64,000 nucleotides of DNA, from NCBI GenBank assembly GCA_019638085.1, contig JAHBUL010000007.1, forward strand, positions 124,001-188,000. Reading direction: 5' to 3'. This DNA is from Flavobacteriales bacterium. GTDB taxonomy: Bacteria; Bacteroidota; Bacteroidia; Flavobacteriales_F; PHOS-HE28. Position 1 is the stretch's first letter; the number at the start of each line of letters is the position of its first letter. The translations under genes were made by a program, and so were the position numbers. Shown here one piece after another: positions 1 to 64,000 of this stretch. A model generated the notes under the pieces. The model was given only the letters and a program-made list of their open reading frames with translations. It did not search any database and was not told where the DNA came from.

Positions 1-1374
1 GGGGATATGTATGGCTGCGATGCCTTGGTGGGCGGCACCGCCCATTTGCGTGAAGTTGCCACCAACAAGAAGCGTATCGCCCACTACTTGCAAACTTCTG
101 ATCTGCGCATTACCAGAGGGGATCGGAAAGTCGGACAGCAAGACCCCGGTCGCACCGTCCAGAGCGGCTAAGCCATCGCGGTCCTCCCCACCGAGGGTCG
201 TGAAATCTCCCCCTACCAGGAACGCATCCGCCGTACCTGCGATAGCGCTCACCCTGTTGCCACTCGTGCCGAGCGGCCTCCAATCCATGAGCGCTCCGGT
301 GGCGGCATCCCACGCCATTACGGGCGACTCACCGAAACCGCCCACGAGGACCACATCGCCCGCTACGCCGATGGACTCCGCCAACAGTCCGTTGAGGTTC
401 GTCGGCTCAAATGGCCTGAGGCTGGCGGTCTGCAGGTCCACCGCCGCCGTGCTCATGCGCGGAGCACCGCCCACGCTGTTGAACTGGCCTGTGAAATAAA
501 GTGCACCGTCGTGGGTGGCCATGGCCTTCACGTTCACACTACTGTTACCGTAGGCTACGTTCGCGTTCCACGGCAAGAGTGCCGCCGTAACGGGATCGAA
601 CGCTGCGACCCCTTTGCGTTCTTCAACTCCCGTCAGTGAAATGCCACATGCGAACACCCCGGCGGGTGTGGCCAACACTTGGGCGGGTATGTTACCATCC
701 AAGTCGGGGCTCCATGGCAGCAGATCTCCCGAAGCGATTTCACATGCCGCGATGTAGGGACGCGCTTGGCCATCCACGCTGTCGAAATTCCCGGTCATGT
801 AAAGGCTGCCGTCCATCGCGCTCAAACTGGACACATAATTATTCGCGGCCGGGGTATGGGTAAGCAACTCTCCCGTGCTCACCCGAAAAGCGGCCAAACG
901 CTGCGCGGCAACACCATCCACGGAGGTGAAAAAGCCACCGATGAACAGGGTGTCGCCTGCCCGCTCCATGCAATTCACTACACCTCCCACCTGTGGTGCC
1001 CATGCGGTAAGCGCACCGGATGCATCCACGTGTGCAATGCGTGATCGGAGCATGGTGTCCACCCGCGTGAACTCCCCGGCAATGAACCATCCGCCGGCAC
1101 CGTCTTCCTCCACCGCGTGCACGATACCGTTCGGACGGGGAAAGTCCAAGGACGGCCGCTCACTTTCGAAGTTCATAAGGGCTGCATGAGGCACCGGTGG
1201 CCCAACGGTCCCGAATGAACCGCCAATGAAAAGCATCGAACCATCGTTACTGGCGGCGGTGGCATACACGATGCCCGGGGCTACATCGAAGTCGCGTTGC
1301 ACGGTCTGGGCTTGGCCGTTCTTCGAAAGCAATACTGCGCATAAGGTGACGATGGAAATTACGGTGAGCTTCAT
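1..1374 (-). CDS. Secreted delta-60-repeat (DUF5122-like) beta-propeller protein, partial
   Basis: An open frame starts at an ATG at 1374 and runs off the left edge without a stop, giving 458 visible residues. The N-terminus is a signal peptide (MKLTVIS... ending near GQAQ, residues 1-23). After it come at least seven repeats of about 55-60 residues with the pattern F-hydrophobic-GG-x-F-x-x-V-x-G...hydrophobic-A-hydrophobic-D-x-x-T/S-G-x-hydrophobic-x-x-W-x-P, for example FIAGEFTRVD and FLVGGDFTTLGG. This matches delta-60 (DUF5122) propeller repeats, found in secreted surface proteins of Bacteroidota. The C-terminus, where a T9SS sorting domain would be expected, lies outside the window. The substrate or partner is unknown. 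The frame is absent from lists that require a stop codon. Confidence 0.85.
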   Translation of the reverse strand, partial: MKLTVISIVTLCAVLLSKNGQAQTVQRDFDVAPGIVYATAASNDGSMLFIGGSFGTVGPPVPHAALMNFESERPSLDFPRPNGIVHAVEEDGAGGWFIAGEFTRVDTMLRSRIAHVDASGALTAWAPQVGGVVNCMERAGDTLFIGGFFTSVDGVAAQRLAAFRVSTGELLTHTPAANNYVSSLSAMDGSLYMTGNFDSVDGQARPYIAACEIASGDLLPWSPDLDGNIPAQVLATPAGVFACGISLTGVEERKGVAAFDPVTAALLPWNANVAYGNSSVNVKAMATHDGALYFTGQFNSVGGAPRMSTAAVDLQTASLRPFEPTNLNGLLAESIGVAGDVVLVGGFGESPVMAWDAATGALMDWRPLGTSGNRVSAIAGTADAFLVGGDFTTLGGEDRDGLAALDGATGVLLSDFPIPSGNAQIRSLQVVGDTLLVGGNFTQMGGAAHQGIAAIHIP

Positions 1375-1647
1375 ATCAGTTGGGGTTCGATACTGTTGGT
1401 CGGCGATCAGGAGTTCGTGTCAGGTCCAGAAACAGGAGCACATGTCCGTTCCATCGCCGTAATGTACATGGAATGGCTTGCTCGAAACCTTTGTAAATGC
1501 ATCATGCTCGAGCATTTTTCACCGCTCGGATCACCCGTTCCTGTGAACGGCTCGATCAATTCAACCACCGGCTCGATCCCGCTTCTTGATCAACCAAGCG
1601 CATGTGCGGAAACTGCTGAACGGCGACGAGGAACACGGGTGACCCGC

Positions 1648-1992
1648 TCAATTGGACCACACCGCATACCCCTTGCGCCGCAGCTCCAGCATCAGCCCCT
1701 TCTCCACTTCCAAGGCTTCCGTACGGCTCAGCGGGCCAATGTCCTGGTAGAGGCTGGGGCGCAGGTAGCGGCCGTATTTCTGCACGATGGCGGATGAGAG
1801 CTTCTGTCCTTTCGCATTGCGGTATCCCATCTTGTGCTGCTCGAACCGCTCCTTGGGCGTCCTGCTCGTCTGCCCTACGTAAAGGCATTCCAGCACGCCG
1901 TTGTATTGCGGATTGGCCTCGCGGAATTTGCGGTCCTCGGTGAAGACCTTCCGGCTAAGCTCGATCACGTATACGGTGTGGACGGTGGGCAT
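1648..1992 (-). CDS. Small GIY-YIG-like nuclease domain protein
   Basis: This 114-residue protein starts at MPTVHTVYVIEL (ATG at 1992). Residues 7-12 (VYVIEL) and 38-44 (YVGQTSR) correspond to the first beta strands of the GIY-YIG fold. An ERFEQH segment at 48-53 could supply the helix arginine, and E98 in the EVEKG stretch is a candidate metal ligand. Family members are small nucleases or UvrC/Slx1-like domains. A longer reading from 2217 is possible but adds a low-complexity N-terminus unlike the family. A CACCTTTG element at 2025-2032 resembles the TAnnTTTG promoter motif and favours the shorter start. Function in the cell is unknown, and no partner gene is adjacent. Confidence 0.65.
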   Translation of the reverse strand: MPTVHTVYVIELSRKVFTEDRKFREANPQYNGVLECLYVGQTSRTPKERFEQHKMGYRNAKGQKLSSAIVQKYGRYLRPSLYQDIGPLSRTEALEVEKGLMLELRRKGYAVWSN

Positions 1993-2067
1993 GGTACAAG
2001 GCTTGTCGCGGACCCGCGGACGGCACAAAGGTGCGGTGATCCTTGGGGATGAGCAGGGATGCCCAGC

Positions 2068-2108
2068 ATTTCCGTATCCACGGATCAACACTGAAGATGT
2101 ACGGAAAT
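2068..2108. repeat. Inverted repeat between two minus-strand genes
   Basis: ATTTCCGTA at 2068-2076 is mirrored by TACGGAAAT at 2100-2108, giving a 9 bp stem with a 23-base loop. The loop contains the ATCCACGGATCAACAC type of repeat seen elsewhere in the window (15990-16062, 18961-19170). It lies between the T9SS gene and the GIY-YIG gene and could be a transcription-end hairpin or a mobile repeat. Confidence 0.5.
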
Positions 2109-2249
2109 GACGGACTTGATGGGTACCACAACGGCCGCAACTATTCCATCCCGCCCCCGGGGAACACGATGAAATGCCAGTTGCCAAAGAGCGCAGCAGA
2201 TCCCCCGTTCGTTCCAATACCGGTTCAGGCCGGATGGCTCAACCGGCTC

Positions 2250-3137
2250 TTACTGCTTGTTGAAGCGGATGGTCCTATCCATGCCCTTGGTGCACATCTG
2301 CAGGATGTAACTGCCTGTGGCAAGATCGTTGGTCTGCAGCTGTTGCAGCTCCACGCTGTTGAAGGTGCCCGTGCGCAAGGTGCGGCCCTGCATGTCAGTG
2401 ATCTTCCATGCGGCATCCAGCGCGCCTTCCACCAGCAAATGGTCGGTGCAAGGGTTGGGATATACCTGCACCGCAGGCCGGTCCGCAGCATCCGAGATGC
2501 CCACGTTGCCCGGTACGAAGACCAGCGTGCTGTTGCCATCGGCGATCACAAGCGGATAGAGGGGTGAGGTGTTCCACAGGAGCACATCATCTTCCGTGCT
2601 CACCACTTTGGCAATATCCGCAAAAGTGCCCAGCGGGGTAATGGCCGTACCGTGGCCGGTGTAGCTCCATGTTACCGAGGCGGGGCCGTCCATATCCGTA
2701 TAGCTGTCGGTGAAGCTCTGTGCCAGGCTCATGGGGAACTGGAGGACGCGCTTGGGGTCGGTGTAATTGTTGGTTTCACTGGGTACGTCATCGGCGACCA
2801 CTTCAATGCCACTGGCGGAGATGTTCAGGTACACGTAATCAGTCGCCGTTCCTGTAAGGGCTTGCACCCAAACCCAGTTGGCGCTGGGGTAGGTTGCGGC
2901 GTAAGGCGTATTGGTGGACGTGACAAAATCCAACACCCCCACGGGCTGCACCGTAATGGTGCTGAGGTCCCATGTCTGGTTGGCACCGTCAGAGGGTTCG
3001 GTGGCGCTGCCCGGGGCGGTCACCATATACATGTCCAGATGTATACCACCGGAAGCGATCATGCTTTGCTGAAGGGTCACTTGGGCCTGGAGCATGGCGG
3101 TGAGCAGGATGGCAAAAAATGTAACTGTTGGTTTCAT
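2250..3137 (-). CDS. Secreted protein with T9SS type A sorting domain
   Basis: The 295-residue product starts at MKPTVTFFAILL (ATG at 3137), giving a clean signal peptide cut near LQAQ. The central region (about 20-215) has no family I recognise. The last 75 residues carry the type IX secretion C-terminal signal: VQVYPNPCTDHLLVEG, then W-K-I-T-D-x-x-G-R-x-L, then L-x-x-G-S-Y-I-L-Q. It should therefore be exported through the T9SS and either released or anchored at the cell surface. The longer reading from 3191 places 18 polar residues before the signal peptide and is less likely. The gene is monocistronic between unrelated genes on the same strand. Confidence 0.85.
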   Translation of the reverse strand: MKPTVTFFAILLTAMLQAQVTLQQSMIASGGIHLDMYMVTAPGSATEPSDGANQTWDLSTITVQPVGVLDFVTSTNTPYAATYPSANWVWVQALTGTATDYVYLNISASGIEVVADDVPSETNNYTDPKRVLQFPMSLAQSFTDSYTDMDGPASVTWSYTGHGTAITPLGTFADIAKVVSTEDDVLLWNTSPLYPLVIADGNSTLVFVPGNVGISDAADRPAVQVYPNPCTDHLLVEGALDAAWKITDMQGRTLRTGTFNSVELQQLQTNDLATGSYILQMCTKGMDRTIRFNKQ

Positions 3138-3219
3138 GTTGTGGTGCTTTGTTATGCAGCAAAACTCCGGCAATGCCATCGCCCGTGCCATACCACTTTC
3201 ATGTGAAATTGCTACCGCC

Positions 3220-3858
3220 CTAGCGGGGATAGAGCTTGTTCAGCGCATCGGTGCGCGAGCTCACCTGCAGCTTTTCGTAGAGGTTGCGGACATGGGTGCG
3301 CACCGTGTCGATGCTCAAGTGCAGGTCGTCGGCGATCTCCTTGTAGCGTTGGCCCTTGGCCAGTTCCTCCAGCACCTGGCGTTCCCGTTCGGTGAGCAGT
3401 TCGAATTCCTTGGGCTGCTTCCGCGGCTTGGCGAAGCTGGCGATCACGCGCCGTGCGATCCCCGGGCCCATAGGCGAGCCACCCGCGTGCAGGACCTTCA
3501 GGGCCTCCAGCACCTGCGGCGGACGCGCATCCTTCAGCAGGTAGCCGGTGGCACCGGCACACAGCGCGCTGAACAGGCTTTCATCATCATCCTGCACGGT
3601 GCATACCAGCACCTGCGTCACGGTGGGCCTTTCCTTGATCCGGCGGATGCATTCGATGCCACTGATCCCCGGCAGATTCAGGTCCATGATCACCACGTCC
3701 GGCGGTGACCGGAACACGTGCGCGAGGTATTCCTCCGCGCTGGCGAAGGACCCGCATACCGCGATGCCCGGATCGGCCTGCAAGGTTTCCTCGAACGCCT
3801 CGCGCAAGATGCCGTCGTCCTCCACGATCGCCACCGCAATGATCCCCTGCTCACTCAT
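3220..3858 (-). CDS. NarL/FixJ-type response regulator
   Basis: This 212-residue regulator has a receiver domain (residues 6-125) with the acidic pair E13-D14-D15, phosphoacceptor D59 in VIMDLNLPG and the conserved lysine in GYLLKDA. A LuxR-type helix-turn-helix follows (about 147-210: LTERERQVLEELAKGQ, IADDLHLSIDTVRTHV). Its start MSEQGIIAVAIVEDD (ATG at 3858) overlaps the stop region of the upstream histidine kinase by 8 bp, so the two are translated as a pair and almost certainly form one two-component system. Target genes cannot be read from the sequence. A longer frame to 4014 only reads back into the kinase gene. Confidence 0.93.
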   Translation of the reverse strand: MSEQGIIAVAIVEDDGILREAFEETLQADPGIAVCGSFASAEEYLAHVFRSPPDVVIMDLNLPGISGIECIRRIKERPTVTQVLVCTVQDDDESLFSALCAGATGYLLKDARPPQVLEALKVLHAGGSPMGPGIARRVIASFAKPRKQPKEFELLTERERQVLEELAKGQRYKEIADDLHLSIDTVRTHVRNLYEKLQVSSRTDALNKLYPR

Positions 3859-6847
3859 CCAGGCACGAAGGTCGGCCAAAGACGCGGACCTCCGTTCCCC
3901 CGCCTTCGCGATCGGTCCGCTCGAATTGCGCATGTACTTCCTCGGCGCGTTGGCGCATGTTCCCGCTGCCCTGTCCACCGCCCTGCACTCCCCCCGCCCC
4001 AAGACCCACGCCATCGTCGCTTACGGTGAAGAGGAAGCTGTCCCCCTCCATGCGCCACATCAGCGTGATGTTCCGGGCTCCGCTGTACTTGCGCGCATTG
4101 TGCAGGGCCTCACGGCCGATCAGCATCAGGTTGCGGCGGAAGGCGCCTCCGATGGACGTGGCAGGCAGCGGGTCCGGGAAGTCGCAGCGCACCGTGGCAT
4201 CGCCGTCCTCGAAGAGGTCCTGCGCGAATTCACGAAGGCGGATCAAGAGCAGGTCCAGCGTGCCGTTGCGCGGATCGTTCATCCACACCACGTCGCGCAG
4301 GTTGTCCAGCAGTTCGCTGCTGATGGCCTCCATCTTCTCGAAGCGCGACTCGGCATCGGTGACGCGCTTGGGCGAACGCGCCAGGGCGGCCACGCGGGCC
4401 AGACCGCTGCCCACGTCGTCATGGATGTCCTTGGCGAGGCGGGTGCGCAGGCGCAACTCCTTCATCTCCTGTTCCGCCGCAGCCAACCGGGCACGCATCC
4501 GCTTGCGGTAGGCCAATGCCCACAGCCATGCCATGATCGCGATCAGCACAGCGGACAGCAGGGCGATGAACCACGGCGCGGCCCAGAACGGGCGCAGCAC
4601 CTTCACTGTCAGCAGCGTTCTTGCCGGTCCTTCCACGCCATCGCCGTTGATGCCGATCACCTCCAGAGTGAAGGAACCCGCAGGCACGTTGTTCAGTTCG
4701 ATGGGCACCGTGGATGCCGCCGTGGTCCACTCCTCGCGGTAACCCGGCATGCGCCACCTGTAGCGGTTGCGCTCCGGCGCGGAGATCTCCAGTACGGCCA
4801 GTTCGATGCGCAGCGTGTTGCGCGGATAGGGCAGGTCCACCGCCATGGCCCCTTCCCCCGTGGGCAAGGGGATGGCGGCCTTCGCATCGGACAAGGCCAC
4901 GGGCAGCACCATCGGTACGTCCCGGTCCGTTGGGATGGATCGCGGGTCGAAGTGGTTGAAGCCGTTGACCCCGCCGAAGTACAGCTGCCCACTGGCGGAG
5001 CGGAAGTGCGCATGGCTGTTGTACTCCTTGCTCTGCAGGCCGTCCGCCGTGCTGAAGTTGAGGAAGCTTTCCGTGCGCGGATCGAAGCGGCACAGGCCGT
5101 TGTTGCTGCTGATCCACCAGCTGCCGTCGCCGCCGGATTCCATGCCGTAGAGGAACTGGTCCGGCAGACCGTCGTGTACGGTGTAGCGTCGCAGGATCCG
5201 CAGGTTGGCCCGCTCCAGCAGGAACAGTCCGTCGTTGGTGCAGGCCCATAGCCGGTCGCCGTCCTCGTGCAGATCGGTGAGGCGAAGCAACTGTAGGCTA
5301 TCGGACGCACCGAAGGGTGAAGGCAGGCGCTCCTCCCCGGAGAACACCGTGATCGGCAAGGCATCGCCGCTCATCCAATAGCGGCCCAGCCCGTCCTGGA
5401 GCAGCACCGCAGGCATGTTGTGCGCGTCGCGGATGGCGGTGAACGCTGCGTTCATCCGTTCCATCGCGAAGCGCACGGGGCCGCTGCCGGGGAGCAGGCG
5501 CTCGGGTGCTTTGCACGTGGAGATCCGCCAGAGCTCACCGCTTTGTAACCGCACCATGCGATCGCCGCAGGTGCCGATGTGCTGATGCACCACCTGCCCG
5601 GTGCGCGGGTCCACGCAACGGATCGCCGGCCCTTCCTGCATCCAGATCCTATCCTCCCCATCGCTCAGCGGAGTGCCGTGGTTGCTCGTGGGGTGGAAGG
5701 TCCGTGCATCCATCGGTGCGGGGCCGAGCGTGCCCGCGCGCTCATCGAACAGCGCCGATCCGCCCTGGTAGAAGTTCACCAGCACGCGGTGTGCATCCCA
5801 CTGTGCGAAGCCGCGCACGAACCAGGAGGCCGGCTCCCAAGGCAGGCCCTGACCCGGCATCATGCGGCCCACCTTGATCCGCTGTGGTGCGATCTTGAAC
5901 ACCCCCTTGCCATCGGTGCCCACCCAGGTGTTGCCCTGCCGGTCGAATGCGATCGCCGTGATGGTCAATGGCCGTTGGCCGGGCGGCAGCAAGGGGTAGC
6001 GCTGCACGATGTTCAACGCGCTGTCCAGCACCACCACGCCATGGCCGGAGATCCCCAGCCACACCTTCCCGTCCGGCGCACGCTCGGCGTGCTTGACGCC
6101 GGGGTGTCCGCGCAACAGGCCATCCAGTTCCGCCGGGAAGGACACCGGCCGGTACTGCCCATCCATGCGGTACGATGCGTATTGGCCGAAAAGCAACCAG
6201 CCCTTGCCTTCCCGAATGATGGAGCTGATCTCGCTCGTGATATCCATCGGCAGCTTGATGGCGGTGGACGTTCGATCCCGGATGCGTGATACGGCCAGCG
6301 TGTCGTGACCCTGGAACTGGTAGATCGTGCGGCCATCGTCCTCCACGCGGTGGGTGTACGAATCCCAATGCCCGGTGGGCCAGCGGTGCGTGCCCTGTTC
6401 ATCGATCCGCAGGAATTCCTTCAGCAAGGGCGAGTAGAAGAGGCTGCCCTCGGGGCGCACATCGAACACCTGCCAACAGCCGTCCGGCTCGCCTACGCGG
6501 ATGTGCTCGAAGCGGCCGGTGCGGCGGTCCAAGCGGTCCAAGCCGGAGCGTGTGCCCACCCACAGGTGGTGCGCATCGGCCTCGGCCAAACCCCAGATCC
6601 GGTTGTTGGAGAGGCTGGTGCTGTCCTGCCCATCGTTCTTGTACACCACGAAGTGCTGGCCATCGAAGCGGGCCAGTCCATCGCCGGTGCCGAGCCAGAT
6701 GAAGCCATCACTGTCCTGCACCACATGGTTCACCATGCTCTGCGGCAGGCCCTGGTCCACGTCGTAGCGCGTCACCTCCACCTGCTGCGCCCAGAGCGCG
6801 GGAGCAAGCCAGCACGCGAGAAGGACGGTGAGATGGGCGCGGTGCAT
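3851..6847 (-). CDS. Propeller-sensor histidine kinase (Reg_prop / Y_Y_Y / HisKA_3)
   Basis: The 998-residue membrane sensor kinase starts at MHRAHLTVLLACW (ATG at 6847), giving a signal peptide ending near ALWAQ. The periplasmic part (about 20-660) is made of Reg_prop repeats such as GFIWLGTGDGLARFDG, LWVGTRSGLDRLD and WWISSNNGLCRFDP, expected to form two beta-propellers. A Y_Y_Y immunoglobulin-like domain (about 670-745) and one transmembrane helix (about 750-775) follow. The cytoplasmic part has a HisKA_3 dimerisation helix with phosphoacceptor H809 in DIHDDVGSG and an ATPase domain with N box REALHNARKYS and G1 box SDDGVGLG. The architecture is common in Bacteroidota and usually senses extracellular polymers. 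It is not a hybrid kinase: the regulator is a separate overlapping gene. The ligand is unknown. Confidence 0.93.
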   Translation of the reverse strand: MHRAHLTVLLACWLAPALWAQQVEVTRYDVDQGLPQSMVNHVVQDSDGFIWLGTGDGLARFDGQHFVVYKNDGQDSTSLSNNRIWGLAEADAHHLWVGTRSGLDRLDRRTGRFEHIRVGEPDGCWQVFDVRPEGSLFYSPLLKEFLRIDEQGTHRWPTGHWDSYTHRVEDDGRTIYQFQGHDTLAVSRIRDRTSTAIKLPMDITSEISSIIREGKGWLLFGQYASYRMDGQYRPVSFPAELDGLLRGHPGVKHAERAPDGKVWLGISGHGVVVLDSALNIVQRYPLLPPGQRPLTITAIAFDRQGNTWVGTDGKGVFKIAPQRIKVGRMMPGQGLPWEPASWFVRGFAQWDAHRVLVNFYQGGSALFDERAGTLGPAPMDARTFHPTSNHGTPLSDGEDRIWMQEGPAIRCVDPRTGQVVHQHIGTCGDRMVRLQSGELWRISTCKAPERLLPGSGPVRFAMERMNAAFTAIRDAHNMPAVLLQDGLGRYWMSGDALPITVFSGEERLPSPFGASDSLQLLRLTDLHEDGDRLWACTNDGLFLLERANLRILRRYTVHDGLPDQFLYGMESGGDGSWWISSNNGLCRFDPRTESFLNFSTADGLQSKEYNSHAHFRSASGQLYFGGVNGFNHFDPRSIPTDRDVPMVLPVALSDAKAAIPLPTGEGAMAVDLPYPRNTLRIELAVLEISAPERNRYRWRMPGYREEWTTAASTVPIELNNVPAGSFTLEVIGINGDGVEGPARTLLTVKVLRPFWAAPWFIALLSAVLIAIMAWLWALAYRKRMRARLAAAEQEMKELRLRTRLAKDIHDDVGSGLARVAALARSPKRVTDAESRFEKMEAISSELLDNLRDVVWMNDPRNGTLDLLLIRLREFAQDLFEDGDATVRCDFPDPLPATSIGGAFRRNLMLIGREALHNARKYSGARNITLMWRMEGDSFLFTVSDDGVGLGAGGVQGGGQGSGNMRQRAEEVHAQFERTDREGGGTEVRVFGRPSCLDE

Positions 6848-6952
6848 GCGTTGCGAAGGTCGGTGATGGAGGGGTTGTGGATCGCACTTTTTACTCCTTC
6901 CAACAGGATGCTTGCGCATTGATCCATTATGCGATGAGCACAAGAACGACCA

Positions 6953-7384
6953 TCAACGGCGCACCACGGTCCGCACACCGGCGCTTCGGACATAGGCCAG
7001 CAAAGCCAGCACCAGTACCACACCCATCAGGCCCTCCCAAACTTCGCCACCGGCGGCACGGACCACATCACCCAGTATGTTCACCACGAGGATGCCCTGC
7101 ACTAGCCACCATGCCCAGCGGCGGCTCCGCCACCAGCCCGCTGCTGCGATGGCCATCATGATGACCAGAACCAGAAAGCCCGCACCAGCCATCATCCGGT
7201 GTTGCAGAAGTCGGATATACTCTTCCGGCTTCACCGCCCAGATGCCATCCACTGCAGTGCCGGGGAAGAACAATGTGATCACGGTTGCCGCCAGCACGGA
7301 GGTGGAGAGCACGAGGAAGACCCCGACCAAGCGAACGCCCAAGGTTTGCTTCACGGCGGCTTGTTGGGTGGCGGACATCGGCAT
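6953..7384 (-). CDS. Small integral membrane protein, four predicted helices
   Basis: The 143-residue protein has four hydrophobic stretches: about 17-40 (LVGVFLVLSTSVLAATVITLF), 66-85, 93-110 and 118-135. A soluble loop of about 25 residues containing AVDGIWAVKPEEYIRLLQ lies between helices 1 and 2. Charged residues (WWRSRRW) follow helix 2. I do not recognise the family. MSATQQA at 7378 is an equally good start. It lies between the two-component system and a cupin gene on the same strand, with about 100 bp on each side, so an operon is not evident. Confidence 0.7.
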   Translation of the reverse strand: MPMSATQQAAVKQTLGVRLVGVFLVLSTSVLAATVITLFFPGTAVDGIWAVKPEEYIRLLQHRMMAGAGFLVLVIMMAIAAAGWWRSRRWAWWLVQGILVVNILGDVVRAAGGEVWEGLMGVVLVLALLAYVRSAGVRTVVRR

Positions 7385-7503
7385 GGGGATGATTGAACAG
7401 CCTTCGCGGGGTATTCACCTCCTGACGTGGAGGAAGCTGAAAAGTAGCCGTTCCACTCATAAAGGTGTCCACCGTTTGGCGTGCAAAAGCGGGGCACGAA
7501 TGC

Positions 7504-8064
7504 TCACTCCGGCCGCAGCGGCGGACCCACCACCTCCATGCCATGCGCTGCGAAAACGCGGGCCACTTCTTCTTTGGCGGGTGGCGCAGTCCACGTTGTG
7601 GTCTCCCGGAAGAAGCCTTCCATGTCGCCCGCAGGCTGGTACACCACCAGCATGCGCGCATGTTCGGTGAGTTGAATGAAAGCATGCGCCACGCCGCGCG
7701 GCAAAAAGATCGTGTCCCCTGCGGCACCCATGAGGCGTTGATCACCGACCTGAAAGCGGTACTCCCCTTCCAGCACATGGAAGAACTCGTCCTGTCCCGG
7801 ATGGATGTGAAGTGGCGGGCCACCGTTGGGGCTTTGGCCGATCTGCTCAAATACCGCCATGCCGCCGTCGGTATCAGCGCGACCCACTTTCATATCGAGC
7901 GTGTTCGCTGTTACGCCCTTCATCTTGAAGTGCTCGCCGTTGCGCGTTTCCCCGGAAGCCACCTTATATCCCTTGGTCAACGGGAACACAAGGCGTTCGC
8001 CCTTGGCGAAAAAGGCCAGCGCACCGGTGGCCAGCGAGGTGAGCAGAAATCGTTTGCGATCCAT
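7504..8064 (-). CDS. Cupin domain protein with N-terminal export-like segment
   Basis: This 186-residue protein starts at MDRKRFLLTSLATGALAFF (ATG at 8064), whose basic start and hydrophobic stretch suggest a signal sequence or membrane anchor. A single cupin barrel follows. Motif 1 is LHIHPGQDEFFHVLEGEYRF, with metal ligands H-x-H and E, and motif 2 is GDTIFLPRGVAHAF. The fold binds a metal and often acts as a dioxygenase, isomerase or small-molecule binder; the substrate is not evident. The frame remains open to 8157, but that start adds a stretch with no family resemblance. A TATCTTTC element at 8084-8091 fits the Bacteroidota -7 motif and supports the short start. Confidence 0.85.
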   Translation of the reverse strand: MDRKRFLLTSLATGALAFFAKGERLVFPLTKGYKVASGETRNGEHFKMKGVTANTLDMKVGRADTDGGMAVFEQIGQSPNGGPPLHIHPGQDEFFHVLEGEYRFQVGDQRLMGAAGDTIFLPRGVAHAFIQLTEHARMLVVYQPAGDMEGFFRETTTWTAPPAKEEVARVFAAHGMEVVGPPLRPE

Positions 8065-8083
8065 GGGGAGGGGTTTGGTAAGG

Positions 8084-8091
8084 GAAAGATA
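8084..8091 (-). promoter_or_regulatory. Putative -7 promoter element of the cupin gene
   Basis: On the minus strand this reads TATCTTTC, one mismatch from TAnnTTTG, and lies 19 bases upstream of the ATG at 8064 in the divergent gap before the T9SS type B gene. Confidence 0.45.
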
Positions 8092-8172
8092 GCGCCGGAA
8101 TCTGCCGTGCATCACTTCAATATCCTCAGGCAGCGTTCCATTGCCGGAGCGCGTCATTACCAGTATACACCG

Positions 8173-10065
8173 ATGCGCATCCTATGCTCCTTCCTCGCCT
8201 GTACACTGCTCGCCTTCGCCTGCTCCGCGCAAGCGCAGCACCACTTCTGGCCTTTCGGCTTCAATGCCGGGCTGGATTTCAGTAGCGGAACACCTGTGGC
8301 CATCAGCACGCCCTTGAGCACCGATGAGGGCTGCACCAGCATCTGTGACGTTGCTGGACAACTGCTCTTCTACAGCGATGGTGAGAACGTGTGGGACCGC
8401 AATAACAATGTGATGCCCAACGGCACCGGACTCTTCGGCAGCTTCAGCTCCAGCCAGAGCGCACTGATCGTACCCGTCCCCGATGATCCGCAGCGCTTCT
8501 ACCTCTTCACCGCCCCGGCACAAGCTGGCGAATGGGTCGGGCAGCCCAACGCGGCCTACAGCATCGTGGATATGGCCGCGAACGGCGGCAATGGCGATGT
8601 GGTGACGGCCAATGTGCTGCTCGACGGCCCCGTGACGGAGCGGCTCACCGCCACGTACCACGCCAACGGTCGCGACGTCTGGGTGCTGTACCACCGCTGG
8701 GAAAGTGATGCCTACTTAGCTTACCTGGTGACCTGCCTTGGCGTTGAAGGGCCGGTGGTCACCCACATCGGCCAAGCCATGCACGGCAACCCCGACGGCT
8801 CGGGGGCAAGCCCCATCGGTTGCATGCGGATGAACCGACAAGGCGACCGACTGGGGAATACTTGGGGCCGCAGCGTGCCCATCACCAACAGCGAATGGCT
8901 GAGCACGGCCTACTTCGAGGTGTTGGACTTCGACAACAGCACCGGCCAGCTTTCCAATATCCGCAGCGATTCCATCGGCGGTACCCCCGAACTGTTCAGT
9001 CGTGGCTACGGCGTGGAGTTCTCGCCCAATGGCACTCTCGTATACATGAGCGATCAGGGCCTGGTGAACGGTAATGGAGGGTACAGCACCATCCGCCAAT
9101 ACGACCTCACCAGCGCGGACCCGATGAACAACGCATACGTGGTGGCCACCGAGAACCGGGCCTTCGGCAGCCTACAGCTCGCTCCCGATGGAAAGATCTA
9201 CGTCGCCCGCCTCAATGGTGCCACCTACCTCAGCGCCATCACCAACCCGGACGTGCCGGGGCCCGGCTGTGGTATCGTGAACAACGCCGTGAGCACCGGC
9301 ACCCATCCCAGCACATGGGGCCTGCCCAACCATTGGGACACGTATCCTACATCGCCGCCGGACGATCCCATCGCCCTACGCGATACGCTGCTCTGTTCCG
9401 TAGATGATGCCATCACACTGGATGCCACTTGGGCGCACCCTTTCCACACGCCGAGCTACCTGTGGAGCACAGGAGAAACCAGCGCAAGCATCACCGTGGA
9501 CAGCAGTGGCCGCTACACCGTGGAGGTGCAATTGCCGTGCAGCATGTTGGTGGATACCGTGGATGTGCGCTTCGGTGGTACGCTCTTTTCCCTCGGATCC
9601 GACCGGAGCACCTGCGATGATGTGCCCGCCACCCTGGACCCCGGACCTGTTAGCGGCAGCATGCTCTGGAGCACCGGCGACACCAGCCGCAGCATCACCG
9701 TGCAGGATGCCGGCACCTACACGTTGTGGCTTACCGATACCCTTGGCTGCACAAGCAGCGATGCCGTGGTCGTGACCACCCGCAATTGCGAATGCCCGCT
9801 CTACCTGCCCAATGCCTTCACCCCCAACGGCGATGGCATCAACGACAGGCTTGCCGTGGGTATGGACTGCACGCCCACCGCTTTCGAGTTGGTGGTCTTC
9901 GATCGCTGGGGCCGCTCCATTCACCGCAGCACCGAACCTTCACTCACATGGAACGGTGATGCCCTGCCGACCGGGGTGTACACCTATATGCTCAGCTACG
10001 TCTGGCAAGCGCAGGACGGCGAGCGACGCGTGCGGCGAACGGGCAGCGTGACCTTGGTGCGGTAG
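8173..10065 (+). CDS. T9SS type B (gliding-motility C-terminal domain) secreted protein
   Basis: The 630-residue product begins at MRILCSFLACTLLAFACSAQAQ, a signal peptide. Residues about 25-390 resemble WD40/PD40-like propeller segments (GQLLFYSDGENVWD, GYGVEFSPNGTLVYMSD, GSLQLAPDGKIYVAR). Residues about 400-540 hold two immunoglobulin/PKD-like repeats with YLWSTGETSASITV and MLWSTGDTSRSITV. The C-terminus (LPNAFTPNGDGINDRL, FDRWGR, W-N-G-x-x-L-P-T-G-V-Y) is the gliding-motility-associated or type B sorting domain, so export by the T9SS to the cell surface is expected. The reading from 7465 has the wrong N-terminus and overlaps the cupin gene. Its exact role, for instance as an adhesin, cannot be told. 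Confidence 0.9.
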   Translation: MRILCSFLACTLLAFACSAQAQHHFWPFGFNAGLDFSSGTPVAISTPLSTDEGCTSICDVAGQLLFYSDGENVWDRNNNVMPNGTGLFGSFSSSQSALIVPVPDDPQRFYLFTAPAQAGEWVGQPNAAYSIVDMAANGGNGDVVTANVLLDGPVTERLTATYHANGRDVWVLYHRWESDAYLAYLVTCLGVEGPVVTHIGQAMHGNPDGSGASPIGCMRMNRQGDRLGNTWGRSVPITNSEWLSTAYFEVLDFDNSTGQLSNIRSDSIGGTPELFSRGYGVEFSPNGTLVYMSDQGLVNGNGGYSTIRQYDLTSADPMNNAYVVATENRAFGSLQLAPDGKIYVARLNGATYLSAITNPDVPGPGCGIVNNAVSTGTHPSTWGLPNHWDTYPTSPPDDPIALRDTLLCSVDDAITLDATWAHPFHTPSYLWSTGETSASITVDSSGRYTVEVQLPCSMLVDTVDVRFGGTLFSLGSDRSTCDDVPATLDPGPVSGSMLWSTGDTSRSITVQDAGTYTLWLTDTLGCTSSDAVVVTTRNCECPLYLPNAFTPNGDGINDRLAVGMDCTPTAFELVVFDRWGRSIHRSTEPSLTWNGDALPTGVYTYMLSYVWQAQDGERRVRRTGSVTLVR

Positions 10066-10128
10066 TGATCGGCGACGGCGTGTGATAACTAAACCTGTTC
10101 CGACCCACGGATCTTCCGAAAGGATGAT

Positions 10129-10136
10129 GACCTTTG
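10129..10136 (+). promoter_or_regulatory. Putative -7 promoter element of the aminotransferase gene
   Basis: GACCTTTG is one mismatch from TAnnTTTG and lies 18 bases before the ATG at 10155. A possible TTG start at 10134 falls inside this element, which argues for the ATG. Confidence 0.5.
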
Positions 10137-10154
10137 CGCGAGATTTCAATTTCC

Positions 10155-11471
10155 ATGACCGAGCAGATCACCAAAAGCGAAGCGCTCATTGCGCGCCGTT
10201 TGGCCGCCATCCCCAAGGGTGTAGGCATGTTCAACCACGCTACCGCAGCCAGCGCCAGCGGTGCCATCATCACCGATTCCGACGGGCGCACCTTGATCGA
10301 TTTCGCAGGTGGTATCGGCGTGGTGAATGCCGGCCATTGCCCACCACCGGTGGTGAAGGCGATCCAGGAACAGGCGGCCAAGTTCCTCCATGTAAGCTTC
10401 AACGTGGCCAGTTATGAGCCCTACATCGCGCTTTGCGAAAAACTGAACGCGCTGCTTCCCCACGGCGGACCCACCAAGACGATGCTGGTGAGCACCGGTG
10501 CGGAAGCCGTGGAGAACGCCATCAAGATCGCCAAGCAGGCCACAGGACGCCAAGGTGTGCTCTGCTTCACGGATGCCTTCCATGGGAGGACCATGATGGC
10601 CATGACGCTCACCAGCAAGGTGGGCTACAAGATCGGCTGCGGACCGTTTGCTCCGGAGGTCTATCGTTTGCAGTACCCCAACGTGTACCGCTACGCCAAG
10701 GGTCGCAGCGAAGAAGAGTTTGCCCAAGCCGAGCTGGCCCGCTTGGAAGGAGCCATACAGGACACCGTGGATGTGAACAACCTGGCAGCCGTGATCATTG
10801 AAGTGGTGCAGGGTGAAGGTGGCTTCAACGTAGCACCCGCGGCCTACCTGAAGGGCCTCCGCGAGTTCTGTACCGCGCACGGCATCATGCTCATTTTCGA
10901 TGAAGTGCAGTCCGGCTTCGGGCGCACAGGGGCTTGGAGCGCATACGAGCATTTCGGCGTTACGCCGGACCTCAGCACCTGGGCGAAGAGCTTGGGCAGC
11001 GGCATGCCCGTTGGCGCGGTGATCGGTCGTGCGGAGATCATGGACATGGCCGGACCGAGCACCATCGGCGGCACCTATATCGGCAATCCGGTGAGTTGCG
11101 CTGCAGCCTTGGCCACGGTGAACTATATGGAGGAGATCCATATCAACGCGAAAGGCAGGCACGTTGGTGAAGTGATCATAAAACGATTCGAGAAGATGAA
11201 GGCCAAGCACGCCTGCATCGGCGACGTGCGTGGCCTGGGCGCCATGTGTGCGATGGAGTTCGTAAAGAACAACGACCCCGGACAGCCCGATGGCGAAATT
11301 TGCACTGCACTAATGAACGCCTGCTCCAAGCGCGACCTGATCCTGATCACCGCCGGAACGAACAAGAACGTGATCCGTGTGTTAAGTCCTTTGGTGATCG
11401 ATGATGCCACCTTGAACAAAGGACTGGACATCATGGAGGAGGAGTTGGACAGGATCGTTGCAGAAGTTTGA
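10155..11471 (+). CDS. Class III PLP aminotransferase (4-aminobutyrate/diamine type)
   Basis: This 438-residue enzyme has the full class III fold. Visible features are STGAEAVENAIKIAK (phosphate-binding, 113-127), FHGRTMMAMTLTSK, the aspartate loop IFDEVQSGFGRTG (248-259), the Schiff-base lysine K278 in TWAKSLGSGMPVGAV, and GTYIGNPVSCAAA. Members transfer the terminal amino group of GABA, ornithine or diamines to 2-oxoglutarate or pyruvate. The sequence is closest in style to GABA/5-aminovalerate aminotransferases (GabT), but the substrate cannot be fixed. It is the first gene of a co-directional cluster with an amidase, a decarboxylase, a ligase and an aldehyde dehydrogenase. That setting suggests it deaminates a diamine derivative or the omega-amino acid product. 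Confidence 0.92.
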   Translation: MTEQITKSEALIARRLAAIPKGVGMFNHATAASASGAIITDSDGRTLIDFAGGIGVVNAGHCPPPVVKAIQEQAAKFLHVSFNVASYEPYIALCEKLNALLPHGGPTKTMLVSTGAEAVENAIKIAKQATGRQGVLCFTDAFHGRTMMAMTLTSKVGYKIGCGPFAPEVYRLQYPNVYRYAKGRSEEEFAQAELARLEGAIQDTVDVNNLAAVIIEVVQGEGGFNVAPAAYLKGLREFCTAHGIMLIFDEVQSGFGRTGAWSAYEHFGVTPDLSTWAKSLGSGMPVGAVIGRAEIMDMAGPSTIGGTYIGNPVSCAAALATVNYMEEIHINAKGRHVGEVIIKRFEKMKAKHACIGDVRGLGAMCAMEFVKNNDPGQPDGEICTALMNACSKRDLILITAGTNKNVIRVLSPLVIDDATLNKGLDIMEEELDRIVAEV

Positions 11472-11548
11472 TCAGCTGAACGACACCATCCAATACGTTG
11501 CCCCTTTAGGCTAAACCCTACCAACCCAGCTGTCGGTAGGCAGAAGCA

Positions 11549-11556
11549 TACCTTCC
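11549..11556 (+). promoter_or_regulatory. Putative -7 promoter element of the nitrilase-family gene
   Basis: TACCTTCC lies 17 bases before the ATG at 11574. The TACCTT core is shared with elements before the decarboxylase, ATP-grasp, dehydrogenase and H1-like genes. Confidence 0.4.
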
Positions 11557-11573
11557 AAGATCGAACCCAAAAG

Positions 11574-12518
11574 ATGAAACCATTCTGCATCGCCGGCATC
11601 CAAATGCGCGTAAGTGCTTCCTACAGCAACGTGGAGGCCATGAAGCTGAAGCTGAACATCCTGATGAACATCTATCCCTGGGTGGATATGGTGGTGTTCA
11701 GCGAGCTCTGCGCCTACGGCCCGCTCACGCACCACGCCCTGCCACAGATCGAAGTGTTCGAGGAGCAGATGCAGGAGATGGCGCGCAAACACAAGATCTG
11801 GTTGCTGCCCGGCAGCGCATTCGAAAAGGTGGATGGGAAGATCTACAACACCGCCAGCGTGATCGACCCCGAAGGCAACGTGGTGTCCCGGTACCGCAAG
11901 ATGTTCCCATTCTACCCCTACGAAGTGGGGGTGACCCCTGGCCACGAGTTCTGCGTCTTCGACGTGCCGGAAGTAGGCCGCTTCGGCGTGAGCATCTGCT
12001 ATGACATGTGGTTCCCCGAGACCACGCGCACCTTGGCGGTGATGGGTGCCGAAGTGATCCTGCACCCCACGCTTACCGGAACCCTGGACCGCGAGATCGA
12101 GCTCAGCATCGCACGCTCCAGCGCGGCCATCAACCAATGCTACTTCTTCGATATCAACGGGCTGGATGCCGGTGGAAGCGGGCGCAGCATCATCTGTGGG
12201 CCGGAGGGCGGGGTGCTCTATCAAGCGGAGAACAACGAGGAGATGATCCCCATTGAGATCGACATGGAGAGGGTGCGCCGCAGCAGGGAACTGGGCGTGT
12301 TGCGCTTGGGTCAGCCGCTGAAGAGCTTCCGCGATCACCTCACGGATTTCGAGATCTACCAGAAAGGTGCGGTGCATCCCTATCTCGATAGCCTTGGGCC
12401 ACTGATCAAGCCGAAACGCGTGAAGGAGCTGGGCGAGCTGCAGATCCAGGAAGAAGCCGTCGCGCCCACCAAACCAGCCTTCGCACCATCGGTGCGGCCT
12501 GCATCGGACTCATTGTAA
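11574..12518 (+). CDS. Carbon-nitrogen hydrolase (nitrilase superfamily amidase)
   Basis: This 314-residue protein has the alpha-beta-beta-alpha amidase fold and the complete catalytic triad: E44 (VVFSELCAYG), K109 (SRYRKMFPFYPYE) and C142 (GVSICYDMWFPE). Family members hydrolyse amides, N-carbamoyl groups or omega-amides. N-carbamoylputrescine amidase and aliphatic amidases belong to the same superfamily. Residues after about 265 form an Ala/Pro-rich tail not needed for catalysis. It lies about 100 bp after the aminotransferase and 21 bp before the VOC gene, in the same direction as the decarboxylase. This makes an amide or carbamoyl derivative of a diamine a plausible substrate, but that is inference. 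Confidence 0.92.
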   Translation: MKPFCIAGIQMRVSASYSNVEAMKLKLNILMNIYPWVDMVVFSELCAYGPLTHHALPQIEVFEEQMQEMARKHKIWLLPGSAFEKVDGKIYNTASVIDPEGNVVSRYRKMFPFYPYEVGVTPGHEFCVFDVPEVGRFGVSICYDMWFPETTRTLAVMGAEVILHPTLTGTLDREIELSIARSSAAINQCYFFDINGLDAGGSGRSIICGPEGGVLYQAENNEEMIPIEIDMERVRRSRELGVLRLGQPLKSFRDHLTDFEIYQKGAVHPYLDSLGPLIKPKRVKELGELQIQEEAVAPTKPAFAPSVRPASDSL

Positions 12519-12539
12519 CACACTTAAAAACCAAGAACC

Positions 12540-13100
12540 ATGGGTACCACAGCAAATACCGGAAAGAGCGCGGCAGAGGCCGCAGCAAAACGCAAGGCCA
12601 GCACGCCGCCGGCGAAGCTGAAGGACTATGTGAACTGGTTCGAAATACCGGTCTATGACCTCACGCGTGCCAAGGCATTCTATGACCTGGTATACGGCTT
12701 TACCATGGAGACCAATTTCAACGGCGATCATGCCATGGCGTTCTTCCCGGCCGGTTCAGGCGTGGGCGGCGCCTTGGTACAGGGGCCGGGCTGCATACCC
12801 AACGACAGCGGTACACTGCTTTACCTCAATGCCGGCAGCGACCTGGACGGCATGCTCAGCCGCGTGGAGATCGCCGGTGGGCGCCTGGTGATGGGCCGCA
12901 CCTTGATCAGCGAAAGCGCCGGTTCGTTCGCGCTCTTCGTGGACAGTGAAGGCAATCGCCTGGCCTTCCACGAAGCACCCGTTGCACCGAAGCAGAAACC
13001 AGCGGCGGCCAAGAAGGCGGCAGGCCGAGGAACGGTACGGAAAGCAGCCGCCAGGAAACCGGCAGCGGCCGAGCCCGCGAAGGCCACCAGGAAGCGGTAG
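12540..13100 (+). CDS. VOC (glyoxalase-like) protein with lysine/alanine-rich tail
   Basis: This 186-residue protein has a VOC domain at about 28-145: NWFEIPVYDLTRAKAFYDLVYGF, then the second half with GTLLYLNAGSDLDGML and a closing FALFVDSEGNRLAFHE, where the final Glu/His are usual metal ligands. VOC proteins are metal-dependent lyases, dioxygenases or binding proteins, and this domain has no clear substrate. Residues 1-27 and 146-186 are low-complexity K/A/R/P sequence (AAAKKAAGRG, RKAAARKPAAAEPAKA) like the histone H1-like protein encoded at 20948. The tail may bind nucleic acid or merely keep the protein soluble. It follows the amidase gene by 21 bp. Confidence 0.85.
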   Translation: MGTTANTGKSAAEAAAKRKASTPPAKLKDYVNWFEIPVYDLTRAKAFYDLVYGFTMETNFNGDHAMAFFPAGSGVGGALVQGPGCIPNDSGTLLYLNAGSDLDGMLSRVEIAGGRLVMGRTLISESAGSFALFVDSEGNRLAFHEAPVAPKQKPAAAKKAAGRGTVRKAAARKPAAAEPAKATRKR

Positions 13101-13208
13101 GCGCGGGCCATTGCGTGCTGATCCGGAAGGAGTGGTGTGGACATCCACGGACCTTCATCCTTGAATGCGTGTTGCTGGTTCGGAGCACGGTTGCTTTCCC
13201 GTCTGCAT

Positions 13209-13216
13209 TACCTTAC
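13209..13216 (+). promoter_or_regulatory. Putative -7 promoter element of the decarboxylase gene
   Basis: TACCTTAC lies 18 bases upstream of the ATG at 13235. It is a partial match to TAnnTTTG and shares the TACCTT core with other genes of this cluster. Confidence 0.35.
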
Positions 13217-13234
13217 ACCCATAGACCCACCAGC

Positions 13235-15979
13235 ATGCCTGCAGAACACACCCAAGAGCATTTCAATGCCGCACGCCTGCGGTCCCACAATTGGGACCGC
13301 TTGAAACTGGCCACCAATGCCCTCGCCGAATGCCGCAGCAAAAGCACTACACGCGATGCCGCACTGCAGGTGAAGGAACTCCTGGATGAACTGTTGATCC
13401 TGGAGCTGTACTGGGCCTATCCCGGCCGGGAGGTAGTACGGAAACTGCAAACGCTGCTGGACCACGGGGATCACATCAGTTTGGAAAAGGAGGTCGCACA
13501 GATCGTGCGCATGTTGGTAAGCGGGGTGTTCCGCAGCGATCCGGTCACGGAGACCGATGGTCCGGAGGACCCAACGGACAAGGCCAAGCCGCGGTCCAAC
13601 TATTTCGAAATACTCTTTGTGGATGAACTTGATCCGCAGGAGGAACACACCCTCAAGCAACGCCTTGGGGAAGCGCGCGACCGCAATGATCCCTTCACCT
13701 ATGATGTGATCGTGGTGCCCACCGTGCAGGATGCCTTGATGGCACTGCTCTTCAACCACAACATACAGGCCTGTGTAGTGCGCTATGGCATGCCCTTCGT
13801 CTCGCCGCGTGCCAAGGGCATGCTCCGCCACTACATCCGGTCCATCGAGCAAGTGGACCTCAGCCAATACCCCAAGGCCGACATGGGGCCTCGCTTGGGC
13901 AAGTTGATGCGCTGGTTCAGGCCCGAGGTGGACCGCTACTACGTGACCGATACACCGGTGATCGACCTGAAGGACAGTACACTGCAGAACTTCAAGCGCA
14001 TCTTCTACCGGCAGGAGGACCTGAAGGAGCTGCACCTCACCGTGCTGCGCAACATACAGGAACGCTACGCCACACCCTTCTTCAGTGCCCTTGTGGAATA
14101 CAGCCGCAGGCCCATGGGCGTCTTCCACGCCATGCCCATCAGCCGGGGCAACAGCGTGTTCAAAAGCCGTTGGATCCAGGATTTCGGCGAGTTCTATGGC
14201 CGCAACCTCTTCATGGCCGAGACCAGCAGCACCGGTGGCGGCCTCGATTCCCTCCTACAGCCCACCGGCCCGTTGAAGAGGGCCCAAGAGCTCGCCGCGC
14301 GGGCATTCGGCGCACAGCACACCTTCTTCGCCACCAACGGCACCAGCTCCAGCAACAAGATCGTTCTGCAGGCCTTGGTGGAGCCCGGCGACCTCGTCCT
14401 CATTGATCGCGATTGCCACAAGAGCCACCACTACGGCATGGCCCTGGCAGGTGCCTATCCGGTGTATTTGGACAGCTATCCACTGAGCGAGTTCAGCATG
14501 TACGGTGCGGTGCCAATGGCGCACATCCGCGAGAAACTGTTGGAACTGAAAGCGGCCGGAAGACTGGACAAAGTGAAGATGCTCCTGCTCACCAACAGCA
14601 CCTTCGATGGCGTGGTGTACAACGTGCAACGTGTGATGGAGCAGGTGCTGGCCATCAAGCCCGACATGGTCTTCCTGTGGGACGAGGCCTGGTTCGCCTT
14701 CGCGGGCTTCAGCTACATCTTCAAGCAACGCACGGCCATGTTCAGCGCCGCCCGCCTGCACCGCCGCTACAAGAGCGATGCCTACCGTGAGGAGTACGCG
14801 GCCCACATCGCAGCGCTCGCCCCCGGCGAGGCTCCTCTCCTACCCGATCCGGAGCAGGTGCGCATCCGCGTATATGCCACGCAGAGCACGCACAAGACGC
14901 TTACCTCCATGCGCCAAGGCAGCATGATCCACATCTGGGATGAGGACTACCGCCGCAAGAGCGAGGATGCCTTTCACGAGGCGTACATGACCCACACCAG
15001 TACATCGCCCAACTACCAGATCCTGGCCAGTTTGGATGTGGGGCGCAGGCAGGTGGAGTTCGAGGGCTATGAACTGGTGGACAAGGCCAAGGAATTGGGC
15101 ATGTTGCTGCGCCGAAAGATCCATGACCACCCCAAGCTCCGCAAGTACTTCGACACCGTGTCCGTGGAGGACCTGATCCCCATCCAGTACCGCGCTTCGG
15201 GCCTGAAGGAATACTACACCAAGGGCAAGGGCTGGAACCGGATCGAGGATGCGTGGGCCAACGATGAGTTCGTGGTGGACCCCACCAAGATCAACCTATA
15301 CGTGGGCAAGACCGGCGTGGATGGCGACACCTTCAAGAACAAGTATCTGATGGACAAACATCAGATCCAGATCAACAAGACCTCGCGCAACTCGGTGCTG
15401 TTCATGACGAACATCGGCACCACGCGGGGAAGCATCGCCTACCTGATCCGTGTGCTGCTGCAGATCGCCGATGAACTGGAGGAACGCGTGCAGGCGATGA
15501 GCTATCCGGAAAAGAAGATCCACCTCGCACGCATCCGATCACTCACCCAGGAGGTGCCACCCCTGCCCGACTTCAGCCGTTTCCACGACAGCTTCCGGGC
15601 GCTGCCCCACCTGCCCGGAGGCAACTTGCGCGAAGCCTACTTCCTGGCCTACAAGGAAGAGAACTGCGAGTACACCCTCCTGCGCGATTGCCCCGGCATC
15701 ATCGCATCAGGGCGCCAATTGGTATCGGCCAACTTCGTGATCCCCTATCCACCGGGATTTCCCGTGCTGGTGCCGGGCCAGGTGATCAGCACCGAGATCC
15801 TCGACTTCCTCCTCGCCTTGGATGTGAAGGAGATCCACGGTTACCGCAAGGACCTCGGCCTGCGCATCTTCTCGGACATCGCCCTGAAACGCAAGATGAC
15901 CGGTACCGCCATGGGCGGTGCACCCGGCGCCACCATGGGCTTGCGCCCAGCGAATGGAGGAAGCACGCGCAAGCAATGA
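13235..15979 (+). CDS. Orn/Lys/Arg decarboxylase-family PLP enzyme, long form
   Basis: The 914-residue enzyme starts at MPAEHTQEHF. Residues about 120-230 form the wing/receiver-like domain (SNYFEILFVDELD...). The PLP domain (about 285-700) holds the TNGTSSSNK cofactor loop (368-375), HKSHHYG (395-401), WDEAWFAFAG with D483, and the Schiff-base lysine K554 in STHKTLTSMRQGS. The C-terminal domain has PYPPGFPVLVPGQ. Members decarboxylate ornithine, lysine or arginine to putrescine, cadaverine or agmatine. The usual length is about 710-760 residues; the excess is mainly a helical N-terminal extension of about 115 residues. Substrate choice cannot be read by eye. In this cluster it would supply the diamine used by the ligase and aminotransferase. 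Confidence 0.92.
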   Translation: MPAEHTQEHFNAARLRSHNWDRLKLATNALAECRSKSTTRDAALQVKELLDELLILELYWAYPGREVVRKLQTLLDHGDHISLEKEVAQIVRMLVSGVFRSDPVTETDGPEDPTDKAKPRSNYFEILFVDELDPQEEHTLKQRLGEARDRNDPFTYDVIVVPTVQDALMALLFNHNIQACVVRYGMPFVSPRAKGMLRHYIRSIEQVDLSQYPKADMGPRLGKLMRWFRPEVDRYYVTDTPVIDLKDSTLQNFKRIFYRQEDLKELHLTVLRNIQERYATPFFSALVEYSRRPMGVFHAMPISRGNSVFKSRWIQDFGEFYGRNLFMAETSSTGGGLDSLLQPTGPLKRAQELAARAFGAQHTFFATNGTSSSNKIVLQALVEPGDLVLIDRDCHKSHHYGMALAGAYPVYLDSYPLSEFSMYGAVPMAHIREKLLELKAAGRLDKVKMLLLTNSTFDGVVYNVQRVMEQVLAIKPDMVFLWDEAWFAFAGFSYIFKQRTAMFSAARLHRRYKSDAYREEYAAHIAALAPGEAPLLPDPEQVRIRVYATQSTHKTLTSMRQGSMIHIWDEDYRRKSEDAFHEAYMTHTSTSPNYQILASLDVGRRQVEFEGYELVDKAKELGMLLRRKIHDHPKLRKYFDTVSVEDLIPIQYRASGLKEYYTKGKGWNRIEDAWANDEFVVDPTKINLYVGKTGVDGDTFKNKYLMDKHQIQINKTSRNSVLFMTNIGTTRGSIAYLIRVLLQIADELEERVQAMSYPEKKIHLARIRSLTQEVPPLPDFSRFHDSFRALPHLPGGNLREAYFLAYKEENCEYTLLRDCPGIIASGRQLVSANFVIPYPPGFPVLVPGQVISTEILDFLLALDVKEIHGYRKDLGLRIFSDIALKRKMTGTAMGGAPGATMGLRPANGGSTRKQ

Positions 15980-15989
15980 TCGGGATGGG

Positions 15990-16062
15990 AAAAGACCGGA
16001 GCACGGATCAACACGGAAGAAGCGCTGCAAACTTGCCGTGTCCATCCGTGATACTCCATGAT
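15990..16062. repeat. ATCCGTG-type intergenic repeat
   Basis: The 215 bp gap between the decarboxylase and ATP-grasp genes contains GAGCACGGATCAACACGG and, 20 bases on, CGTGTCCATCCGTGAT in inverted orientation. The same CACGGATC/ATCCGTG words form the tandem array at 18961-19170. No gene is visible here. Confidence 0.6.
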
Positions 16063-16166
16063 GTACCGGAGCATGGGTCCGCTTCCCTGGAAAACATCGT
16101 GCCCTCAGGCGTGATGGAAAGCACCAACAGCCCTGCAAGCACACACCAAACCCATGACCGCCCTCG

Positions 16167-16174
16167 TACCTTGG
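16167..16174 (+). promoter_or_regulatory. Putative -7 promoter element of the ATP-grasp gene
   Basis: TACCTTGG lies 20 bases before the ATG at 16195 and matches TAnnTTTG at seven of eight positions. Confidence 0.45.
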
Positions 16175-16194
16175 GCCAATAGCCAACACACCGT

Positions 16195-17805
16195 ATGACC
16201 AAGAAGAAGACCCTCACAGCCGCTAAGAAGAACCCCGCTCCGGCCAAGAAGACCAAGGCCGTCCGCGTTTCCGCCGCCAAGCGCAAGGGAACCCTGAAGT
16301 CCGCGGCGGACAAGCCCAAGCTGCTGCGTGGCCTCCCGGACATCCGGCGCTTCTTCTACCGCAACGAAGTGCCGATCTACTTCATCAGCGCCACCAGCTT
16401 CAACGTGCTGGGCGCGGACGAATGGATCAAGAGCTTCCGCTTCATCACCTATATCGACTGCTTCGATGGGCTGCACCCCAGCAGCTTCACCCCGCAGGAA
16501 GAACTACCCCACGAGGAGTTCCAGAGCATCGAGGACATCAACAACTACCTCTTGGAGCACAAGGAGGTGCATGACTTCATCGAGAAGCGTCGCGCTGCTT
16601 CCCCCCTCAAGCGCGGCAAAGCGGGCAAGGCCATGTTCCTGATGTTCGACGAGAAGACCGAGAAGCTCGCGCGGAAGCTGGGCCTCGAGGTGATCTTCCC
16701 GCCCGCCAAGTTGCGCACCTTCATGGACAATAAGGTGAACACCAACCGCATCGCCGAAAAGGCCGACGTGGCTTGCGTGCCCTATGTGCTCAGCCCGGTG
16801 AAGAACTACAAGCACCTGCTGCAGGTATCGGCGAAGGGCAAGCTGGGCAGCGACCTGGTGGTGCAAACGCCCTTCGGTGATAGCGGCCACACCACCTTCT
16901 TCATCAACAGCCAAGCCGAATACGACAAGCACAGCAAGGAGATCGAGGCCGAGAAGGAGTGCAAGGTGATGAAGCGCATCAACTGCCGCGGCGCTGCAAT
17001 GGAGGCCTGCGTCACGCAGCACGGTACTATCGTGGCCCCACTGCTCACCGAGCTGGTGGGCTTCAAGGAACTCACCCCCTACAAAGGAGGCTGGTGTGGC
17101 AATGAGATCTACGCGGATGCCTTCACGCCCAAGATCCGCCGCAAAGCCCGCCAATACGCCCAGCGCTTCGGCGATCAGCTCCGCAAGGAAGGCTACAAAG
17201 GCTACTTCGAACTGGATTTCCTGATCGATCAGGACAACGGCGAGATCTACCTCGGGGAGCTCAATCCGCGGATCACCGGTGCCAGCTCCATCACCAACCA
17301 TGCGGTGTTCGCGCTGAGCGATGCGCCCTTGCACCTCTTCCACGTCCTGGAATGGATGGACCAGCCCTACACGCTGAACGTGCGCGCCATAAACAGCCGG
17401 TGGGCCCGCCCGGAGAACATCGACAGCTGGGGCCAGCTGGTGATCAAGTTCACCAAGGAAAGCGTGGAGCGTGTTACCGAAGCACCGCGCAGCGGCATCT
17501 GGCGGATGAACGATCAAGGCAACATCACCTTCAGCCGCATGGACACACGCCGCCGCGCTGTTGAAGATGAGACCGAGGCCTTCTTCCTCCGCATCTCGCG
17601 CAAGGGCGATTGGTTCTACGAAGGGGCCGACATGGGCATCCTGGTGATGCGCGGCCGCATGATGACCGATGATTTCCAATTGAACGAACGCTCCAGGAAG
17701 TGGATCGATGCGATCAAGCGCGAGTACAAGAGCGTGGTGCCAAGAAGCCTGGGTACACAGGAGGAGCAAGCGATCCTGGAGATCGGCGGGTTCAAGATGA
17801 TGTGA
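16195..17805 (+). CDS. ATP-grasp ligase (biotin-carboxylase-like) with basic N-terminal tail
   Basis: This 536-residue protein begins with a 42-residue K/A-rich tail (MTKKKTLTAAKKNPAPAKKT...). An ATP-grasp enzyme follows: a preATP-grasp part (about 50-175), an FMDNKVNTNRIAEKAD segment, a nucleotide-binding loop (VVQTPFGDSGHTTFF), and the metal-binding strand FELDFLIDQDNGEIYLGELNPR, whose acidic residues and Asn bind magnesium-ATP. ATP-grasp enzymes join a carboxylate to an amine, thiol or bicarbonate through an acyl phosphate. No biotin or acyl-carrier partner is encoded nearby, so a carboxylate-amine ligase is the likelier role. Next to a diamine-forming decarboxylase, N-acylation of a diamine is an attractive inference. 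A C45 hydrolase gene follows 56 bp downstream. Confidence 0.85.
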   Translation: MTKKKTLTAAKKNPAPAKKTKAVRVSAAKRKGTLKSAADKPKLLRGLPDIRRFFYRNEVPIYFISATSFNVLGADEWIKSFRFITYIDCFDGLHPSSFTPQEELPHEEFQSIEDINNYLLEHKEVHDFIEKRRAASPLKRGKAGKAMFLMFDEKTEKLARKLGLEVIFPPAKLRTFMDNKVNTNRIAEKADVACVPYVLSPVKNYKHLLQVSAKGKLGSDLVVQTPFGDSGHTTFFINSQAEYDKHSKEIEAEKECKVMKRINCRGAAMEACVTQHGTIVAPLLTELVGFKELTPYKGGWCGNEIYADAFTPKIRRKARQYAQRFGDQLRKEGYKGYFELDFLIDQDNGEIYLGELNPRITGASSITNHAVFALSDAPLHLFHVLEWMDQPYTLNVRAINSRWARPENIDSWGQLVIKFTKESVERVTEAPRSGIWRMNDQGNITFSRMDTRRRAVEDETEAFFLRISRKGDWFYEGADMGILVMRGRMMTDDFQLNERSRKWIDAIKREYKSVVPRSLGTQEEQAILEIGGFKMM

Positions 17806-17861
17806 TGCTGCGAGATCCCATCAACGCCATTCGCAGCGCGCTTCACTAAGCACATCAACCC

Positions 17862-18854
17862 ATGTTCGTACAGCTTAAGCTCATTCATGAACCCCGACCC
17901 GGCGAGCGCTGGCAGCGCTTCTGGGACCGGGTGTGGCCGCTCTACAGGCAGTTCTTCCTGAGCGAGGGCATCGATGCACGCGCGGGCTACACCACCAGCC
18001 GCAGCATGCTGGAACGGCACATGCCGGAACTGATGCCGAGCTACGAGCGCTTGTGCGAGCTCAGCGGCGGCGGCGACCTGGAGGCGCGCTTCCTCAGCAT
18101 GTGGAACCCGCCGCCCTACATGGCAGGCTGTTCGCAGGCCGCATGGGTGCGCGGCAATCCCACGCTGATCCGCAACTACGATTACGACCCCCGCTTCTTC
18201 GACGGCCGCATGCGCTACACCGAATGGCTGAAGCCCGTGATCGGCATCCAGGACAGTGCATGGGGCATCCTCGATGGCATGAACGGGGATGGACTGGCCG
18301 CCGCGCTTGCCTTCGGGGGAAGGAAGGTCAGCGGAGAAGGCTTCGGCATCCCGCTGATCGTGCGCTACGTGCTGGAAACCTGCAGCACCGTGGCCGAGGC
18401 CGTTACCGCCCTGCAGCGCATTCCTTGCCACATGAGCTACAGTGTGCTCTTGCTGGACAAGGCCGCCAACTACAAGGTGGTGTACATGAATCCCGACCGG
18501 CCCGCATTCGTGGTGGAACATGCCGTGTGTACCAACCACCAAGGACAAGTGGAATGGGATGAGTACGCCGCCTTCACCCATACCGTGCAGCGCTGTGAAT
18601 TCCTCGAGGAGATCCTGCGGGACGAGAACGTCGATCGCGCCCAGCTGCTGAAGCGCTTCCTGCGACCACCGCTATACAGCCAGCAATACCTGCGCGGCTT
18701 CGGCACGCTCTATACAGCTGCTTATGACCTTAAGCGTGGCACTGTGAAAATGGTCTGGCCTGGAAAGACGATCGAGGTCGGCTTCAAGAATTTCGAGGAG
18801 CAGAACGTGCAAGTGACGTTATTGCGTCCCGTCGGTCGCTTCATGGCCAAGTAG
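17862..18854 (+). CDS. C45-type Ntn-hydrolase (acyl-CoA:6-APA acyltransferase-like)
   Basis: The 330-residue protein resembles the C45 peptidase family. A pro-segment of 89 residues precedes Cys90 in MAGCSQAAW, the expected autocatalytic cleavage site and nucleophile. The RNYDYDP motif downstream corresponds to the family's conserved R-N-x-D-W/Y segment. Later strands carry WGILDGMNGDGLAAALAFGG. Members cleave or transfer acyl groups on amide bonds, with the new N-terminal cysteine acting as both nucleophile and base. The gene follows the ATP-grasp gene closely. The pair could place and later remove an acyl group on an amine, which is inference. Confidence 0.82.
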   Translation: MFVQLKLIHEPRPGERWQRFWDRVWPLYRQFFLSEGIDARAGYTTSRSMLERHMPELMPSYERLCELSGGGDLEARFLSMWNPPPYMAGCSQAAWVRGNPTLIRNYDYDPRFFDGRMRYTEWLKPVIGIQDSAWGILDGMNGDGLAAALAFGGRKVSGEGFGIPLIVRYVLETCSTVAEAVTALQRIPCHMSYSVLLLDKAANYKVVYMNPDRPAFVVEHAVCTNHQGQVEWDEYAAFTHTVQRCEFLEEILRDENVDRAQLLKRFLRPPLYSQQYLRGFGTLYTAAYDLKRGTVKMVWPGKTIEVGFKNFEEQNVQVTLLRPVGRFMAK

Positions 18855-18960
18855 GCCGGTCGGCATTGACCACGGAGGCCCAGGGGAAAAGAAAAACCGC
18901 AGCTGCCGCAGATGTTGACGCGTCGCGGGAGAAGAGGCTCATCGCCCCACAAATCCGTGT

Positions 18961-19170
18961 GCATCCGTGTGGATCCGTGGTTCCCTTTATGTGACCAGAC
19001 ACGCCGCAAGGCGCGTCGGGAACAAGCTCATCACCCCACATCCGTGTGCATCCGTGTGGATCCGTGGTTCCCTTTATGAGACCGGACACGCCGCAAGGCG
19101 TGTCGGGTACAGCCTCATCACCCCACATCCGTGTGGATCCGTGTCCCTCCGATATGTATCGGAGCGTGGT
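18961..19170. repeat. 87 bp tandem repeat with GCAA-loop hairpins
   Basis: The 378 bp gap before the dehydrogenase gene is filled by about two and a half copies of an 87 bp unit. GCATCCGTGTGGATCCGTGG occurs at 18961 and 19048, and a degenerate copy starts near 19129. Each unit includes a hairpin whose second copy is perfect: GACACGCC-GCAA-GGCGTGTC at 19085-19104. The first copy, at 18998-19017, has one mismatch. A third hairpin, CTCCGATA-TG-TATCGGAG, sits at 19147-19164. No coding potential is evident. Confidence 0.85.
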
Positions 19171-19206
19171 TCCCTTTATGGGACTCAGCTGCCCGTGTAG
19201 CAACGG

Positions 19207-19214
19207 TACCTTTG
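19207..19214 (+). promoter_or_regulatory. Putative -7 promoter element of the aldehyde dehydrogenase gene
   Basis: TACCTTTG is a perfect TAnnTTTG match, 18 bases before the ATG at 19233. It supports that start rather than the longer reading from 19131 inside the repeats. Confidence 0.6.
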
Positions 19215-19232
19215 TGTCCCATTCCAATTGTC

Positions 19233-20699
19233 ATGTCCACAGCTACCGCGAAGCTTTCCTCCGCAGTCCAGTCCTTGATCCATGAGCGCAACTTCATTGC
19301 AGGCCAATGGTCCGCTGATGGCGACGGCAGCTTCAACACCGTGCTGGAGAAATACCAGGGCGTTCAACTGGCCCGCGTGCCGCACGCTACCGAAGCGCAG
19401 ATGGAAGAAGCCATCGCGGCCGCATACGCATCGCGCGCAACCTTGCGCAGACTGAGCGCAGGCGAACGCAGCAGCATGCTCGATGCACTGGCCCACCTGC
19501 TGGTGGAACAGCAGGAAGCCATGGCGCTGCTGATCGCACACGAGGCCGGCAAACCCATCGGCTATGCCAAGAACGAGATCGCCCGCTGCATCATCACGGT
19601 GCGCACCGCCGCTGCCGAAGCACTCCGCTTCACCGGCGAGACCGTGCCCATCGACTACGGCGCAGGGGCGGGCAAGACCGCCTTCACCAAGCGCTTCCCC
19701 ATCGGCGTGATCGCCGCCATCACACCCTTCAACTTCCCCCTGAACCTGGTGCTGCACAAGGTGGCACCGGCCATGGCCACCGGCTGCCCCATCGTGCTGA
19801 AGCCCGCGCCACAAGCGCCCCTGAGCGCGCTCGCGTTAGCTGGTATGCTGGAGACCATCGGCTGGCCCAAAGGAGCGTTCAGCGTAATGCTCTGTGGTAT
19901 TCCAGTGGCCGAGAAGCTGGTGAAGGACGAACGCATCGCCATGCTCAGCTTCACCGGAAGCGACAAGGTGGGCTGGCACCTCAAGAGCATCTGCGGCAAG
20001 AAGAAGGTGGCCTTGGAACTGGGCGGCAACGCCTCGGTGATCATCGATGAAGGCACCGACCTGGTGGCCGCCGCGAAGTCCGTGGCCATGGGTGCCAATC
20101 TCTACGCCGGGCAGACCTGCATCAGCACCCAGCGCATCTATGTACACCAGCAAGCGCACGCCGAATTCCGCGACCTGTTGGTAAAGGAGTTCGCAGCGCT
20201 GAAGAGCGGCGACCCCACCGACCCTGCGGTTTCCGTAGGACCCATCATCGACAAGAACCACTTCGAGCGCATCACGGCGTGGGTGGATGAAGCGGTGCAG
20301 GGTGGCGCCACCGTGCTCGCCGGCGGAAAGGCCGTGGACCCCCAACGCAATGTGTACGCCGCAACGCTGCTGGCCGATGCCTCCGCGGACCTCAAGGTGA
20401 ACGCCGCCGAGGTCTTCGGACCGGTATCCGTAGTGGAGGCCGTGCCCGACTTCAGCACCGCCATCGCCAAGGTGAACGATAGCAATTATGGGCTCCAAGC
20501 AGGGGTGTTCACCAACAGCCTCGCCCACATGAAGCAGGCCCACGAGCAACTCGATGTGGGCGGCGTGATCATCAACAGCATCCCCGGCTTCCGTGTGGAT
20601 AGCATGCCGTACGGCGGCGTGAAGGACAGCGGCCTGGGGCGCGAGGGATTGAAGTACGCCATGGAAGAGATGAGCGAGCCGCGCCTGATCGTGTATTGA
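19233..20699 (+). CDS. NAD(P)-dependent aldehyde dehydrogenase
   Basis: This 488-residue enzyme starts at MSTATAKLSSAV. It shows all ALDH signatures: cofactor-site PFNFPLNLVLHKVAPA (165-180), K190 in IVLKPAPQAP, SFTGSDKVGWHL (239-250), general base E262 in LELGGNAS and nucleophile C296 in YAGQTCISTQRI, then EVFGPV and PYGGVKDSGLGREG near the C-terminus. It oxidises an aldehyde to the acid. The family includes succinate-semialdehyde, aminobutyraldehyde and lactaldehyde dehydrogenases. In this cluster it most likely oxidises the aldehyde made by the class III aminotransferase. A longer frame from 19131 would read through the tandem repeats and is rejected. Confidence 0.93.
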   Translation: MSTATAKLSSAVQSLIHERNFIAGQWSADGDGSFNTVLEKYQGVQLARVPHATEAQMEEAIAAAYASRATLRRLSAGERSSMLDALAHLLVEQQEAMALLIAHEAGKPIGYAKNEIARCIITVRTAAAEALRFTGETVPIDYGAGAGKTAFTKRFPIGVIAAITPFNFPLNLVLHKVAPAMATGCPIVLKPAPQAPLSALALAGMLETIGWPKGAFSVMLCGIPVAEKLVKDERIAMLSFTGSDKVGWHLKSICGKKKVALELGGNASVIIDEGTDLVAAAKSVAMGANLYAGQTCISTQRIYVHQQAHAEFRDLLVKEFAALKSGDPTDPAVSVGPIIDKNHFERITAWVDEAVQGGATVLAGGKAVDPQRNVYAATLLADASADLKVNAAEVFGPVSVVEAVPDFSTAIAKVNDSNYGLQAGVFTNSLAHMKQAHEQLDVGGVIINSIPGFRVDSMPYGGVKDSGLGREGLKYAMEEMSEPRLIVY

Positions 20700-20710
20700 G
20701 TCTCGTTGTT

Positions 20711-20820
20711 GCTCACCACAGAGACACAGAGAACACAGAGAAGAGGTGCTGATTCCTTAAGCTTTCCTCCGTGTCCTCTGTGGTGATAAAAGCATTCCCC
20801 GTGCCTTCTTACCCGAAGCG
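20711..20820. repeat. CACAGAG-family intergenic repeat, inverted pair
   Basis: ACCACAGAGACACAGAGAAC at 20716 onward and the inverse words CCTCCGTGTCCTCTGTGGTG at 20766 onward form an imperfect inverted pair. The tail near 20810 contains CCCGAAGCGAAGCGAAGGG. The same words recur at 21640-22096, 23676-24015, 24486-24740, 25200-25440 and 51420-51920. Confidence 0.8.
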
Positions 20821-20915
20821 AAGCGAAGGGCGGTGAAACAAACCGCTTCAATCCATTCAACTCCGCATGTGCAATACGAACGATCTTGGATCGTGAAACG
20901 GTATTGTGCTGGCAC

Positions 20916-20923
20916 TACCTTGG
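20916..20923 (+). promoter_or_regulatory. Putative -7 promoter element of the H1-like gene
   Basis: TACCTTGG, seven of eight positions of TAnnTTTG, lies 24 bases before the ATG at 20948. Confidence 0.4.
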
Positions 20924-20947
20924 CGCAGCCGACCAAAAACCAAAACC

Positions 20948-21628
20948 ATGAAGAAGTCTACCAAGACGAAAAGCCCCGCCAAAGCAGGGAAAGCTGCCGC
21001 AAGCAGTGCTGTTGCCAAAAAGAGCGTAGCACGCAAGACCGCAACCAAAAAGGCCACACCTAAGAAGGCAGTGAAAAAGGCAGCGGTGAAAAAGTCCGCA
21101 GCCAAGCCGAAAGCTTCCGCGAAAGCAAAAGCCGCATCCAGCAAAAAGACGGCGACCAAAAAGGCGGCACCGAAGAAGCCAGTGAAAAAGGCAGCAGTGA
21201 AAAAGACCGTTGCCAAGGCGAAAAGTCCCGCGAAGGCAGCGAAGAAAGTTGTAGCCAAGACCAGCGCCAAGAAAGCAGCTTCGAAGCCGAAGAGCGTGGT
21301 GACCAAGAAGGTGGCAACCAAGAAGAAGACCGCAGCTAAAGCTGCCGTAAAGGGTTCCGCAAAAGCAGGGAAAGCAAAGCCGGCCGCAGCAGCCGTCAAG
21401 CGGAATGTTCCGCGCGCCGGAAACCCCGCTCTGCCGAAGCCACCGCATGCGCCAGGCGCCAAGAGCCCGGATGCCACCTTCGACCCCACGCCCGATACCC
21501 ACGTCCCCATGCCCGGGCAAACGGCTTCCTACGGACGGAGAGCGCAGACCGAACGCGCGGCCGCAGCCAAAGGCAAGCGCGCCCGCAAGAACACCAGGAG
21601 GGGGCACACAGGCCGCAACCCCAAGTAA
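20948..21628 (+). CDS. Histone H1-like lysine/alanine-rich protein
   Basis: The 226-residue protein is about 150 residues of repeated K/A/P/S/T words (KKAAVKKSAAKPKASAKAKA, then KKAAPKKPVKKAAVKKTVAK). A proline-rich segment (PALPKPPHAPGAKSPD) and a basic end (RKNTRRGHTGRNPK) follow. Such sequences resemble the C-terminal tail of eukaryotic linker histones and bacterial H1-like proteins, which bind DNA without sequence preference. No folded domain is visible. The ATG at 20948 follows a TACCTTGG promoter element. Two enzymes in the neighbouring cluster carry short tails of the same composition. The repetitive coding sequence makes length variation by slippage likely. Confidence 0.88.
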   Translation: MKKSTKTKSPAKAGKAAASSAVAKKSVARKTATKKATPKKAVKKAAVKKSAAKPKASAKAKAASSKKTATKKAAPKKPVKKAAVKKTVAKAKSPAKAAKKVVAKTSAKKAASKPKSVVTKKVATKKKTAAKAAVKGSAKAGKAKPAAAAVKRNVPRAGNPALPKPPHAPGAKSPDATFDPTPDTHVPMPGQTASYGRRAQTERAAAAKGKRARKNTRRGHTGRNPK

Positions 21629-21639
21629 CCTCCGTGCGC

Positions 21640-22096
21640 CTGTGTTCACAATGAGGTGCTCCCACCACCCTTCGACTTCGCTCAGGGCAGGCAGAGGCAC
21701 AGAGAACACAGAGGGGTGATCGAAGATCTGGAAACCGGTCCCTGAAGAAGTACCCTGAGGTTCTCCAAGGGTCTAAGGGCCGGTTTCCATCATTTGTTGC
21801 GGAAGTCGTCAACCCAACGATTCTCCGTGCCCTCCGCTCACTGTGGTGAAAATGGCTTTCCTCCGTGCCCTCCGTGTCCTCGCCCGGGCGTAGCCGCTTC
21901 GGCGTAGCACGGTCTGTGGTGATAAAAGCATTCTCCGTGCCCTCCGCCCCACTGTGGTGAAAAATGGCTTTCCTCCGTGCCCTCCGTGCCCTCGCCTGGG
22001 CGTAGCCGCTTCGGCGTAGCCCGGTCTGTGGTGATAAAAGCATTCTCCCTGCCCTCCGTGCCTCCGTGGTGAATTAAAGTGCCTCCGTGGTGAACC
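21640..22096. repeat. Intergenic repeat block, including a 112 bp tandem duplication
   Basis: This 469 bp gap is almost wholly repeats. It begins with a CTTCGACTTCGCTCAGGGCA/CACAGAG unit (21662-21716). A hairpin follows: arms GGAAACCGG (21730-21738) and CCGGTTTCC (21780-21788) around a CCCTGAGG...AAGGG core. Then two direct copies of a 112 bp unit lie at about 21842-22065, with GGCTTTCCTCCGTGCCCTCC at 21854 and 21966. Each copy holds GTAGCCGCTTCGGCGTAGC, a near-palindrome. No gene is visible. Confidence 0.85.
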
Positions 22097-22097
22097 A

Positions 22098-23123
22098 TCA
22101 GAGCGAAGAGGCCTGCAAGGCTTTCCAATACCCGATGTAGAGCTTGAAGTAACCTGCGAACAATTCCAAGCGCTTGGCCCGTTCCGCGGCATCCTGGGTC
22201 TGCTGCACGCGGATCGCGTTCACCTTCATCCGCACATTGGCCCGGTACAGTTTATAGAACAGATAGAGCCTTTGCTCGGCCGCGTTCCGGATCACCGGGA
22301 AGGCGCTGTTGTACCGCTCCATCAGGTGCTCGCCCAGGTCCGGATAGCCTGCGAACTCCAGCTCCATGGTGAAGAAGGCCAGCTCGTTCAGCAGGTCGAT
22401 CTGCCGGAAGTGCGGGCTGAAGTCGATGCAGTCGAAAAGGGTCGGTGGCTGAGTGAGGAAGATGTTGCCTGCATGCAGGTCGCCGTGTACATCGCGGACG
22501 AAACCCTCGCGGTCGCGTTGCTCGATCAGCGCGGCTTGTTCCGCAAGGAAGGCCTCCACGTAGGTGAGGCTCGCGCCCAGGTCCGCGCCCCGTTCTTCGC
22601 CCATGGTGCTCGTGCAGAAGGTCTGGATCTGTGCCACGTCCGCGAAATCCGCCAGCAGTTCCACAGCCGTAACGCGCCCCCGGATGATCTCCGCATTCCG
22701 GTGGAACGGGATCAGGACCTCCAGGATCCGATCGATGTCCGTGCGGCCCACCTTCCCTTGGGCCAAGCGCACATCCATCTCCAACGCATTGTCCAGCCGC
22801 TTCATCTCCAGCGCATGGTCCACCAGCTCACCTTCCGTGCCGCCGATGCGGTAGCGCCCCTCGTGCAGGTATACCGGCAAGGCGCGCAGGTACACCTTCG
22901 GCGCCAGCCGTTGGTTCAGCAGCAGCTCCTGCTCCACGAAGTACTTCCGCTTCGCCTGTGACGAGAAATCCAGAAAGCTCAGCTTCAAGGGCTTCTTGAT
23001 CTTATACACCTTGGTGTTGCAGAGGAGCACCCACGAGATGTGCGTCTCCACCAGTTGCACCGGCACGTTGCCATCCGGGAATTCACCGCGCGCCATCAGC
23101 GCGTCCATCTGCTCGCGGGTCAT
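22098..23123 (-). CDS. Aminoglycoside phosphotransferase-family kinase
   Basis: The 341-residue protein starts at MTREQMDALMARGEF (ATG at 23123). It has the bilobal kinase fold with CNTKVYKIKKPL (lysine of the N-lobe), the catalytic loop VRDVHGDLHAGNIFL (Brenner motif H-G-D-x-x-x-x-N) and FDCIDFSPHFR as the metal-binding DFG equivalent. Its start overlaps the stop of the P-loop kinase gene by 4 bp (ATGA). In many bacteria these two units are fused into one protein of about 500 residues; here they are separate but translationally coupled. The substrate is unknown, and antibiotic resistance should not be assumed. Confidence 0.88.
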   Translation of the reverse strand: MTREQMDALMARGEFPDGNVPVQLVETHISWVLLCNTKVYKIKKPLKLSFLDFSSQAKRKYFVEQELLLNQRLAPKVYLRALPVYLHEGRYRIGGTEGELVDHALEMKRLDNALEMDVRLAQGKVGRTDIDRILEVLIPFHRNAEIIRGRVTAVELLADFADVAQIQTFCTSTMGEERGADLGASLTYVEAFLAEQAALIEQRDREGFVRDVHGDLHAGNIFLTQPPTLFDCIDFSPHFRQIDLLNELAFFTMELEFAGYPDLGEHLMERYNSAFPVIRNAAEQRLYLFYKLYRANVRMKVNAIRVQQTQDAAERAKRLELFAGYFKLYIGYWKALQASSL

Positions 23124-23644
23124 CGGGTGTGCGTTCGTTGTGCGATGTAGGCCAGCGCCTCGTCGATCCGCGCAGCCGTGCTCCCTGCGTCGGACCGCAA
23201 CACCTTGTGCGGGCGATCGATCGGCACATACTCCGCCTTGATCGCTTGGTACACCGCGAAGTCCGCATCGCTGTCCGGTCGCTTCTTCCCCACGCGCTCC
23301 GCGATCACCGGCTCGGCCGCTTCCATGTACAGCAAATGCACCGGCACCTTGCGCGCATCGGCCCATTGCAGGTAGGGCGCCCGATAGGTGGACTTGGAAA
23401 AAGTGGCATCCACGATCACCGTGGCACCTTGCTCCAAGGCCTCGGTGACGCGTGCGAAAAGGTCCTGGTAGGTCCGCGCCTTATCCGCCGCCGTGTAGCT
23501 CACCTGCTGCGTGGCTTCCTTGCGGATGCGGTCGCTGTTGTAATGCAGCGCACCCAAGTGCTTGGCCAGTGCCGTAGCAAAGTAGGTCTTCCCCGAACCG
23601 GGCAGACCCATCACCATGATCAGCTGAGGGGCAAGATGCTGCAT
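23120..23644 (-). CDS. P-loop kinase/ATPase (zeta-toxin/AAA_33-like)
   Basis: This 174-residue protein starts at MQHLAPQLIMVMGLPGSGKT (ATG at 23644), with Walker A GLPGSGKT at 13-20. Other features are HYNSDRIRKE (acceptor-binding Asp), VIVDATFSK (Walker B-like strand) and a lid region with ERVGKKRPDSDAD. The fold is that of small-molecule or nucleotide kinases such as AAA_33 proteins. It overlaps the following phosphotransferase gene by 4 bp, so the two probably act together as the split form of a known two-domain protein. The longer reading from 23758 extends into intergenic repeats and is rejected. Confidence 0.87.
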   Translation of the reverse strand: MQHLAPQLIMVMGLPGSGKTYFATALAKHLGALHYNSDRIRKEATQQVSYTAADKARTYQDLFARVTEALEQGATVIVDATFSKSTYRAPYLQWADARKVPVHLLYMEAAEPVIAERVGKKRPDSDADFAVYQAIKAEYVPIDRPHKVLRSDAGSTAARIDEALAYIAQRTHTR

Positions 23645-23675
23645 GCACCTAAAGGAACGAGATCCCGTGGAATTC

Positions 23676-24015
23676 ACCACCCTTCGACTCCTCGAACGCA
23701 GTGCGTTCTGCGGAGTATCGCTTCGCCATTGCTCAGGGCAGGCAGAGGCACAGAGCACACAGAGGGGGGCGGCTAACGCAAAGATTTCTTACCACAGAGG
23801 CACAGAGCACACAGAGAAGGGAGCGCGGCTAACGCAAAGCATTGCTCCGTGCCCTCCGTGCCTCTGTGGTAAAAAAGGCATTCCTCCGTGGTGATAAAAA
23901 GGCATTCCTCCGTGCCCTCCGCTCGCCCTGAGCGGAGTCGAAGGGTGCCTCTGTGGTGATAAAGGCATTCCTCCGTGCCCTCCGTGCCTCTGTGGTGAAA
24001 AAAGCTTTCCTCCGT
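23676..24015. repeat. Intergenic block of CTTCGACTCC and CACAGAG repeats
   Basis: The 393 bp gap holds a unit beginning CACCACCCTTCGACTCCTCG (23678) with the inner palindrome CGAACGCAGTGCGTTCTGCG, which recurs nearly unchanged at 25205-25295. It is followed by at least five CACAGAG / CTCCGTGCCCTCCGTG words in both orientations and a CGCCCTGAGCGGAGTCGAAG unit at 23923-23944. No gene is visible. Confidence 0.85.
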
Positions 24016-24037
24016 GGTGAGATAGCATACCGGTGCA

Positions 24038-24436
24038 TCAGCGGACCACCACCACCCGCGTCCCCGGATCCAAACTGAACCAAGCACCCTCTTCATTCCG
24101 GATGATCAACAAGCCGTTCTCCGCCCGCAACGAATCGATGTACACATCCTGCACATCACGCTCCAGGCCCGGATCGAACGCAACAGGGTAGATCGCCTGT
24201 GTCCACAGCACTTCATGGGTCACGGTATCCTCCGCGAGGATGGTGCCCATGGCCGTGTGGGGTACGCTGTAACGCACATCGCCCAGCACCACTGGCGGCA
24301 CCACACGAGGCGCCGAACGCTTGGCCGAAACCTGTTCCCCGGAAACCGGTGGGGTCGCCGTATCCGGCCCGGGCCCATTGCAGGCCACAAGGCTGATCAC
24401 AAGTGCGATGGATGGTATGGCGAGGAGGTTCTGCAC
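24038..24436 (-). CDS. Small lipoprotein of unknown function
   Basis: The 132-residue protein starts with a GTG codon at 24436 and a lipoprotein signal (MQNLLAIPSIALVISLVAC, lipobox LVAC, lipidated Cys19). The mature part has a short linker (PGPDTATPPVSGEQ) and a beta-rich region ending ENGLLIIRNEEGAWFSLDPG. No family is recognised. A CATCTTTG element at 24444-24451 directly precedes the start, so the transcript may be almost leaderless. Both flanks are intergenic repeats, which isolates the gene from any operon. Confidence 0.75.
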   Translation of the reverse strand: MQNLLAIPSIALVISLVACNGPGPDTATPPVSGEQVSAKRSAPRVVPPVVLGDVRYSVPHTAMGTILAEDTVTHEVLWTQAIYPVAFDPGLERDVQDVYIDSLRAENGLLIIRNEEGAWFSLDPGTRVVVVR

Positions 24437-24485
24437 GGTGGGGCAAAGATGAACGATGCAACACCAGCGAACTTCGTGGGCTATT

Positions 24486-24740
24486 CACCACAGAGAAGGG
24501 GGCGGATCACTCGTAGGTTCTTCTCCACAGAGACACAGAGCACACAGAGAGAGGATGAAGATCGAGAAACCGGTCCCTGAGGGCCTTTACCTGAGGTACT
24601 CGAAGGGTCGAAGGGCCGGTTTCCCTCAATAGTTGCGGAATTCGTCAACCCAAAGCATTTCTCCGTGCCCTCTGTGTCTCTGTGGTGATAAAAGCATTTC
24701 TCCGTGCCCTCCGTGTCTCTGTGGTGATAAAGGTGCGGTG
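24486..24740. repeat. CACAGAG repeats around a long hairpin
   Basis: In the 304 bp gap, CACCACAGAGAAGG (24487) and CACAGAGACACAGAG (24526) precede a hairpin with arms GAAACCGG (24566-24573) and CCGGTTTC (24616-24623). Two CTCCGTGCCCTC words follow (24661-24735). The hairpin and the sequence after it match 21721-21830 over roughly 110 bp with scattered changes. No gene is visible. Confidence 0.85.
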
Positions 24741-25145
24741 CTATTCACCGTCCAAGAGGTAGCCGTTCATCAGGCGCTCAACGCCATCCGTGAGCTTGGC
24801 CACATTGAAGTTCATCAGCAGGCCCATCTTCTTGTCAGCGAGCTTCATGTAGGAGATCAGCTGCGCCCGGTGGATCGGATGCACCTCCTGCACGGACTTG
24901 ATCTCCAGCACCAGCCGGTCATCCACCAGCAGGTCCAAGCGCAGGTCGTGCGCCACGAGCTTCCCCTTATAAATGATCGGCACGGCCACCTGCTCCGCAG
25001 CCGGAATAGCCAAATCCTTCAACTCCTGGAATAAGCAGCACTGATAAACGCTTTCCAACAACCCCGGTCCCAATTCCCGATGCACGGTGATGGCAGCACC
25101 AATGACCTTCCGCGTGAGCTCATTGTATTTCAGCGCCTTCTTCAT
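24741..25145 (-). CDS. GxxExxY family protein (PD-(D/E)XK-like)
   Basis: The 134-residue protein has the family signature GLLESVY at 28-34. Downstream are HDLRLDLLVDDRLVLEIKSV, where D, E and K correspond to the nuclease-like active site, and HRAQLISYMKLADKKMGLLMNF, typical of the family's C-terminal half. GxxExxY proteins are common in Bacteroidota and environmental bacteria. They resemble restriction-endonuclease-fold proteins, but their role is not established. It is a solitary gene between repeat blocks, a setting often seen for this family. Confidence 0.9.
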   Translation of the reverse strand: MKKALKYNELTRKVIGAAITVHRELGPGLLESVYQCCLFQELKDLAIPAAEQVAVPIIYKGKLVAHDLRLDLLVDDRLVLEIKSVQEVHPIHRAQLISYMKLADKKMGLLMNFNVAKLTDGVERLMNGYLLDGE

Positions 25146-25199
25146 TCCGCCCTGTTCCTTTTACACTCCGTGGTGAATGTATGATCTTTCTTCAAAGGT

Positions 25200-25440
25200 T
25201 CTTCACCACCCATCGACTCCTCGAACGCAGTGCGTTCTGCGGAGTATCGCTTCGCCATTGCTCAGGGCAGGCAGAGGCACAGAGCACACAGAGAAGGGAG
25301 CGCGGCTAACGCAAGGTATTCTCCGTGTACTCCGTGTCTCTGTGGTAAAAAGGCATTCCTCCGTGGTGATAAAAAGGCATTCTCCGTGCCCTCCGTGTCT
25401 CTGTGGTGACAAAGGCATTCCTCCGTGGTGAATAAAGCAG
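25200..25440. repeat. Intergenic repeat block, near-copy of 23678-23840
   Basis: The first 90 bp (25205-25295) match 23679-23770 with about one mismatch, and GAAGGGAGCGCGGCTAACGC recurs at 25293 as at 23817. After it come four CTCCGTG...TCTCTGTGGTG words separated by GATAAAAAGGCATTC. No gene is visible in the 297 bp gap. Confidence 0.85.
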
Positions 25441-25442
25441 AG

Positions 25443-25868
25443 CTACTCCCGACCATACTCCTCACACATATCCCTGAACACCACGTAGGCCGCCAGCTCC
25501 CGCATACTGAACACCTGGTGCGGAAGCAATAAGTACTGCCCGCCGGACCGTTCCGCTGCCTCCATCGCCTCCTCCTCCATCACCACGGTGCCGTCCTTGT
25601 ACAGGTACTCATAGTACTCCGGTGAACCGGCTTCCTCGGCGGTGACGTACTGCACGACGAACCGCTGCTCCGGGTCGTGGTAGAGGAAAGGCATGTCCAC
25701 CGTGATGGGCTTGCCGCAGCCGGTGCATACGAACATGTTCACGCGCTGCTCCAGCACCTCCTCCTTCATATCCGGTTCCTCCAACACGTTCACGGCATCC
25801 CAAACGACGATGGTCTGTTGCTTCTCGCATTGCGGACAAGCGACGGTCAAGGCGCGATCATTGGACAT
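25443..25868 (-). CDS. CpXC domain protein
   Basis: This 141-residue protein has two zinc-ribbon-type cysteine pairs, C11-P-Q-C14 and C48-T-G-C51. Predicted beta strands follow (PITVDMPFLYHDPEQRFVVQYV) and then an acidic helical C-terminus (EEEAMEAAERSG). This is the CpXC domain arrangement. The domain is thought to bind zinc, and no reaction is known. The gene begins at an ATG at 25868 and lies 58 bp before the large helicase gene's stop on the same strand. Functional linkage to that gene is possible but unproven. Confidence 0.8.
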   Translation of the reverse strand: MSNDRALTVACPQCEKQQTIVVWDAVNVLEEPDMKEEVLEQRVNMFVCTGCGKPITVDMPFLYHDPEQRFVVQYVTAEEAGSPEYYEYLYKDGTVVMEEEAMEAAERSGGQYLLLPHQVFSMRELAAYVVFRDMCEEYGRE

Positions 25869-25926
25869 GGCTACGGGAGGTTCGGTGGGAGGACTTGATA
25901 GGAGGTGGCAAAATATTTCATGAGAT

Positions 25927-28900
25927 TCAGAGCTTCTTGGAAAGCGTGATCCGGGGCAGGATCACTTGGTAGACGACCCCGTCGTTAGGGTTGCACCAAT
26001 GCACTTTGTATTCGACGGAGCCAGCCGAAGGGATATAACCTCTTGCCTTGAACTTGTCCAAAACATCTTTCTTCATATCCGCTGAAAACTTCATTTGGTG
26101 CCCATCCGGTTGTATGCTGAACGTGCTCCCCACATGTAGTGGCGTACCCGAGCTAATCCGTTTGATATTCTCCTGTGCAAGAATGTGATCACCCAGTTGG
26201 ACTTGTGTCCAACCGAGCACGTATTCCAAAAACTCAGGAGGGAGGTATTCGTTCAGGTCCTTTCCGTAATCAACCATGTCGGATGCATAGCGGAGCAATG
26301 GGGTGTTCACATGTATGGATAAGTGCCGCTTTGCTCGGGAGCACGCTACGTAGAGCAAGCGGCGATCCGCGTCCTTACGAAAGGATGCATTTTTCAGCAT
26401 CAAGAAGACCGAGTCGAATTCCTTGCCTTTTGCTTTGTGAATGGTGGTGACCAGCACTGCATCATTGCTTGGTTTCACAGCCTCTTCCAAGCGCAGCTCG
26501 CGGGTGAACGATCGCCACTCCTGCATTTCGAACCGCTCGATGGTACGTTCCTCGAACAACGCAATGATATCCTGCATATCCTCCTGTAATGGGCTTTGAT
26601 CCATCATCTTGAGAAAGTGGTCCTTTGTGCGCTGCCAGTTCTCTTTTGAGATCGTTCCCGCGTGTGTGCGGGCCATATCCAAGAGGTCTGTGAACTGCCG
26701 CACTTCGTGCAGCTTGTCCAAGAGAAATCCTCCTGAGCCATGCACCGTGCGCACATTGACACCTGCCTTGGTCAACGCGGCTGAGAGCACGAGTACATCC
26801 TCATTGCTGTGCGCCAACACCGCTGTTGTGCCTTTCACAACGCCTTTGATCAGATCATTCACAAGCGGCTCCGCCATGTGTTCGGAAACGTGTTCGTGGA
26901 TCGCAATGGACCCGTCCACTTTCGAATGTGCCTCGATCACTTCATCCTTTTTCGAACGGTCTACAACAGGTTCGATGATCCGGTTATTGAAGGTGACGAT
27001 GCTGGGGGCACTCCTGAAGTTGGTGAGAAGCGAGTAGCTCTTGGGGCTGAAGAGCGTATGAAATTCGTTCCAATAAGAGATACCCTTATTCCGGAAATCG
27101 AAGATGTTCTGATCATCGTCGCCCACCGCAACCACGCGCAAACCTGCCACCTTGTCCTTTAAGGCACACACCAACTCCCATTCCTCTGCGCTGAGGTCCT
27201 GGAACTCATCCAGTACCAGGACACTTTTGTTCAGCACCGAGGGGAGTTCGATATCCTTGTCTTCCAATGCCTCCATGGCCCTCTTGATCACTCCTTCAGC
27301 GCGCTCCAGATCGCCGACCTCTCCGAGCAGGTCGAAGCAGAAGCCATGGAAGGTGGCGATCTTGAGTAGGCCCCGGTATTCCGGCACGAGCTTGTAGATG
27401 CGTGAACGGAACTCCAAGGAGGCCGATTTGGAGAAGGTGAGCATCAGGAACTGCTCGGACTTCACGCCCTCCATGAGCAACAAACTCGCGACCTTATGTA
27501 CCACGACCTTGGTCTTGCCGCTGCCTGGACCAGCCGAAATGAGAATGTTGCCCGCGTTGTCATTGACGATCGCGAGCTGTGCAGTGGTCAAATCGCCGAA
27601 GAGCTCCTTGAAGCGCGCCTCGGTCATGGCGCGCGTGATCTCCGTTCGGCGGTTCGGGAAATATTTGCTCACGAACGCTTCATAGCTCATTTTAAAGTAG
27701 TCGTCCACAAAGACCAATGAATCCTTGTAGTTCGCTATTCGCTTACGCGCATATTCCCCAACGAAGTGGATCTGTTGCACCTTATTGGCATAGTAACGCT
27801 GCAGCTTGGCAAAGTCCTCCTTCTTGTACCGCTGGCCCGAGCTATGCTCTTTACGTTCGATGTGCAGTCGCTGGAAGTAGACCATGAAGCCACCCTGCAA
27901 CTGAAGCACCTTCATGTGGTTCATGTAGAGCAGTGCGCTCTCGATGGCCTTCAGGTCGTGTGCTTCCGCCAGCATGCCCTGCGCCAAGCTTCGCTTCAAC
28001 TCCACGAGCGAAAAGGTCACCGGAGTTTCCTTCAAATTCTTCGGGCCATCCGATACAAGACCTTCGATCTGCACTAAACATTCTGCTGCGAGCTTATGCC
28101 TCCCTCGTGCCAGTGCCTGCAACTCAGCACGCGGCTTTCTCAATGCCAAGCGATACAATTCCTCTTGCCGCTTGAGCCGCTTTTTGCTCAGCACGCCCCG
28201 CATCTGCCAGTATAGCAGCGTGCTCTGGATATGTTCCACGGTACTCCTCGAAACGCCCTTGTCCCGCAGCCGCTGGTTCAACTCCTTCAACGAGATGTTG
28301 ATCGGCTTTTCATCAAGGAATTCCAAGAGGCCCAACTCCACCTGCATCACAGCAGTTGCCAGCGAGCGAGAAGCATTCTTGGAGCGGACGGTGTTGATGA
28401 AGGCCGTGAGGTCCTTGCCATCAGCAAGTACCCCGGCACTGCGCAGAAGATCCACGGTTTCCTGCGCCTGTCGGATATTCATCTCCAACACATCCGCCAA
28501 ATAGTCGATCCGGCATTCCTTGTCCTTAACGATTCGTTGGATGACCCGGGCACAAGCCTTCTTCTGTTGTTCGTCAAGATCCGGTGCAGAATTGATGCGC
28601 CGTATCGCATCGTCCACTTTGCGCACAAGCAAGCTGGTTGCTTTTACGGATGTGTAGTTCAACTTTCGGTCCAGATACCCTTGGTCCTCCAACGCAGCAA
28701 TAGCGCTCTTCACCTTTGTTTCAAGGTCGCGCATTTCCACATCCCAACCCGCTGCTTTCGCGATCTCCAGCGCCGACTTGTTGACGCTCTGTCGCACACG
28801 CGTCATGCTCTTGATGGCGCCCCACACCTGGTCGATCTGCTTCTGGTTCAGCTTGGAGCTTTGCAGTAACCGAAAGTGATTGGATAGGTCGCTCTCGTGA

Positions 28901-30708
28901 TACAGCACAAAGCATTTGGCCTCGATATCACTGCGACGACCCGCTCGCCCGGCCTCTTGGATGTAATTCTCCAAGGAGTCGGATATATTGAAATGGATGA
29001 TGGTCTTCACATCCTCCTTGTCCACGCCCATACCGAATGCGGAGGTCGCAACCATCACGTCCATTGCATCGGTCATGAAGGCCTTCTGGTTCTCCTGTTT
29101 CTGCTCCCGTTCCATCTGGCCGTGAAAGCCAACAGCCTTGAACCCGCTCTTTGTGAGCACCTCCACCAATTCGCTCACTCGCTTCACACGCGATACGTAC
29201 ACGATGGCGGAACCTTCATTCTCCTTGAGGATCCCTACCAGTTTCGCCACTTTGTCCTTGGGATCCACGACCGGCACCACCTCGTAGCTCAAGTTCTCCC
29301 TCGGTGCACGCGTGACAAACAGTTCAAGGTCAACTTTCAAGCGCTCCTTGAAATAGCTGCGGATGTCCTCCACCACCTGCGGCTTGGCGGTGGCCGTGAA
29401 ACACGATATGGGCATCAGGGAGGAAAGACCCTTCGCACGCTGTAGGTCCTTGATGAAATCCGCGATGTACAAATAGTCCACTCGAAAGTCCTGCCCCCAG
29501 GAAGAGAAGCAATGCGCCTCATCGATGATGAAGCGCGCGATGTTGCGTCCATGCAACAGACGGAATATGGTAGGAGACCGAAGGGACTCCGGCGATATGT
29601 ACAGCAGATGCACTTCTCCATCGCGCACACGCTCGATCGCTTCTTCCCGTTCAAGCGGCGAGAGCAGACCGCTGAGGAAAGCGGACTCCACCACGCCATG
29701 TCGGCTCTTGAGCACATCCACCTGATCCTTCATCAAGGATACCAGCGGAGAGATCACTACAGTGAGGTCGCGCGTCAACTCTCCGCGCATCAGCGCAGGC
29801 AGTTGGAAGGTGATCGACTTACCACCGCCTGTGGGGAATACAGCGAGCAATGACCCACCCCTGCCAGCGCAGCGCACAGCACGCTCTTGTACGCCCGGCA
29901 CTGATTCATTCTTGAACAAGCGGAAATCGGCATGGCCAAAGCGCTCCTTAAGCGCCTTCTTGGGATCCAAGCTTTGGGCGCAATATCCGCAGGACGGGAC
30001 CGTGCAGGGATCGAAACGCAATTGCTCCAATACTGCTCGCGTGCCCGGAAACTGACGAACGACGTATTCGGGAACGATGGATGAAGTGCTCTTGGTAGTG
30101 ATCAAAGCCAAGGCATATGCCAGTTCCACCGGCTGATACCGGACCATCGGCTCCAGATCGGCAGTGGTGCAGATCCGGTCCTTGAAGACCAACCGGATCC
30201 GATCGGCCGTGGACATGCCGTTAAGTGGAACAAATGCTGTCAGCTGGAATAGACCGGAGTACCCTTCGCGGCCTCCTAGGAGGGCGTGGTAGATGGTACT
30301 GAGGCTTGGGTCCAATGCCTCGAAATCGGTCACCTGATCTTGCAAGAGCGTGCGGCAGAGCTTGCTATCCGCGAGCGGGTCATTCGGTGCATCCTCATTC
30401 ACCAAGTGATAGCCCTTTACCAGTTTATGGTAGGGGCTCTCTGGTGAAAGCAACGGCGACCAAAGCAAGGTGTCGATGACCGGCTTTCCCGCTAAGGGAT
30501 CACCCTGTAACTGCTTTTTCAAATGCGGCAGGTCGTGTGCGACCACGTTATGTCCACAGATGTATTGGGCTTCCTGGATCCAACCCTCCAACCGCTGCGT
30601 GCTTTTCTCGTGCAGCTCACGGTTACCGAGTATGGCACCCAAGTCCGTTATCCGGTCCTTTGCGTCCAGTTCCAGATCGATGTAAAGGATATGGGACTCG
30701 GGGTTCAA
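25927..30708 (-). CDS. Exonuclease-like / RecQ helicase / UvrD helicase triple-module protein
   Basis: The 1593-residue protein joins three DNA-processing modules. Residues 5-125 look like a DEDD exonuclease (D11-x-E13 in YIDLELD, D59 in VAHDLPHL, D114 in PLADSKL); the usual final histidine is not obvious. Residues 265-620 form a RecQ-type helicase with Walker A FPTGGGKS (291-298), DEAH (396-399), ATSAFGMGVDKED and QEAGRAGR. A cysteine cluster (C235, C240, C243) precedes it. After helical and winged-helix-like repeats (620-950), residues 1035-1500 are a UvrD/Rep helicase: ISAGPGSGKTK (1057-1067), LDEFQDL, GDDDQNIFDFRN, TTIHKAKGKEFD. The start is TTG at 30708; no upstream ATG fits. The combination suggests DNA end or fork processing in repair or anti-phage defence. 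The latter is inferred from the neighbourhood. Confidence 0.9.
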   Translation of the reverse strand: MNPESHILYIDLELDAKDRITDLGAILGNRELHEKSTQRLEGWIQEAQYICGHNVVAHDLPHLKKQLQGDPLAGKPVIDTLLWSPLLSPESPYHKLVKGYHLVNEDAPNDPLADSKLCRTLLQDQVTDFEALDPSLSTIYHALLGGREGYSGLFQLTAFVPLNGMSTADRIRLVFKDRICTTADLEPMVRYQPVELAYALALITTKSTSSIVPEYVVRQFPGTRAVLEQLRFDPCTVPSCGYCAQSLDPKKALKERFGHADFRLFKNESVPGVQERAVRCAGRGGSLLAVFPTGGGKSITFQLPALMRGELTRDLTVVISPLVSLMKDQVDVLKSRHGVVESAFLSGLLSPLEREEAIERVRDGEVHLLYISPESLRSPTIFRLLHGRNIARFIIDEAHCFSSWGQDFRVDYLYIADFIKDLQRAKGLSSLMPISCFTATAKPQVVEDIRSYFKERLKVDLELFVTRAPRENLSYEVVPVVDPKDKVAKLVGILKENEGSAIVYVSRVKRVSELVEVLTKSGFKAVGFHGQMEREQKQENQKAFMTDAMDVMVATSAFGMGVDKEDVKTIIHFNISDSLENYIQEAGRAGRRSDIEAKCFVLYHESDLSNHFRLLQSSKLNQKQIDQVWGAIKSMTRVRQSVNKSALEIAKAAGWDVEMRDLETKVKSAIAALEDQGYLDRKLNYTSVKATSLLVRKVDDAIRRINSAPDLDEQQKKACARVIQRIVKDKECRIDYLADVLEMNIRQAQETVDLLRSAGVLADGKDLTAFINTVRSKNASRSLATAVMQVELGLLEFLDEKPINISLKELNQRLRDKGVSRSTVEHIQSTLLYWQMRGVLSKKRLKRQEELYRLALRKPRAELQALARGRHKLAAECLVQIEGLVSDGPKNLKETPVTFSLVELKRSLAQGMLAEAHDLKAIESALLYMNHMKVLQLQGGFMVYFQRLHIERKEHSSGQRYKKEDFAKLQRYYANKVQQIHFVGEYARKRIANYKDSLVFVDDYFKMSYEAFVSKYFPNRRTEITRAMTEARFKELFGDLTTAQLAIVNDNAGNILISAGPGSGKTKVVVHKVASLLLMEGVKSEQFLMLTFSKSASLEFRSRIYKLVPEYRGLLKIATFHGFCFDLLGEVGDLERAEGVIKRAMEALEDKDIELPSVLNKSVLVLDEFQDLSAEEWELVCALKDKVAGLRVVAVGDDDQNIFDFRNKGISYWNEFHTLFSPKSYSLLTNFRSAPSIVTFNNRIIEPVVDRSKKDEVIEAHSKVDGSIAIHEHVSEHMAEPLVNDLIKGVVKGTTAVLAHSNEDVLVLSAALTKAGVNVRTVHGSGGFLLDKLHEVRQFTDLLDMARTHAGTISKENWQRTKDHFLKMMDQSPLQEDMQDIIALFEERTIERFEMQEWRSFTRELRLEEAVKPSNDAVLVTTIHKAKGKEFDSVFLMLKNASFRKDADRRLLYVACSRAKRHLSIHVNTPLLRYASDMVDYGKDLNEYLPPEFLEYVLGWTQVQLGDHILAQENIKRISSGTPLHVGSTFSIQPDGHQMKFSADMKKDVLDKFKARGYIPSAGSVEYKVHWCNPNDGVVYQVILPRITLSKKL

Positions 30709-30859
30709 CGGAAGTGGATTATAATTTCGATACGGTAGGCAAGGATCGGGCCATCAAGAATAACGGACATTGCAGGCAGGCGGACCATGCGTGCAAAATA
30801 GTGCAAGGTGACATGTCACGTTCAACGAAGAACCAGAGCTCCCGTACGTTTGGTACCGA

Positions 30860-31012
30860 GGAAGTGCTCTTCGGCGCATTCGGCTCAGGCGCCTTTAGGT
30901 TCTATTGGTTTAAGCGGCTTCAGGCCTCTTCATCCGTTCAGGCTCTTCCGGCCGGTTTGGCTTTTCAGGCCCTTTATTAAATTGGAATATTCGGCATTCA
31001 GGCTGATGCCAT
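30860..31012. repeat. Degenerate TTCAGGC-rich intergenic stretch
   Basis: The 305 bp between the RecQ/UvrD gene and the peptidase gene has no gene. Its right half is a quasi-repeat with TCAGGC at irregular spacing (near 30885, 30928, 30948, 30974 and 30998). The mirror-image word GCCTGA is similarly repeated at 48685-48800, at the far side of the restriction island. Confidence 0.5.
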
Positions 31013-31013
31013 T

Positions 31014-31940
31014 TCAATTCATAAGCTTCTTCGCCTCGGCCAGCTTCTCCAAAAAGTGCTCGTAGCGTGTGACGTTATGCCTGCGCACCATGGATAATGC
31101 GAGTTTCACATGTTCCAAGGAGTACTCATTTTTCCAGCTGAGGTAGCTGGTGTACTCTTCACCTGAGCCATCCAGCAGGCCATCATATGCCTTGCGAAGC
31201 GCTGGATAAGATCGCTCCTGGGAGGCCACGAATCGTTCGCTATAATACATCGCTAGGCCTTCCCTGATCCAGAGATGCGCCCGACCCATGCCAGCCCACA
31301 CACGGCCATCATTATCGCGACCAGCATGGTGGTAGGCATGGGCCAGTTCGTGTGCCAACACGACAACAATGGCCCACTGAAGATCCACTTCCTTGTACTT
31401 GCAAAAGATGAGCAGTGGCATGTAAAACAGCTCCACATGCTGATCCAAGTAGGTATAGTTACCGAATAGCGATCTGTGGCTTCCAGGGGTTTTCATCATG
31501 GCCGTGAAGGGCCCGGAAAGTGAATTTCCTTTCAAGTAGTTGCGCGTGTCCTGAAGCATCCATTTATAGACCTTGTCGCGCTCGGGATCTGAAGCGTAAT
31601 GCAGCGAGACCTTTAACAGCGTGTCACGAAGCTCGCGCAACTGGGCGTAGCGGTCGAAGTCCACATCGGGTAGCATCTCGTCCACGGCCTTTAGGAACGA
31701 ATCATCCTTGTGCGGGCGGATCTGGATGGACACACCTGCATCGCCGATCGCCTTCTTGCCTTTTACTCCATTATACAGCCGCAAGCCCATGGTGCTACGG
31801 TAGAACTCCCGTATGGTCGGATTCCAATCCTTCTTCACCTTCTCGAATACGGGCATGTACTTGCTGCTGTATTCAGCCAGCAACTTCGCCACGCTGTGGT
31901 TCTTCGGGGCGTATCGCGATTGTTCAAAGAGCTCTTGCAT
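31014..31940 (-). CDS. HExxH zinc metallopeptidase-like protein
   Basis: The 308-residue protein has H197-E198-L-A-H201 in VVVLAHELAHAYHHAGRD, and 26 residues later the gluzincin-type third ligand E227 in WIREGLAMYYSER. Zinc protease chemistry is therefore likely. The first 140 residues are helical and unlike any family I know. There is no signal peptide, so it acts in the cytoplasm. It follows the SIR2-like gene by 35 bp and ends the long minus-strand restriction operon. In this position it may regulate or execute a defence response, for example by proteolytic activation of a partner, but nothing in the sequence proves it. Confidence 0.8.
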   Translation of the reverse strand: MQELFEQSRYAPKNHSVAKLLAEYSSKYMPVFEKVKKDWNPTIREFYRSTMGLRLYNGVKGKKAIGDAGVSIQIRPHKDDSFLKAVDEMLPDVDFDRYAQLRELRDTLLKVSLHYASDPERDKVYKWMLQDTRNYLKGNSLSGPFTAMMKTPGSHRSLFGNYTYLDQHVELFYMPLLIFCKYKEVDLQWAIVVVLAHELAHAYHHAGRDNDGRVWAGMGRAHLWIREGLAMYYSERFVASQERSYPALRKAYDGLLDGSGEEYTSYLSWKNEYSLEHVKLALSMVRRHNVTRYEHFLEKLAEAKKLMN

Positions 31941-31975
31941 TCCAAATAGGGTGTGTGGTGGATCACATATGCCTT

Positions 31976-32911
31976 CTACAAGTGTGCCGATTCAGTCGGC
32001 TCGCCCTCGTATCGATCCAGGAATTCCTTAAACGTCCTTGCGTATTCAATGAACTTCAGGTCACGTTCCAGGGCCCATTCCTTTGCCTCTGCCATATCAG
32101 GACTCACCCAGCACAACTCTCCTTTGAATTTGGCTATTGGATCCCAGATGTGCGTGTCATGCGTGACGAGACGTGCTCCAATGACGAACAGCTTCTCAGC
32201 GTTATTCAGGGTTGACGCCCACAACTTCTGCATCTGGGTGATCACGGTTGGACAATCGCGTATGGGCTTGTCCTTGTGATACATTGCCAATAGCGGTACC
32301 AGGGCTTGCTGCTCGTGCAAGAACTGATACATATCCGGAATGGACAAGCTCTTAGCCCGAAACCCGCCTACCCCAGCAACTGTTACCCCAGGCTCTGTTG
32401 ATGGCGGCACGACCAATGTGATACCAGTTATTGATGCGTCTCCTATATCGGGAACAATATTGCAGGATCCATGAAGCTTGAATACCGGCACAGTGCCAAC
32501 CATCTTCGGTGCCAACGGGTGTTGGTAGCGCAGGCCCAGCATTTCAATGCTATGCTCTATGAGTAGGTCATAATTCAGGGTTGCGATGTTAACAGCTACC
32601 GGCTTCCTCAGCATGATGCGAAGGAATTGAACGTAGTAATTCGAACCATGTGGCTTGAACTGAAGGAAGTACTTCGCCATATCCTGAAGAAAGGATTGGA
32701 TCAATCCTGGTCTCGCTTGCCACAATGCATCCATCCCCGCTTCAAAATCCTGTTGGAACAAGGTCTGGATCTCAATGGGTATATGATCCTTACAGCCGAG
32801 AGTTCCTTTTAGATCCGCGAAGAGTTTATTACCAAGTGGAGGCGGCTTGGGGTCACACCCACTACTAAAGGCACTGGCTCCCGCTCCGAAAAGGAAATGA
32901 TGCCTCATCAT
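31976..32911 (-). CDS. SIR2-like NAD-binding protein
   Basis: This 311-residue protein has the SIR2-type Rossmann signatures: FLFGAGASAFSSG (residues 6-18, with GAGAS at 9-13), NIATLNYDLLIEHS (equivalent of the TTNYD motif) and VFKLHGSCN (equivalent of the LHG motif). A later strand KLFVIGARLVTHDTHIW matches the usual final nucleotide-contact region. SIR2-like proteins in bacterial defence loci commonly hydrolyse NAD+ to stop phage spread. Catalysis here is inferred. Two in-frame ATGs (32911, 32908) are possible. The first lies 1 bp after the res stop codon, so SIR2 is translationally linked to the restriction subunit. Confidence 0.82.
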   Translation of the reverse strand: MMRHHFLFGAGASAFSSGCDPKPPPLGNKLFADLKGTLGCKDHIPIEIQTLFQQDFEAGMDALWQARPGLIQSFLQDMAKYFLQFKPHGSNYYVQFLRIMLRKPVAVNIATLNYDLLIEHSIEMLGLRYQHPLAPKMVGTVPVFKLHGSCNIVPDIGDASITGITLVVPPSTEPGVTVAGVGGFRAKSLSIPDMYQFLHEQQALVPLLAMYHKDKPIRDCPTVITQMQKLWASTLNNAEKLFVIGARLVTHDTHIWDPIAKFKGELCWVSPDMAEAKEWALERDLKFIEYARTFKEFLDRYEGEPTESAHL

Positions 32912-32912
32912 T

Positions 32913-35900
32913 CTAAAAGCTCCTGCTCTCCTTCAACCCAAACTCCTCCACCCCCGCCATCTCACTCACCTCGATCAGCTCCGTGCCGATGGCCTTGAAG
33001 TGTTGCTTACCGCAATCGATCTTTCCCCTCTCCTTCGGGCGCATATCGAACAGCCCTGTGCCACCCTTCGTCTCCACGACGAAGAACAGTTTTTCCTCGT
33101 TGTCGTTCTTCCAGAGCACCGCCCAATCCGGGTTGTAGGTCCCTAGGGGCGTGTCGATCTTGAACCAGTTCGGAAGCTTGGTGTACACTGAAATATTGGC
33201 ACTCTTCTCGAACTCCAAGGCCAAGCGGGACTCCACAGCGGAATCATAGATGACGTGTTCCAATGGTGATTTCCTGCTCTCTTGCAGGTTGCTCTTCAGG
33301 TAGCCGAAGAGCTCTTCGTTCTTGAACAGTTCCTGGCTGTAGAATTCCGCATCGCCGATCTTCTTGTACTGGATGCCATCCACGATGTGCAGGCGCATCT
33401 GCTCGTTGATGATGTCGATGCAGCCTTCTATGAACTTCTGTGGATTGACCTTGAAGAAGCCCAGCTTGTTCGTGCCGGTGAGGATCTTCACGATGGACTT
33501 TCTGGTGAGCTGTGTCTCGTTCTGGATGTAGGTCACGATGTCCGGTAGCACCTCCACTTCTTCATCCAATGCGGCAACGTAGGTACCTTGCTCTTCGGCG
33601 ACCAGGCCGCCGATGGTCATGCTGATGTCCACCTTGGTGTAGATCAACTTGCCACGGCTGACGCGCAGGCGGTCATCCAGTGCTCGGGTGCATTCCGCCA
33701 CGAGCTTATCGGAATCGAAGGCTACGCTGAACGTCGTCTTGTACTTCACGCGCTCCCACAATTCACGGAATTCCGGGCTCGCCAATATGTGCTTGTTCAG
33801 CTGCACGCGCTTTCTATCACTCTGGTCCTTGATCTCCAGCTTGCCCGCAGCATCCTTCAGTTTGGAAAGCAGTTGGTGATACACATGCAGGTCTTCGGTG
33901 AATTCCTCGGGCAGGCTCAGTTGATCTTCTTTCAGATCCGTGCGCAGAAGGTCTTGCACCTTTCCTTGGGCATTGATGTAGCCCTTCCGGATGAGGTAGC
34001 CGAACAAGGCTTCGGACCGTGCTTGGCCCAAGTAGTGGATGTCGTCGCCGTCGATGGCCAGCACTACGTTGTTGAAGCTGTGCGACTCCAAGCGACCGAA
34101 GACGATACCCGTTTCCTTCTCGATCTCCTTCTGCAAGTTCTTCACGAAGTCCACGTAACTCTCCGTGGCCATCACCGTGAGGATGTTGGTCTCTTGTCCA
34201 TGCACGCGGTCCCCGTGCTGGTCCACGCATAAGCGTAGGCCACGACCGATCTCCTGCCTGCGGCCCACATCTGAACTGCCCGCATCCTTCAATGTGCAGA
34301 TCTGGAATACGTTGGGGTTGTCCCAGCCTTCGCGCAAGGCGCTGTGCGAAAAGATGAAGCGAAGCTTGCTCTCGAAGCTCAGCAGCTTTTCCTTGTCGCG
34401 CATGATCAGGCTGTAGGTGTCCTCATCCGCATCTGACTTTCCGGTCGTGTCCTTGTAGGCTTCGTACCTGTCCTTCTTGTTACTGGCTTTGCTACGCTTG
34501 TCGATGGAGAAGTAGCCATCGTGTACCTCGTGCGCAGCTACCTCGGCATCGGTGATCTCGCCGAACAGGCTAACGTATTTCGGTAGGCGCATGAAGCGCT
34601 TGTACTCCCTCTCAAAGATGACCGCGTACGGTCCGTTGGCTTTGTTTCCCTCCTCGTCGTACTGCCGGTAGTTGGCCACCTTATCGATGAAGAACAGGCT
34701 GAGGACCTTGATGCCTTGCGGGTTGTACACCAGCTCCTTGTCCAAGTGCTCTTCAATGGTCTTGCGGATCAGTGCGGTGCGCACTTGGCTATCGTCCACA
34801 TCGCCGATGGCCGCTCCCAACTTGATCACTTCATCCCGACCGGTGAAGCTGATGTACTCTTCGCCGGGTACTGCATGAATGTCTTCGATGATGAAGCCCT
34901 CGTATTCGTTGCGCCCGGTGCGCTCTTCCAGGTCACCGTTGATGCCCTTGCTCACGGTCAGCTTCTTTCGCTTCACTTCGCCTTTTTCGAAGACGGCCAA
35001 TTCCAACTGCGCGGTGGGCATACCCTGTCTTAGGTTCACTTTCACGAACTTGATGTAGGTCTGGTTGTTGACGCCTTGCGCAGTGACGGAGCCCACCTCG
35101 ATCTGCTTCACCAGCTTCTGCTCGTAGGCATCCACGGCGTTCAGTTTGTACATCAGGTTCACGATCTCCTTGTGCGTGGCCGAAAAGCGGATCACGGCCA
35201 TGGGGTTCAGGCCCTTCACGGCCTTCTTGGCCAAGTCCGTGTTCATGGCCCGTTGTGGCTCGTCCACGAAGACGATCGGCGAGGTGTTGGCGATCAGGTC
35301 CAAGGGCTTGTAGCCCAGGCTGTCGTTGTAGCGATGAATGATGTTCTCTTTCTTCTTCTCGTTCAAGGGATCTTGAAAGCTCCGCCGGAACGCATCGATG
35401 TTGATCACCATGATCTCCAAGCCCGCGTTGGTGGCGAAGTCGCGCACGTCCGGCAAGTCGGAACTGTCGTACACGAAGTAGTTGTAGTTGATGTTGTCGT
35501 ACAGTTCCCTGAAATGTGATTCCGTCATCTGCAAGGATTTGTACACCCCTTCCTTGATGGGAATGGACGGCACCACGATGATGTGCTTGCTGAAACCGTA
35601 GCGCTTGTACAGTTCCATGATGGTGCGCAGGTAGACGTAGGTCTTGCCCGTGCCGGTCTCCATCTCCACGGTAAAGTCCAGCGCCTTGCGGTCCACCTCG
35701 CTGCTGGCCGAGGGCTTCAGGCCATTGGCCAATTGGATCTTCTGCACGTTCTCCAGCAGCTTGCGGTCGCCGAGCAAGAGTCGGTTGCCATAGCCCGTTT
35801 CGGTGAACTCCATGGCCCGGGACTTGGCCAGGAACTCCGGGGAATACACCGTGAAGTTGCTTTCACACTTCTCCTGCCCTTGGAAGATGTCCACGATGCT

Positions 35901-35951
35901 GCGGATGGCGGCTTGCTGGTGCGGAAGGGCGCTTTCGAATTGGATCTTCAT
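32913..35951 (-). CDS. res: Type III restriction enzyme Res subunit
   Basis: The 1012-residue protein is an SF2 translocase/nuclease. Walker A is METGTGKT (97-104), the DEAD-box equivalent is VFVDEPQRA, motif III is RFSATH, and motifs V-VI include ALREGWDNPNVFQ and RRQEIGRGLRL. Near the C-terminus a PD-(D/E)XK nuclease is visible: P941-D942 in YNPDWAVLW and E960-T-K962 in VVETKGG. With Mod it should cut DNA between two unmethylated inverted sites in an ATP-dependent way. Mod is encoded on the same strand at 41423-43375, separated by HNH, RhuM, Doc and an inserted cassette. SIR2-like and metallopeptidase genes follow. The first 28 bp of the gene recur at 38102-38129. Confidence 0.93.
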   Translation of the reverse strand: MKIQFESALPHQQAAIRSIVDIFQGQEKCESNFTVYSPEFLAKSRAMEFTETGYGNRLLLGDRKLLENVQKIQLANGLKPSASSEVDRKALDFTVEMETGTGKTYVYLRTIMELYKRYGFSKHIIVVPSIPIKEGVYKSLQMTESHFRELYDNINYNYFVYDSSDLPDVRDFATNAGLEIMVINIDAFRRSFQDPLNEKKKENIIHRYNDSLGYKPLDLIANTSPIVFVDEPQRAMNTDLAKKAVKGLNPMAVIRFSATHKEIVNLMYKLNAVDAYEQKLVKQIEVGSVTAQGVNNQTYIKFVKVNLRQGMPTAQLELAVFEKGEVKRKKLTVSKGINGDLEERTGRNEYEGFIIEDIHAVPGEEYISFTGRDEVIKLGAAIGDVDDSQVRTALIRKTIEEHLDKELVYNPQGIKVLSLFFIDKVANYRQYDEEGNKANGPYAVIFEREYKRFMRLPKYVSLFGEITDAEVAAHEVHDGYFSIDKRSKASNKKDRYEAYKDTTGKSDADEDTYSLIMRDKEKLLSFESKLRFIFSHSALREGWDNPNVFQICTLKDAGSSDVGRRQEIGRGLRLCVDQHGDRVHGQETNILTVMATESYVDFVKNLQKEIEKETGIVFGRLESHSFNNVVLAIDGDDIHYLGQARSEALFGYLIRKGYINAQGKVQDLLRTDLKEDQLSLPEEFTEDLHVYHQLLSKLKDAAGKLEIKDQSDRKRVQLNKHILASPEFRELWERVKYKTTFSVAFDSDKLVAECTRALDDRLRVSRGKLIYTKVDISMTIGGLVAEEQGTYVAALDEEVEVLPDIVTYIQNETQLTRKSIVKILTGTNKLGFFKVNPQKFIEGCIDIINEQMRLHIVDGIQYKKIGDAEFYSQELFKNEELFGYLKSNLQESRKSPLEHVIYDSAVESRLALEFEKSANISVYTKLPNWFKIDTPLGTYNPDWAVLWKNDNEEKLFFVVETKGGTGLFDMRPKERGKIDCGKQHFKAIGTELIEVSEMAGVEEFGLKESRSF
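35924..35951. repeat. 28 bp direct repeat, copy within the start of res
   Basis: These 28 bases cover the first nine codons of res. They are identical to 38102-38129 in the same orientation. The 2178 bp period contains the three-gene TIGR04255 module and a RhuM-like remnant, marking the boundaries of an insertion. Confidence 0.9.
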
Positions 35952-35991
35952 CGCCCTGAAGTAAGCACTTCAAAATGGAACGTGAAAAATC

Positions 35992-36510
35992 TCATTTGCG
36001 CTTGTCCAGCTCCGTCTCCCATGGCTCCTTTGGCAAAGACCGCCAAGTGACCGGGGCGGAACGCCCGGCAAGCTCCTGCGCGCACTCCATTTGGAGCAGC
36101 TTCGGATTCTCCCCCGCGATCAATTCGGGATATTTGATCAAATGGGCATGATGGTGCGGTGGCTCATGCGGGATCACATCCATGTTGCCCACTTTCTTTC
36201 GCTCTCGATCCAGGCAGGCCACGGCGCGGATATCAGCTGCGGTGATCCTCGTATAGGCAAGCAGCACCCGGTTGCTCGAAAAGCCCACCTCAATGCCGTT
36301 CCGTTCGATTCCTCCATCATCCGGCAGGAGCTGCGTACGGCTCACTGAAATGACCCATGCTTCCGTCTCCTTATCGAGTAGCGGCATGTAGGCTTGCCTT
36401 TTCGGTGTTGCCTTCACCCCCTGTTTCCCCTTGATGTCCCCGGGCCGAAAGATGTGCCGAACAACAACTTCGGCATTTTCGACGTGCTCCGGCAATCCCG
36501 AGGGGAGCAT
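35992..36510 (-). CDS. Hypothetical protein, third gene of TIGR04255 module
   Basis: The 172-residue cytoplasmic protein has no family I recognise. It contains a beta-rich centre (EAWVISVSRTQLLPDDGG, IEVGFSSNRVLLAYTRIT), a His-rich stretch HEPPHHHAHL and a basic C-terminus ending ELDKRK. Its ATG (36510) lies 1 bp beyond the stop codon of the preceding gene, so the pair is translationally coupled. It is the last gene of the inserted cassette, ending 40 bp before the res start. Confidence 0.7.
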   Translation of the reverse strand: MLPSGLPEHVENAEVVVRHIFRPGDIKGKQGVKATPKRQAYMPLLDKETEAWVISVSRTQLLPDDGGIERNGIEVGFSSNRVLLAYTRITAADIRAVACLDRERKKVGNMDVIPHEPPHHHAHLIKYPELIAGENPKLLQMECAQELAGRSAPVTWRSLPKEPWETELDKRK

Positions 36511-36511
36511 G

Positions 36512-37033
36512 TCAATGCTTCAGGTTCTGGTATAGTCCGACCAGCTCATCAGGTAGCTGATCGTCCATGAACCAGAGCGTATCGCGCAATCGCACAGAAC
36601 GGTGCCGGTAGATGAAGCTGAGGCGACCGGACAGGCTGATGCTCACTGCAAGAAGACGGTCACGGCCCCGGTCCCAATCGAAGGAGATCTCGCCATCGGG
36701 ATCCGCATTCACCTCGGGTGCGGGCATGCTCAACGGCAACGCATCCAGGAAACGCTGCGCCATGTCCAACGTAAGGGGATGTACCGCATTGGAACCCGGC
36801 CCCGCCCAACCGGGCGCGATAGCTTCCTGATAGATGTCTTGCAGTGCCTCTTTGGCTTCCTCAATATCCGGGCGCTTCAGGCTTTCCACCATACTTCTGC
36901 TGCCCAATCCACGTGATACCCATTCGCGCCGGTCCTCGATGTTGAAGGAACGCACCGCGAAATCACTGCGCGATGTTCCGCACAGCATGGTGGCGCGGTA
37001 GGCCTCGTCTAACTGTTGTTGTTGCTTAAGCAT
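36512..37033 (-). CDS. Hypothetical protein, second gene of TIGR04255 module
   Basis: This 173-residue protein starts at MLKQQQQLDEAYRATMLCG (ATG at 37033), overlapping the TIGR04255 gene by 25 bp. Visible features are a helical N-terminus, a segment TLDMAQRFLDALPLSMPAP and a beta hairpin with D-P-D-G-E-I-S-F-D-W followed by RDRLLAVSISLSGRLSFIYRH. I cannot assign a function. Tight overlap on both sides indicates one transcript and probably one complex with its two neighbours. Confidence 0.72.
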   Translation of the reverse strand: MLKQQQQLDEAYRATMLCGTSRSDFAVRSFNIEDRREWVSRGLGSRSMVESLKRPDIEEAKEALQDIYQEAIAPGWAGPGSNAVHPLTLDMAQRFLDALPLSMPAPEVNADPDGEISFDWDRGRDRLLAVSISLSGRLSFIYRHRSVRLRDTLWFMDDQLPDELVGLYQNLKH

Positions 37034-37758
37034 GCATCGGTAAGGGTTGCTCGGAAAATGTGATAAGTCCAATTCCGGACCAGAAGAAAGTCGTCCCAAA
37101 TAACACCATCTTCCGGTGTCCATTGTCGCTCTTGGTACCCTTCAAGGTCAAAAGCCACCACGAGGTTCCCGTCTTCTTCGCGCTGGTTGGAGATCATTAC
37201 ACGTGCATGAACCCCCGAATTGGGATCGAGAATGACGAATTGTTGATGAAAGTGTTCCAAGGTGTTCGTCAACTCCTCTGGGAACTTAATGTACACTTGA
37301 AAATATTTTTCGAGGTCCACTTGGCCATTTTCGAACGGCAGCTTGAGCAGATTGATGTACCGAATAGAGACGCGATTGACCAGCTGCGGGGTAAAGGCTT
37401 TGATGTAGGCCTCCCATAAGCGCTGAACCAAGGGAAGTGCCTCTTCAAAATTGCGGTAGGCCAAGAAACTCACGTAAACACCGAAGCGCATGAAATGGGC
37501 CACCACCTTTTCATCGGAACTGACCAGCCGCGCACCAGACCAAAGTTGCGTGTGCTTTGGTTGAACAGGCCCATCACCCTCGCGTTTCAATTCGATGTTC
37601 ACATGGTCCATCGATTCATGTAAGGTGAAACCTGTCGGAATAGTCGCGCGCAAGCGCTCCATGACCAGTTCCTGTTCCAGATCGGCTGGAGTTATGGCTT
37701 GCAATCCGTAGATCGCTTCCACCACCGGCGGGTGGTCCAGAGGACTTGGTGTATACAT
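37009..37758 (-). CDS. TIGR04255 family protein
   Basis: The 249-residue protein starts at MYTPSPLDHPPVVEAIYGLQ (ATG at 37758; a start at 37779 is also possible). The opening L-x-x-P-P-V-x-E-A-I-Y, the central RVSIRYINLLKLP and the later region GVHARVMISNQ match the sporadically distributed TIGR04255 family. No enzymatic motif is visible and the family function is unknown. It is first in a compact three-gene operon carried between 28 bp direct repeats inside the restriction locus, suggesting an accessory or stand-alone defence module. Confidence 0.8.
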   Translation of the reverse strand: MYTPSPLDHPPVVEAIYGLQAITPADLEQELVMERLRATIPTGFTLHESMDHVNIELKREGDGPVQPKHTQLWSGARLVSSDEKVVAHFMRFGVYVSFLAYRNFEEALPLVQRLWEAYIKAFTPQLVNRVSIRYINLLKLPFENGQVDLEKYFQVYIKFPEELTNTLEHFHQQFVILDPNSGVHARVMISNQREEDGNLVVAFDLEGYQERQWTPEDGVIWDDFLLVRNWTYHIFRATLTDACLSNNNS

Positions 37759-37786
37759 CGCGGAGGTCAGTGGTACCAAATTACGG

Positions 37787-38100
37787 CTATTCGACCCGGC
37801 CTAATGCTGACCCTGTGTTCACTTCTGTTAATAGCCCAATGTTCGTTCTCATTTCCCTTGCGCACTCGCTGGTGGTGAGCGACATGCTCACGTTGAGCCC
37901 CGTCCGAAAGGTGAATACGCCCAACTGGCTGCCCTTCAACATGCCATGCCACTCATTTCCAAGCTCTTCTGCGATGCTCGCGACATTGATGTCGTGAGCA
38001 TAGGCATCGTAGAACAGCCGTTCTTGGGAGCCGAACATACATTGAGCACACATACCTCTCTGCAACATGAATGACCATTCTCTGGGCCGAGTCGCAATCG
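37787..38100 (-). pseudogene. RhuM-like gene fragment
   Basis: The minus-strand frame contains ASIAEELGNEWHGML and SQLGVFTFRTGLNVSMSL. These align with LSIGEDLGNEWVSVSKISQL and VFTFRAVLNVGMLL of the intact RhuM gene at 38649-39722, and TTSECAREMR aligns with TTSERAKEMR. Only about 60 residues are homologous and both ends are lost, so this is a remnant. DNA divergence from the intact copy is considerable, so it is an older or foreign relative and not a fresh duplication. It fills most of the 390 bp between the TIGR04255 and Doc genes. Confidence 0.75.
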
Positions 38101-38101
38101 C

Positions 38102-38129
38102 GAAGGGCGCTTTCGAATTGGATCTTCAT
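38102..38129. repeat. 28 bp direct repeat, second copy
   Basis: These bases are identical to 35924-35951, the 5' end of res. Here the copy is a nine-codon orphan (MKIQFESAL) that runs into unrelated sequence, so it marks the original position of the res start before the cassette separated res from Doc. Confidence 0.9.
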
Positions 38130-38148
38130 GGGATGACGAGGAGAACAT

Positions 38149-38646
38149 TCATAGTAGATCGGTGTAAAAGGCAGGGCCGTGGTTAGGAGGTGTTGCAGGT
38201 TCGTCCGTAGCCACTGCGGTGGAGAGCTGTTCAATGATCTTCAGCTTCAGTGCTTCGCTGTATTCGGACTCGCTGAGCATGCTCCGGATGATCTCGCCCA
38301 GCAACACCTTGTCGATGATGTTGTCCGCCACGGCCACGCAAATGTTCTCCATTTCAATGATGAAGGTGTCCACAAAGACGTCCAGACCGTTGACCAAAAG
38401 GAAGTTGGCCCCCAGACCTATGGACGTACGCTTGTTCCCGTCGTTGAAGCAATGGCCTTTGTTCACCGCGAACACCAAGTGTGTGAGCTTGTCGTAGAAC
38501 TCGGGGTAATAGTCGTCGTTCGCGATATGCTGCAGGATGCTCTCGAGGTCTCCTTGTGACTTCATACCGGGACTGCCGCCGGATAGCTCCAGGATCTTGT
38601 CGTGGATGTGGATGGCCCGCTTGATGTCGGCATAGATCAACTCCAT
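38149..38646 (-). CDS. Doc/Fic-family toxin (death-on-curing type)
   Basis: This 165-residue protein carries the Doc active site H65-C-F-N-D-G-N-K-R73 in VNKGHCFNDGNKRTS, and the N-terminal IHIHDKILELSGG region typical of Doc. Doc proteins are Fic-fold phosphotransferases that inactivate EF-Tu. AMPylation is the activity of other Fic members, whose motif has G-N-G-R instead of G-N-K-R. The gene begins 2 bp after RhuM, and no Phd-type antitoxin is visible. RhuM may be its partner. The last 40 residues (after LKIIEQLS) are a longer tail than usual. Confidence 0.88.
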   Translation of the reverse strand: MELIYADIKRAIHIHDKILELSGGSPGMKSQGDLESILQHIANDDYYPEFYDKLTHLVFAVNKGHCFNDGNKRTSIGLGANFLLVNGLDVFVDTFIIEMENICVAVADNIIDKVLLGEIIRSMLSESEYSEALKLKIIEQLSTAVATDEPATPPNHGPAFYTDLL

Positions 38647-38648
38647 CT

Positions 38649-39722
38649 TCAGCGGTCCTTGAGGCGTTTGAACACTTCCTTGTTCTCCTCCAAGCGCTCA
38701 TCCAAGCTCTTGGACCGCTCTCCCAGAAACTTCTCGAACTCTTCACCGGAAACCGCACCGACGTAATCTTTCAGCTTCTCGTGCAAGGCATCGCGGAAGG
38801 CCATGTCACGACTGGCCATCAAGCTTCGGGCTTTTTCCCGTAGGGGTTGTACGAACGTGTCCATGGAACTGTCGTACACCTTGAACAGCCGGAGTGCTTC
38901 CGATAAGCGCAATGGAGCACCCTGACGGTCAAACTCCTCTTTCAATCGGTTCGCGAAGCCGTTCTCGTATGCGGCGATCAGGTCAAGTATTTCCGTGTAG
39001 AGCGTGGCGCGGACGCTGTCCTTGACATGTAATTTCAGGATCTGCCTGTACTCTTTGGCGTTCTCGCGGAAGATGGCCTTGTACACTGCATCGGTGAGCT
39101 GCCCATACTTGAATGGATTCTTAGCGATGTATCGGTCTATGGCATCGGTGAATTCTTGCCGGTAGTTGAACTCGCGGATGGCACTGGGCAAGAATTCTTC
39201 CTCGCGTTGGTTGATGTGCTTGGCACTTCCACCTAAGCGCTGGTTCAATACATCGATCACCACATCCAGCACCATGCTGCGCATTTCCTTGGCTCTTTCG
39301 CTGGTGGTGAGCAGCATGCCCACATTGAGTACGGCGCGGAAGGTGAAGACGCCCAATTGACTGATCTTGGATACGCTAACCCACTCATTGCCAAGGTCCT
39401 CGCCGATGCTTAGGACATCCATGTCCTGAGCATCCCGACCATCGAAATGGGTCTTGAGCACCTCCTTGAAGGCCGTAAGCCGATTGCCGGTGAACAACTC
39501 ATACCCACTTTCCTCCAACTCCTTCTGGTGGTTCTCCAGTAGGCGGTTCACGGTACGAATATCCACCTCGAACAAGCGGGCTACCTGTGCTCGCGTGAAG
39601 CGCACCTTCTTCTCGAACTCAATGCCCTTCCATCCGATGCGTTCATACACCGCCTCGATCGCGTACCGGTTGTTCAAGACGTTCTTGCGATCGATCTCCG
39701 AATTGGTGAGGTCCTTGCTCAT
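38649..39722 (-). CDS. RhuM family protein
   Basis: The 357-residue protein starts MSKDLTNSEIDRKNVLNNRY and has the RhuM hallmark regions: a winged-helix-like segment RFTRAQVARLFEVDIRTVNR, GYELFTGNRLTAFKEVL, LGNEWVSVSKISQLGVFTFR, and a helical C-terminal half. RhuM was named from a Salmonella pathogenicity island, but its biochemical role is unknown. Here it sits directly upstream of Doc (2 bp gap) inside a type III restriction operon, where it could act as antitoxin or transcriptional regulator. That is inference. Confidence 0.85.
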   Translation of the reverse strand: MSKDLTNSEIDRKNVLNNRYAIEAVYERIGWKGIEFEKKVRFTRAQVARLFEVDIRTVNRLLENHQKELEESGYELFTGNRLTAFKEVLKTHFDGRDAQDMDVLSIGEDLGNEWVSVSKISQLGVFTFRAVLNVGMLLTTSERAKEMRSMVLDVVIDVLNQRLGGSAKHINQREEEFLPSAIREFNYRQEFTDAIDRYIAKNPFKYGQLTDAVYKAIFRENAKEYRQILKLHVKDSVRATLYTEILDLIAAYENGFANRLKEEFDRQGAPLRLSEALRLFKVYDSSMDTFVQPLREKARSLMASRDMAFRDALHEKLKDYVGAVSGEEFEKFLGERSKSLDERLEENKEVFKRLKDR

Positions 39723-39772
39723 GATCAGGGTTCAGGCTTGGTGGTTGTTCTTCATCTGGTTTTTCTCACAAC

Positions 39773-41395
39773 CTATTCAATCCCTGCACCATTGATCATC
39801 TCCATAATGTTCAATGGCTTGGCCAGCACCTTCACTCCTTGTGAAGACTCTCCTTTGAGGAAGATCTCATGCCAGAAGCTATAGTTCTGTTTACCCCCGA
39901 ACACGGTGGCGGAAAGCTGATTGTTCACCCACAGTGGCAGTGCGGTGAGTTCACGGATGAATCTCCGGATCTGGCTCCACAAGATATCGGGAAATTCATT
40001 TTGGAAAAGCTTGCTCTGATCCAAAGGCTTTCCTTGCATGATAAAGTAGCTTGTTACGATCTGTTGGATGTACTTGAGCCAGTTGTACAGCACCTCTTCT
40101 TTAACCATCCGATAGGCACGCACATGCTCCATCGGCAGGCTCTCTCCTTTCTGGATCTGGTTCTCTATCCGGTTCGTGCCGATGTCGAAATCGAATTTGC
40201 CGATCAGGATCTCATCCGCGATGATGTTCATGAGATGCCGGATCTGCTCCTTTTCCAATTCCCTCGGATTCAGCCCTTCCTCCAATTTGTAGTCGAGGTT
40301 GGTCTGCAAGGCGTCACTATAAATGAAGAACGAAAAGAAGGTCTTCTCCACGGTTGAGTAGGACAAGGGCTTCTCCTTGCCACGACCACCGAAATCGATG
40401 TATTCCTTCAGCTTGTTCTCCTTGCTATGGGTGATCGAATCCCGGACAGAGTCCAAGATGTAGCGCTTCATTTCGCGGGACTCACCCTTGAAGAAGCTGA
40501 TGAGATCCTTCTCTGAGAAGTTGTAGTCGTCCACCTCTCGCTTGGTCTCCAGTTGGTATTGTTCCACCCTCTCCTTGTACATGGTATTGCCAAGGTGGCG
40601 TTGAACGGACTTGTCGAACGCCACCTGACGCAAAGTGGTACCAGCCTTGAAGTTGGTGTCTATCAACTTGTTCTTGTCCGGGTTGATGAAGACACGGACA
40701 GGGATCTCCTTCACACCCAGCAGGATCTGTGCAGCGGCCTTGTGCTGGCCATCGAAGATCTTCACATTGGTGCGGTTGCCCTCTTCCAGATCGATCCAGC
40801 CCAACGAGATGTGGAGCTGCGGGTTGCTGCTGTAGAATTCGGCCACCAGCTTGGGGAGGTTGCCTCCAATAGAACGCGGATTGATCACGTCGTCATGGTG
40901 CAGGTACGCAAGTGGGAAGGTGGAAAAGAAATACTCGTCGCCGCTTAGCTGGTCCTTGTATACACGCACTTGTGCGATCTCCGAGTCACCGGTCTCCGCG
41001 AAAGAGAATTTGATGTGGTCGCCGTCCCGTGTGAAGACCAATTGGTGCTTGGCTCCGCCCACGCGCTGGAGAAGGTCGTTCAGGTTCGGGTTGCGGTCCT
41101 CTTTCTTGGTCTCTTCCTGAATTTTCTTGAAGCCTTCCAGGATGCGGGCCAGTTTCAGGTCAGAGGCCTGTTTGGAACGATTGGCCGAGAGAAAAGTCAA
41201 TGCGAAATTGCTCGGATCGTCCCTTCCGCCCAGCTTGGAGGGTACGATATGGTCGATGTCCAAGGAATCCTTGTGCAATACCAGATCGATCGGCTTTTGG
41301 GAAATGAAGCATTTGCCCTGCTGGATATCCCAAAGACGCTGAACTAGTTCACTACGGTCTGCAGCTGAGAGTTTCTTCAAATATGCGGATGCCAT
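39773..41395 (-). CDS. HNH endonuclease fused to a ParB/DGQHR-like domain
   Basis: The 540-residue protein has an N-terminal HNH nuclease: GKCFISQKPIDL, D46-I-D-H49-I-V-P-S-K-L-G-G and N72 in LSANRSK. A second domain contains FDGQHKAAAQILLG (214-227), like the DGQHR motif of DndB and ParB-type NTPase folds. Then VRVFINPDKNK and a long helical C-terminal half follow. HNH-DGQHR proteins are usually accessory nucleases or sensors tied to DNA modification. The gene starts 27 bp after the mod stop and precedes RhuM, so it is part of the restriction operon. It may give the system a second nuclease besides Res. Confidence 0.82.
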   Translation of the reverse strand: MASAYLKKLSAADRSELVQRLWDIQQGKCFISQKPIDLVLHKDSLDIDHIVPSKLGGRDDPSNFALTFLSANRSKQASDLKLARILEGFKKIQEETKKEDRNPNLNDLLQRVGGAKHQLVFTRDGDHIKFSFAETGDSEIAQVRVYKDQLSGDEYFFSTFPLAYLHHDDVINPRSIGGNLPKLVAEFYSSNPQLHISLGWIDLEEGNRTNVKIFDGQHKAAAQILLGVKEIPVRVFINPDKNKLIDTNFKAGTTLRQVAFDKSVQRHLGNTMYKERVEQYQLETKREVDDYNFSEKDLISFFKGESREMKRYILDSVRDSITHSKENKLKEYIDFGGRGKEKPLSYSTVEKTFFSFFIYSDALQTNLDYKLEEGLNPRELEKEQIRHLMNIIADEILIGKFDFDIGTNRIENQIQKGESLPMEHVRAYRMVKEEVLYNWLKYIQQIVTSYFIMQGKPLDQSKLFQNEFPDILWSQIRRFIRELTALPLWVNNQLSATVFGGKQNYSFWHEIFLKGESSQGVKVLAKPLNIMEMINGAGIE

Positions 41396-41422
41396 GTCTT
41401 CGTTTTGCTCTTCGTTGTTCCC

Positions 41423-43375
41423 TCAAACACTCCTAACCTCCTCCACCCCGTACCGCTTCAAGGTCTGCACCGCGTTGGTCTTTTCCACATCGGTGAAACC
41501 GTTGTCGCGGAAGATCACGCGGCAGGTCTCGGGGTTCAGTTCCTGCTTCCAAGCACCGATGCCTTCGGCCACTTGGTTGGTGATGCCCTCGGCCAAGCAG
41601 AGGAACAAGGCACCCATGCCCACGTTGTACACCAGCTTGCCTGCGATGCTGCGCTCCTCGATGGGTAGCGTAAGGTCCAGGCCGTATTTGAGCAGGACCT
41701 CGTAAAGCACATCGGCTTCTGTGCGGTCCGGCTTGATGTTCTCGGCGGCGCTGAGCAGGTTTTCCTGCATTCGCTCGGGGTCGCCATCCCAGGCGTTGAT
41801 GTTGCTGCTGTCCAGCTTGAAGACCTTGAAGCCGATATCCAACTTGGCCAAGCGCTCTTGCTTGTCTTGGAGTTCTTGTTCTTCCTCTTCGCTGCGTTTC
41901 TTTTTTGCTTTCAAGTCTTTGATCTCCGCCTCCAACTCGCCTACGATCTTTTTTCCAGCCCGGCGAATGCGCTCCTTGCCGATCTCCGCAATGGTCTTGT
42001 AGCCCGCCTTGGATGCCTCGCTCTTGGCATCGGTGGCTTCTGGCAACTGCACTTGGATGTGCTGCCGCTGGCCGCCATCCTCGGCGTTGAGTTGCATTAC
42101 GGCATGCGCCGTGGTGGCGGAGCCGGAGAAGAAATCGAGAATCGTGGATTCAAGCGTATCAGCCAGAATTGCCATGCGGCGCACTAATTCATGAGGCTTC
42201 GGAGTATCAAATACAGCCAATCCATCAAAGAGTCTTGTGGTTTCGCGTTTAGCACTGTCATTCGTGCCCACATCATCGGCCCACCACATTGACTCGGGTG
42301 TTAGGCCCTGTTGTCCTTCATGAAGAAATTTCTTAATCCGAGGAACTCCATTTCCATCACTTCCAAACCAAACTCTGTTGTCTGCGATCGCCTCATCCAT
42401 TTTCTTCCGAGTATACCTCCAACATGCTCCGGAAGGCGGATCCACCTTTCTTCCGCTCGGGGTTTCTAGCGTATAAAACTGACTATTCGTTCCATGACCC
42501 GCTTGTGCAATAGCTGGTACAGAGGTCCAAACACCACGACGATCAGAGTCTGGATTCTTATATCTCGCCAGAGCATCAGTATCCATTGGCAAAAGACTTA
42601 AAACGCGCCTCTTGTCATCATTTGCTTTTGAGAAAGTCACGATATAATCGTGACGAGTTGATACCACCTTTCTGTTTTCTCGATTCTTTCTTTTTTCCCA
42701 CACAAACGTGCAGATGTGATTCTTCGACCCAAACACATTGTAGCATAGTTCAAGCAGATTGGAAAGCTCATTATCATCAATGGAAACAAAGATTACCCCA
42801 TCCTCCCGCAACAAGTTCCGCGCAAGCCTCAGCCTCGGGTACATCATGTTCAGCCAGTTGCTGTGGTAGCGGCCATCGGTATCGCTGTTGGTGCTTAGGG
42901 TGTTGCCTTCGCTGTCCACCTGGCCGGTCTGCTCCTTGTAGTTGCGCAGGTTGTCGCGGTAGTTGTCCTTGTACACAAAGTCCTTCCCGGTGTTGTAGGG
43001 CGGGTCTATGTAGATCATCTTCACCTTGCCGGTATAGCTCTTTTGCAGCAGCTTCAGCACCTCCAGGTTGTCGCCTTCTATGTAGAGGTTCTTGGTGCTG
43101 TCCCAGTCCACGCTTTCCTCCGGGCAGGGACGCAACGTGCCGGTGCTGGGCTTGTGCGCTTCGCGGCGCGCTTGTGCTTTGCCGGCCCACGTAAAGCGGT
43201 AGAATTCCTCGCCGCTCTCTACCTCCTCGCCCAGTATTTCCTGCAAGGCGCTAAAGTCCACCTTGCCTTCGGTCACCACTTCGGAAAAGAGCTCCTTCAG
43301 CCGGGCAATGTTCTCGGCCAGCAGGTTTTTGCTTTGGCTTTCGGGGTCGTTGGCGGTGATCTTGGTGATGGGCAT
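41423..43375 (-). CDS. mod: Type III DNA-adenine methyltransferase Mod subunit
   Basis: This 650-residue protein starts at MPITKITANDPESQSKN (ATG at 43375). It is a beta-class N6-adenine methyltransferase, with catalytic DPPYNTG at 124-130 preceding the AdoMet motif FFSGSATTAHA at 415-425. The target recognition domain lies between them (about 200-400), and a coiled-coil (EAEIKDLKAKKKRSEEEEQE) follows. It would methylate one strand of an asymmetric site and guide Res. DNA encoding the recognition domain (about 42170-42790) is visibly richer in A+T than both flanks, suggesting exchange of specificity. The longer reading to 43606 extends into the divergent promoter region and is rejected. Confidence 0.93.
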   Translation of the reverse strand: MPITKITANDPESQSKNLLAENIARLKELFSEVVTEGKVDFSALQEILGEEVESGEEFYRFTWAGKAQARREAHKPSTGTLRPCPEESVDWDSTKNLYIEGDNLEVLKLLQKSYTGKVKMIYIDPPYNTGKDFVYKDNYRDNLRNYKEQTGQVDSEGNTLSTNSDTDGRYHSNWLNMMYPRLRLARNLLREDGVIFVSIDDNELSNLLELCYNVFGSKNHICTFVWEKRKNRENRKVVSTRHDYIVTFSKANDDKRRVLSLLPMDTDALARYKNPDSDRRGVWTSVPAIAQAGHGTNSQFYTLETPSGRKVDPPSGACWRYTRKKMDEAIADNRVWFGSDGNGVPRIKKFLHEGQQGLTPESMWWADDVGTNDSAKRETTRLFDGLAVFDTPKPHELVRRMAILADTLESTILDFFSGSATTAHAVMQLNAEDGGQRQHIQVQLPEATDAKSEASKAGYKTIAEIGKERIRRAGKKIVGELEAEIKDLKAKKKRSEEEEQELQDKQERLAKLDIGFKVFKLDSSNINAWDGDPERMQENLLSAAENIKPDRTEADVLYEVLLKYGLDLTLPIEERSIAGKLVYNVGMGALFLCLAEGITNQVAEGIGAWKQELNPETCRVIFRDNGFTDVEKTNAVQTLKRYGVEEVRSV

Positions 43376-43537
43376 ATCCAGAATGAAATTCAGCTCACCG
43401 AGGTGCTCGGTGCAGTGGGTGGAAATATAGAACTCGACCCCAGCACTGCAACAGATCGGTAGGGGGTTCGAGGCTGTGAATATAGGAGGGGGTGCGTTGC
43501 TGGGCCTGCCTAAGCCCCCGGTGTTACACGTGGAGTA

Positions 43538-43570
43538 ACGGCGTAACGCGGGTGCAACACGGCGTAACGC
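43538..43570. promoter_or_regulatory. Operator-like direct repeats, 21 bp apart
   Basis: ACGGCGTAACGC occurs at 43538-43549 and again at 43559-43570, two helical turns apart, directly upstream of the -7 element of the DUF433 gene. A related GTTACAC word lies at 43523. This is a likely autoregulatory site for the toxin-antitoxin operon, and it may also affect the divergent mod gene. Confidence 0.6.
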
Positions 43571-43578
43571 TATCTTTG
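43571..43578 (+). promoter_or_regulatory. Putative -7 promoter element of the toxin-antitoxin operon
   Basis: TATCTTTG is a perfect TAnnTTTG match 12 bases before the ATG at 43591. It immediately follows the repeated GGCGTAACGC words and supports this start over the upstream one at 43492. Confidence 0.6.
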
Positions 43579-43590
43579 AAACTCCAGACG

Positions 43591-44271
43591 ATGGCAGCTT
43601 TCGCAACTACCCCTCAGCTCAATTCGGGCATCTACACCTATCCGGACATCGCCCGGATATTGGGGATCCCCTATGCCAAGGTCCACCGGTGGTTGGGCCA
43701 ATACTGGGAGGGTAAATTGGGGCAGGAGTACAGCCGCCGCTACAGTTGGGTGGTGGACAAGACCAAGGCGGTGAGCTTCCATACCCTGATGGAGCTGCGG
43801 GTCTTCTACAAGTTGAATTGTGCGGGCGTGAAACCGGCCGAGATCCTAGAGGCCCACAAGCAGCTGGTCGCGTTGACCGGCTCCAAATTCCCATTTGCCA
43901 CCCAGAGCATCTTGCAAGGCTTGCGGAGCGATGGCAAGCAAGTGCTTTTATACAAGAAGAAGGACGGCACCGTGCTTAGCCTGAATGGTACCAAGCAGTT
44001 CAACATGGGCTTCGTGTTGGACCTTATGCTGAAGATAGATTTCCAGGATGGCATGGTAAGCCGCTACTGGCCCATGGGCAAGGAGCACGCGATCATTTGC
44101 GATCCCAAACGCCAGTTCGGGCATCCGGTGGTGGGCAACACCAACATCTACCCGGAGTTGTTGGCCAGCATGCACCGTGCGGGGGACAGCATCAAGTTCC
44201 TGGCGGCCAATTACAACCTGAAGCTTAAGGAGGTCGAGGACTCCATCGCCTTCAGCAAACAGGCTGCATGA
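43591..44271 (+). CDS. DUF433 antitoxin-like protein with N-terminal DNA-binding region
   Basis: This 226-residue protein starts at MAAFATTPQLNSGIYTYPDIAR. Residues 12-35 (IYTYPDIARILGIPYAKVHRWL) look like a MerR/excisionase-type helix-turn-helix. The C-terminal 55 residues (RQFGHPVVGNTNIYPELLA, then a Y-x-L-x-x-x-E-V-x-x-S-I pattern) match DUF433. DUF433 proteins are antitoxin partners of DUF5615 PIN-like toxins. The stop overlaps the toxin start by 4 bp (ATGA). Its own promoter region holds 21 bp-spaced repeats it could bind. The pair is divergent from mod. Confidence 0.85.
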   Translation: MAAFATTPQLNSGIYTYPDIARILGIPYAKVHRWLGQYWEGKLGQEYSRRYSWVVDKTKAVSFHTLMELRVFYKLNCAGVKPAEILEAHKQLVALTGSKFPFATQSILQGLRSDGKQVLLYKKKDGTVLSLNGTKQFNMGFVLDLMLKIDFQDGMVSRYWPMGKEHAIICDPKRQFGHPVVGNTNIYPELLASMHRAGDSIKFLAANYNLKLKEVEDSIAFSKQAA

Positions 44272-44684
44272 AGATCTATCTGGACGAGAACATGTCGCCC
44301 AACCTGTGCCACGGACTGCAGGCATTCCAGAAGTCGCTGAACGCGGATCTGAAAACACCGGTGGAGATTCTTTCCATCGCGGAGCAGTTCGGGTTGGGCG
44401 CGAAGGATGAGGACTGGGTACCCTTGGTGGGCAAAGAGCAGGGCATGGCCATCACGTGGGACTTCAACCTGATGCGCACACGCCACCAACGCGAGCTATG
44501 CGAAAAGCACGGCGTGGGCTTGGTCATCATCCGCGCCCCGTCCAAGAAACTGGGCATGCGCTTTTGGGAGCAAGTGAAGCTGCTGGTGAAGCATTGGGAA
44601 GGCATCGTGAAGGTCGCTTCACACAAGAGCGGCCATTTCCACTATGAGCTGAAGCCGACTGCGGGGCTGAAGGAGTTGAAGTAA
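44268..44684 (+). CDS. DUF5615 PIN-like toxin
   Basis: The 138-residue protein begins MKIYLDENMSPNLCHGL, where D6-E7-N8 is the first acidic cluster of the PIN-like fold. D47-E48-D49 (GAKDEDWVPL) and D64 in AITWDFNLMRTRH give the other expected acidic residues. Proteins of this family are thought to be RNases neutralised by DUF433 partners. It overlaps its antitoxin gene by 4 bp and converges with the DUF4391 gene 20 bp downstream. Confidence 0.82.
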   Translation: MKIYLDENMSPNLCHGLQAFQKSLNADLKTPVEILSIAEQFGLGAKDEDWVPLVGKEQGMAITWDFNLMRTRHQRELCEKHGVGLVIIRAPSKKLGMRFWEQVKLLVKHWEGIVKVASHKSGHFHYELKPTAGLKELK

Positions 44685-44704
44685 GCGTGGACCGTTCTTC
44701 GGCT

Positions 44705-45481
44705 TCAGTCCTGCTCCAAGCTTTTTCGTAGTGCCTCCACTTGTTTCCGGCGATGCTGGATGGCCATGTTCAGGTCCACTTGCTCACGCAGCGCTTGGCC
44801 CTTTTTCACTTTGGACTTCAGTGCATCTATCTCGGATTCCAGTGCATCGATGTGTTGCAAGGCTTCGAGGTCGCTTGTGCTGCGCGCCCGGGTGCGCTTG
44901 CCGAAGGTGCCCGTAAGCGCGGCAGCGCGGCATTGCACGATGGCCTGCATATAGCTGCCGTATAGCGTTCGTAGATCGGTCTTGTCCAGTTGTGCGAAGG
45001 CCAGCGCTTTGAAGAAGCCCTTGGCATTGGCATCGGCATACAGCAAGGACAATACGGGCGTACTGAGACTCGTTTCGATGGTCCGCTTGCTGGCATCGTT
45101 CAGGTTGATCCGTTTGATGCTTGCGTTCACCAGGTAGTTCTCGCTATCCTGTACGAAAAGCAGCAGTGGGTACGGCACATACTTCTGCACCAAGGCCACC
45201 ACCTTTTCCCCAACTTGATCCACGCGCCCTGAGGTGCTCGTAGTGCGCAATTCCACCGCGAACACCTGCACCTCCTCATAGCTGTGCGTATCCGTTACAT
45301 AGGCCGGAATGCTGGCCGCCTTGATGCTGGCCAACCATTCCATGTATTCGATGCCCTCGTTCAGCAACTTCTTTTCGGCGGCACTCAAGGTGAAGTGCTT
45401 CAGGAAGAATGCTTTGGTGAGCCGCTTCTGAAGGATGCAGCGCTCCGGTAACTGGAGTATTTCCAAGAAGTGCGGGCTCAC
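44705..45481 (-). CDS. DUF4391 domain protein
   Basis: The 258-residue protein starts with a GTG codon at 45481 that overlaps the stop of the helicase gene (GTGA, 4 bp). It has the DUF4391 pattern: an N-terminal LPERCILQKRLTKAFFLKH segment, a central EEVQVFAVELRTTSTSGRV strand pair and a C-terminal coiled coil (IDALESEIDALKSKVKKGQA). Function is unknown. The domain is commonly encoded beside SNF2-type helicases and DNA methyltransferases in restriction-like loci, as here, so it is probably a subunit of the helicase. Confidence 0.85.
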   Translation of the reverse strand: MSPHFLEILQLPERCILQKRLTKAFFLKHFTLSAAEKKLLNEGIEYMEWLASIKAASIPAYVTDTHSYEEVQVFAVELRTTSTSGRVDQVGEKVVALVQKYVPYPLLLFVQDSENYLVNASIKRINLNDASKRTIETSLSTPVLSLLYADANAKGFFKALAFAQLDKTDLRTLYGSYMQAIVQCRAAALTGTFGKRTRARSTSDLEALQHIDALESEIDALKSKVKKGQALREQVDLNMAIQHRRKQVEALRKSLEQD

Positions 45482-48400
45482 TTGATCACCAGGTATGCGA
45501 CCAGTTCCAGCGAACCCTCCTCGGCCAAGCTCTTGCTGAACAGAGTGGTGCCGCCGGGCGTGGCGAGGCTGTCCAGCCCTACTTCCTCCTGCACCTCCAC
45601 TACTTCGGCCATGGCCTTTTTCAGTAGTGCGCGGTACTTCTCCATCTTCTTTCCGGAGCCGGTCTCTTTGTCGAATGCGGCCAGGAGCTTGGGCAGCACC
45701 TTGTCATTCCCCATGCACAGTTTCCGGAAATAGTCCAGCGCTGTGCGGGTCTGCCGTGCGGTGAGCATTTCACTGCCATCGGCACTCAGGTAGACCAGGA
45801 AGTACGGATAGAGGATGTTGTTCCGCAGCCGCTCGGTAAAGGCGTTGCTCACATCCTTCAAGCAGAAGATCACACCCGGCTTGATGGACGCCAAGTTGCT
45901 CGGCACCACGGCAAAGGATGCCGGCGGAACGTTGTTCAGTGCCTCCAGTTCGGCATCGGTGCTTTTCTCCAGATCGATCTTGAAATCGTTGAACGTAAGG
46001 TCGGTGATGGAGATGTTCCCATGCACATCCTCCATGTCCATCACTTGGTCTTGTAGTTGCTTCAGCTGGCGCTTGCGGTACTCCAGGTCCTGCATTTCGC
46101 GGCTGTTCTGGCTGATGATGTTGTCCTCGCCGGTAGCGGATACATCCAGCATCACCATGCGGCCTTGCACGCGGGCCACCAGATCGATGAAGCTGTCCAG
46201 CTCCATACTGGGAAAAAAGTTCACCAATTGGATCTTCTCGTTCACCGAGCCGATGCGGTCGATGCGCCCGAAGCGCTGGATGATGCGCACCGGGTTCCAG
46301 TGGATGTCGTAGTTCACCAAGTAGTCGCAGTCCTGCAGGTTCTGCCCTTCGCTGATGCAATCGGTGCAGATCAGCACATCAATGGCGTTGGTCTCTTCCG
46401 GGAAGATCTCATCCCGCTTCTTGCTCAGCGGACTGAAGTGCGTGAGTATGCTGTTGAGGTCGGAACGGCAGCCGGGCATGTTGGTCTTGTTCACGCCGCC
46501 ACCGGTGACCAGCGCGCTGTAAAGGCCGAATTCTTCGGTGAGCCATTGCTCCAGCTCGCGGTGCAGGTAGGTTGCCGTATCCGCGAAAGCGGTGAACACG
46601 ATCACCTTCTTGTTGCCTGCGTTGATGGGGTCAGCGATCTTTTCCGTGATCAGCTCCTTCAGCTTGCGCAGTTTCGCATCCCGTGATACGTCGATCAACT
46701 TGATGCTGCTCATTAGCTTGGTGAGCTTGTCGCGGTCCAGCTTCAGGTCCTGCTTCCAGCGGATCAGGTCCAGGTCCGGGATCAGCACCTTGGTCTTGCC
46801 GCCCACCAAGAGGTCGCTCAGCTCGGTATCGTCCGGATCGATGTCGGCGATGTCCAGGTCCTGTTCCACCTCGCCCGTCTGGTGCGCCTCCAGTTGTTTC
46901 AGGTTCCTGTCGATCAGGTCCAACAGGTTCTGGATGGTGAGCTTAAAGGCGTGGATGGAGCTTTCCAAGCGCTTCAACAGGTTCACCCGCATCAAGTAGA
47001 TCAAGCTTTCCTCACGATCGGCCTGCTTGAAGACGGTGCCGCGTTCGGTCTCTATCGCATACTTGGCTTCGTAGGCATCCTTGCGGTCGGCCCGCACATA
47101 TTCCAGCGGCGTGTAGTAGGCCAAGGTCAACGTGCTGATCTCATCGTAGATCTCGCCGATGTCCTTGAACTTCCTATGTGTATCGATCTCCGGTTTCACG
47201 GTGATCGGCAGCAGCCGTTCCGGGAATTTCCCGATGTCGGCCATGTCGTAATACTTCTCGATGTGCTTGCGGGAACGCGCGATGGTGAGCATGTCGAGGA
47301 TCCGGAAGTAGGCCCCATCCAAATTGTCCAGCAGTTCCTGCACCTGCAGCTTGTCCGGATCGGTATCGCGATACCACTTGGTGAATTTGCGCTGGGCTTC
47401 GCGCATGATCTGGGTCACACTATCCAAGCCGTGCATATTGAACGCACGGTCATCCCCCTCGGTGATGAAGGCCACCTGGTTCTTCAGGTCGTTCATCTTG
47501 TTGTTCACCGGGGTGGCGGAAAGCATCAGGACCTTCGTGCGCACATTGGAGCGGATCACATCATTCATGAGCCGCTTGTAACGGGTCATGCCTTCACGCT
47601 TCTGTGGGTTGTTCCGAAAATTGTGGCTCTCATCGATCACCACCAGATCGTAGTTGCCCCAGTTGATCATCTCCAGATCGATGTCACCGCTCTTCCCCTT
47701 TTCACGGCTCAGGTCAGTGTGGTTCAGCACATCGTAATTGAAGCGGTCCTGCGCGAGGATGTTGCGCTTGTCATTGAGCTGGTAGATGGTCCAGTTCTCG
47801 CGAAGCTTCTTCGGTGCCAGCACCAGGATGCGGTCGTTCCGCAGTTGGTAGTACTTCATTACGGCCAGTGCCTCGAAGGTCTTCCCAAGGCCCACGCTGT
47901 CCGCAATGATGCAACCGTTATAGGTCTCTATCTTCTGGATTGCACCGATCACGGCATCCTTCTGGAAGTTATAGAGCATGTTCCAGATCTTCGTATCCTT
48001 CAAGCCCACCTTCATCAACTTCTCGTCCGCACGCTCACTGACGGTGGAGTATTGGAAGATCTCGCGCACACAATACTTGTAGATCGCTTCGCCGGAGTTG
48101 GGTTGGACCCCTTTCTGGAGTTCTTCAATGATCTGGTCGTTCAGCACCTCCCTGCTATTGTCCCAAGCATTGTTGAACAGCGCCAAATACTGTTCGCTCC
48201 CAGAAGTGAACGCATTGATCAATACCGGCTCCGTGGATGGTAATTCCCCGAGGGTCACACTGTTCAGTTCAAGCGGCGTCAGTGAAAAGGTCTCCAGTTT
48301 GCCGCCGGTTTCAAGAATGAGCACATGCTGATTGGCCACCGCACCCCTGCGGATGTCGAACTTGTCTTCCAGCAGACCGATGACCTGTCGAATGCGATAA

Positions 48401-48642
48401 GGTCTATCAAGCTCCAAGTTCAAAGGCGCTTCAGCCTCGCTCTGGATCAACTGGAACGGCAGTTCATCCGCCTTTCTGTTCAGCAAGACCTTAACGCGCT
48501 TCGCCTTCTTCAGCACATCAAGCAGGCCATACAGGGCAAACGCCGTGAAGTAGGAGCAGCTAAGGTGTACCACCGTGTTCTCCGTGACCGCTGCGCGGAT
48601 CTCTTCAATAAGCCGGGTCGTCTGGTTGTCAACTATGCGCAT
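45478..48642 (-). CDS. SNF2-type helicase with PLD-like N-terminal region
   Basis: This 1054-residue protein starts at MRIVDNQTTRLIEEIR (ATG at 48642). Residues 20-175 resemble a phospholipase D-like region (VVHLSCSYFTAFALYGLLDVL, KVLLNRKADE) without a clear HKD motif. The SF2 core has Walker A ADSVGLGKT (247-255), DESH in LVVIDESHNFRNN, LMLSATPVNN, and the C-terminal helicase lobe VIVFTAFADT and IQRFGRIDRIGS. Such proteins translocate on double-stranded DNA and occur in several defence and modification systems. It is coupled to DUF4391 by a 4 bp overlap. It may serve the mod-res locus next door or be a separate system. Confidence 0.88.
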   Translation of the reverse strand: MRIVDNQTTRLIEEIRAAVTENTVVHLSCSYFTAFALYGLLDVLKKAKRVKVLLNRKADELPFQLIQSEAEAPLNLELDRPYRIRQVIGLLEDKFDIRRGAVANQHVLILETGGKLETFSLTPLELNSVTLGELPSTEPVLINAFTSGSEQYLALFNNAWDNSREVLNDQIIEELQKGVQPNSGEAIYKYCVREIFQYSTVSERADEKLMKVGLKDTKIWNMLYNFQKDAVIGAIQKIETYNGCIIADSVGLGKTFEALAVMKYYQLRNDRILVLAPKKLRENWTIYQLNDKRNILAQDRFNYDVLNHTDLSREKGKSGDIDLEMINWGNYDLVVIDESHNFRNNPQKREGMTRYKRLMNDVIRSNVRTKVLMLSATPVNNKMNDLKNQVAFITEGDDRAFNMHGLDSVTQIMREAQRKFTKWYRDTDPDKLQVQELLDNLDGAYFRILDMLTIARSRKHIEKYYDMADIGKFPERLLPITVKPEIDTHRKFKDIGEIYDEISTLTLAYYTPLEYVRADRKDAYEAKYAIETERGTVFKQADREESLIYLMRVNLLKRLESSIHAFKLTIQNLLDLIDRNLKQLEAHQTGEVEQDLDIADIDPDDTELSDLLVGGKTKVLIPDLDLIRWKQDLKLDRDKLTKLMSSIKLIDVSRDAKLRKLKELITEKIADPINAGNKKVIVFTAFADTATYLHRELEQWLTEEFGLYSALVTGGGVNKTNMPGCRSDLNSILTHFSPLSKKRDEIFPEETNAIDVLICTDCISEGQNLQDCDYLVNYDIHWNPVRIIQRFGRIDRIGSVNEKIQLVNFFPSMELDSFIDLVARVQGRMVMLDVSATGEDNIISQNSREMQDLEYRKRQLKQLQDQVMDMEDVHGNISITDLTFNDFKIDLEKSTDAELEALNNVPPASFAVVPSNLASIKPGVIFCLKDVSNAFTERLRNNILYPYFLVYLSADGSEMLTARQTRTALDYFRKLCMGNDKVLPKLLAAFDKETGSGKKMEKYRALLKKAMAEVVEVQEEVGLDSLATPGGTTLFSKSLAEEGSLELVAYLVIK

Positions 48643-48684
48643 GAGAGGATGTTGCTGGTGGGCATTGCGGTGACAAAGTACCAA

Positions 48685-48880
48685 ATGCCTGAATGCGCTT
48701 GAAAGCCAAATGCACCAAGATGCCTAAAATGCCTGAGGGACCACAAGCCCAAAACAGCCTGAGCCAAGAAGCCGAGGCCGGCCAAAATGCCTGAATGCAC
48801 CAAACAACTTTCCGCTTCGCGGCCTTTAGCCCTACAAGCCCCAAGCCGATAGCTTCAAGCCACAAGCTTGACCTCGCTTC
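48685..48880. repeat. Degenerate GCCTGA-rich intergenic stretch
   Basis: The 250 bp between the helicase and SRAP genes has no gene. ATGCCTGAATG occurs at 48685 and 48786, with further ATGCC and GCCTGA words at uneven spacing and then ACAAGC words. It mirrors the TTCAGGC-rich stretch at 30860-31012. Confidence 0.5.
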
Positions 48881-48892
48881 AACCTTCGGAGA

Positions 48893-49534
48893 TCATCCCT
48901 TCGCCTCCAGTTCCACCGCCTCCAGCTCCGGTTCCTCCACCGCCTGGCAGAAGCGCAATACATCGGCGTGCTGCAGCTCGGGGTTCAGCCAATCGCTTTC
49001 GAAGGCGCGGGGGATGATGACGGGCTGGCGCTTGCGGCTGTTGTGGATGGTGGCCATCAGCGTTTGGGCCGGGCGGGTGAGCACAGTATAGGTATCGTCC
49101 TCATAGAGCCCGCCGAGGGAGAAGAGGGGCTCGTTGTGGTAGGTGATCCGGTAGGGCACCTTGTCCGGTGTCTTCCGGCCTTCCACCGGGCGGTGCTGCC
49201 ACTCGAAGAAGCTGGTGACGGGGATGAGGCAGCGGCGGCCCTTGGCCATGGCATCGCGGAAGGAGCGCTTTTCGTGCGCCTCCTCGCTCACGGCGTTGAA
49301 GGTGGGGCTGCGCTTGAGGAATTCCTTGGGGTCCTTCACCCAGAAGGGGAGCAGGCCCCATTGTTTCCAGGTGAACTGCTCGGGCTGCTCGGTGGTGATC
49401 ACCGGCCACCACGGGAGGGCGAAGGCGCTGGTGCGCGGGAAGGGGAGCTGGCCGCGGGTCTCTTCGAGCAGCTGGCGGTGGTAGCGTTTTTCGAGGGCAG
49501 CTACGTCGGTGTCCAGGGCGGTGTAGTAGCACAT
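48893..49534 (-). CDS. SRAP (SOS response-associated peptidase, YedK/HMCES-like)
   Basis: This 213-residue protein starts at MCYYTALDTD, exposing the catalytic Cys2 after Met removal. The other active-site residues are visible: N80 in SPTFNAVSEEA, E111 in SFFEWQH, and the histidine in ATIHNSRKRQPVII. SRAP proteins form a covalent thiazolidine link with abasic sites in single-stranded DNA and so shield them from strand breakage. The longer reading to 49642 would bury Cys2 and includes the GAGTC repeats. The 21 bp palindrome array begins about 250 bp upstream of this start. Confidence 0.93.
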   Translation of the reverse strand: MCYYTALDTDVAALEKRYHRQLLEETRGQLPFPRTSAFALPWWPVITTEQPEQFTWKQWGLLPFWVKDPKEFLKRSPTFNAVSEEAHEKRSFRDAMAKGRRCLIPVTSFFEWQHRPVEGRKTPDKVPYRITYHNEPLFSLGGLYEDDTYTVLTRPAQTLMATIHNSRKRQPVIIPRAFESDWLNPELQHADVLRFCQAVEEPELEAVELEAKG

Positions 49535-49565
49535 GGTTGGGTAACGGGGATGGGGTGGAGGTTGT

Positions 49566-49625
49566 TCGGGAGTCCTGAGTCTTGAGTCCTGAGTCGGGAG
49601 TCGGGAGTCGGGAGTCTGAGTCTCG
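49566..49625. repeat. GAGTC quasi-tandem repeat
   Basis: About seven imperfect copies of a seven-base GAGTCSK word run through this stretch, upstream of the SRAP gene. A second tract of the same word lies at 51165-51210. Confidence 0.75.
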
Positions 49626-49785
49626 TTGGCAAATGAATTCAATCGGGTGATCCGGAAAGCCTAAGCGTATCGTGAGGCTGGCCTTCGGCCCCCACGGATA
49701 AGGCTGCTTTTTAGGTGGCCTATATATATAAGGTATAAAACATCCATTCAGGCACGAGTGGAGCACGGCAGGTTCTTCCCTGCGA

Positions 49786-50172
49786 GACCTTACGCGTGAA
49801 ACGTAAGACCTTACGGATGAAACGTAAGACCTTACGAATGAAGTGTAAGACCTTACGGATGAAGTGTAAGACCTTACGGATGAAGTGTAAGACCTTACGG
49901 ATGAAACGTAAAACCTTACGAATGAAACGTAAGACCTTACGAATGAAACGTAAGACCTTACGAATGAAACGTAAGACCTTACGGATGAAACGTAAGACCT
50001 TACGGATGAAACGTAAGACCTTACGGATGAAACGTAAGACCTTACGAATGAAACGTAAAACCTTAGGGATGAAACGTAAAACCTTACGCGTGAGCCGTAA
50101 GACCTTACGGATGAAACGTAAAACCTTACGCGTGAGCCGTAAGACCTTACGCGTGAGGCGTAAACCTTTACA
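49786..50172. repeat. 19-copy, 21 bp tandem array of palindromic units
   Basis: GACCTTAC (or AACCTTAC) recurs at exactly 21 bp steps from 49786 to 50164: 49786, 49807, 49828 and so on to 50143, with a worn last copy. Each unit holds the palindrome CGTAAG-AC-CTTACG or a close variant such as TGTAAG-AC-CTTACG. The linker varies among GGATGAAA, GAATGAAA, GGATGAAG and GCGTGAGC. Because 21 is divisible by three, all frames stay open. The plus strand would read MKRKTLR heptads and the minus strand RKVLRFI heptads, so apparent ORFs across it are weak evidence for a gene. The array lies between the divergent SRAP and fibronectin III genes. Twenty-one bases are two helical turns, so all sites face the same way. 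Confidence 0.95.
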
Positions 50173-50327
50173 GGAGCCCCAAAAGGCCATTTGCCTTTTA
50201 CCCTGTTGGCATGGTTCCGGACCCTGACCAAGGCCCCAAAAAGCCGGGTTCCAGGATCCAAGGTGAAAAAGGATGAAATATCCGGCTCGTCAATAACCAG
50301 CGTCCAGCACGTGTTTCAAGCGGTATT

Positions 50328-50394
50328 TCCACTGATCAGTGGATACCCGGCTCCACTATCCATTATCAACTTTATGTCACCTTTCGATAGTGGA
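50328..50394. promoter_or_regulatory. Palindromic operator-like region upstream of the fibronectin III gene
   Basis: A perfect 16 bp palindrome TCCACTGATCAGTGGA lies at 50328-50343. A second inverted pair, TCCACTATC (50352-50360) and GATAGTGGA (50386-50394), shares the TCCACT/AGTGGA half-sites. A CACCTTTC element (50378-50385), near the -7 consensus, sits inside the second pair, as expected for a repressor site overlapping a promoter. Confidence 0.55.
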
Positions 50395-50446
50395 TCACGG
50401 ATAAGGGGTTGTGCCACAAAACGAACGGCACTAAAACAAAAGCACC

Positions 50447-51076
50447 ATGAAAAAGGTGGAAAAATTGAAAGTAGGCCTCGAACGCCTCACCCCAACGGCC
50501 CTGGTGGAAAAGGGACGGAACCACATTGAAAGCTGCACGGCCAATCCGGACCTGACGCTGCCGCCGGACTTACTGAAGGAACTGGGCGATGCCTGCGACG
50601 CGCTGGAAGCGGCCAACATCACCGCCCGTGAGAACGGCGGGAAGTTGGATACGCGGCGCCGTGATGCAAGGGCCTTGGAGGTCCGGGAGATCATCATATC
50701 CTTGGCGGGCTACGTAACGGCCCAGAGCAAAGGCGATGGTGAGAAGATCACCGCCACCGGCTTCGAGGTCTGGAAGGCCCGGGAACGAGTAGGTGTACTG
50801 GATGCCCCCGAGAACTTCCGCGCCGAGCGTGGCAAGTATCGCGGAGACGTGTCGCTCCGCTGGGGTGCCAAGCGTGGGCGCACCATCTACACCCTGCAGA
50901 TGAACTCCGGCAACCCGGATCGGGAGGAGGACTGGAAGTGGGCCGCGAGTACCACGCGGAACTTCCACACCCTCACCGGTCTGGAGCCCGACAAGCAATA
51001 CTACTTCCGTGTCCGCGCCAACAGTGCGGCCGGTGCAGGGAAGTTGAGCGAGGTCACCTCCAGCAAGGCAGCTTGA
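50447..51076 (+). CDS. Fibronectin type III domain protein
   Basis: The 209-residue protein begins MKKVEKLKVGLERLTPTALV without a signal peptide, so it is probably cytoplasmic. Residues 1-110 are helical (DLLKELGDACDALEAANITA, ALEVREIIISLAGYVTAQS). Residues 115-209 form one fibronectin III domain: LDAPENFRAERGKYRGDVSL, the core tryptophan in LRWGAKRG, and LEPDKQYYFRVRANSAAGAG. Proteins of this build are common in Bacteroidota and their role is unknown. The promoter region carries nested palindromes and lies next to the 21 bp array. Confidence 0.8.
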   Translation: MKKVEKLKVGLERLTPTALVEKGRNHIESCTANPDLTLPPDLLKELGDACDALEAANITARENGGKLDTRRRDARALEVREIIISLAGYVTAQSKGDGEKITATGFEVWKARERVGVLDAPENFRAERGKYRGDVSLRWGAKRGRTIYTLQMNSGNPDREEDWKWAASTTRNFHTLTGLEPDKQYYFRVRANSAAGAGKLSEVTSSKAA

Positions 51077-51164
51077 AGCAGCCACGATCCGCAGGCCCTT
51101 GCCCCGCCACCACCCCGATACGCTCGGGGGGTGTGCGGGGACGGGGCGTTAGAGAGAACCGGTT

Positions 51165-51925
51165 TTTTGAGTCTTGAGTCTTGAGTCTATGAGTCGTGAG
51201 TCTTGAGCCTGTCCAGTCCTAGAGGCACTCGTGAACACGGTCCCTGAGGAACTCGTGAACACGGTCCCTGAGGCAGTACCCTGAGGTTCTCGAAGGGTCG
51301 AAGGGCCGTGTTCACATCCAATAAATAACCGTGAGCGAACCATCGAAGGAAACCGGGGCTTCGAGTGCCTCAGTGGTCCCTGAGGAACTCGAAGGGCCAC
51401 CGGTTTCCAGATCGTCAACCATCTCTCTGTGCCTCCTACCCGGAGCGAAGCGAAGGGTACCTCTGTGGTTGACCTAAGGAATTCTCCGTGTCCTCCGTGT
51501 CTCTGCCTGCCCTGAGCGAAGTCGAAGGGTGGTGAAAAACCCCACCTCCGTGCCTCCCACCCGAAGCGAAGCGAAGGGTACCTCCGTGGTGGACCAAAGG
51601 AAATCTCTGTGCCCTCCGTGTCTCTGTGGTGAAAAACCTTCACCTCCGTGCCTCCCACCCGAAGCGAAGCGAAGGGTACCTCTGTGGTAGACCAAAGGAA
51701 CTCTCTGTGCCCTCCGTGCCTCTGTGGTGAAAAACTCTTCCATGAGCAGCGTCGAAAAGTGGTGAGTAAGTCCCCTTCCCCTACACAAAAGGCCCGCCCG
51801 CTGACAAGATCGCTTCGGCAGACCACCCCCTTCGGGCTGCGGGCCACCTCGCAATGACGTCACGTGAGTTGCGCCACCCACGACCCTCTCTGTGCTCTCT
51901 GTGCCTCTGTGGTGAAAATAAAACC
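51165..51925. repeat. Intergenic mosaic of five short-repeat families
   Basis: The 862 bp gap holds no gene. In order it contains: GAGTC words (51165-51210); a hairpin with two left arms GTGAACACGG (51231 and 51255) and one right arm CCGTGTTCAC (51306-51315); a hairpin with arms GGAAACCGG (51348-51356) and CCGGTTTCC (51400-51408); and four CTCCGTG...TCTCTGTGGTG units mixed with CCCGAAGCGAAGCGAAGGG and CTGCCCTGAGCGAAGTCG (51420-51740). An AAGGCCCGCC...TCGCAATGACG unit (51790-51856) and a last CACAGAG-type word at 51888-51914 end the block. Confidence 0.85.
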
Positions 51926-51938
51926 GATCTTTCCCACC

Positions 51939-52736
51939 ATGTTCATCGCCCCCTTCACCCTAGAGGACCTCGACGAGCTCCCCGAACTGGAACCCGCCGA
52001 CTACGACATAATGATGGCGCGCCTGCGTTGGCACATGTCCACCCCCTACGCCACCGTGATCAAGAGCGTCTTCGGCGAAGCGCTCACCAGCGCGCTGGCC
52101 ATGGCGGTGTGGCACAACGGCTCGGGCTGGATAGGCGACCGCCTGATGATGCCCCGCTTCCAAGGGCCGGAGCTGGAAGGCCAGCTGCTGGACGCCCTGA
52201 TGCAGGAGCTGCACACCAACCATTGCACCACGGTGACGGCCCTGGTGGAAGAGGCCTCCATGCCGGTGTTCACCAGCCGCGGTTTCGAACCCGAGGCCGT
52301 GTACCTCTGCTATGCCGGCGGCCAAAGCGAGGCCCCCACGCTGGACGAGGTGGAGCTGTTCGAGCCGCACCACAGCATGGGCGTGCTGCACCTGGACCGC
52401 AGCGCCAGCGGCGAGGACCGCCGGGTGCTGATCAGCGAGCACTTCTACGCCAGCCGCATCTATGTGGAGAAGGGCCGCGTGCGCGGCAACTACATGCCCC
52501 TGCTGGGAGAGGGCCTCCTACTGGCGGACCGCGCCGATGTAGGCGAGGAGCTCCTGCGCTGGCACCTGCCGCACGTGCAGGAGATCTGGATCCCCGATAC
52601 GAATGCAGTGGCGAAGGAATTCCTGGAGCTGCGCGGGTACACCGTGCACGACCGGAGGGACCGCATGCGGCATGGTGCGAAGCTGCCGTGGCGCCCGGAG
52701 TTCAATTACGGGTGGATCAGTGAGCGGTTGGGGTAG
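51939..52736 (+). CDS. GNAT-family N-acetyltransferase, two-lobed
   Basis: This 265-residue protein starts at MFIAPFTLEDLDELPELEPA. The first lobe (about 1-130) has GNAT features, including WIGDRLMMPRFQGPELEGQL, where R/Q-x-x-G-x-x-x would contact acetyl-CoA, and CTTVTALVEEASMPVFTSRGF. The second lobe (about 165-265) ends with IWIPDTNAVAKEFLELRGYT, like the Acetyltransf_18 domain of tandem GNAT enzymes. The acceptor substrate is unknown. The upstream frame from 51864 translates a CACAGAG repeat and is not used. Confidence 0.82.
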   Translation: MFIAPFTLEDLDELPELEPADYDIMMARLRWHMSTPYATVIKSVFGEALTSALAMAVWHNGSGWIGDRLMMPRFQGPELEGQLLDALMQELHTNHCTTVTALVEEASMPVFTSRGFEPEAVYLCYAGGQSEAPTLDEVELFEPHHSMGVLHLDRSASGEDRRVLISEHFYASRIYVEKGRVRGNYMPLLGEGLLLADRADVGEELLRWHLPHVQEIWIPDTNAVAKEFLELRGYTVHDRRDRMRHGAKLPWRPEFNYGWISERLG

Positions 52737-52983
52737 GGATCAGTTGTCAGTTATCAGGGGGCTTCCGGCATGTCCAGTGGGGCTATCACGTTCTATACGG
52801 CGCCCAGCAGCCAGAGTAGCTAAGGTCCGCGGGTGCTACGGCACAGCGGCTTTCGAGGCCACGCTTGACAGCCAACAACCAAAAAATACCCAAGAATGGG
52901 TATTGCGCACAGCCTGACACCGATCGACCTTCACCTCGCCGAAGGACCGGCAAAGCCACCACGATCAACCCAAGCTTTTCCCG

Positions 52984-53874
52984 ATGAACCACCATTCACT
53001 GCTGCCGAATTACCTGCTCTTCCCCTTGCTGCCCGTGGCTTGCATTTGCCTGTTGGTCGCCTGCGGGACCGGCGGGAACGAAAACCCGCCGAACGCTGCT
53101 GATACCGGCACCGCCCGGGGATCCCTCGCAGCGGCACACGCCATGGACTGTGAAGGGGCGCTCGATATGACCTTCCGCCACAAGCACTACACCGCAAAGG
53201 AACTGGATGCTGCCGAGGAGCAATTCAGGAACCACTTCAAGGTGGCCGTGGGTGGAAAGAACGAGGACGTGCAGGATACCGTGATCCGGATCCCGTGGCG
53301 GAGCATCGAGGAGCTGCAGCGAAGGCTCGGTACTCCGGAGAGGACGGTGCAGGGCATGTGGATCAGCTTCGGCCTGGACGGCAACCGGTTCCATCCCATC
53401 TTCAGATTCATGGACCAACCTGACCAGAAGGACCTGCAGCTGATCCCCGATTCCAGCTACAGCTACGACCCGGGCAGCCAGCAACTGGTGGCTGAAAGTG
53501 ACCCGGATAGATACATGGAAGCCTATCTCCGCGATATCCGCGTGAACCGCGTTGATACCGGTTTCTCCGCGCTGCGGACCACGGATGAGGCCGATCCGTT
53601 GGCCACTTGGTTCCCCTATGCCGACAACGTGAACGAGCTGCTGCGGGAAAATCCCTACGAGGACCAGATGCTGGTGGTCAGCTGCATCAGCGAACAGCTC
53701 TGCTACCGGGCCATCGCGTTCGCCCCGGCCCCGGAATTCCGGCATCTGATCACCCTGCACATCGGTGATGGTGCCAACGACCACCTGTCGAACAGCTTTG
53801 ATGCCAACAAGCCATTCGCCGACATGGCCATGGACCTGGGGAACATGTGCCCGCCCACGTGTAAGCAACGCTGA
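52984..53874 (+). CDS. Lipoprotein of unknown function
   Basis: The 296-residue protein has a lipoprotein signal with lipobox LVAC and lipidated Cys27 (CICLLVACGTGG), then a spacer rich in Asn, Pro and Ala. The mature region has mixed alpha/beta character (DMTFRHKHYTAKELDAAEEQ, TVIRIPWRSIEELQRR, GMWISFGLDGNRFHPIF) and four cysteines near the C-terminus that could form disulfides. No family is recognised. It precedes a 7TM protein by 45 bp and could be its periplasmic partner. Confidence 0.75.
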   Translation: MNHHSLLPNYLLFPLLPVACICLLVACGTGGNENPPNAADTGTARGSLAAAHAMDCEGALDMTFRHKHYTAKELDAAEEQFRNHFKVAVGGKNEDVQDTVIRIPWRSIEELQRRLGTPERTVQGMWISFGLDGNRFHPIFRFMDQPDQKDLQLIPDSSYSYDPGSQQLVAESDPDRYMEAYLRDIRVNRVDTGFSALRTTDEADPLATWFPYADNVNELLRENPYEDQMLVVSCISEQLCYRAIAFAPAPEFRHLITLHIGDGANDHLSNSFDANKPFADMAMDLGNMCPPTCKQR

Positions 53875-53919
53875 ACACGAGGAGGGGATGAACCCGCTGG
53901 ACCGTGACCGCACCACAGG

Positions 53920-54564
53920 ATGAGACCCCTGGGGATACTGATCGACGTGTCCATGCTGGCGGCATTGGTCGCCTGCTGGCGCGTGCCTCCGGGAAGGTGG
54001 CCCTTGCGCAACGTACTGCTCGCGTCCATCATTTGGGGTCTGGTCACCGAGACCTTGGCGATGGTGGTGAACCACTTGGCCACGCTGAACAGCATTGTGT
54101 ACAACCTGTGCGTGCCGTTGGAATTCCTGCTGCTGCTGTTCCTTATCCAGCGGTTCCGGCAGCAATGGCGCGGCCTATTGATCGTGGCGGCCGTGATCGG
54201 CTGCTTGGCCATGCTGGTGGACGGCTATGTGCAGGACCCGCGGGTATTCGTGCTGGTGGAAGGCATACTGGTGATCTCCGCCATCATGTCCATTGTATTG
54301 CTTTGGGCGCTGTGGAGCTTGGCCAATACCATTGGGGATCCGCTCCAGAAAGTGCCGGAGTTCTGGCTCTTCATGGGCCTGTTGATCTACTTTGGTGGTC
54401 TGGTTCCCTACATCGGGATGATCCGCTATGTGTTCCGGCACGATGCTTCCTTGGCTGAGCAGTTGGCTGTGGTAATGCCACTGTTGTGCATCGGCAGGTA
54501 CGCGTTCACCACGGCGGCTTGCCTGATGCAGACCCGTCGCACGCGATCGCTCTGGCATGGATGA
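53920..54564 (+). CDS. Seven-helix membrane protein coupled to a histidine kinase
   Basis: The 214-residue protein has seven hydrophobic stretches (about 5-22, 29-51, 58-78, 84-104, 108-134, 146-170, 178-202) and short loops, with basic RTRRTRSLWHG at the end. No family name comes to mind. The stop overlaps the start of the histidine kinase gene by 8 bp (ATGGATGA). The kinase itself has only one membrane helix and no sensor domain, so this protein is the likely sensing or signal-input partner. Confidence 0.78.
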   Translation: MRPLGILIDVSMLAALVACWRVPPGRWPLRNVLLASIIWGLVTETLAMVVNHLATLNSIVYNLCVPLEFLLLLFLIQRFRQQWRGLLIVAAVIGCLAMLVDGYVQDPRVFVLVEGILVISAIMSIVLLWALWSLANTIGDPLQKVPEFWLFMGLLIYFGGLVPYIGMIRYVFRHDASLAEQLAVVMPLLCIGRYAFTTAACLMQTRRTRSLWHG

Positions 54565-55312
54565 CAAGGGGTTTATTTTCGTGGTGGTGATCGGCACGGC
54601 CTTCGTGCTTGGCCTTATCGGCATTGTGGGCCTGTTGATGGTGGCGAACTCCAGCCGCCGCCAGCGCCACCGGGCCGAATTGGCCGAGCTGGGCCTGCGC
54701 CATGCCCGCGAGGTGAGGAGCGCCGAACGGGAGGCCGTACGCCAAACCTTACAGGAAGTGGGTGCTGAACTGCACGACAACGTGTCGCAATTGCTGATGG
54801 TGATCCACATGGGCCTGAATTGGCTCCCGGATGGGGAGACGCCTTTACCGCGGCTGGATGCATCGCGCGAGGCACTTGCGGAATGCATCCGGGAAGTGCG
54901 CCGCCTGGGGCATACGCTGGACACGGACCTGTGGGAACACCGCAGCCTGGAGGAAGCACTCGTGGATCTTGCGGATCGCCTGAAGCGCACCGGAAAACTG
55001 GACGTGCAAGTGACCTCCGAGGGGCTGTCACCGGACCTGCCGAACGATGTGAACACCATTCTCTTCCGCGTATGCCAAGAGGTGGTGTCCAACGCGGTAA
55101 AGCACAGCGGTGCGAAGGAACTCCTGATCACGTTGCACAACGACCCCGTCGGCATCACGCTGGTGGATAACGGCAAGGGTTTCGACCTGGCCCGCGTGAG
55201 GGCCAACGCCGGCCTGCGGAACATTGTGGGACGCTGTGCCCTCATCGGTTTCGAGGCAAGATGTATCACCGCCTTGGGCCAAGGGTGCTCATGGAGGCTG
55301 CGACGGCGGTGA
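54557..55312 (+). CDS. HisKA_3 sensor histidine kinase (NarX/LiaS-like)
   Basis: This 251-residue kinase has one N-terminal transmembrane helix (8-29), a coiled-coil linker (ELAELGLRHAREVRSAERE), and the phosphoacceptor helix with ELHDNVSQLLMVIHMGLNWL (His74). The ATPase domain shows the N box CQEVVSNAVKHSG and G1 box LVDNGKGFDL. The G2 region is short (GLRNIVGRC). It lacks any extracytoplasmic domain. It overlaps the 7TM gene by 8 bp. No response regulator gene follows, so the partner regulator must lie elsewhere. Confidence 0.88.
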   Translation: MDDKGFIFVVVIGTAFVLGLIGIVGLLMVANSSRRQRHRAELAELGLRHAREVRSAEREAVRQTLQEVGAELHDNVSQLLMVIHMGLNWLPDGETPLPRLDASREALAECIREVRRLGHTLDTDLWEHRSLEEALVDLADRLKRTGKLDVQVTSEGLSPDLPNDVNTILFRVCQEVVSNAVKHSGAKELLITLHNDPVGITLVDNGKGFDLARVRANAGLRNIVGRCALIGFEARCITALGQGCSWRLRRR

Positions 55313-55368
55313 TGTGCCTTGCGCGCTTTGTCAACGGCGCCAGCTCCGTGGGGTCTTGCTCCCAATAC

Positions 55369-55509
55369 CTACCAGTTGATCATTCAAACCCGCCACTTGC
55401 TCAGGGGCGCATGAAGAACGCTGGGGATGGAGGGACTTTTGACCTGTCAACAACGAGAAACACCCCTAGCACCACACAACGATGAACACCGCAAAACGCA
55501 CCCTCCTCT
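55369..55509 (+). repeat. Duplicated leader and signal-peptide start, copy 1
   Basis: This stretch aligns without gaps to 57001-57141 (constant offset 1632). The last 73 bases, from GACTTTTGACC through the first nine codons of the gene, differ at one position. It covers the presumptive promoter, untranslated leader and MNTAKRTLL start of two genes whose remaining sequence is unrelated. Confidence 0.88.
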
Positions 55510-55925
55510 CCGCCGCCTTCGCCGCCGCCCTCATCTGCTGCTGCTCCATCAACGCCAACGCCACGGTAGGCGGGCAAGAAGGATCCAACGGCACCGCGAA
55601 CGTGCTGCGCACCGAAGCCGTGGACATGTACCTGATGCCCACCACCGACACGGTGAACACCTGGCACCGGGTGATCCGCGCCACTTCCGACGGAAAGTTC
55701 ATCGCACAAGTAACCGCGCCGGACGGCACGCTGATGATGGAAGGCACCTACAGTGATGCACATTGCTTGGTGCAACATGGCCGTTTCACCTACTACTACG
55801 GCAATGGCCAAGTGAGCGCCTGGGGTTTCTACAACATGGGCGTAAAGACAGGGACCTGGTTGCGCTACGACGTTCGGGAGCCACACGCACAACATGGGAA
55901 TGAAGCCGTTGCCTCGAAGAAGTAA
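55482..55925 (+). CDS. Secreted MORN-like repeat protein
   Basis: The 147-residue protein has a signal peptide (MNTAKRTLLSAAFAAALICC..., cut near ANA). The C-terminal half contains GKFIAQVTAPDGTLMMEGTY and GRFTYYYGNGQVSAWGFYNM followed by GVKTGTWLRYD, a MORN-type Y-x-x-G-x-x-x-x-x-G-x-x repetition found in many Bacteroidota secreted proteins. The function is unknown. The leader and first codons are nearly identical to those of the gene at 57114. A strong intrinsic terminator follows at 55958-55980. Confidence 0.78.
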   Translation: MNTAKRTLLSAAFAAALICCCSINANATVGGQEGSNGTANVLRTEAVDMYLMPTTDTVNTWHRVIRATSDGKFIAQVTAPDGTLMMEGTYSDAHCLVQHGRFTYYYGNGQVSAWGFYNMGVKTGTWLRYDVREPHAQHGNEAVASKK

Positions 55926-55957
55926 CAAGATCCCACCCACCGCATTGAGCGAGCAAA

Positions 55958-55980
55958 GGCCGTCCGTGGACGGTCTTTTT
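55958..55980 (+). terminator. Intrinsic terminator of the MORN-like gene
   Basis: GCCGTCC-GT-GGACGGT forms a tight stem ending in a run of five T, 33 bp after the stop codon at 55925. Confidence 0.85.
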
Positions 55981-56009
55981 CGTTGGGGTGCTCATGATCG
56001 CGGTTTCCG

Positions 56010-56035
56010 GATGAGCACGGTCCCTGAGGTTCGCA
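56010..56035. repeat. Partial GGTCCCTGAGG repeat
   Basis: GATGAGCACGGTCCCTGAGG is the left half of the hairpin family seen complete at 57785-57829; the right half is lost here. Confidence 0.7.
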
Positions 56036-56079
56036 GATGGCCTTGGTCATCCAATGCGGACCAAATGCTTTGGACCTTA

Positions 56080-56197
56080 GACGGGCCGGAGGCCCTAGCA
56101 TACGTGCCACTCGGCAAAAAGCCGAGCGGCAGCCACACTATGTACTCGCGCTCGGCTTTTTGCCGAGTGCGGTACCCCCTAGGGCCTCCGGCCCGCC
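56080..56197. repeat. REP-like palindromes, inverted pair
   Basis: The first unit (56080-56135) has GGGCCGGAGGCCC and CTCGGCAAAAAGCCGAG. The second (56144-56197) is the same unit inverted, with CTCGGCTTTTTGCCGAG then GGGCCTCCGGCCC. Such back-to-back units resemble BIMEs of REP elements. The adjacent gene encodes a RAYT-like transposase. Confidence 0.85.
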
Positions 56198-56262
56198 TAC
56201 CGGACGTAATGACTCCACAACTCTGAAGGACCGAATTCAAACCACCTCACGCGCAGCCGCCC

Positions 56263-56319
56263 GCCGCTCGCGCTCGGCTTTTTGCCGAGTGCGATACTCC
56301 CTAGGGCCTCCGGCCCGTC
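56263..56319. repeat. REP-like unit directly downstream of the RAYT gene
   Basis: CTCGGCTTTTTGCCGAG (56273 onward) and GGGCCTCCGGCCC (56303-56315) form one unit in the inverted orientation. It ends 14 bp before the transposase stop codon. Confidence 0.85.
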
Positions 56320-56333
56320 GAAGGCCAACGATC

Positions 56334-56870
56334 TCATCCGTACCCATTGAGGACCAAAGGCCCGTCCTCATGAGCACTGCTCAACAGGTAATGTTCAGGC
56401 TGGCTCACCACACCACTCACCACAGGGTTCATATGGATATACTTCACCTTTTGATCCATCACCGCAGGAGTGTACAGCACTATCGGATGGCTGCCTTTCT
56501 TCCAGAACGCGAATTCCTTGTTCTGCGCGCTGGTCCTTCCCGCGCGATTGAAGTGGTGTAGCATCCATTCACGTCGGCTTTCCTTGGGCAGTGTGGCAAT
56601 GAGCTGTAACAACTGCTTGGCCGTAAAGCTTTTGAGATCACGAAGGAGATCAGCCAGTGATCCTTCGGAACGGCGCATCACGAAATGCGCATGATTGGAC
56701 ATGATCACATAAGCAAACAACTCCAATCCCTTGTGCTCCTGGCAGTACCGGATGCTCTTGAGCAGTTCTTCAACCAGCTCTTTACGCGTGAAGACATCGA
56801 CCCAACCATCGACGGTTAACGTGACGAAGTAAATGGCCTCCTCCACGTTGGCCTTTCGTGTTTCGGACAT
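56334..56870 (-). CDS. REP-associated tyrosine transposase (RAYT, IS200-like)
   Basis: The 178-residue protein starts at MSETRKANVEEAIYFVTLTV (ATG at 56870). It shows the Y1 transposase fold: N-terminal YFVTLTVDGWVDVF, the metal-binding H-x-H in YVIMSNHAHFVMR, and a catalytic tyrosine candidate within the helix DLKSFTAKQLLQL to HPIVLYTP region. The domain carries IHMNPVVSGVV near its end, typical of IS200-like and RAYT proteins. It has no flanking transposon ends but is surrounded by six REP-like units. That is the expected arrangement for a RAYT that maintains or spreads REPs. Confidence 0.85.
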   Translation of the reverse strand: MSETRKANVEEAIYFVTLTVDGWVDVFTRKELVEELLKSIRYCQEHKGLELFAYVIMSNHAHFVMRRSEGSLADLLRDLKSFTAKQLLQLIATLPKESRREWMLHHFNRAGRTSAQNKEFAFWKKGSHPIVLYTPAVMDQKVKYIHMNPVVSGVVSQPEHYLLSSAHEDGPLVLNGYG

Positions 56871-56931
56871 GGATGAAAGATAGCCGTGAACACTGAATGG
56901 CCAAGACTTGGACGAAATGCCTCGGGACATG

Positions 56932-56990
56932 GACGGGCCAGAGGCCCGAGCACACGGGTCACTCTGCAAGAAGCCGAGCGGCAGCAATTG
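56932..56990. repeat. REP-like unit upstream of the RAYT gene
   Basis: GGGCCAGAGGCCC followed by CTGCAAGAAGCCGAGCGGCA is a forward-oriented unit with several changes from the others. It lies about 60 bp upstream of the transposase start, so the gene is bracketed by units of opposite orientation. Confidence 0.8.
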
Positions 56991-57000
56991 GAAGGTGTTT

Positions 57001-57141
57001 CTACCACTTGATCACCCAAACCCACCACTTGCTCGGGGGCGCATGAAAACCGCTCCACACTGGGGGACTTTTGACCTGTCAACAACGAGAAACACCCCTG
57101 GCACCACACAACGATGAACACCGCAAAACGCACCCTCCTCA
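57001..57141 (+). repeat. Duplicated leader and signal-peptide start, copy 2
   Basis: This is the second copy of the stretch at 55369-55509, aligned without gaps. It carries the leader of the gene at 57114. The two copies bracket the RAYT gene and three of its REP-like units. Confidence 0.88.
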
Positions 57142-57560
57142 CTGCCCTGATCGCTGCCGCTGCCATCGCTGGCTTCGCTCAGGAGCAGGTCACCTTCAAG
57201 GGCACGGTGATCGCCATGGGTACTGCTCCAGGACCGGTGAACGTTTGCCTGACCGTGGACGGACTGCCGCAGGATCTCCGGATCCGGGCCAATGGCAACT
57301 TCCTCTTCACCGTGCAGGAAGGCCAGCAAGTGCGGATGATCAGCAGCTGCGAAGGCTTTGTGACGAAGGAGGTGGTGATCGATGTGGCGCACCTCAGCGA
57401 TGGCACGGCCAAGAACCGCTCGGTGAAGTTCGATGTGCAGTTGTCCCGGAAGCGTGTCGCTGCTGAGCAGTGCCAGCCCGAAGCCGCTGGCAACATTGCC
57501 TTCGGAACAGGGACGGGCCGGGTGCTGGTGAATTACGATAATCGCTTGGCGCAGCGTTGA
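57114..57560 (+). CDS. Secreted protein with carboxypeptidase-regulatory-like domain
   Basis: The 148-residue protein has a signal peptide (MNTAKRTLLTALIAAAAIAGFAQ). A single beta-sandwich domain follows: VTFKGTVIAMGTAPGPVNVC, then DLRIRANGNFLFTVQEGQQV and ISSCEGFVTKEVVIDVAHL. The pattern is that of CarboxypepD_reg-like or transthyretin-type domains used in Bacteroidota surface proteins. No T9SS signal is visible at the C-terminus. It has the same leader as the MORN-like gene at 55482, so both are probably expressed together. Confidence 0.75.
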   Translation: MNTAKRTLLTALIAAAAIAGFAQEQVTFKGTVIAMGTAPGPVNVCLTVDGLPQDLRIRANGNFLFTVQEGQQVRMISSCEGFVTKEVVIDVAHLSDGTAKNRSVKFDVQLSRKRVAAEQCQPEAAGNIAFGTGTGRVLVNYDNRLAQR

Positions 57561-57582
57561 GGGGGGTGCGAGAGCTCGCGAA

Positions 57583-57830
57583 GGCTCGCGCTCGGGTTTT
57601 TGCCGAGTGCGTTCCCGCATAGGGCCTCAGGCCCGCCTCATGCCGGGATCGCTCAGGACTCAAACGGGCCGGAGGCCCTAGCACACTTGCTACTCGGCAA
57701 GAAGCCGAGCGGCAGCAATTGGACGAAATCGACCCTTCGAGAACCTCAGGGACCGATTTCTTGAACCTCAGGGACCGGTTTCCGGATGAGCACGGTCCCT
57801 GAGGTTCTCGAAGGGCCGTGGGCATCCATT
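57583..57830. repeat. Two REP-like units and three CCTGAGG hairpins
   Basis: In the 272 bp gap, an inverted REP-like unit (57583-57637, CTCGGGTTTTTGCCGAG) is followed by a forward unit (57664-57720, GGGCCGGAGGCCC, CTCGGCAAGAAGCCGAG). Then come a hairpin with arms GAAATCG (57725-57731) and CGATTTC (57754-57760), a CCTCAGGGACCGGTTTCC half unit, and a third hairpin with left arm GATGAGCACGG and right arm CCGTGGGCATC (57785-57829). No gene is visible. Confidence 0.85.
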
Positions 57831-57832
57831 CC

Positions 57833-58645
57833 CTACACCGGCACGGCCATCACCGGGCAGTGCACTTCGCGTAGCACACGTTCGGTCTTGCTTCCCCGTA
57901 GCATGTCGAGGAAGCCGTCGTGGCCCTTGGTGGACATGACCACGAGGTCGGCGCTGGTATCGTTGGCCACCTTCACGATGGTGTCCACGGGGTCGCCTTC
58001 GCGGAGCATGTGCTCAACGGTCCAGTTCGGATGTTCCGGAATGCTGACCGGGGGTGAGCTGTAGACCCCGCCTACGTGCAAGAAGGTGAAGCGTACGAGG
58101 CCATCGGACAGCGCCTTCGCCGTGTGCACGGCCATGTCGATGGCGCGTTGTGGCCTGGGATCCATCGTCACCGGTATGAGGATGCTCCGCAGGTTGACCT
58201 TACCGGTGTCGGCATCCACCAGGCCTTTGGCATTCTCGGGCACGAAGAGGGTGGGTTCGCCGGCACCGCGTGCGAGCGGCTCGGCCACCTTGCGCTTCAG
58301 CCAGTTGTTCCCGCTGCCTTGGTGCGTGGCCAGCACGATGAGGTCGGAAGGATGTTCGCTGAGGTAGTTCAGGCAACTGCCCACCGGGCGCTTGCCCTGC
58401 ATCAATTGCTTGCGCACGCGCATGCCGGTCCGCTCGAATTCTTCGAGGTCGTGTTCATCGTGGAGCAGGCCCCAGCGGCTCAAGGTCTTGCGTACGCCGG
58501 GGAGGTCGGCCCACTCGCCTTCGCCGGTGCCGTCCACGTGCATGATGGTAAGGGCTCCTTTGGTGGTGGCCGCGATGCGCAGGGCGATCAGAAAGGCAGT
58601 GGTGCTGCCGTGCCCGAGGTCGGTGGGGTGGAAGATGCGGTTCAT
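57833..58645 (-). CDS. Tandem universal stress protein
   Basis: The 270-residue protein starts at MNRIFHPTDLGHGSTTAFLI (ATG at 58645) and contains two USP domains. The first (1-140) has the P-T-D-x-x-x-x-S start and LIVLATHQGSGNNWLKRKVA. The second (about 155-270) has SILIPVTMDPRPQRAIDMAV and LVVMSTKGHDGFLDMLRGSK followed by HCPVMAVPV. The G-2x-G-9x-G-S/T type nucleotide loop is better preserved in the second half. USPs bind ATP and help survival under starvation or redox stress. It is divergent from nuoJ. Confidence 0.88.
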   Translation of the reverse strand: MNRIFHPTDLGHGSTTAFLIALRIAATTKGALTIMHVDGTGEGEWADLPGVRKTLSRWGLLHDEHDLEEFERTGMRVRKQLMQGKRPVGSCLNYLSEHPSDLIVLATHQGSGNNWLKRKVAEPLARGAGEPTLFVPENAKGLVDADTGKVNLRSILIPVTMDPRPQRAIDMAVHTAKALSDGLVRFTFLHVGGVYSSPPVSIPEHPNWTVEHMLREGDPVDTIVKVANDTSADLVVMSTKGHDGFLDMLRGSKTERVLREVHCPVMAVPV

Positions 58646-58662
58646 CGTAGGGGTTTCGTGGG

Positions 58663-58670
58663 GCAAGGTA
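58663..58670 (-). promoter_or_regulatory. Putative -7 promoter element of the universal stress gene
   Basis: On the minus strand this reads TACCTTGC, 17 bases before the ATG at 58645, with the TACCTT core shared by other genes here. Confidence 0.4.
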
Positions 58671-58936
58671 GCCGTGGGTAGTGGGATGGAAGCTGAGGTT
58701 GATCAGGCGATCAGACGATCGGATGAGCAGTTGAGGGAATGCCGTTGCCGCGAGCGGGGTGTCGGAGAACTCCCATGCGGAGAACCACAGATGGACCCAG
58801 ATGATGTGCCGGAGGTAAGCCTTGCGGAAGTCACATGGGACGCGGCTTTGGCCAAGTGCCCCTGACAACTGACAGCTGACAACGGACAACTAACCTACAC
58901 AAGCCCTCGCCAATCCAAACGAAGGCTTTACTTTCG
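58671..58936. other. Divergent intergenic region before the nuo operon
   Basis: This 316 bp gap has no gene. It contains a GATCAGGCGATCAGACGATC quasi-repeat (58699 onward), a degenerate GAGAACCACAGATGGACCC stretch (58778 onward), and a TGACAACTGACAGCTGACAA quasi-repeat (58863 onward). A TACTTTCG element at 58929-58936, 25 bases before nuoJ, is the best candidate -7 box for the nuo genes. Confidence 0.6.
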
Positions 58937-58961
58937 CCGCCGTTCCCCCGAAAGGGTCGCC

Positions 58962-59504
58962 ATGGTTTACCTGTTTTATCTCTTCGCAGCCATCTCCGTT
59001 ATTGCCGCCTTGGTGGTGGTGGCGGCGAGGAGCCCGATCAACAGTGCGATCGCGCTGGTGGTGTGTTTACTGAGCATTGCCGGGCACTACATCCTGCTGA
59101 ACGCGCAGTTCCTGGCCATGGTGCACGTGATCGTGTATACCGGTGCGATCCTCGTGCTGATGCTCTTTGTGATCATGTTGCTGAACATGAACGAGGAGGT
59201 GGAGGTGCGCAAGCCGCTGATCACACGGATCCTGGCGATACTCACCGCGGGCCTGTTGCTGTTGGTGTTGCTGGCCGCCACGCGCCAAGGCCTGGAGATG
59301 AGCGCACCGGAGAGCTTCAACCCGGGCATCGGCCTGGTGAAGGCCATCGGTATGGCCCTCTTCCATGAATTCCTGATCCCCTTCGAGGTGAGCAGCGTCC
59401 TCTTCCTTTCGGCCATGGCCGGGGCGATGATGCTGGCCAAGAAGGACGGTACCGAGCACGTGAACCTGCCGCCCAGTAGCGAGCCCAAAGATCCCGCCGC
59501 CTGA
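58962..59504 (+). CDS. nuoJ: NADH-quinone oxidoreductase subunit J
   Basis: The 180-residue membrane protein has five helices and the NuoJ signatures SPINSAIALVVCLLSIAGHY and VHVIVYTGAILVLMLFVIML. NuoJ is a small core subunit of the membrane arm of complex I. Its third helix forms the pi-bulge that couples quinone chemistry to proton pumping. It is the first gene of a tightly packed nuoJKLMN run: the stop overlaps the nuoK start by 1 bp. The start follows a promoter-like gap and not nuoI, so the operon is split here. Confidence 0.95.
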   Translation: MVYLFYLFAAISVIAALVVVAARSPINSAIALVVCLLSIAGHYILLNAQFLAMVHVIVYTGAILVLMLFVIMLLNMNEEVEVRKPLITRILAILTAGLLLLVLLAATRQGLEMSAPESFNPGIGLVKAIGMALFHEFLIPFEVSSVLFLSAMAGAMMLAKKDGTEHVNLPPSSEPKDPAA

Positions 59505-59833
59505 TGGAGGACGTGATGACCGCCATCCGCGTGGTGCCGCTGGACCACTACTTGATCCTGTGCTTCCTGCTCTTCAGCATCGGCATGGCGGGTGCCATGC
59601 TGCGCCGCAATATCCTGATCGTGATCATGTGCCTGGAGCTGATGCTCAACAGCGTGAACCTGCTGCTGGTGGCCTTCAGCGCCTACCACGGCGATGCCGG
59701 CGGACAGGTGATGGTGTTCTTCATCATGCTCGTGGCCGCCGCCGAAGTGACGGTGGGCCTGGCCATCCTGGTGCAGCTGAAGCGCAATACGGAAGGCGTT
59801 GATATCAACCAATTGAACCGCCTGAAATGGTAA
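59504..59833 (+). CDS. nuoK: NADH-quinone oxidoreductase subunit K
   Basis: This 109-residue, three-helix protein has the NuoK pattern: LFSIGMAGAMLRRNILIVIM, then CLELMLNSVNLLLVAFS with the conserved membrane glutamate, then MLVAAAEVTVGLAILVQL with the second glutamate. These two glutamates are part of the proton path of complex I. The ATG at 59504 overlaps nuoJ by 1 bp; a second ATG at 59516 is possible. The gene overlaps nuoL by 7 bp. Confidence 0.95.
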   Translation: MEDVMTAIRVVPLDHYLILCFLLFSIGMAGAMLRRNILIVIMCLELMLNSVNLLLVAFSAYHGDAGGQVMVFFIMLVAAAEVTVGLAILVQLKRNTEGVDINQLNRLKW

Positions 59834-61713
59834 GGACCGAGCTGCTCGCCATACTGGTGCCGGCCCTGCCCCTGCTGGGCGTACTGATCACCGGCTTCGG
59901 GCGCCGCAAGCTTTCCGCCTACGCTGCGGGCGGCATCGCCTCCGCCATGGTGGCCCTGAGCTTCGTGCTCAGCCTGTTGCTCTTCCTGGGGCACGACGGC
60001 CAAACGCACATCGTTCACCTCTTCAACTGGATCACCGTGGGGGAGATGAACATCCCCTTCGCCTTCCAGATCGATTCGCTTTCCCTGTGGATGATGCTCG
60101 TGGTGACCGGCATCGGTTCGCTGATCCATGTGTACTCCATCGGCTATATGCACGACGACCCGCGCGTGGCCACCTTCTTCGCGCAGCTGAACCTCTTCAC
60201 CTTCGCCATGCTCTTGCTGGTGATGGGCGCCAACTTCCTGGTGACCTTCATCGGTTGGGAGGGCGTGGGCCTATGCAGCTACCTGCTGATCGGCTTCTGG
60301 TATAAGACCCCGGAATTCAACTACGCCGGGCGGAAGGCCTTTGTGATGAACCGCATCGGTGATGTGGGCATGGTGTTGGCCATGGCGCTGATGTTCCTGC
60401 AGTTCGGTACGCTGAACTACGTGGGCATCATGGACCAGGCCGGCTCCTTCGCGCCCAGCAATCCGCTGCTGGTGATGGCCACGCTGCTGCTCTTCCTTGG
60501 TGCCACGGGCAAAAGCGCCCAGCTGCCCCTGCTTACCTGGTTGCCGGACGCCATGGCGGGCCCCACCCCGGTGAGCGCCCTGATCCACGCCGCTACCATG
60601 GTAACGGCGGGCATCTTCCTTGTGGTGCGCAGCTCCGTGCTCTTTGAACTGGCGCCTTACACACAGGACATCATTCTCTGGGTGGGTGTGGCCACGGCCC
60701 TCTTCGGTGCCACGGTGGGCCTCTTCCAGAACGACATCAAGAAGGTATTGGCCTATTCCACCGTGAGCCAGCTGGGCTACATGTTCGCTGCACTGGGTGT
60801 GAGCGCTTATAGCGCCGGCATGTTCCACGTTACCACGCACGCCTTCTTCAAGGCCCTGCTATTCCTGGCCGCAGGCAGCGTGATCCACGCCTTGGGCGGG
60901 GAGCAGGACATCCGCAAGATGGGTGGCCTGAAGGGCGTGACCAAGACCACCTATGTGACCTTCCTGATCGCCACGCTGGCCATTACCGGCATTCCGCCGT
61001 TCAGCGGCTTCTTCAGCAAGGACGGCATCCTCGCAAGCACCTTCGCCGACAGCCCCTTGGCCTATGGCGTGCTGGTGTTCGCCGCCATGCTCACCGCCTT
61101 CTACATGTTCCGCCTGCTCTTCCTCACCTTCTTCGGCACCTACCGCGGCACGGCACAGCCACACGAGAGCCCGAAGGTGATCACGGTTCCCTTGGTGATC
61201 CTCGCGGTGTTGAGCGCCATCGGTGGTGCTCTGAACATCCCCCACGTTTTCGGTGGAAGCGAGTGGTTGAAGAACGAGTTGGCCACGGCGGTGGAAGGCA
61301 TGGTGGGCGAGCACGTCGCACTCTCCGCTTCCACGGAATACACCTTGATGGCCATCAGCACCCTGCTGGTGGTGATCACCATTTGGTACACCTGGACGCT
61401 CTTCGGCAAGAAGACCACCTTGGACGGCGAGCCCGCCGACATGCCTTTCCTGAAGCGCCTGATCGCCAAGCGCTGGATGCTGGATGAACTCTATGCCTTC
61501 CTCATTGAAAGACCCTATGGCTGGATGAGCCGCCACTTCTTCAGCATAGCAGAGACCAAGGTGGTGGTGCCCTTTACCATAGGCACTGGCAAGACCACCC
61601 ATGGTTTTGCGGAATGGCTGCGCAAAGTGCAGACCGGCAATACCAGCTTCTACCTCTTCGGGCTGATGCTCGGGGTGGTCGTGTTCCTCCTCATCACCTA
61701 CTTCAGCGCGTGA
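59827..61713 (+). CDS. nuoL: NADH-quinone oxidoreductase subunit L
   Basis: The 628-residue antiporter-like subunit has the proton-translocation signatures: WEGVGLCSYLLIGFW with the conserved glutamate, TWLPDAMAGPTPVSALIHAATMV with the lysine/histidine region, and a long C-terminal lateral helix with closing transmembrane segment (YLFGLMLGVVVFLLITYF). NuoL is the distal pump of complex I. It starts inside the last codons of nuoK (7 bp overlap) and ends 2 bp before the nuoM start. The length is normal for the family. Confidence 0.96.
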   Translation: MVRTELLAILVPALPLLGVLITGFGRRKLSAYAAGGIASAMVALSFVLSLLLFLGHDGQTHIVHLFNWITVGEMNIPFAFQIDSLSLWMMLVVTGIGSLIHVYSIGYMHDDPRVATFFAQLNLFTFAMLLLVMGANFLVTFIGWEGVGLCSYLLIGFWYKTPEFNYAGRKAFVMNRIGDVGMVLAMALMFLQFGTLNYVGIMDQAGSFAPSNPLLVMATLLLFLGATGKSAQLPLLTWLPDAMAGPTPVSALIHAATMVTAGIFLVVRSSVLFELAPYTQDIILWVGVATALFGATVGLFQNDIKKVLAYSTVSQLGYMFAALGVSAYSAGMFHVTTHAFFKALLFLAAGSVIHALGGEQDIRKMGGLKGVTKTTYVTFLIATLAITGIPPFSGFFSKDGILASTFADSPLAYGVLVFAAMLTAFYMFRLLFLTFFGTYRGTAQPHESPKVITVPLVILAVLSAIGGALNIPHVFGGSEWLKNELATAVEGMVGEHVALSASTEYTLMAISTLLVVITIWYTWTLFGKKTTLDGEPADMPFLKRLIAKRWMLDELYAFLIERPYGWMSRHFFSIAETKVVVPFTIGTGKTTHGFAEWLRKVQTGNTSFYLFGLMLGVVVFLLITYFSA

Positions 61714-61715
61714 GC

Positions 61716-63164
61716 ATGGAACTCCTGGCCCTGATCCTCATCCCCTTCCTGGCAGCCACGGCGCTGCTGGCTTTCCGTCCGGCGGCAGCGGCTGCGCGCG
61801 GCTTGGCGTTGACCTCCACCCTGCTGACCTTGGCGTTCGCGCTCTGGCTCTGGTACACGTGGACCGGTGTGGCCGTTACCGGCATCTCGCACGATTGGGT
61901 GCCCGCCTGGGGCATGCGCTTCAAGCTGGGCTACAGCGGCATAGGCCTGCTGATGATCCTGCTCACCGGCGTGCTCTTCCCCTTCATCATCGGCACGGGC
62001 TACAAGCAACCCACTGGCGACCCCGCCTTGGTGAACTCGATGCTCCTCTTCTCGCAGGCCGCCCTCTTCGGGGTGTTCATGGCGCAGAACGCCTTCCTCT
62101 TCTACATCTTCTTCGAGCTGTCGCTTATCCCGATCTTCTTCCTCCTGCTGTTCTGGGGCGGGGAGCACAAGCGGGCCATCACCATCCGCTTCTTCCTCTA
62201 CACCCTGCTCGGCGGGCTCGCGCTGCTCTTCTCCATCGCCTACGTCACCCTGCAGACGCCCCTGCCGCACAGCGCCGACTTCAGCGCACTGGCCGCCTTG
62301 GAGCTGCCGATGAGCACGCAGTACTGGTTGTTCTGGACGATGTTCCTGGCCTTCGCCATCAAGATGCCGATCTTTCCCTTCCACAGCTGGCAGCCGGAGA
62401 CCTACGTGATGGCGCCCACGCAAGGGACCATGGTACTCAGCGCCGTGATGGGCAAGATGGGGATCTACGGCGTCGTGCTCTTCCTCTTCACCATCGTGCC
62501 GGAAGGAGCGCTCCACTGGACCAATCTCGTACTGGTGATCAGTCTCTTCGGTGCACTCTACGCCGCAGTGATCGCCTTCCGCCAGGACGACTTCAAGCGC
62601 TTGGTGGCCTATTCCTCCATGAGCCACATGGGCCTGATGTGCGCCGCCCTCTTCACCTGGAACGCATACGGCATCAGCGGTGGCCTCTACCAAACCTTCG
62701 CGCACGGCGTGCTGATGGTCTGCCTCTTCTACATCGTAGGCATGATGTACCAGCGCGTGGGCACCAACGACCTTTCCGCCATGGGCGGGCTGAAGACGCG
62801 TATGCCGCGCATGGCCCTCCTCTTTATGCTCGTGGTAGGCAACGCCATCTCCATGCCGCTCACCCAAAGCTTCGTTGGCGAATGGCTGATGTTCAACGGC
62901 CTCTGGCAGCTGGACCATTGGATGGCGGTGGCCGGTGTGGTGCTGATCGTCCTCGGGGCCATCTACATGCTCTATGCCTACCAGCGCGTGCTGTTGGGCC
63001 CCGACCGCCAATTGGAAGTGGCCGACGCGGACGACGAGGAGCACTTCTTCCTGGTCCCGCTGATCGCCATCACCTTCGTGGTGGGCGTATTCCCGAATAT
63101 CGTGTTGCATCTGGTGGATGGCCCCGTGCAGCAATTGTTGAACTCTTTCACCTCGCTGCCTTGA
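61716..63164 (+). CDS. nuoM: NADH-quinone oxidoreductase subunit M
   Basis: The 482-residue antiporter-like subunit starts at MELLALILIPFLAATALL (ATG at 61716; a reading from 61614 lies within nuoL). It has FYIFFELSLIPIFFLLLFWG with the conserved glutamate, the discontinuous helix region PIFPFHSWQPETYVMAPTQG, and YSSMSHMGLMCAALF. NuoM is one of three proton-pumping subunits of the membrane arm. The stop is followed after 1 bp by the nuoN ATG, so translation is coupled. Confidence 0.95.
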   Translation: MELLALILIPFLAATALLAFRPAAAAARGLALTSTLLTLAFALWLWYTWTGVAVTGISHDWVPAWGMRFKLGYSGIGLLMILLTGVLFPFIIGTGYKQPTGDPALVNSMLLFSQAALFGVFMAQNAFLFYIFFELSLIPIFFLLLFWGGEHKRAITIRFFLYTLLGGLALLFSIAYVTLQTPLPHSADFSALAALELPMSTQYWLFWTMFLAFAIKMPIFPFHSWQPETYVMAPTQGTMVLSAVMGKMGIYGVVLFLFTIVPEGALHWTNLVLVISLFGALYAAVIAFRQDDFKRLVAYSSMSHMGLMCAALFTWNAYGISGGLYQTFAHGVLMVCLFYIVGMMYQRVGTNDLSAMGGLKTRMPRMALLFMLVVGNAISMPLTQSFVGEWLMFNGLWQLDHWMAVAGVVLIVLGAIYMLYAYQRVLLGPDRQLEVADADDEEHFFLVPLIAITFVVGVFPNIVLHLVDGPVQQLLNSFTSLP

Positions 63165-63165
63165 G

Positions 63166-64000
63166 ATGAGCGCGCTGATCCTCATTTCCGTGTTGGCCGT
63201 GCTGGTGCTCTACCTGGGCCTCTACAACAAGAAGAGCTGGCTTGCCCCCTTGGGCATCCTCGGCCTGGCGGGTGCGATCGTTCTCTTCGCCACCGGCTGG
63301 CACATCCCCCACCACCTGCTGGCGGGGATGCTGGAATTCGACCGCTTCAGCATCGGATTCAGCATCGGCATGGCGGCGATCACCCTGCTGATCTTCCTCT
63401 TCGGCCCGGACTATTACACGCGCATGCAACAGCACGTGGCGGAGCAGTATGCGCTGATGCTCTTCTCGCTGGTGGGCGGTTTCCTGCTGAGCTCCTATAC
63501 GAACATGCTGATGCTCTTCCTGGGCATCGAGATCCTGAGCATCCCGCTCTACGTGCTGGCCGGTGCCAAAAAGAACAGCCTGCGCAGTACCGAGGCCTCG
63601 TTGAAGTACTTCCTCCTCGGCTCCTTCGCCACGGCCTTCCTGTTGATGGGGATCGCGCTGCTCTACGGATTGGCCGGTTCCTTTGACCTCGGCGTGATCA
63701 GCGCGCACATCGCTGGTGCCGGTAGCTCGGACCTGGTGCTCAACTTCGCCCTCTTCTTCGTGGTGACCGGCCTGGCCTTCAAGGTGGGCGCGGTGCCCTT
63801 CCACTTCTGGGTGCCGGACGTGTACCAAGGCGCTCCCACGCTGGTGACCACCTTCATGGCCACCGTGGTGAAGATGGCGGCCTTCGCCGGTTTCTACCGC
63901 TTCATCGACATCACCGGCATGCCGGATGCGCTGGCCCGGATCATGGTGTTGCTGGTGCTGGCCACCCTGCTGGTGGGCAACGTGGCCGCACTGCGCCAAA
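63166..64000 (+). CDS. nuoN: NADH-quinone oxidoreductase subunit N, partial
   Basis: The frame starts at MSALILISVLAVLVLYLGLY (ATG at 63166) and runs off the right edge; 278 residues are visible of an expected 460-490. Signatures are MLMLFLGIEILSIPLYVLAG with the conserved glutamate, STEASLKYFLLGSFATAFLL with the membrane lysine, and GAVPFHFWVPDVYQGAPTLV. NuoN is the pump nearest NuoK. It completes the J-K-L-M-N series. Confidence 0.95.
   Translation, partial: MSALILISVLAVLVLYLGLYNKKSWLAPLGILGLAGAIVLFATGWHIPHHLLAGMLEFDRFSIGFSIGMAAITLLIFLFGPDYYTRMQQHVAEQYALMLFSLVGGFLLSSYTNMLMLFLGIEILSIPLYVLAGAKKNSLRSTEASLKYFLLGSFATAFLLMGIALLYGLAGSFDLGVISAHIAGAGSSDLVLNFALFFVVTGLAFKVGAVPFHFWVPDVYQGAPTLVTTFMATVVKMAAFAGFYRFIDITGMPDALARIMVLLVLATLLVGNVAALRQ

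Follow-up and report, generated by a model that had tools for sequence, protein, structure and literature searches.

Upstream tandem arrays with a period of about two helical turns accompany genes of a fibronectin type III protein family in two bacterial phyla

Across two bacterial phyla, genes of one protein family are paired with arrays of short tandem repeats that lie upstream of most of the relatives examined, differ in their letters, and keep a spacing of 20–22 bases. Within the family the sequence of the repeat unit decays while its period persists. The pairing of array and gene, the 20–22-bp period and how well it fits the protein tree, the enrichment of dyad symmetry, and the decay of the unit sequence were all computed directly. 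The reading that we tentatively prefer, at somewhat less than an even chance, is that the array is a cis-acting site where the encoded protein, or a partner linked with it, would line up in a regular row. Sequence is the usual means of recognizing repeat arrays. In this case it does not survive within a genus, but spacing and symmetry stay with the gene in two phyla, so that searches based on sequence similarity miss the class. More than 100 natural pairs of array and protein, with periods of 20, 21, and 22 bp, are thus available for asking how a protein reads DNA geometry. The pairing also gives context, and not yet function, to a family named in databases only after its fibronectin type III (fn3) domain. 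The genomes used are public assemblies, many of them draft, and a search of the open-access literature returned no description of the module.

The repeat array and its surroundings

The window is a stretch of 64,000 nucleotides from the genome of a Flavobacteriales bacterium, and the array lies in a 912-bp gap with the SRAP gene (minus strand) and a 209-aa gene (plus strand) divergent on either side, the arrangement described in the original prediction (Table 1). Tandem Repeats Finder reports a period of 21, 17.5 copies, 90% matches, and 0 indels at 49785–50151, in keeping with the strict 21-bp periodicity noted earlier, and the copies abut head to tail. Nineteen copies had been counted from position 49786. 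The 21-bp array is real and ends at 50172, and it consists of 18 full copies and a remnant, starting at 49785. The 14-bp near-palindrome has two 6-bp arms about AC. It had been proposed that the palindrome is kept while the linker drifts, and this is what is found: of 30 differences from the consensus over the 18 copies, 22 fall in the 7-bp linker and 8 in the 14-bp palindrome (binomial p = 9e-6, with copies treated as independent, which they are not). Compared with its own reverse complement, the unit gives z 2.9 (p 0.007). There are no unique spacers between the repeats, and hence the array does not have the form of a CRISPR array.

Table 1. Coordinates of the array, its genes, and their parts in the window.
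Feature	Position	Strand	Description
Full in-register 21-bp copies (n=18)	49785..50162	.	Unit AGACCTTACGGATGAAACGTA, each with near-palindrome CGTAAG-AC-CTTACG
Degenerate 19th copy, array end	50163..50172	.	Segment end is 275 bp before ATG
SRAP gene (SOS response associated peptidase)	48893..49534	-	ATG at 49534; divergent neighbour
Leader, array to ATG	50173..50446	+	Family median array-to-ATG gap 241 bp
Small hairpin GTGCC...GGCAC	50411..50431	+	Near start codon; comparable hairpin in several close relatives
Array-associated family A gene	50447..51076	+	209-aa protein: predicted three-helix N-domain and C-terminal fn3
N-terminal domain, about residues 1-110	50447..50776	+	Predicted helices 16-31, 42-63, 66-94
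Fibronectin type III domain, residues 119-205	50801..51061	+	Pfam fn3 E 3.2e-9

The unit pattern is private to the locus. When up to two mismatches are allowed, it has 15 matches in its own 3.99-Mb genome, all within the array, and none in 34 other genomes of the genus, and one of 23 other genomes of the taxonomic class carries a single two-mismatch match. Because the pattern is confined to the array in its own genome, the array would act only in cis.

The SRAP gene is probably outside the module. None of the 56 SRAP gene flanks taken from the genus (28 loci, leaving out the window and one locus with a gene of the array-associated family) has an array of the 20–22- or 40–44-bp class. A Pfam scan of the array-associated gene, together with six ORFs around it in the window, identified fn3, SRAP, SNF2-type helicase, DUF4391, and DUF433/HTH, with two ORFs matchless. 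No ParA, ParM, or other motor gene and no Rep gene was seen among these ORFs, and the partition, silencer, and iteron roles offered in the original prediction stay conjectural.

Other repeats and gene pairs occur nearby. GAGTC-type short tandem repeats with units of 7, 14, or 15 bp flank the module at 49566–49622 and 51167–51207, and repeats resembling the first of these stretches are matched in 13 of 45 genomes of the genus, the window's own included. Tandem copies of the kind ‘CCTCCGTG...GTGGTGA’ are found in the window at 18937–19144, 21820–22073, 23861–23914, 24652–24731, 25342–25388, and 51529–51740. At 44705–48684 (minus strand) and 43570–44684 (plus strand), a DUF4391 gene adjoins one for an SNF2-type helicase, and a DUF433/HTH gene is followed by a small ORF; the latter two may, as a guess, be a toxin–antitoxin pair.

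The protein family

The array-associated gene belongs to what we call family A, whose proteins are listed in databases as ‘fibronectin type III domain-containing protein’ or ‘hypothetical protein’. Within its own genome the gene finds 7 matches, and 33 of 45 genomes of the genus have matches, up to 19 per genome and some of them partial; the one family member tried gave no plasmid match. AlphaFold2 models the full window protein with a pLDDT of 92.4 and the N-domain alone with 89.3. The PDB matches listed for the full model lie within the fn3 part, and a Foldseek search of the PDB with the N-domain alone gave a best E of 0.55, with only bundle-like matches on a second look. Family libraries returned weak single-member matches to the N-domain and no confident family.

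The one nucleic-acid hint for the N-domain comes from a weak PHROG match to a single strand annealing protein (residues 32–86, E 0.033). The N-domain of the window protein has a net charge of 0, and the average over 153 family proteins is +1.9, so that the composition does not call for DNA binding. Pfam matches to ribbon-helix-helix proteins were found in 0 of 29 family members, a missing fold match that does not exclude this fold, and matches to Rep or to ToxN/CptN/TenpN likewise in 0 of 29.

Arrays upstream of family A genes

Loci were picked by protein similarity, and their upstream DNA was viewed only afterwards. The first loci inspected had upstream arrays of 21 or 22 bp with differing letters. 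Sixty further regions from the genus and 40 from the taxonomic class were taken from match lists, with part of the listed matches included. From 179 loci came 158 distinct genes that match in the N-domain (the window gene is one of them), and 152 of these have at least 450 bp upstream. These were scanned at lags of 9–60 with a threshold score of 18, which 121 of the 152 reach.

An upstream array peaking at a lag of 20–22 or 40–44 precedes 117 of the 152 distinct genes, including that of the window. The other 35 comprise 31 that score below 18 and 4 that peak elsewhere. The unit is 21 bp long in 91 of the 117 arrays, 22 bp in 19, 20 bp in 3, 20.5 bp in 2, and 21.5 bp in 2. Across the family, the GC content of the arrays spans about 0.2 to 0.7. 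Such arrays are rare in the controls: among 58 loci with at least 450 bp downstream, 3 downstream flanks peak in this class and 9 at any lag, and among 320 evenly placed 1200-bp tiles of one genome of the genus, 1 peaks in the class and 9 at any lag.

Two different 21/22-bp units alternate in 45 arrays (for example L034, L038, L109, and L154), in which the period of 42 or 44 bp is much stronger than that of one unit; as a guess, the alternating units may be half-sites of one larger symmetric site.

Inheritance of the period and loss of the letters

Similarity between units was compared with the 95th percentile for random pairs, 0.47. Among the 60 most similar pairs of proteins, all 12 measured pairs with a protein identity of at least 78% have units with a similarity of 0.50–0.77; at 64–77% identity, 15 of 34 measured pairs lie above 0.47 and the other 19 fail to. 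For example, the window gene and a paralogue with 70% identity have units with a similarity of 0.42, below this value. The letters thus decay within the family while the period is kept.

The period follows the protein. On a tree of 152 proteins, 117 of them with measured arrays, the 21 genes in the 22/21.5-bp class require 2 changes, compared with a mean of 19.7 and a minimum of 16 in 200 label shuffles; the tree was quickly made, and near-identical copies favour clustering of any kind. When array-less genes are counted as not belonging to the 22-bp class, 6 changes are required against a shuffled mean of 20.0. In one clade of 23 genes, arrays were measured for 19; the period is 22 bp in 18 of these and 21.5 bp in the other. 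The remaining two genes of the class are a Verrucomicrobial pair; further Verrucomicrobial arrays, outside that tree, are mixed, from 21 to 22 bp.

Copy number changes at a fixed period, as the original prediction expected of a protein-binding array: the near-identical orthologues L188/L189 and L042/L173, all with 22-bp arrays, differ in array length (421 versus at least 950 bp, and 407 versus 735 bp, in draft assemblies). It had also been stated that a spacing in related genomes other than a multiple of 21 bp would refute the idea. Taken literally, this is what 26 of the 117 arrays have. Such spacings, however, weigh on the coding idea and not on that of a row of sites, and the period follows the protein tree.

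The pairing extends to a second phylum. Family members with arrays of 43 and 22 bp were found in Verrucomicrobiia and Verrucomicrobiaceae MAGs at 25–29% identity. These two genomes gave 11 matches, 3 of which cover only fn3 and were left out; 7 of the 8 that include the N-domain have arrays, at lags of 21, 42, 43, or 44, and the eighth scores 13 at lag 42, below the threshold. The 8 include the two first-found members again, and two of them share their protein start and array unit.

Fast turnover of units between loci, together with the homogenized copies inside the window array, could also be expected if the arrays were functionless by-products of a local mutational process, such as slippage at a site of replication pausing close to these genes. 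We consider this very unlikely, since the two-turn period is nearly constant in two phyla and over the whole range of GC content, and since slippage would not lead one to expect that the period is inherited with the protein or that symmetry is enriched.

Symmetry, strand, and coding

When each unit was compared with its own reverse complement, 116 arrays gave a mean z of 1.93; 60 had p < 0.05, 33 had p < 0.01, and 10 had z < 0. Predicted folding was stronger than in column-shuffled arrays, with a mean z of −1.6 on both strands of 115 arrays, a null that may inflate z. The sense strand folds lower in 59 of the 115 arrays and thus shows no strand preference. Selection on RNA structure should favour G–T pairs on one strand, and the non-matching dyad pairs comprise 1342 G–T and 1383 A–C. 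With no bias between G–T and A–C and none in folding between strands, the dyad symmetry fits a property of double-stranded DNA.

These counts bear on the idea that transcription of the array yields an RNA of repeated hairpins to which the protein binds, as with the RNA antitoxin of type III toxin–antitoxin systems. Upstream arrays, locus-specific sequences, and self-complementary units would all suit such an RNA, and type III loci are described as also having upstream tandem repeats of widely varying sequence and length (PMC4627078). It nevertheless appears improbable given the balanced strands, and further evidence points the same way. A simple scan of the window found no terminator-like site on the plus strand at 50173–50446, between array and gene; Rfam gave nothing at E ≤ 1 for 15 loci; and no ToxN-type Pfam match was obtained in 29 members.

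The other product that the array might give is a basic heptad-repeat peptide (MKRKTLR or RKVLRFI). Both strands are open across the window array. Of the 30 differences, 17 are synonymous when the plus strand is read as TLRMKRK and 15 when the minus strand is read as RFIRKVL, about half in each case, so that within the window codon evidence does not decide, as had been noted. In 91 consensus units, however, open frames were not in significant excess over dinucleotide-preserving shuffles (sense 1.96 versus 1.88, antisense 2.11 versus 2.04). A cruder column-shuffle null did give an excess, 2.08 versus 1.44, which we attribute to dinucleotide make-up. With the periods of 20, 20.5, 21.5, or 22 bp in 26 of 117 arrays added to this, a coding role is disfavoured, and the heptad peptide seems scarcely credible.

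A second gene family

The single class array found among 320 control tiles precedes a gene of 227 aa that belongs to a second family, A3, which is not detectably related to family A (hhalign probability 1.5%). Upstream arrays of 21 or 42 bp were found in 26 of 42 distinct A3 genes (those with at least 450 bp; one array was entered for two tandem genes). The A3 proteins look helical by sequence, and the two long members scanned have a C-terminal carboxypeptidase-regulatory-like domain (CarboxypepD_reg). The A3 loci are L268:18216–18794 and L279–L325. As this unrelated family also has such arrays, the binder is possibly a third factor, and the type of array may serve several families.

Class arrays are not wholly confined to genes of families A and A3. 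A weak stretch of 21-bp tandem repeats (score 27) occurs in control tile L266, which peaks at lag 15, and the right SRAP flank of L066, in a genome with no family A match, has an array with an 88-bp period (4 x 22). Separately, arrays of 39–41 bp of a GGGCCG/CGGCCC type, unlike the 21-bp arrays, occur downstream or in the flank of the family gene at L029 and L045.

Arrays before two unrelated gene families would also fit a variable-number tandem repeat that is linked to the promoter and lacks a dedicated partner. Phased DNA of two turns per unit would then bend or position the promoter region, and expression would be tuned through copy number, with the rotational phase preserved. Such a repeat would account for a period near 21 bp, the decay of the sequence, the placement upstream of a gene, and the different array lengths of near-identical orthologues. 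It gives no reason for the enriched dyad symmetry, for the concentration of the 22-bp period in certain protein clades, or for the keeping of arrays with family A in two phyla, and we judge it unlikely, if less so than a hairpin RNA.

A proposed mechanism and its nearest analogies

From these properties we infer binding, oligomerization, and regulation, as well as the identity of the binder. In the preferred reading of a cis-acting assembly site, the module would comprise an upstream tandem array, with about two helical turns per unit, and a gene for a protein with a predicted helical domain and fn3. A dimeric subunit would sit on each unit of 21–22 bp, with all subunits on one face of the helix, and neighbouring subunits would bind cooperatively along the array. 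Since the letters change while period and symmetry last, what the binder reads would be geometry, or else its sequence preference would shift quickly. The resulting nucleoprotein row, ending a median of 241 bp upstream of the ATG, would most simply switch or buffer transcription of its own gene, and copy number would set a tunable length of the row. The array would thus probably control its own downstream gene.

The multimeric DNA-binding array of the original prediction is partly supported: a period of helical-turn length and a dyad do outlast the sequence, which fits reading at the level of DNA. The encoded protein is a candidate binder, and a second family, A3, has similar arrays. A broader suggestion, which we regard as possible but rather doubtful, is that the arrays form a widespread, undescribed class of bacterial chromosomal element, a centromere-like or silencer-like nucleoprotein platform built by one small protein family on private arrays with free letters, whose geometry (two helical turns and a dyad per unit) is inherited with the protein; some genomes would have many members, all with repeats of their own. 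Against the preferred assembly site stand the 35 of 152 genes in which an array is missing at the threshold, dyad symmetry that is significant in about half of the arrays, and an N-domain without a recognized DNA-binding fold. Sequence-specific binding is awkward as well, because the unit sequence decays faster than the protein.

The nearest working analogy to the proposed assembly is ParR on parC, the centromere of plasmid partition. The parC repeats measure 10, 11, 17, or 20 bp, depending on the system, and lie upstream of the genes; their sequence and spacing vary between families, and the ParR proteins tested bound their cognate parC (PMC9426499, PMC5016525). Family A shares with ParMRC (type II) and type Ib partition systems the tandem repeats upstream of the gene or genes. 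It differs in being chromosomal, with a single gene and no motor NTPase (ParM/ParA) among the neighbours scanned in the window, and in having a predicted helical bundle and fn3 where ParR has a ribbon-helix-helix and a motor-binding tail. Because the motor gene is missing in the window, the module is not placed within ParMRC.

Other known systems share single features with family A. Plasmid iterons are direct repeats about two helical turns apart beside the gene of their binding protein. The family A arrays have this layout, direct repeats of about two turns next to a gene, but differ from iteron origins in that they are chromosomal, that their gene has no Rep match by Pfam, and that one genome can have up to 19 family matches. 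REP/BIME elements are short palindromic extragenic repeats; the window unit, by contrast, is confined in its genome to one tandem array, and the units of distant loci differ in sequence, so that this is not a dispersed family. The type III toxin–antitoxin systems ToxIN, CptIN, and TenpIN have tandem repeats upstream of a gene, as in family A, and from one locus to another these vary widely in both sequence and length (PMC4627078). Family A departs from them in the lack of an RNA strand signature, of a terminator-like site in the window, and of a match to a ToxN-type protein.

Leaders of family A genes

Between array and start codon, some leaders have hairpins of their own. The leaders of L128, L129, L130, and L136, from one genome group, share two strongly conserved hairpins, CCCGCACAAAGCGGG ... 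CCGGGCGCATCCCGG, with changes in L136 and no Rfam match. More generally, a hairpin immediately before the start codon, with an A-rich stretch after it, recurs among the leaders, whose folding z values lie below −1 in 57 of 154 and above +1 in 10. Values below −2 are found in 25 of 154 leaders and in 18 of 153 adjoining upstream segments, a modest enrichment.
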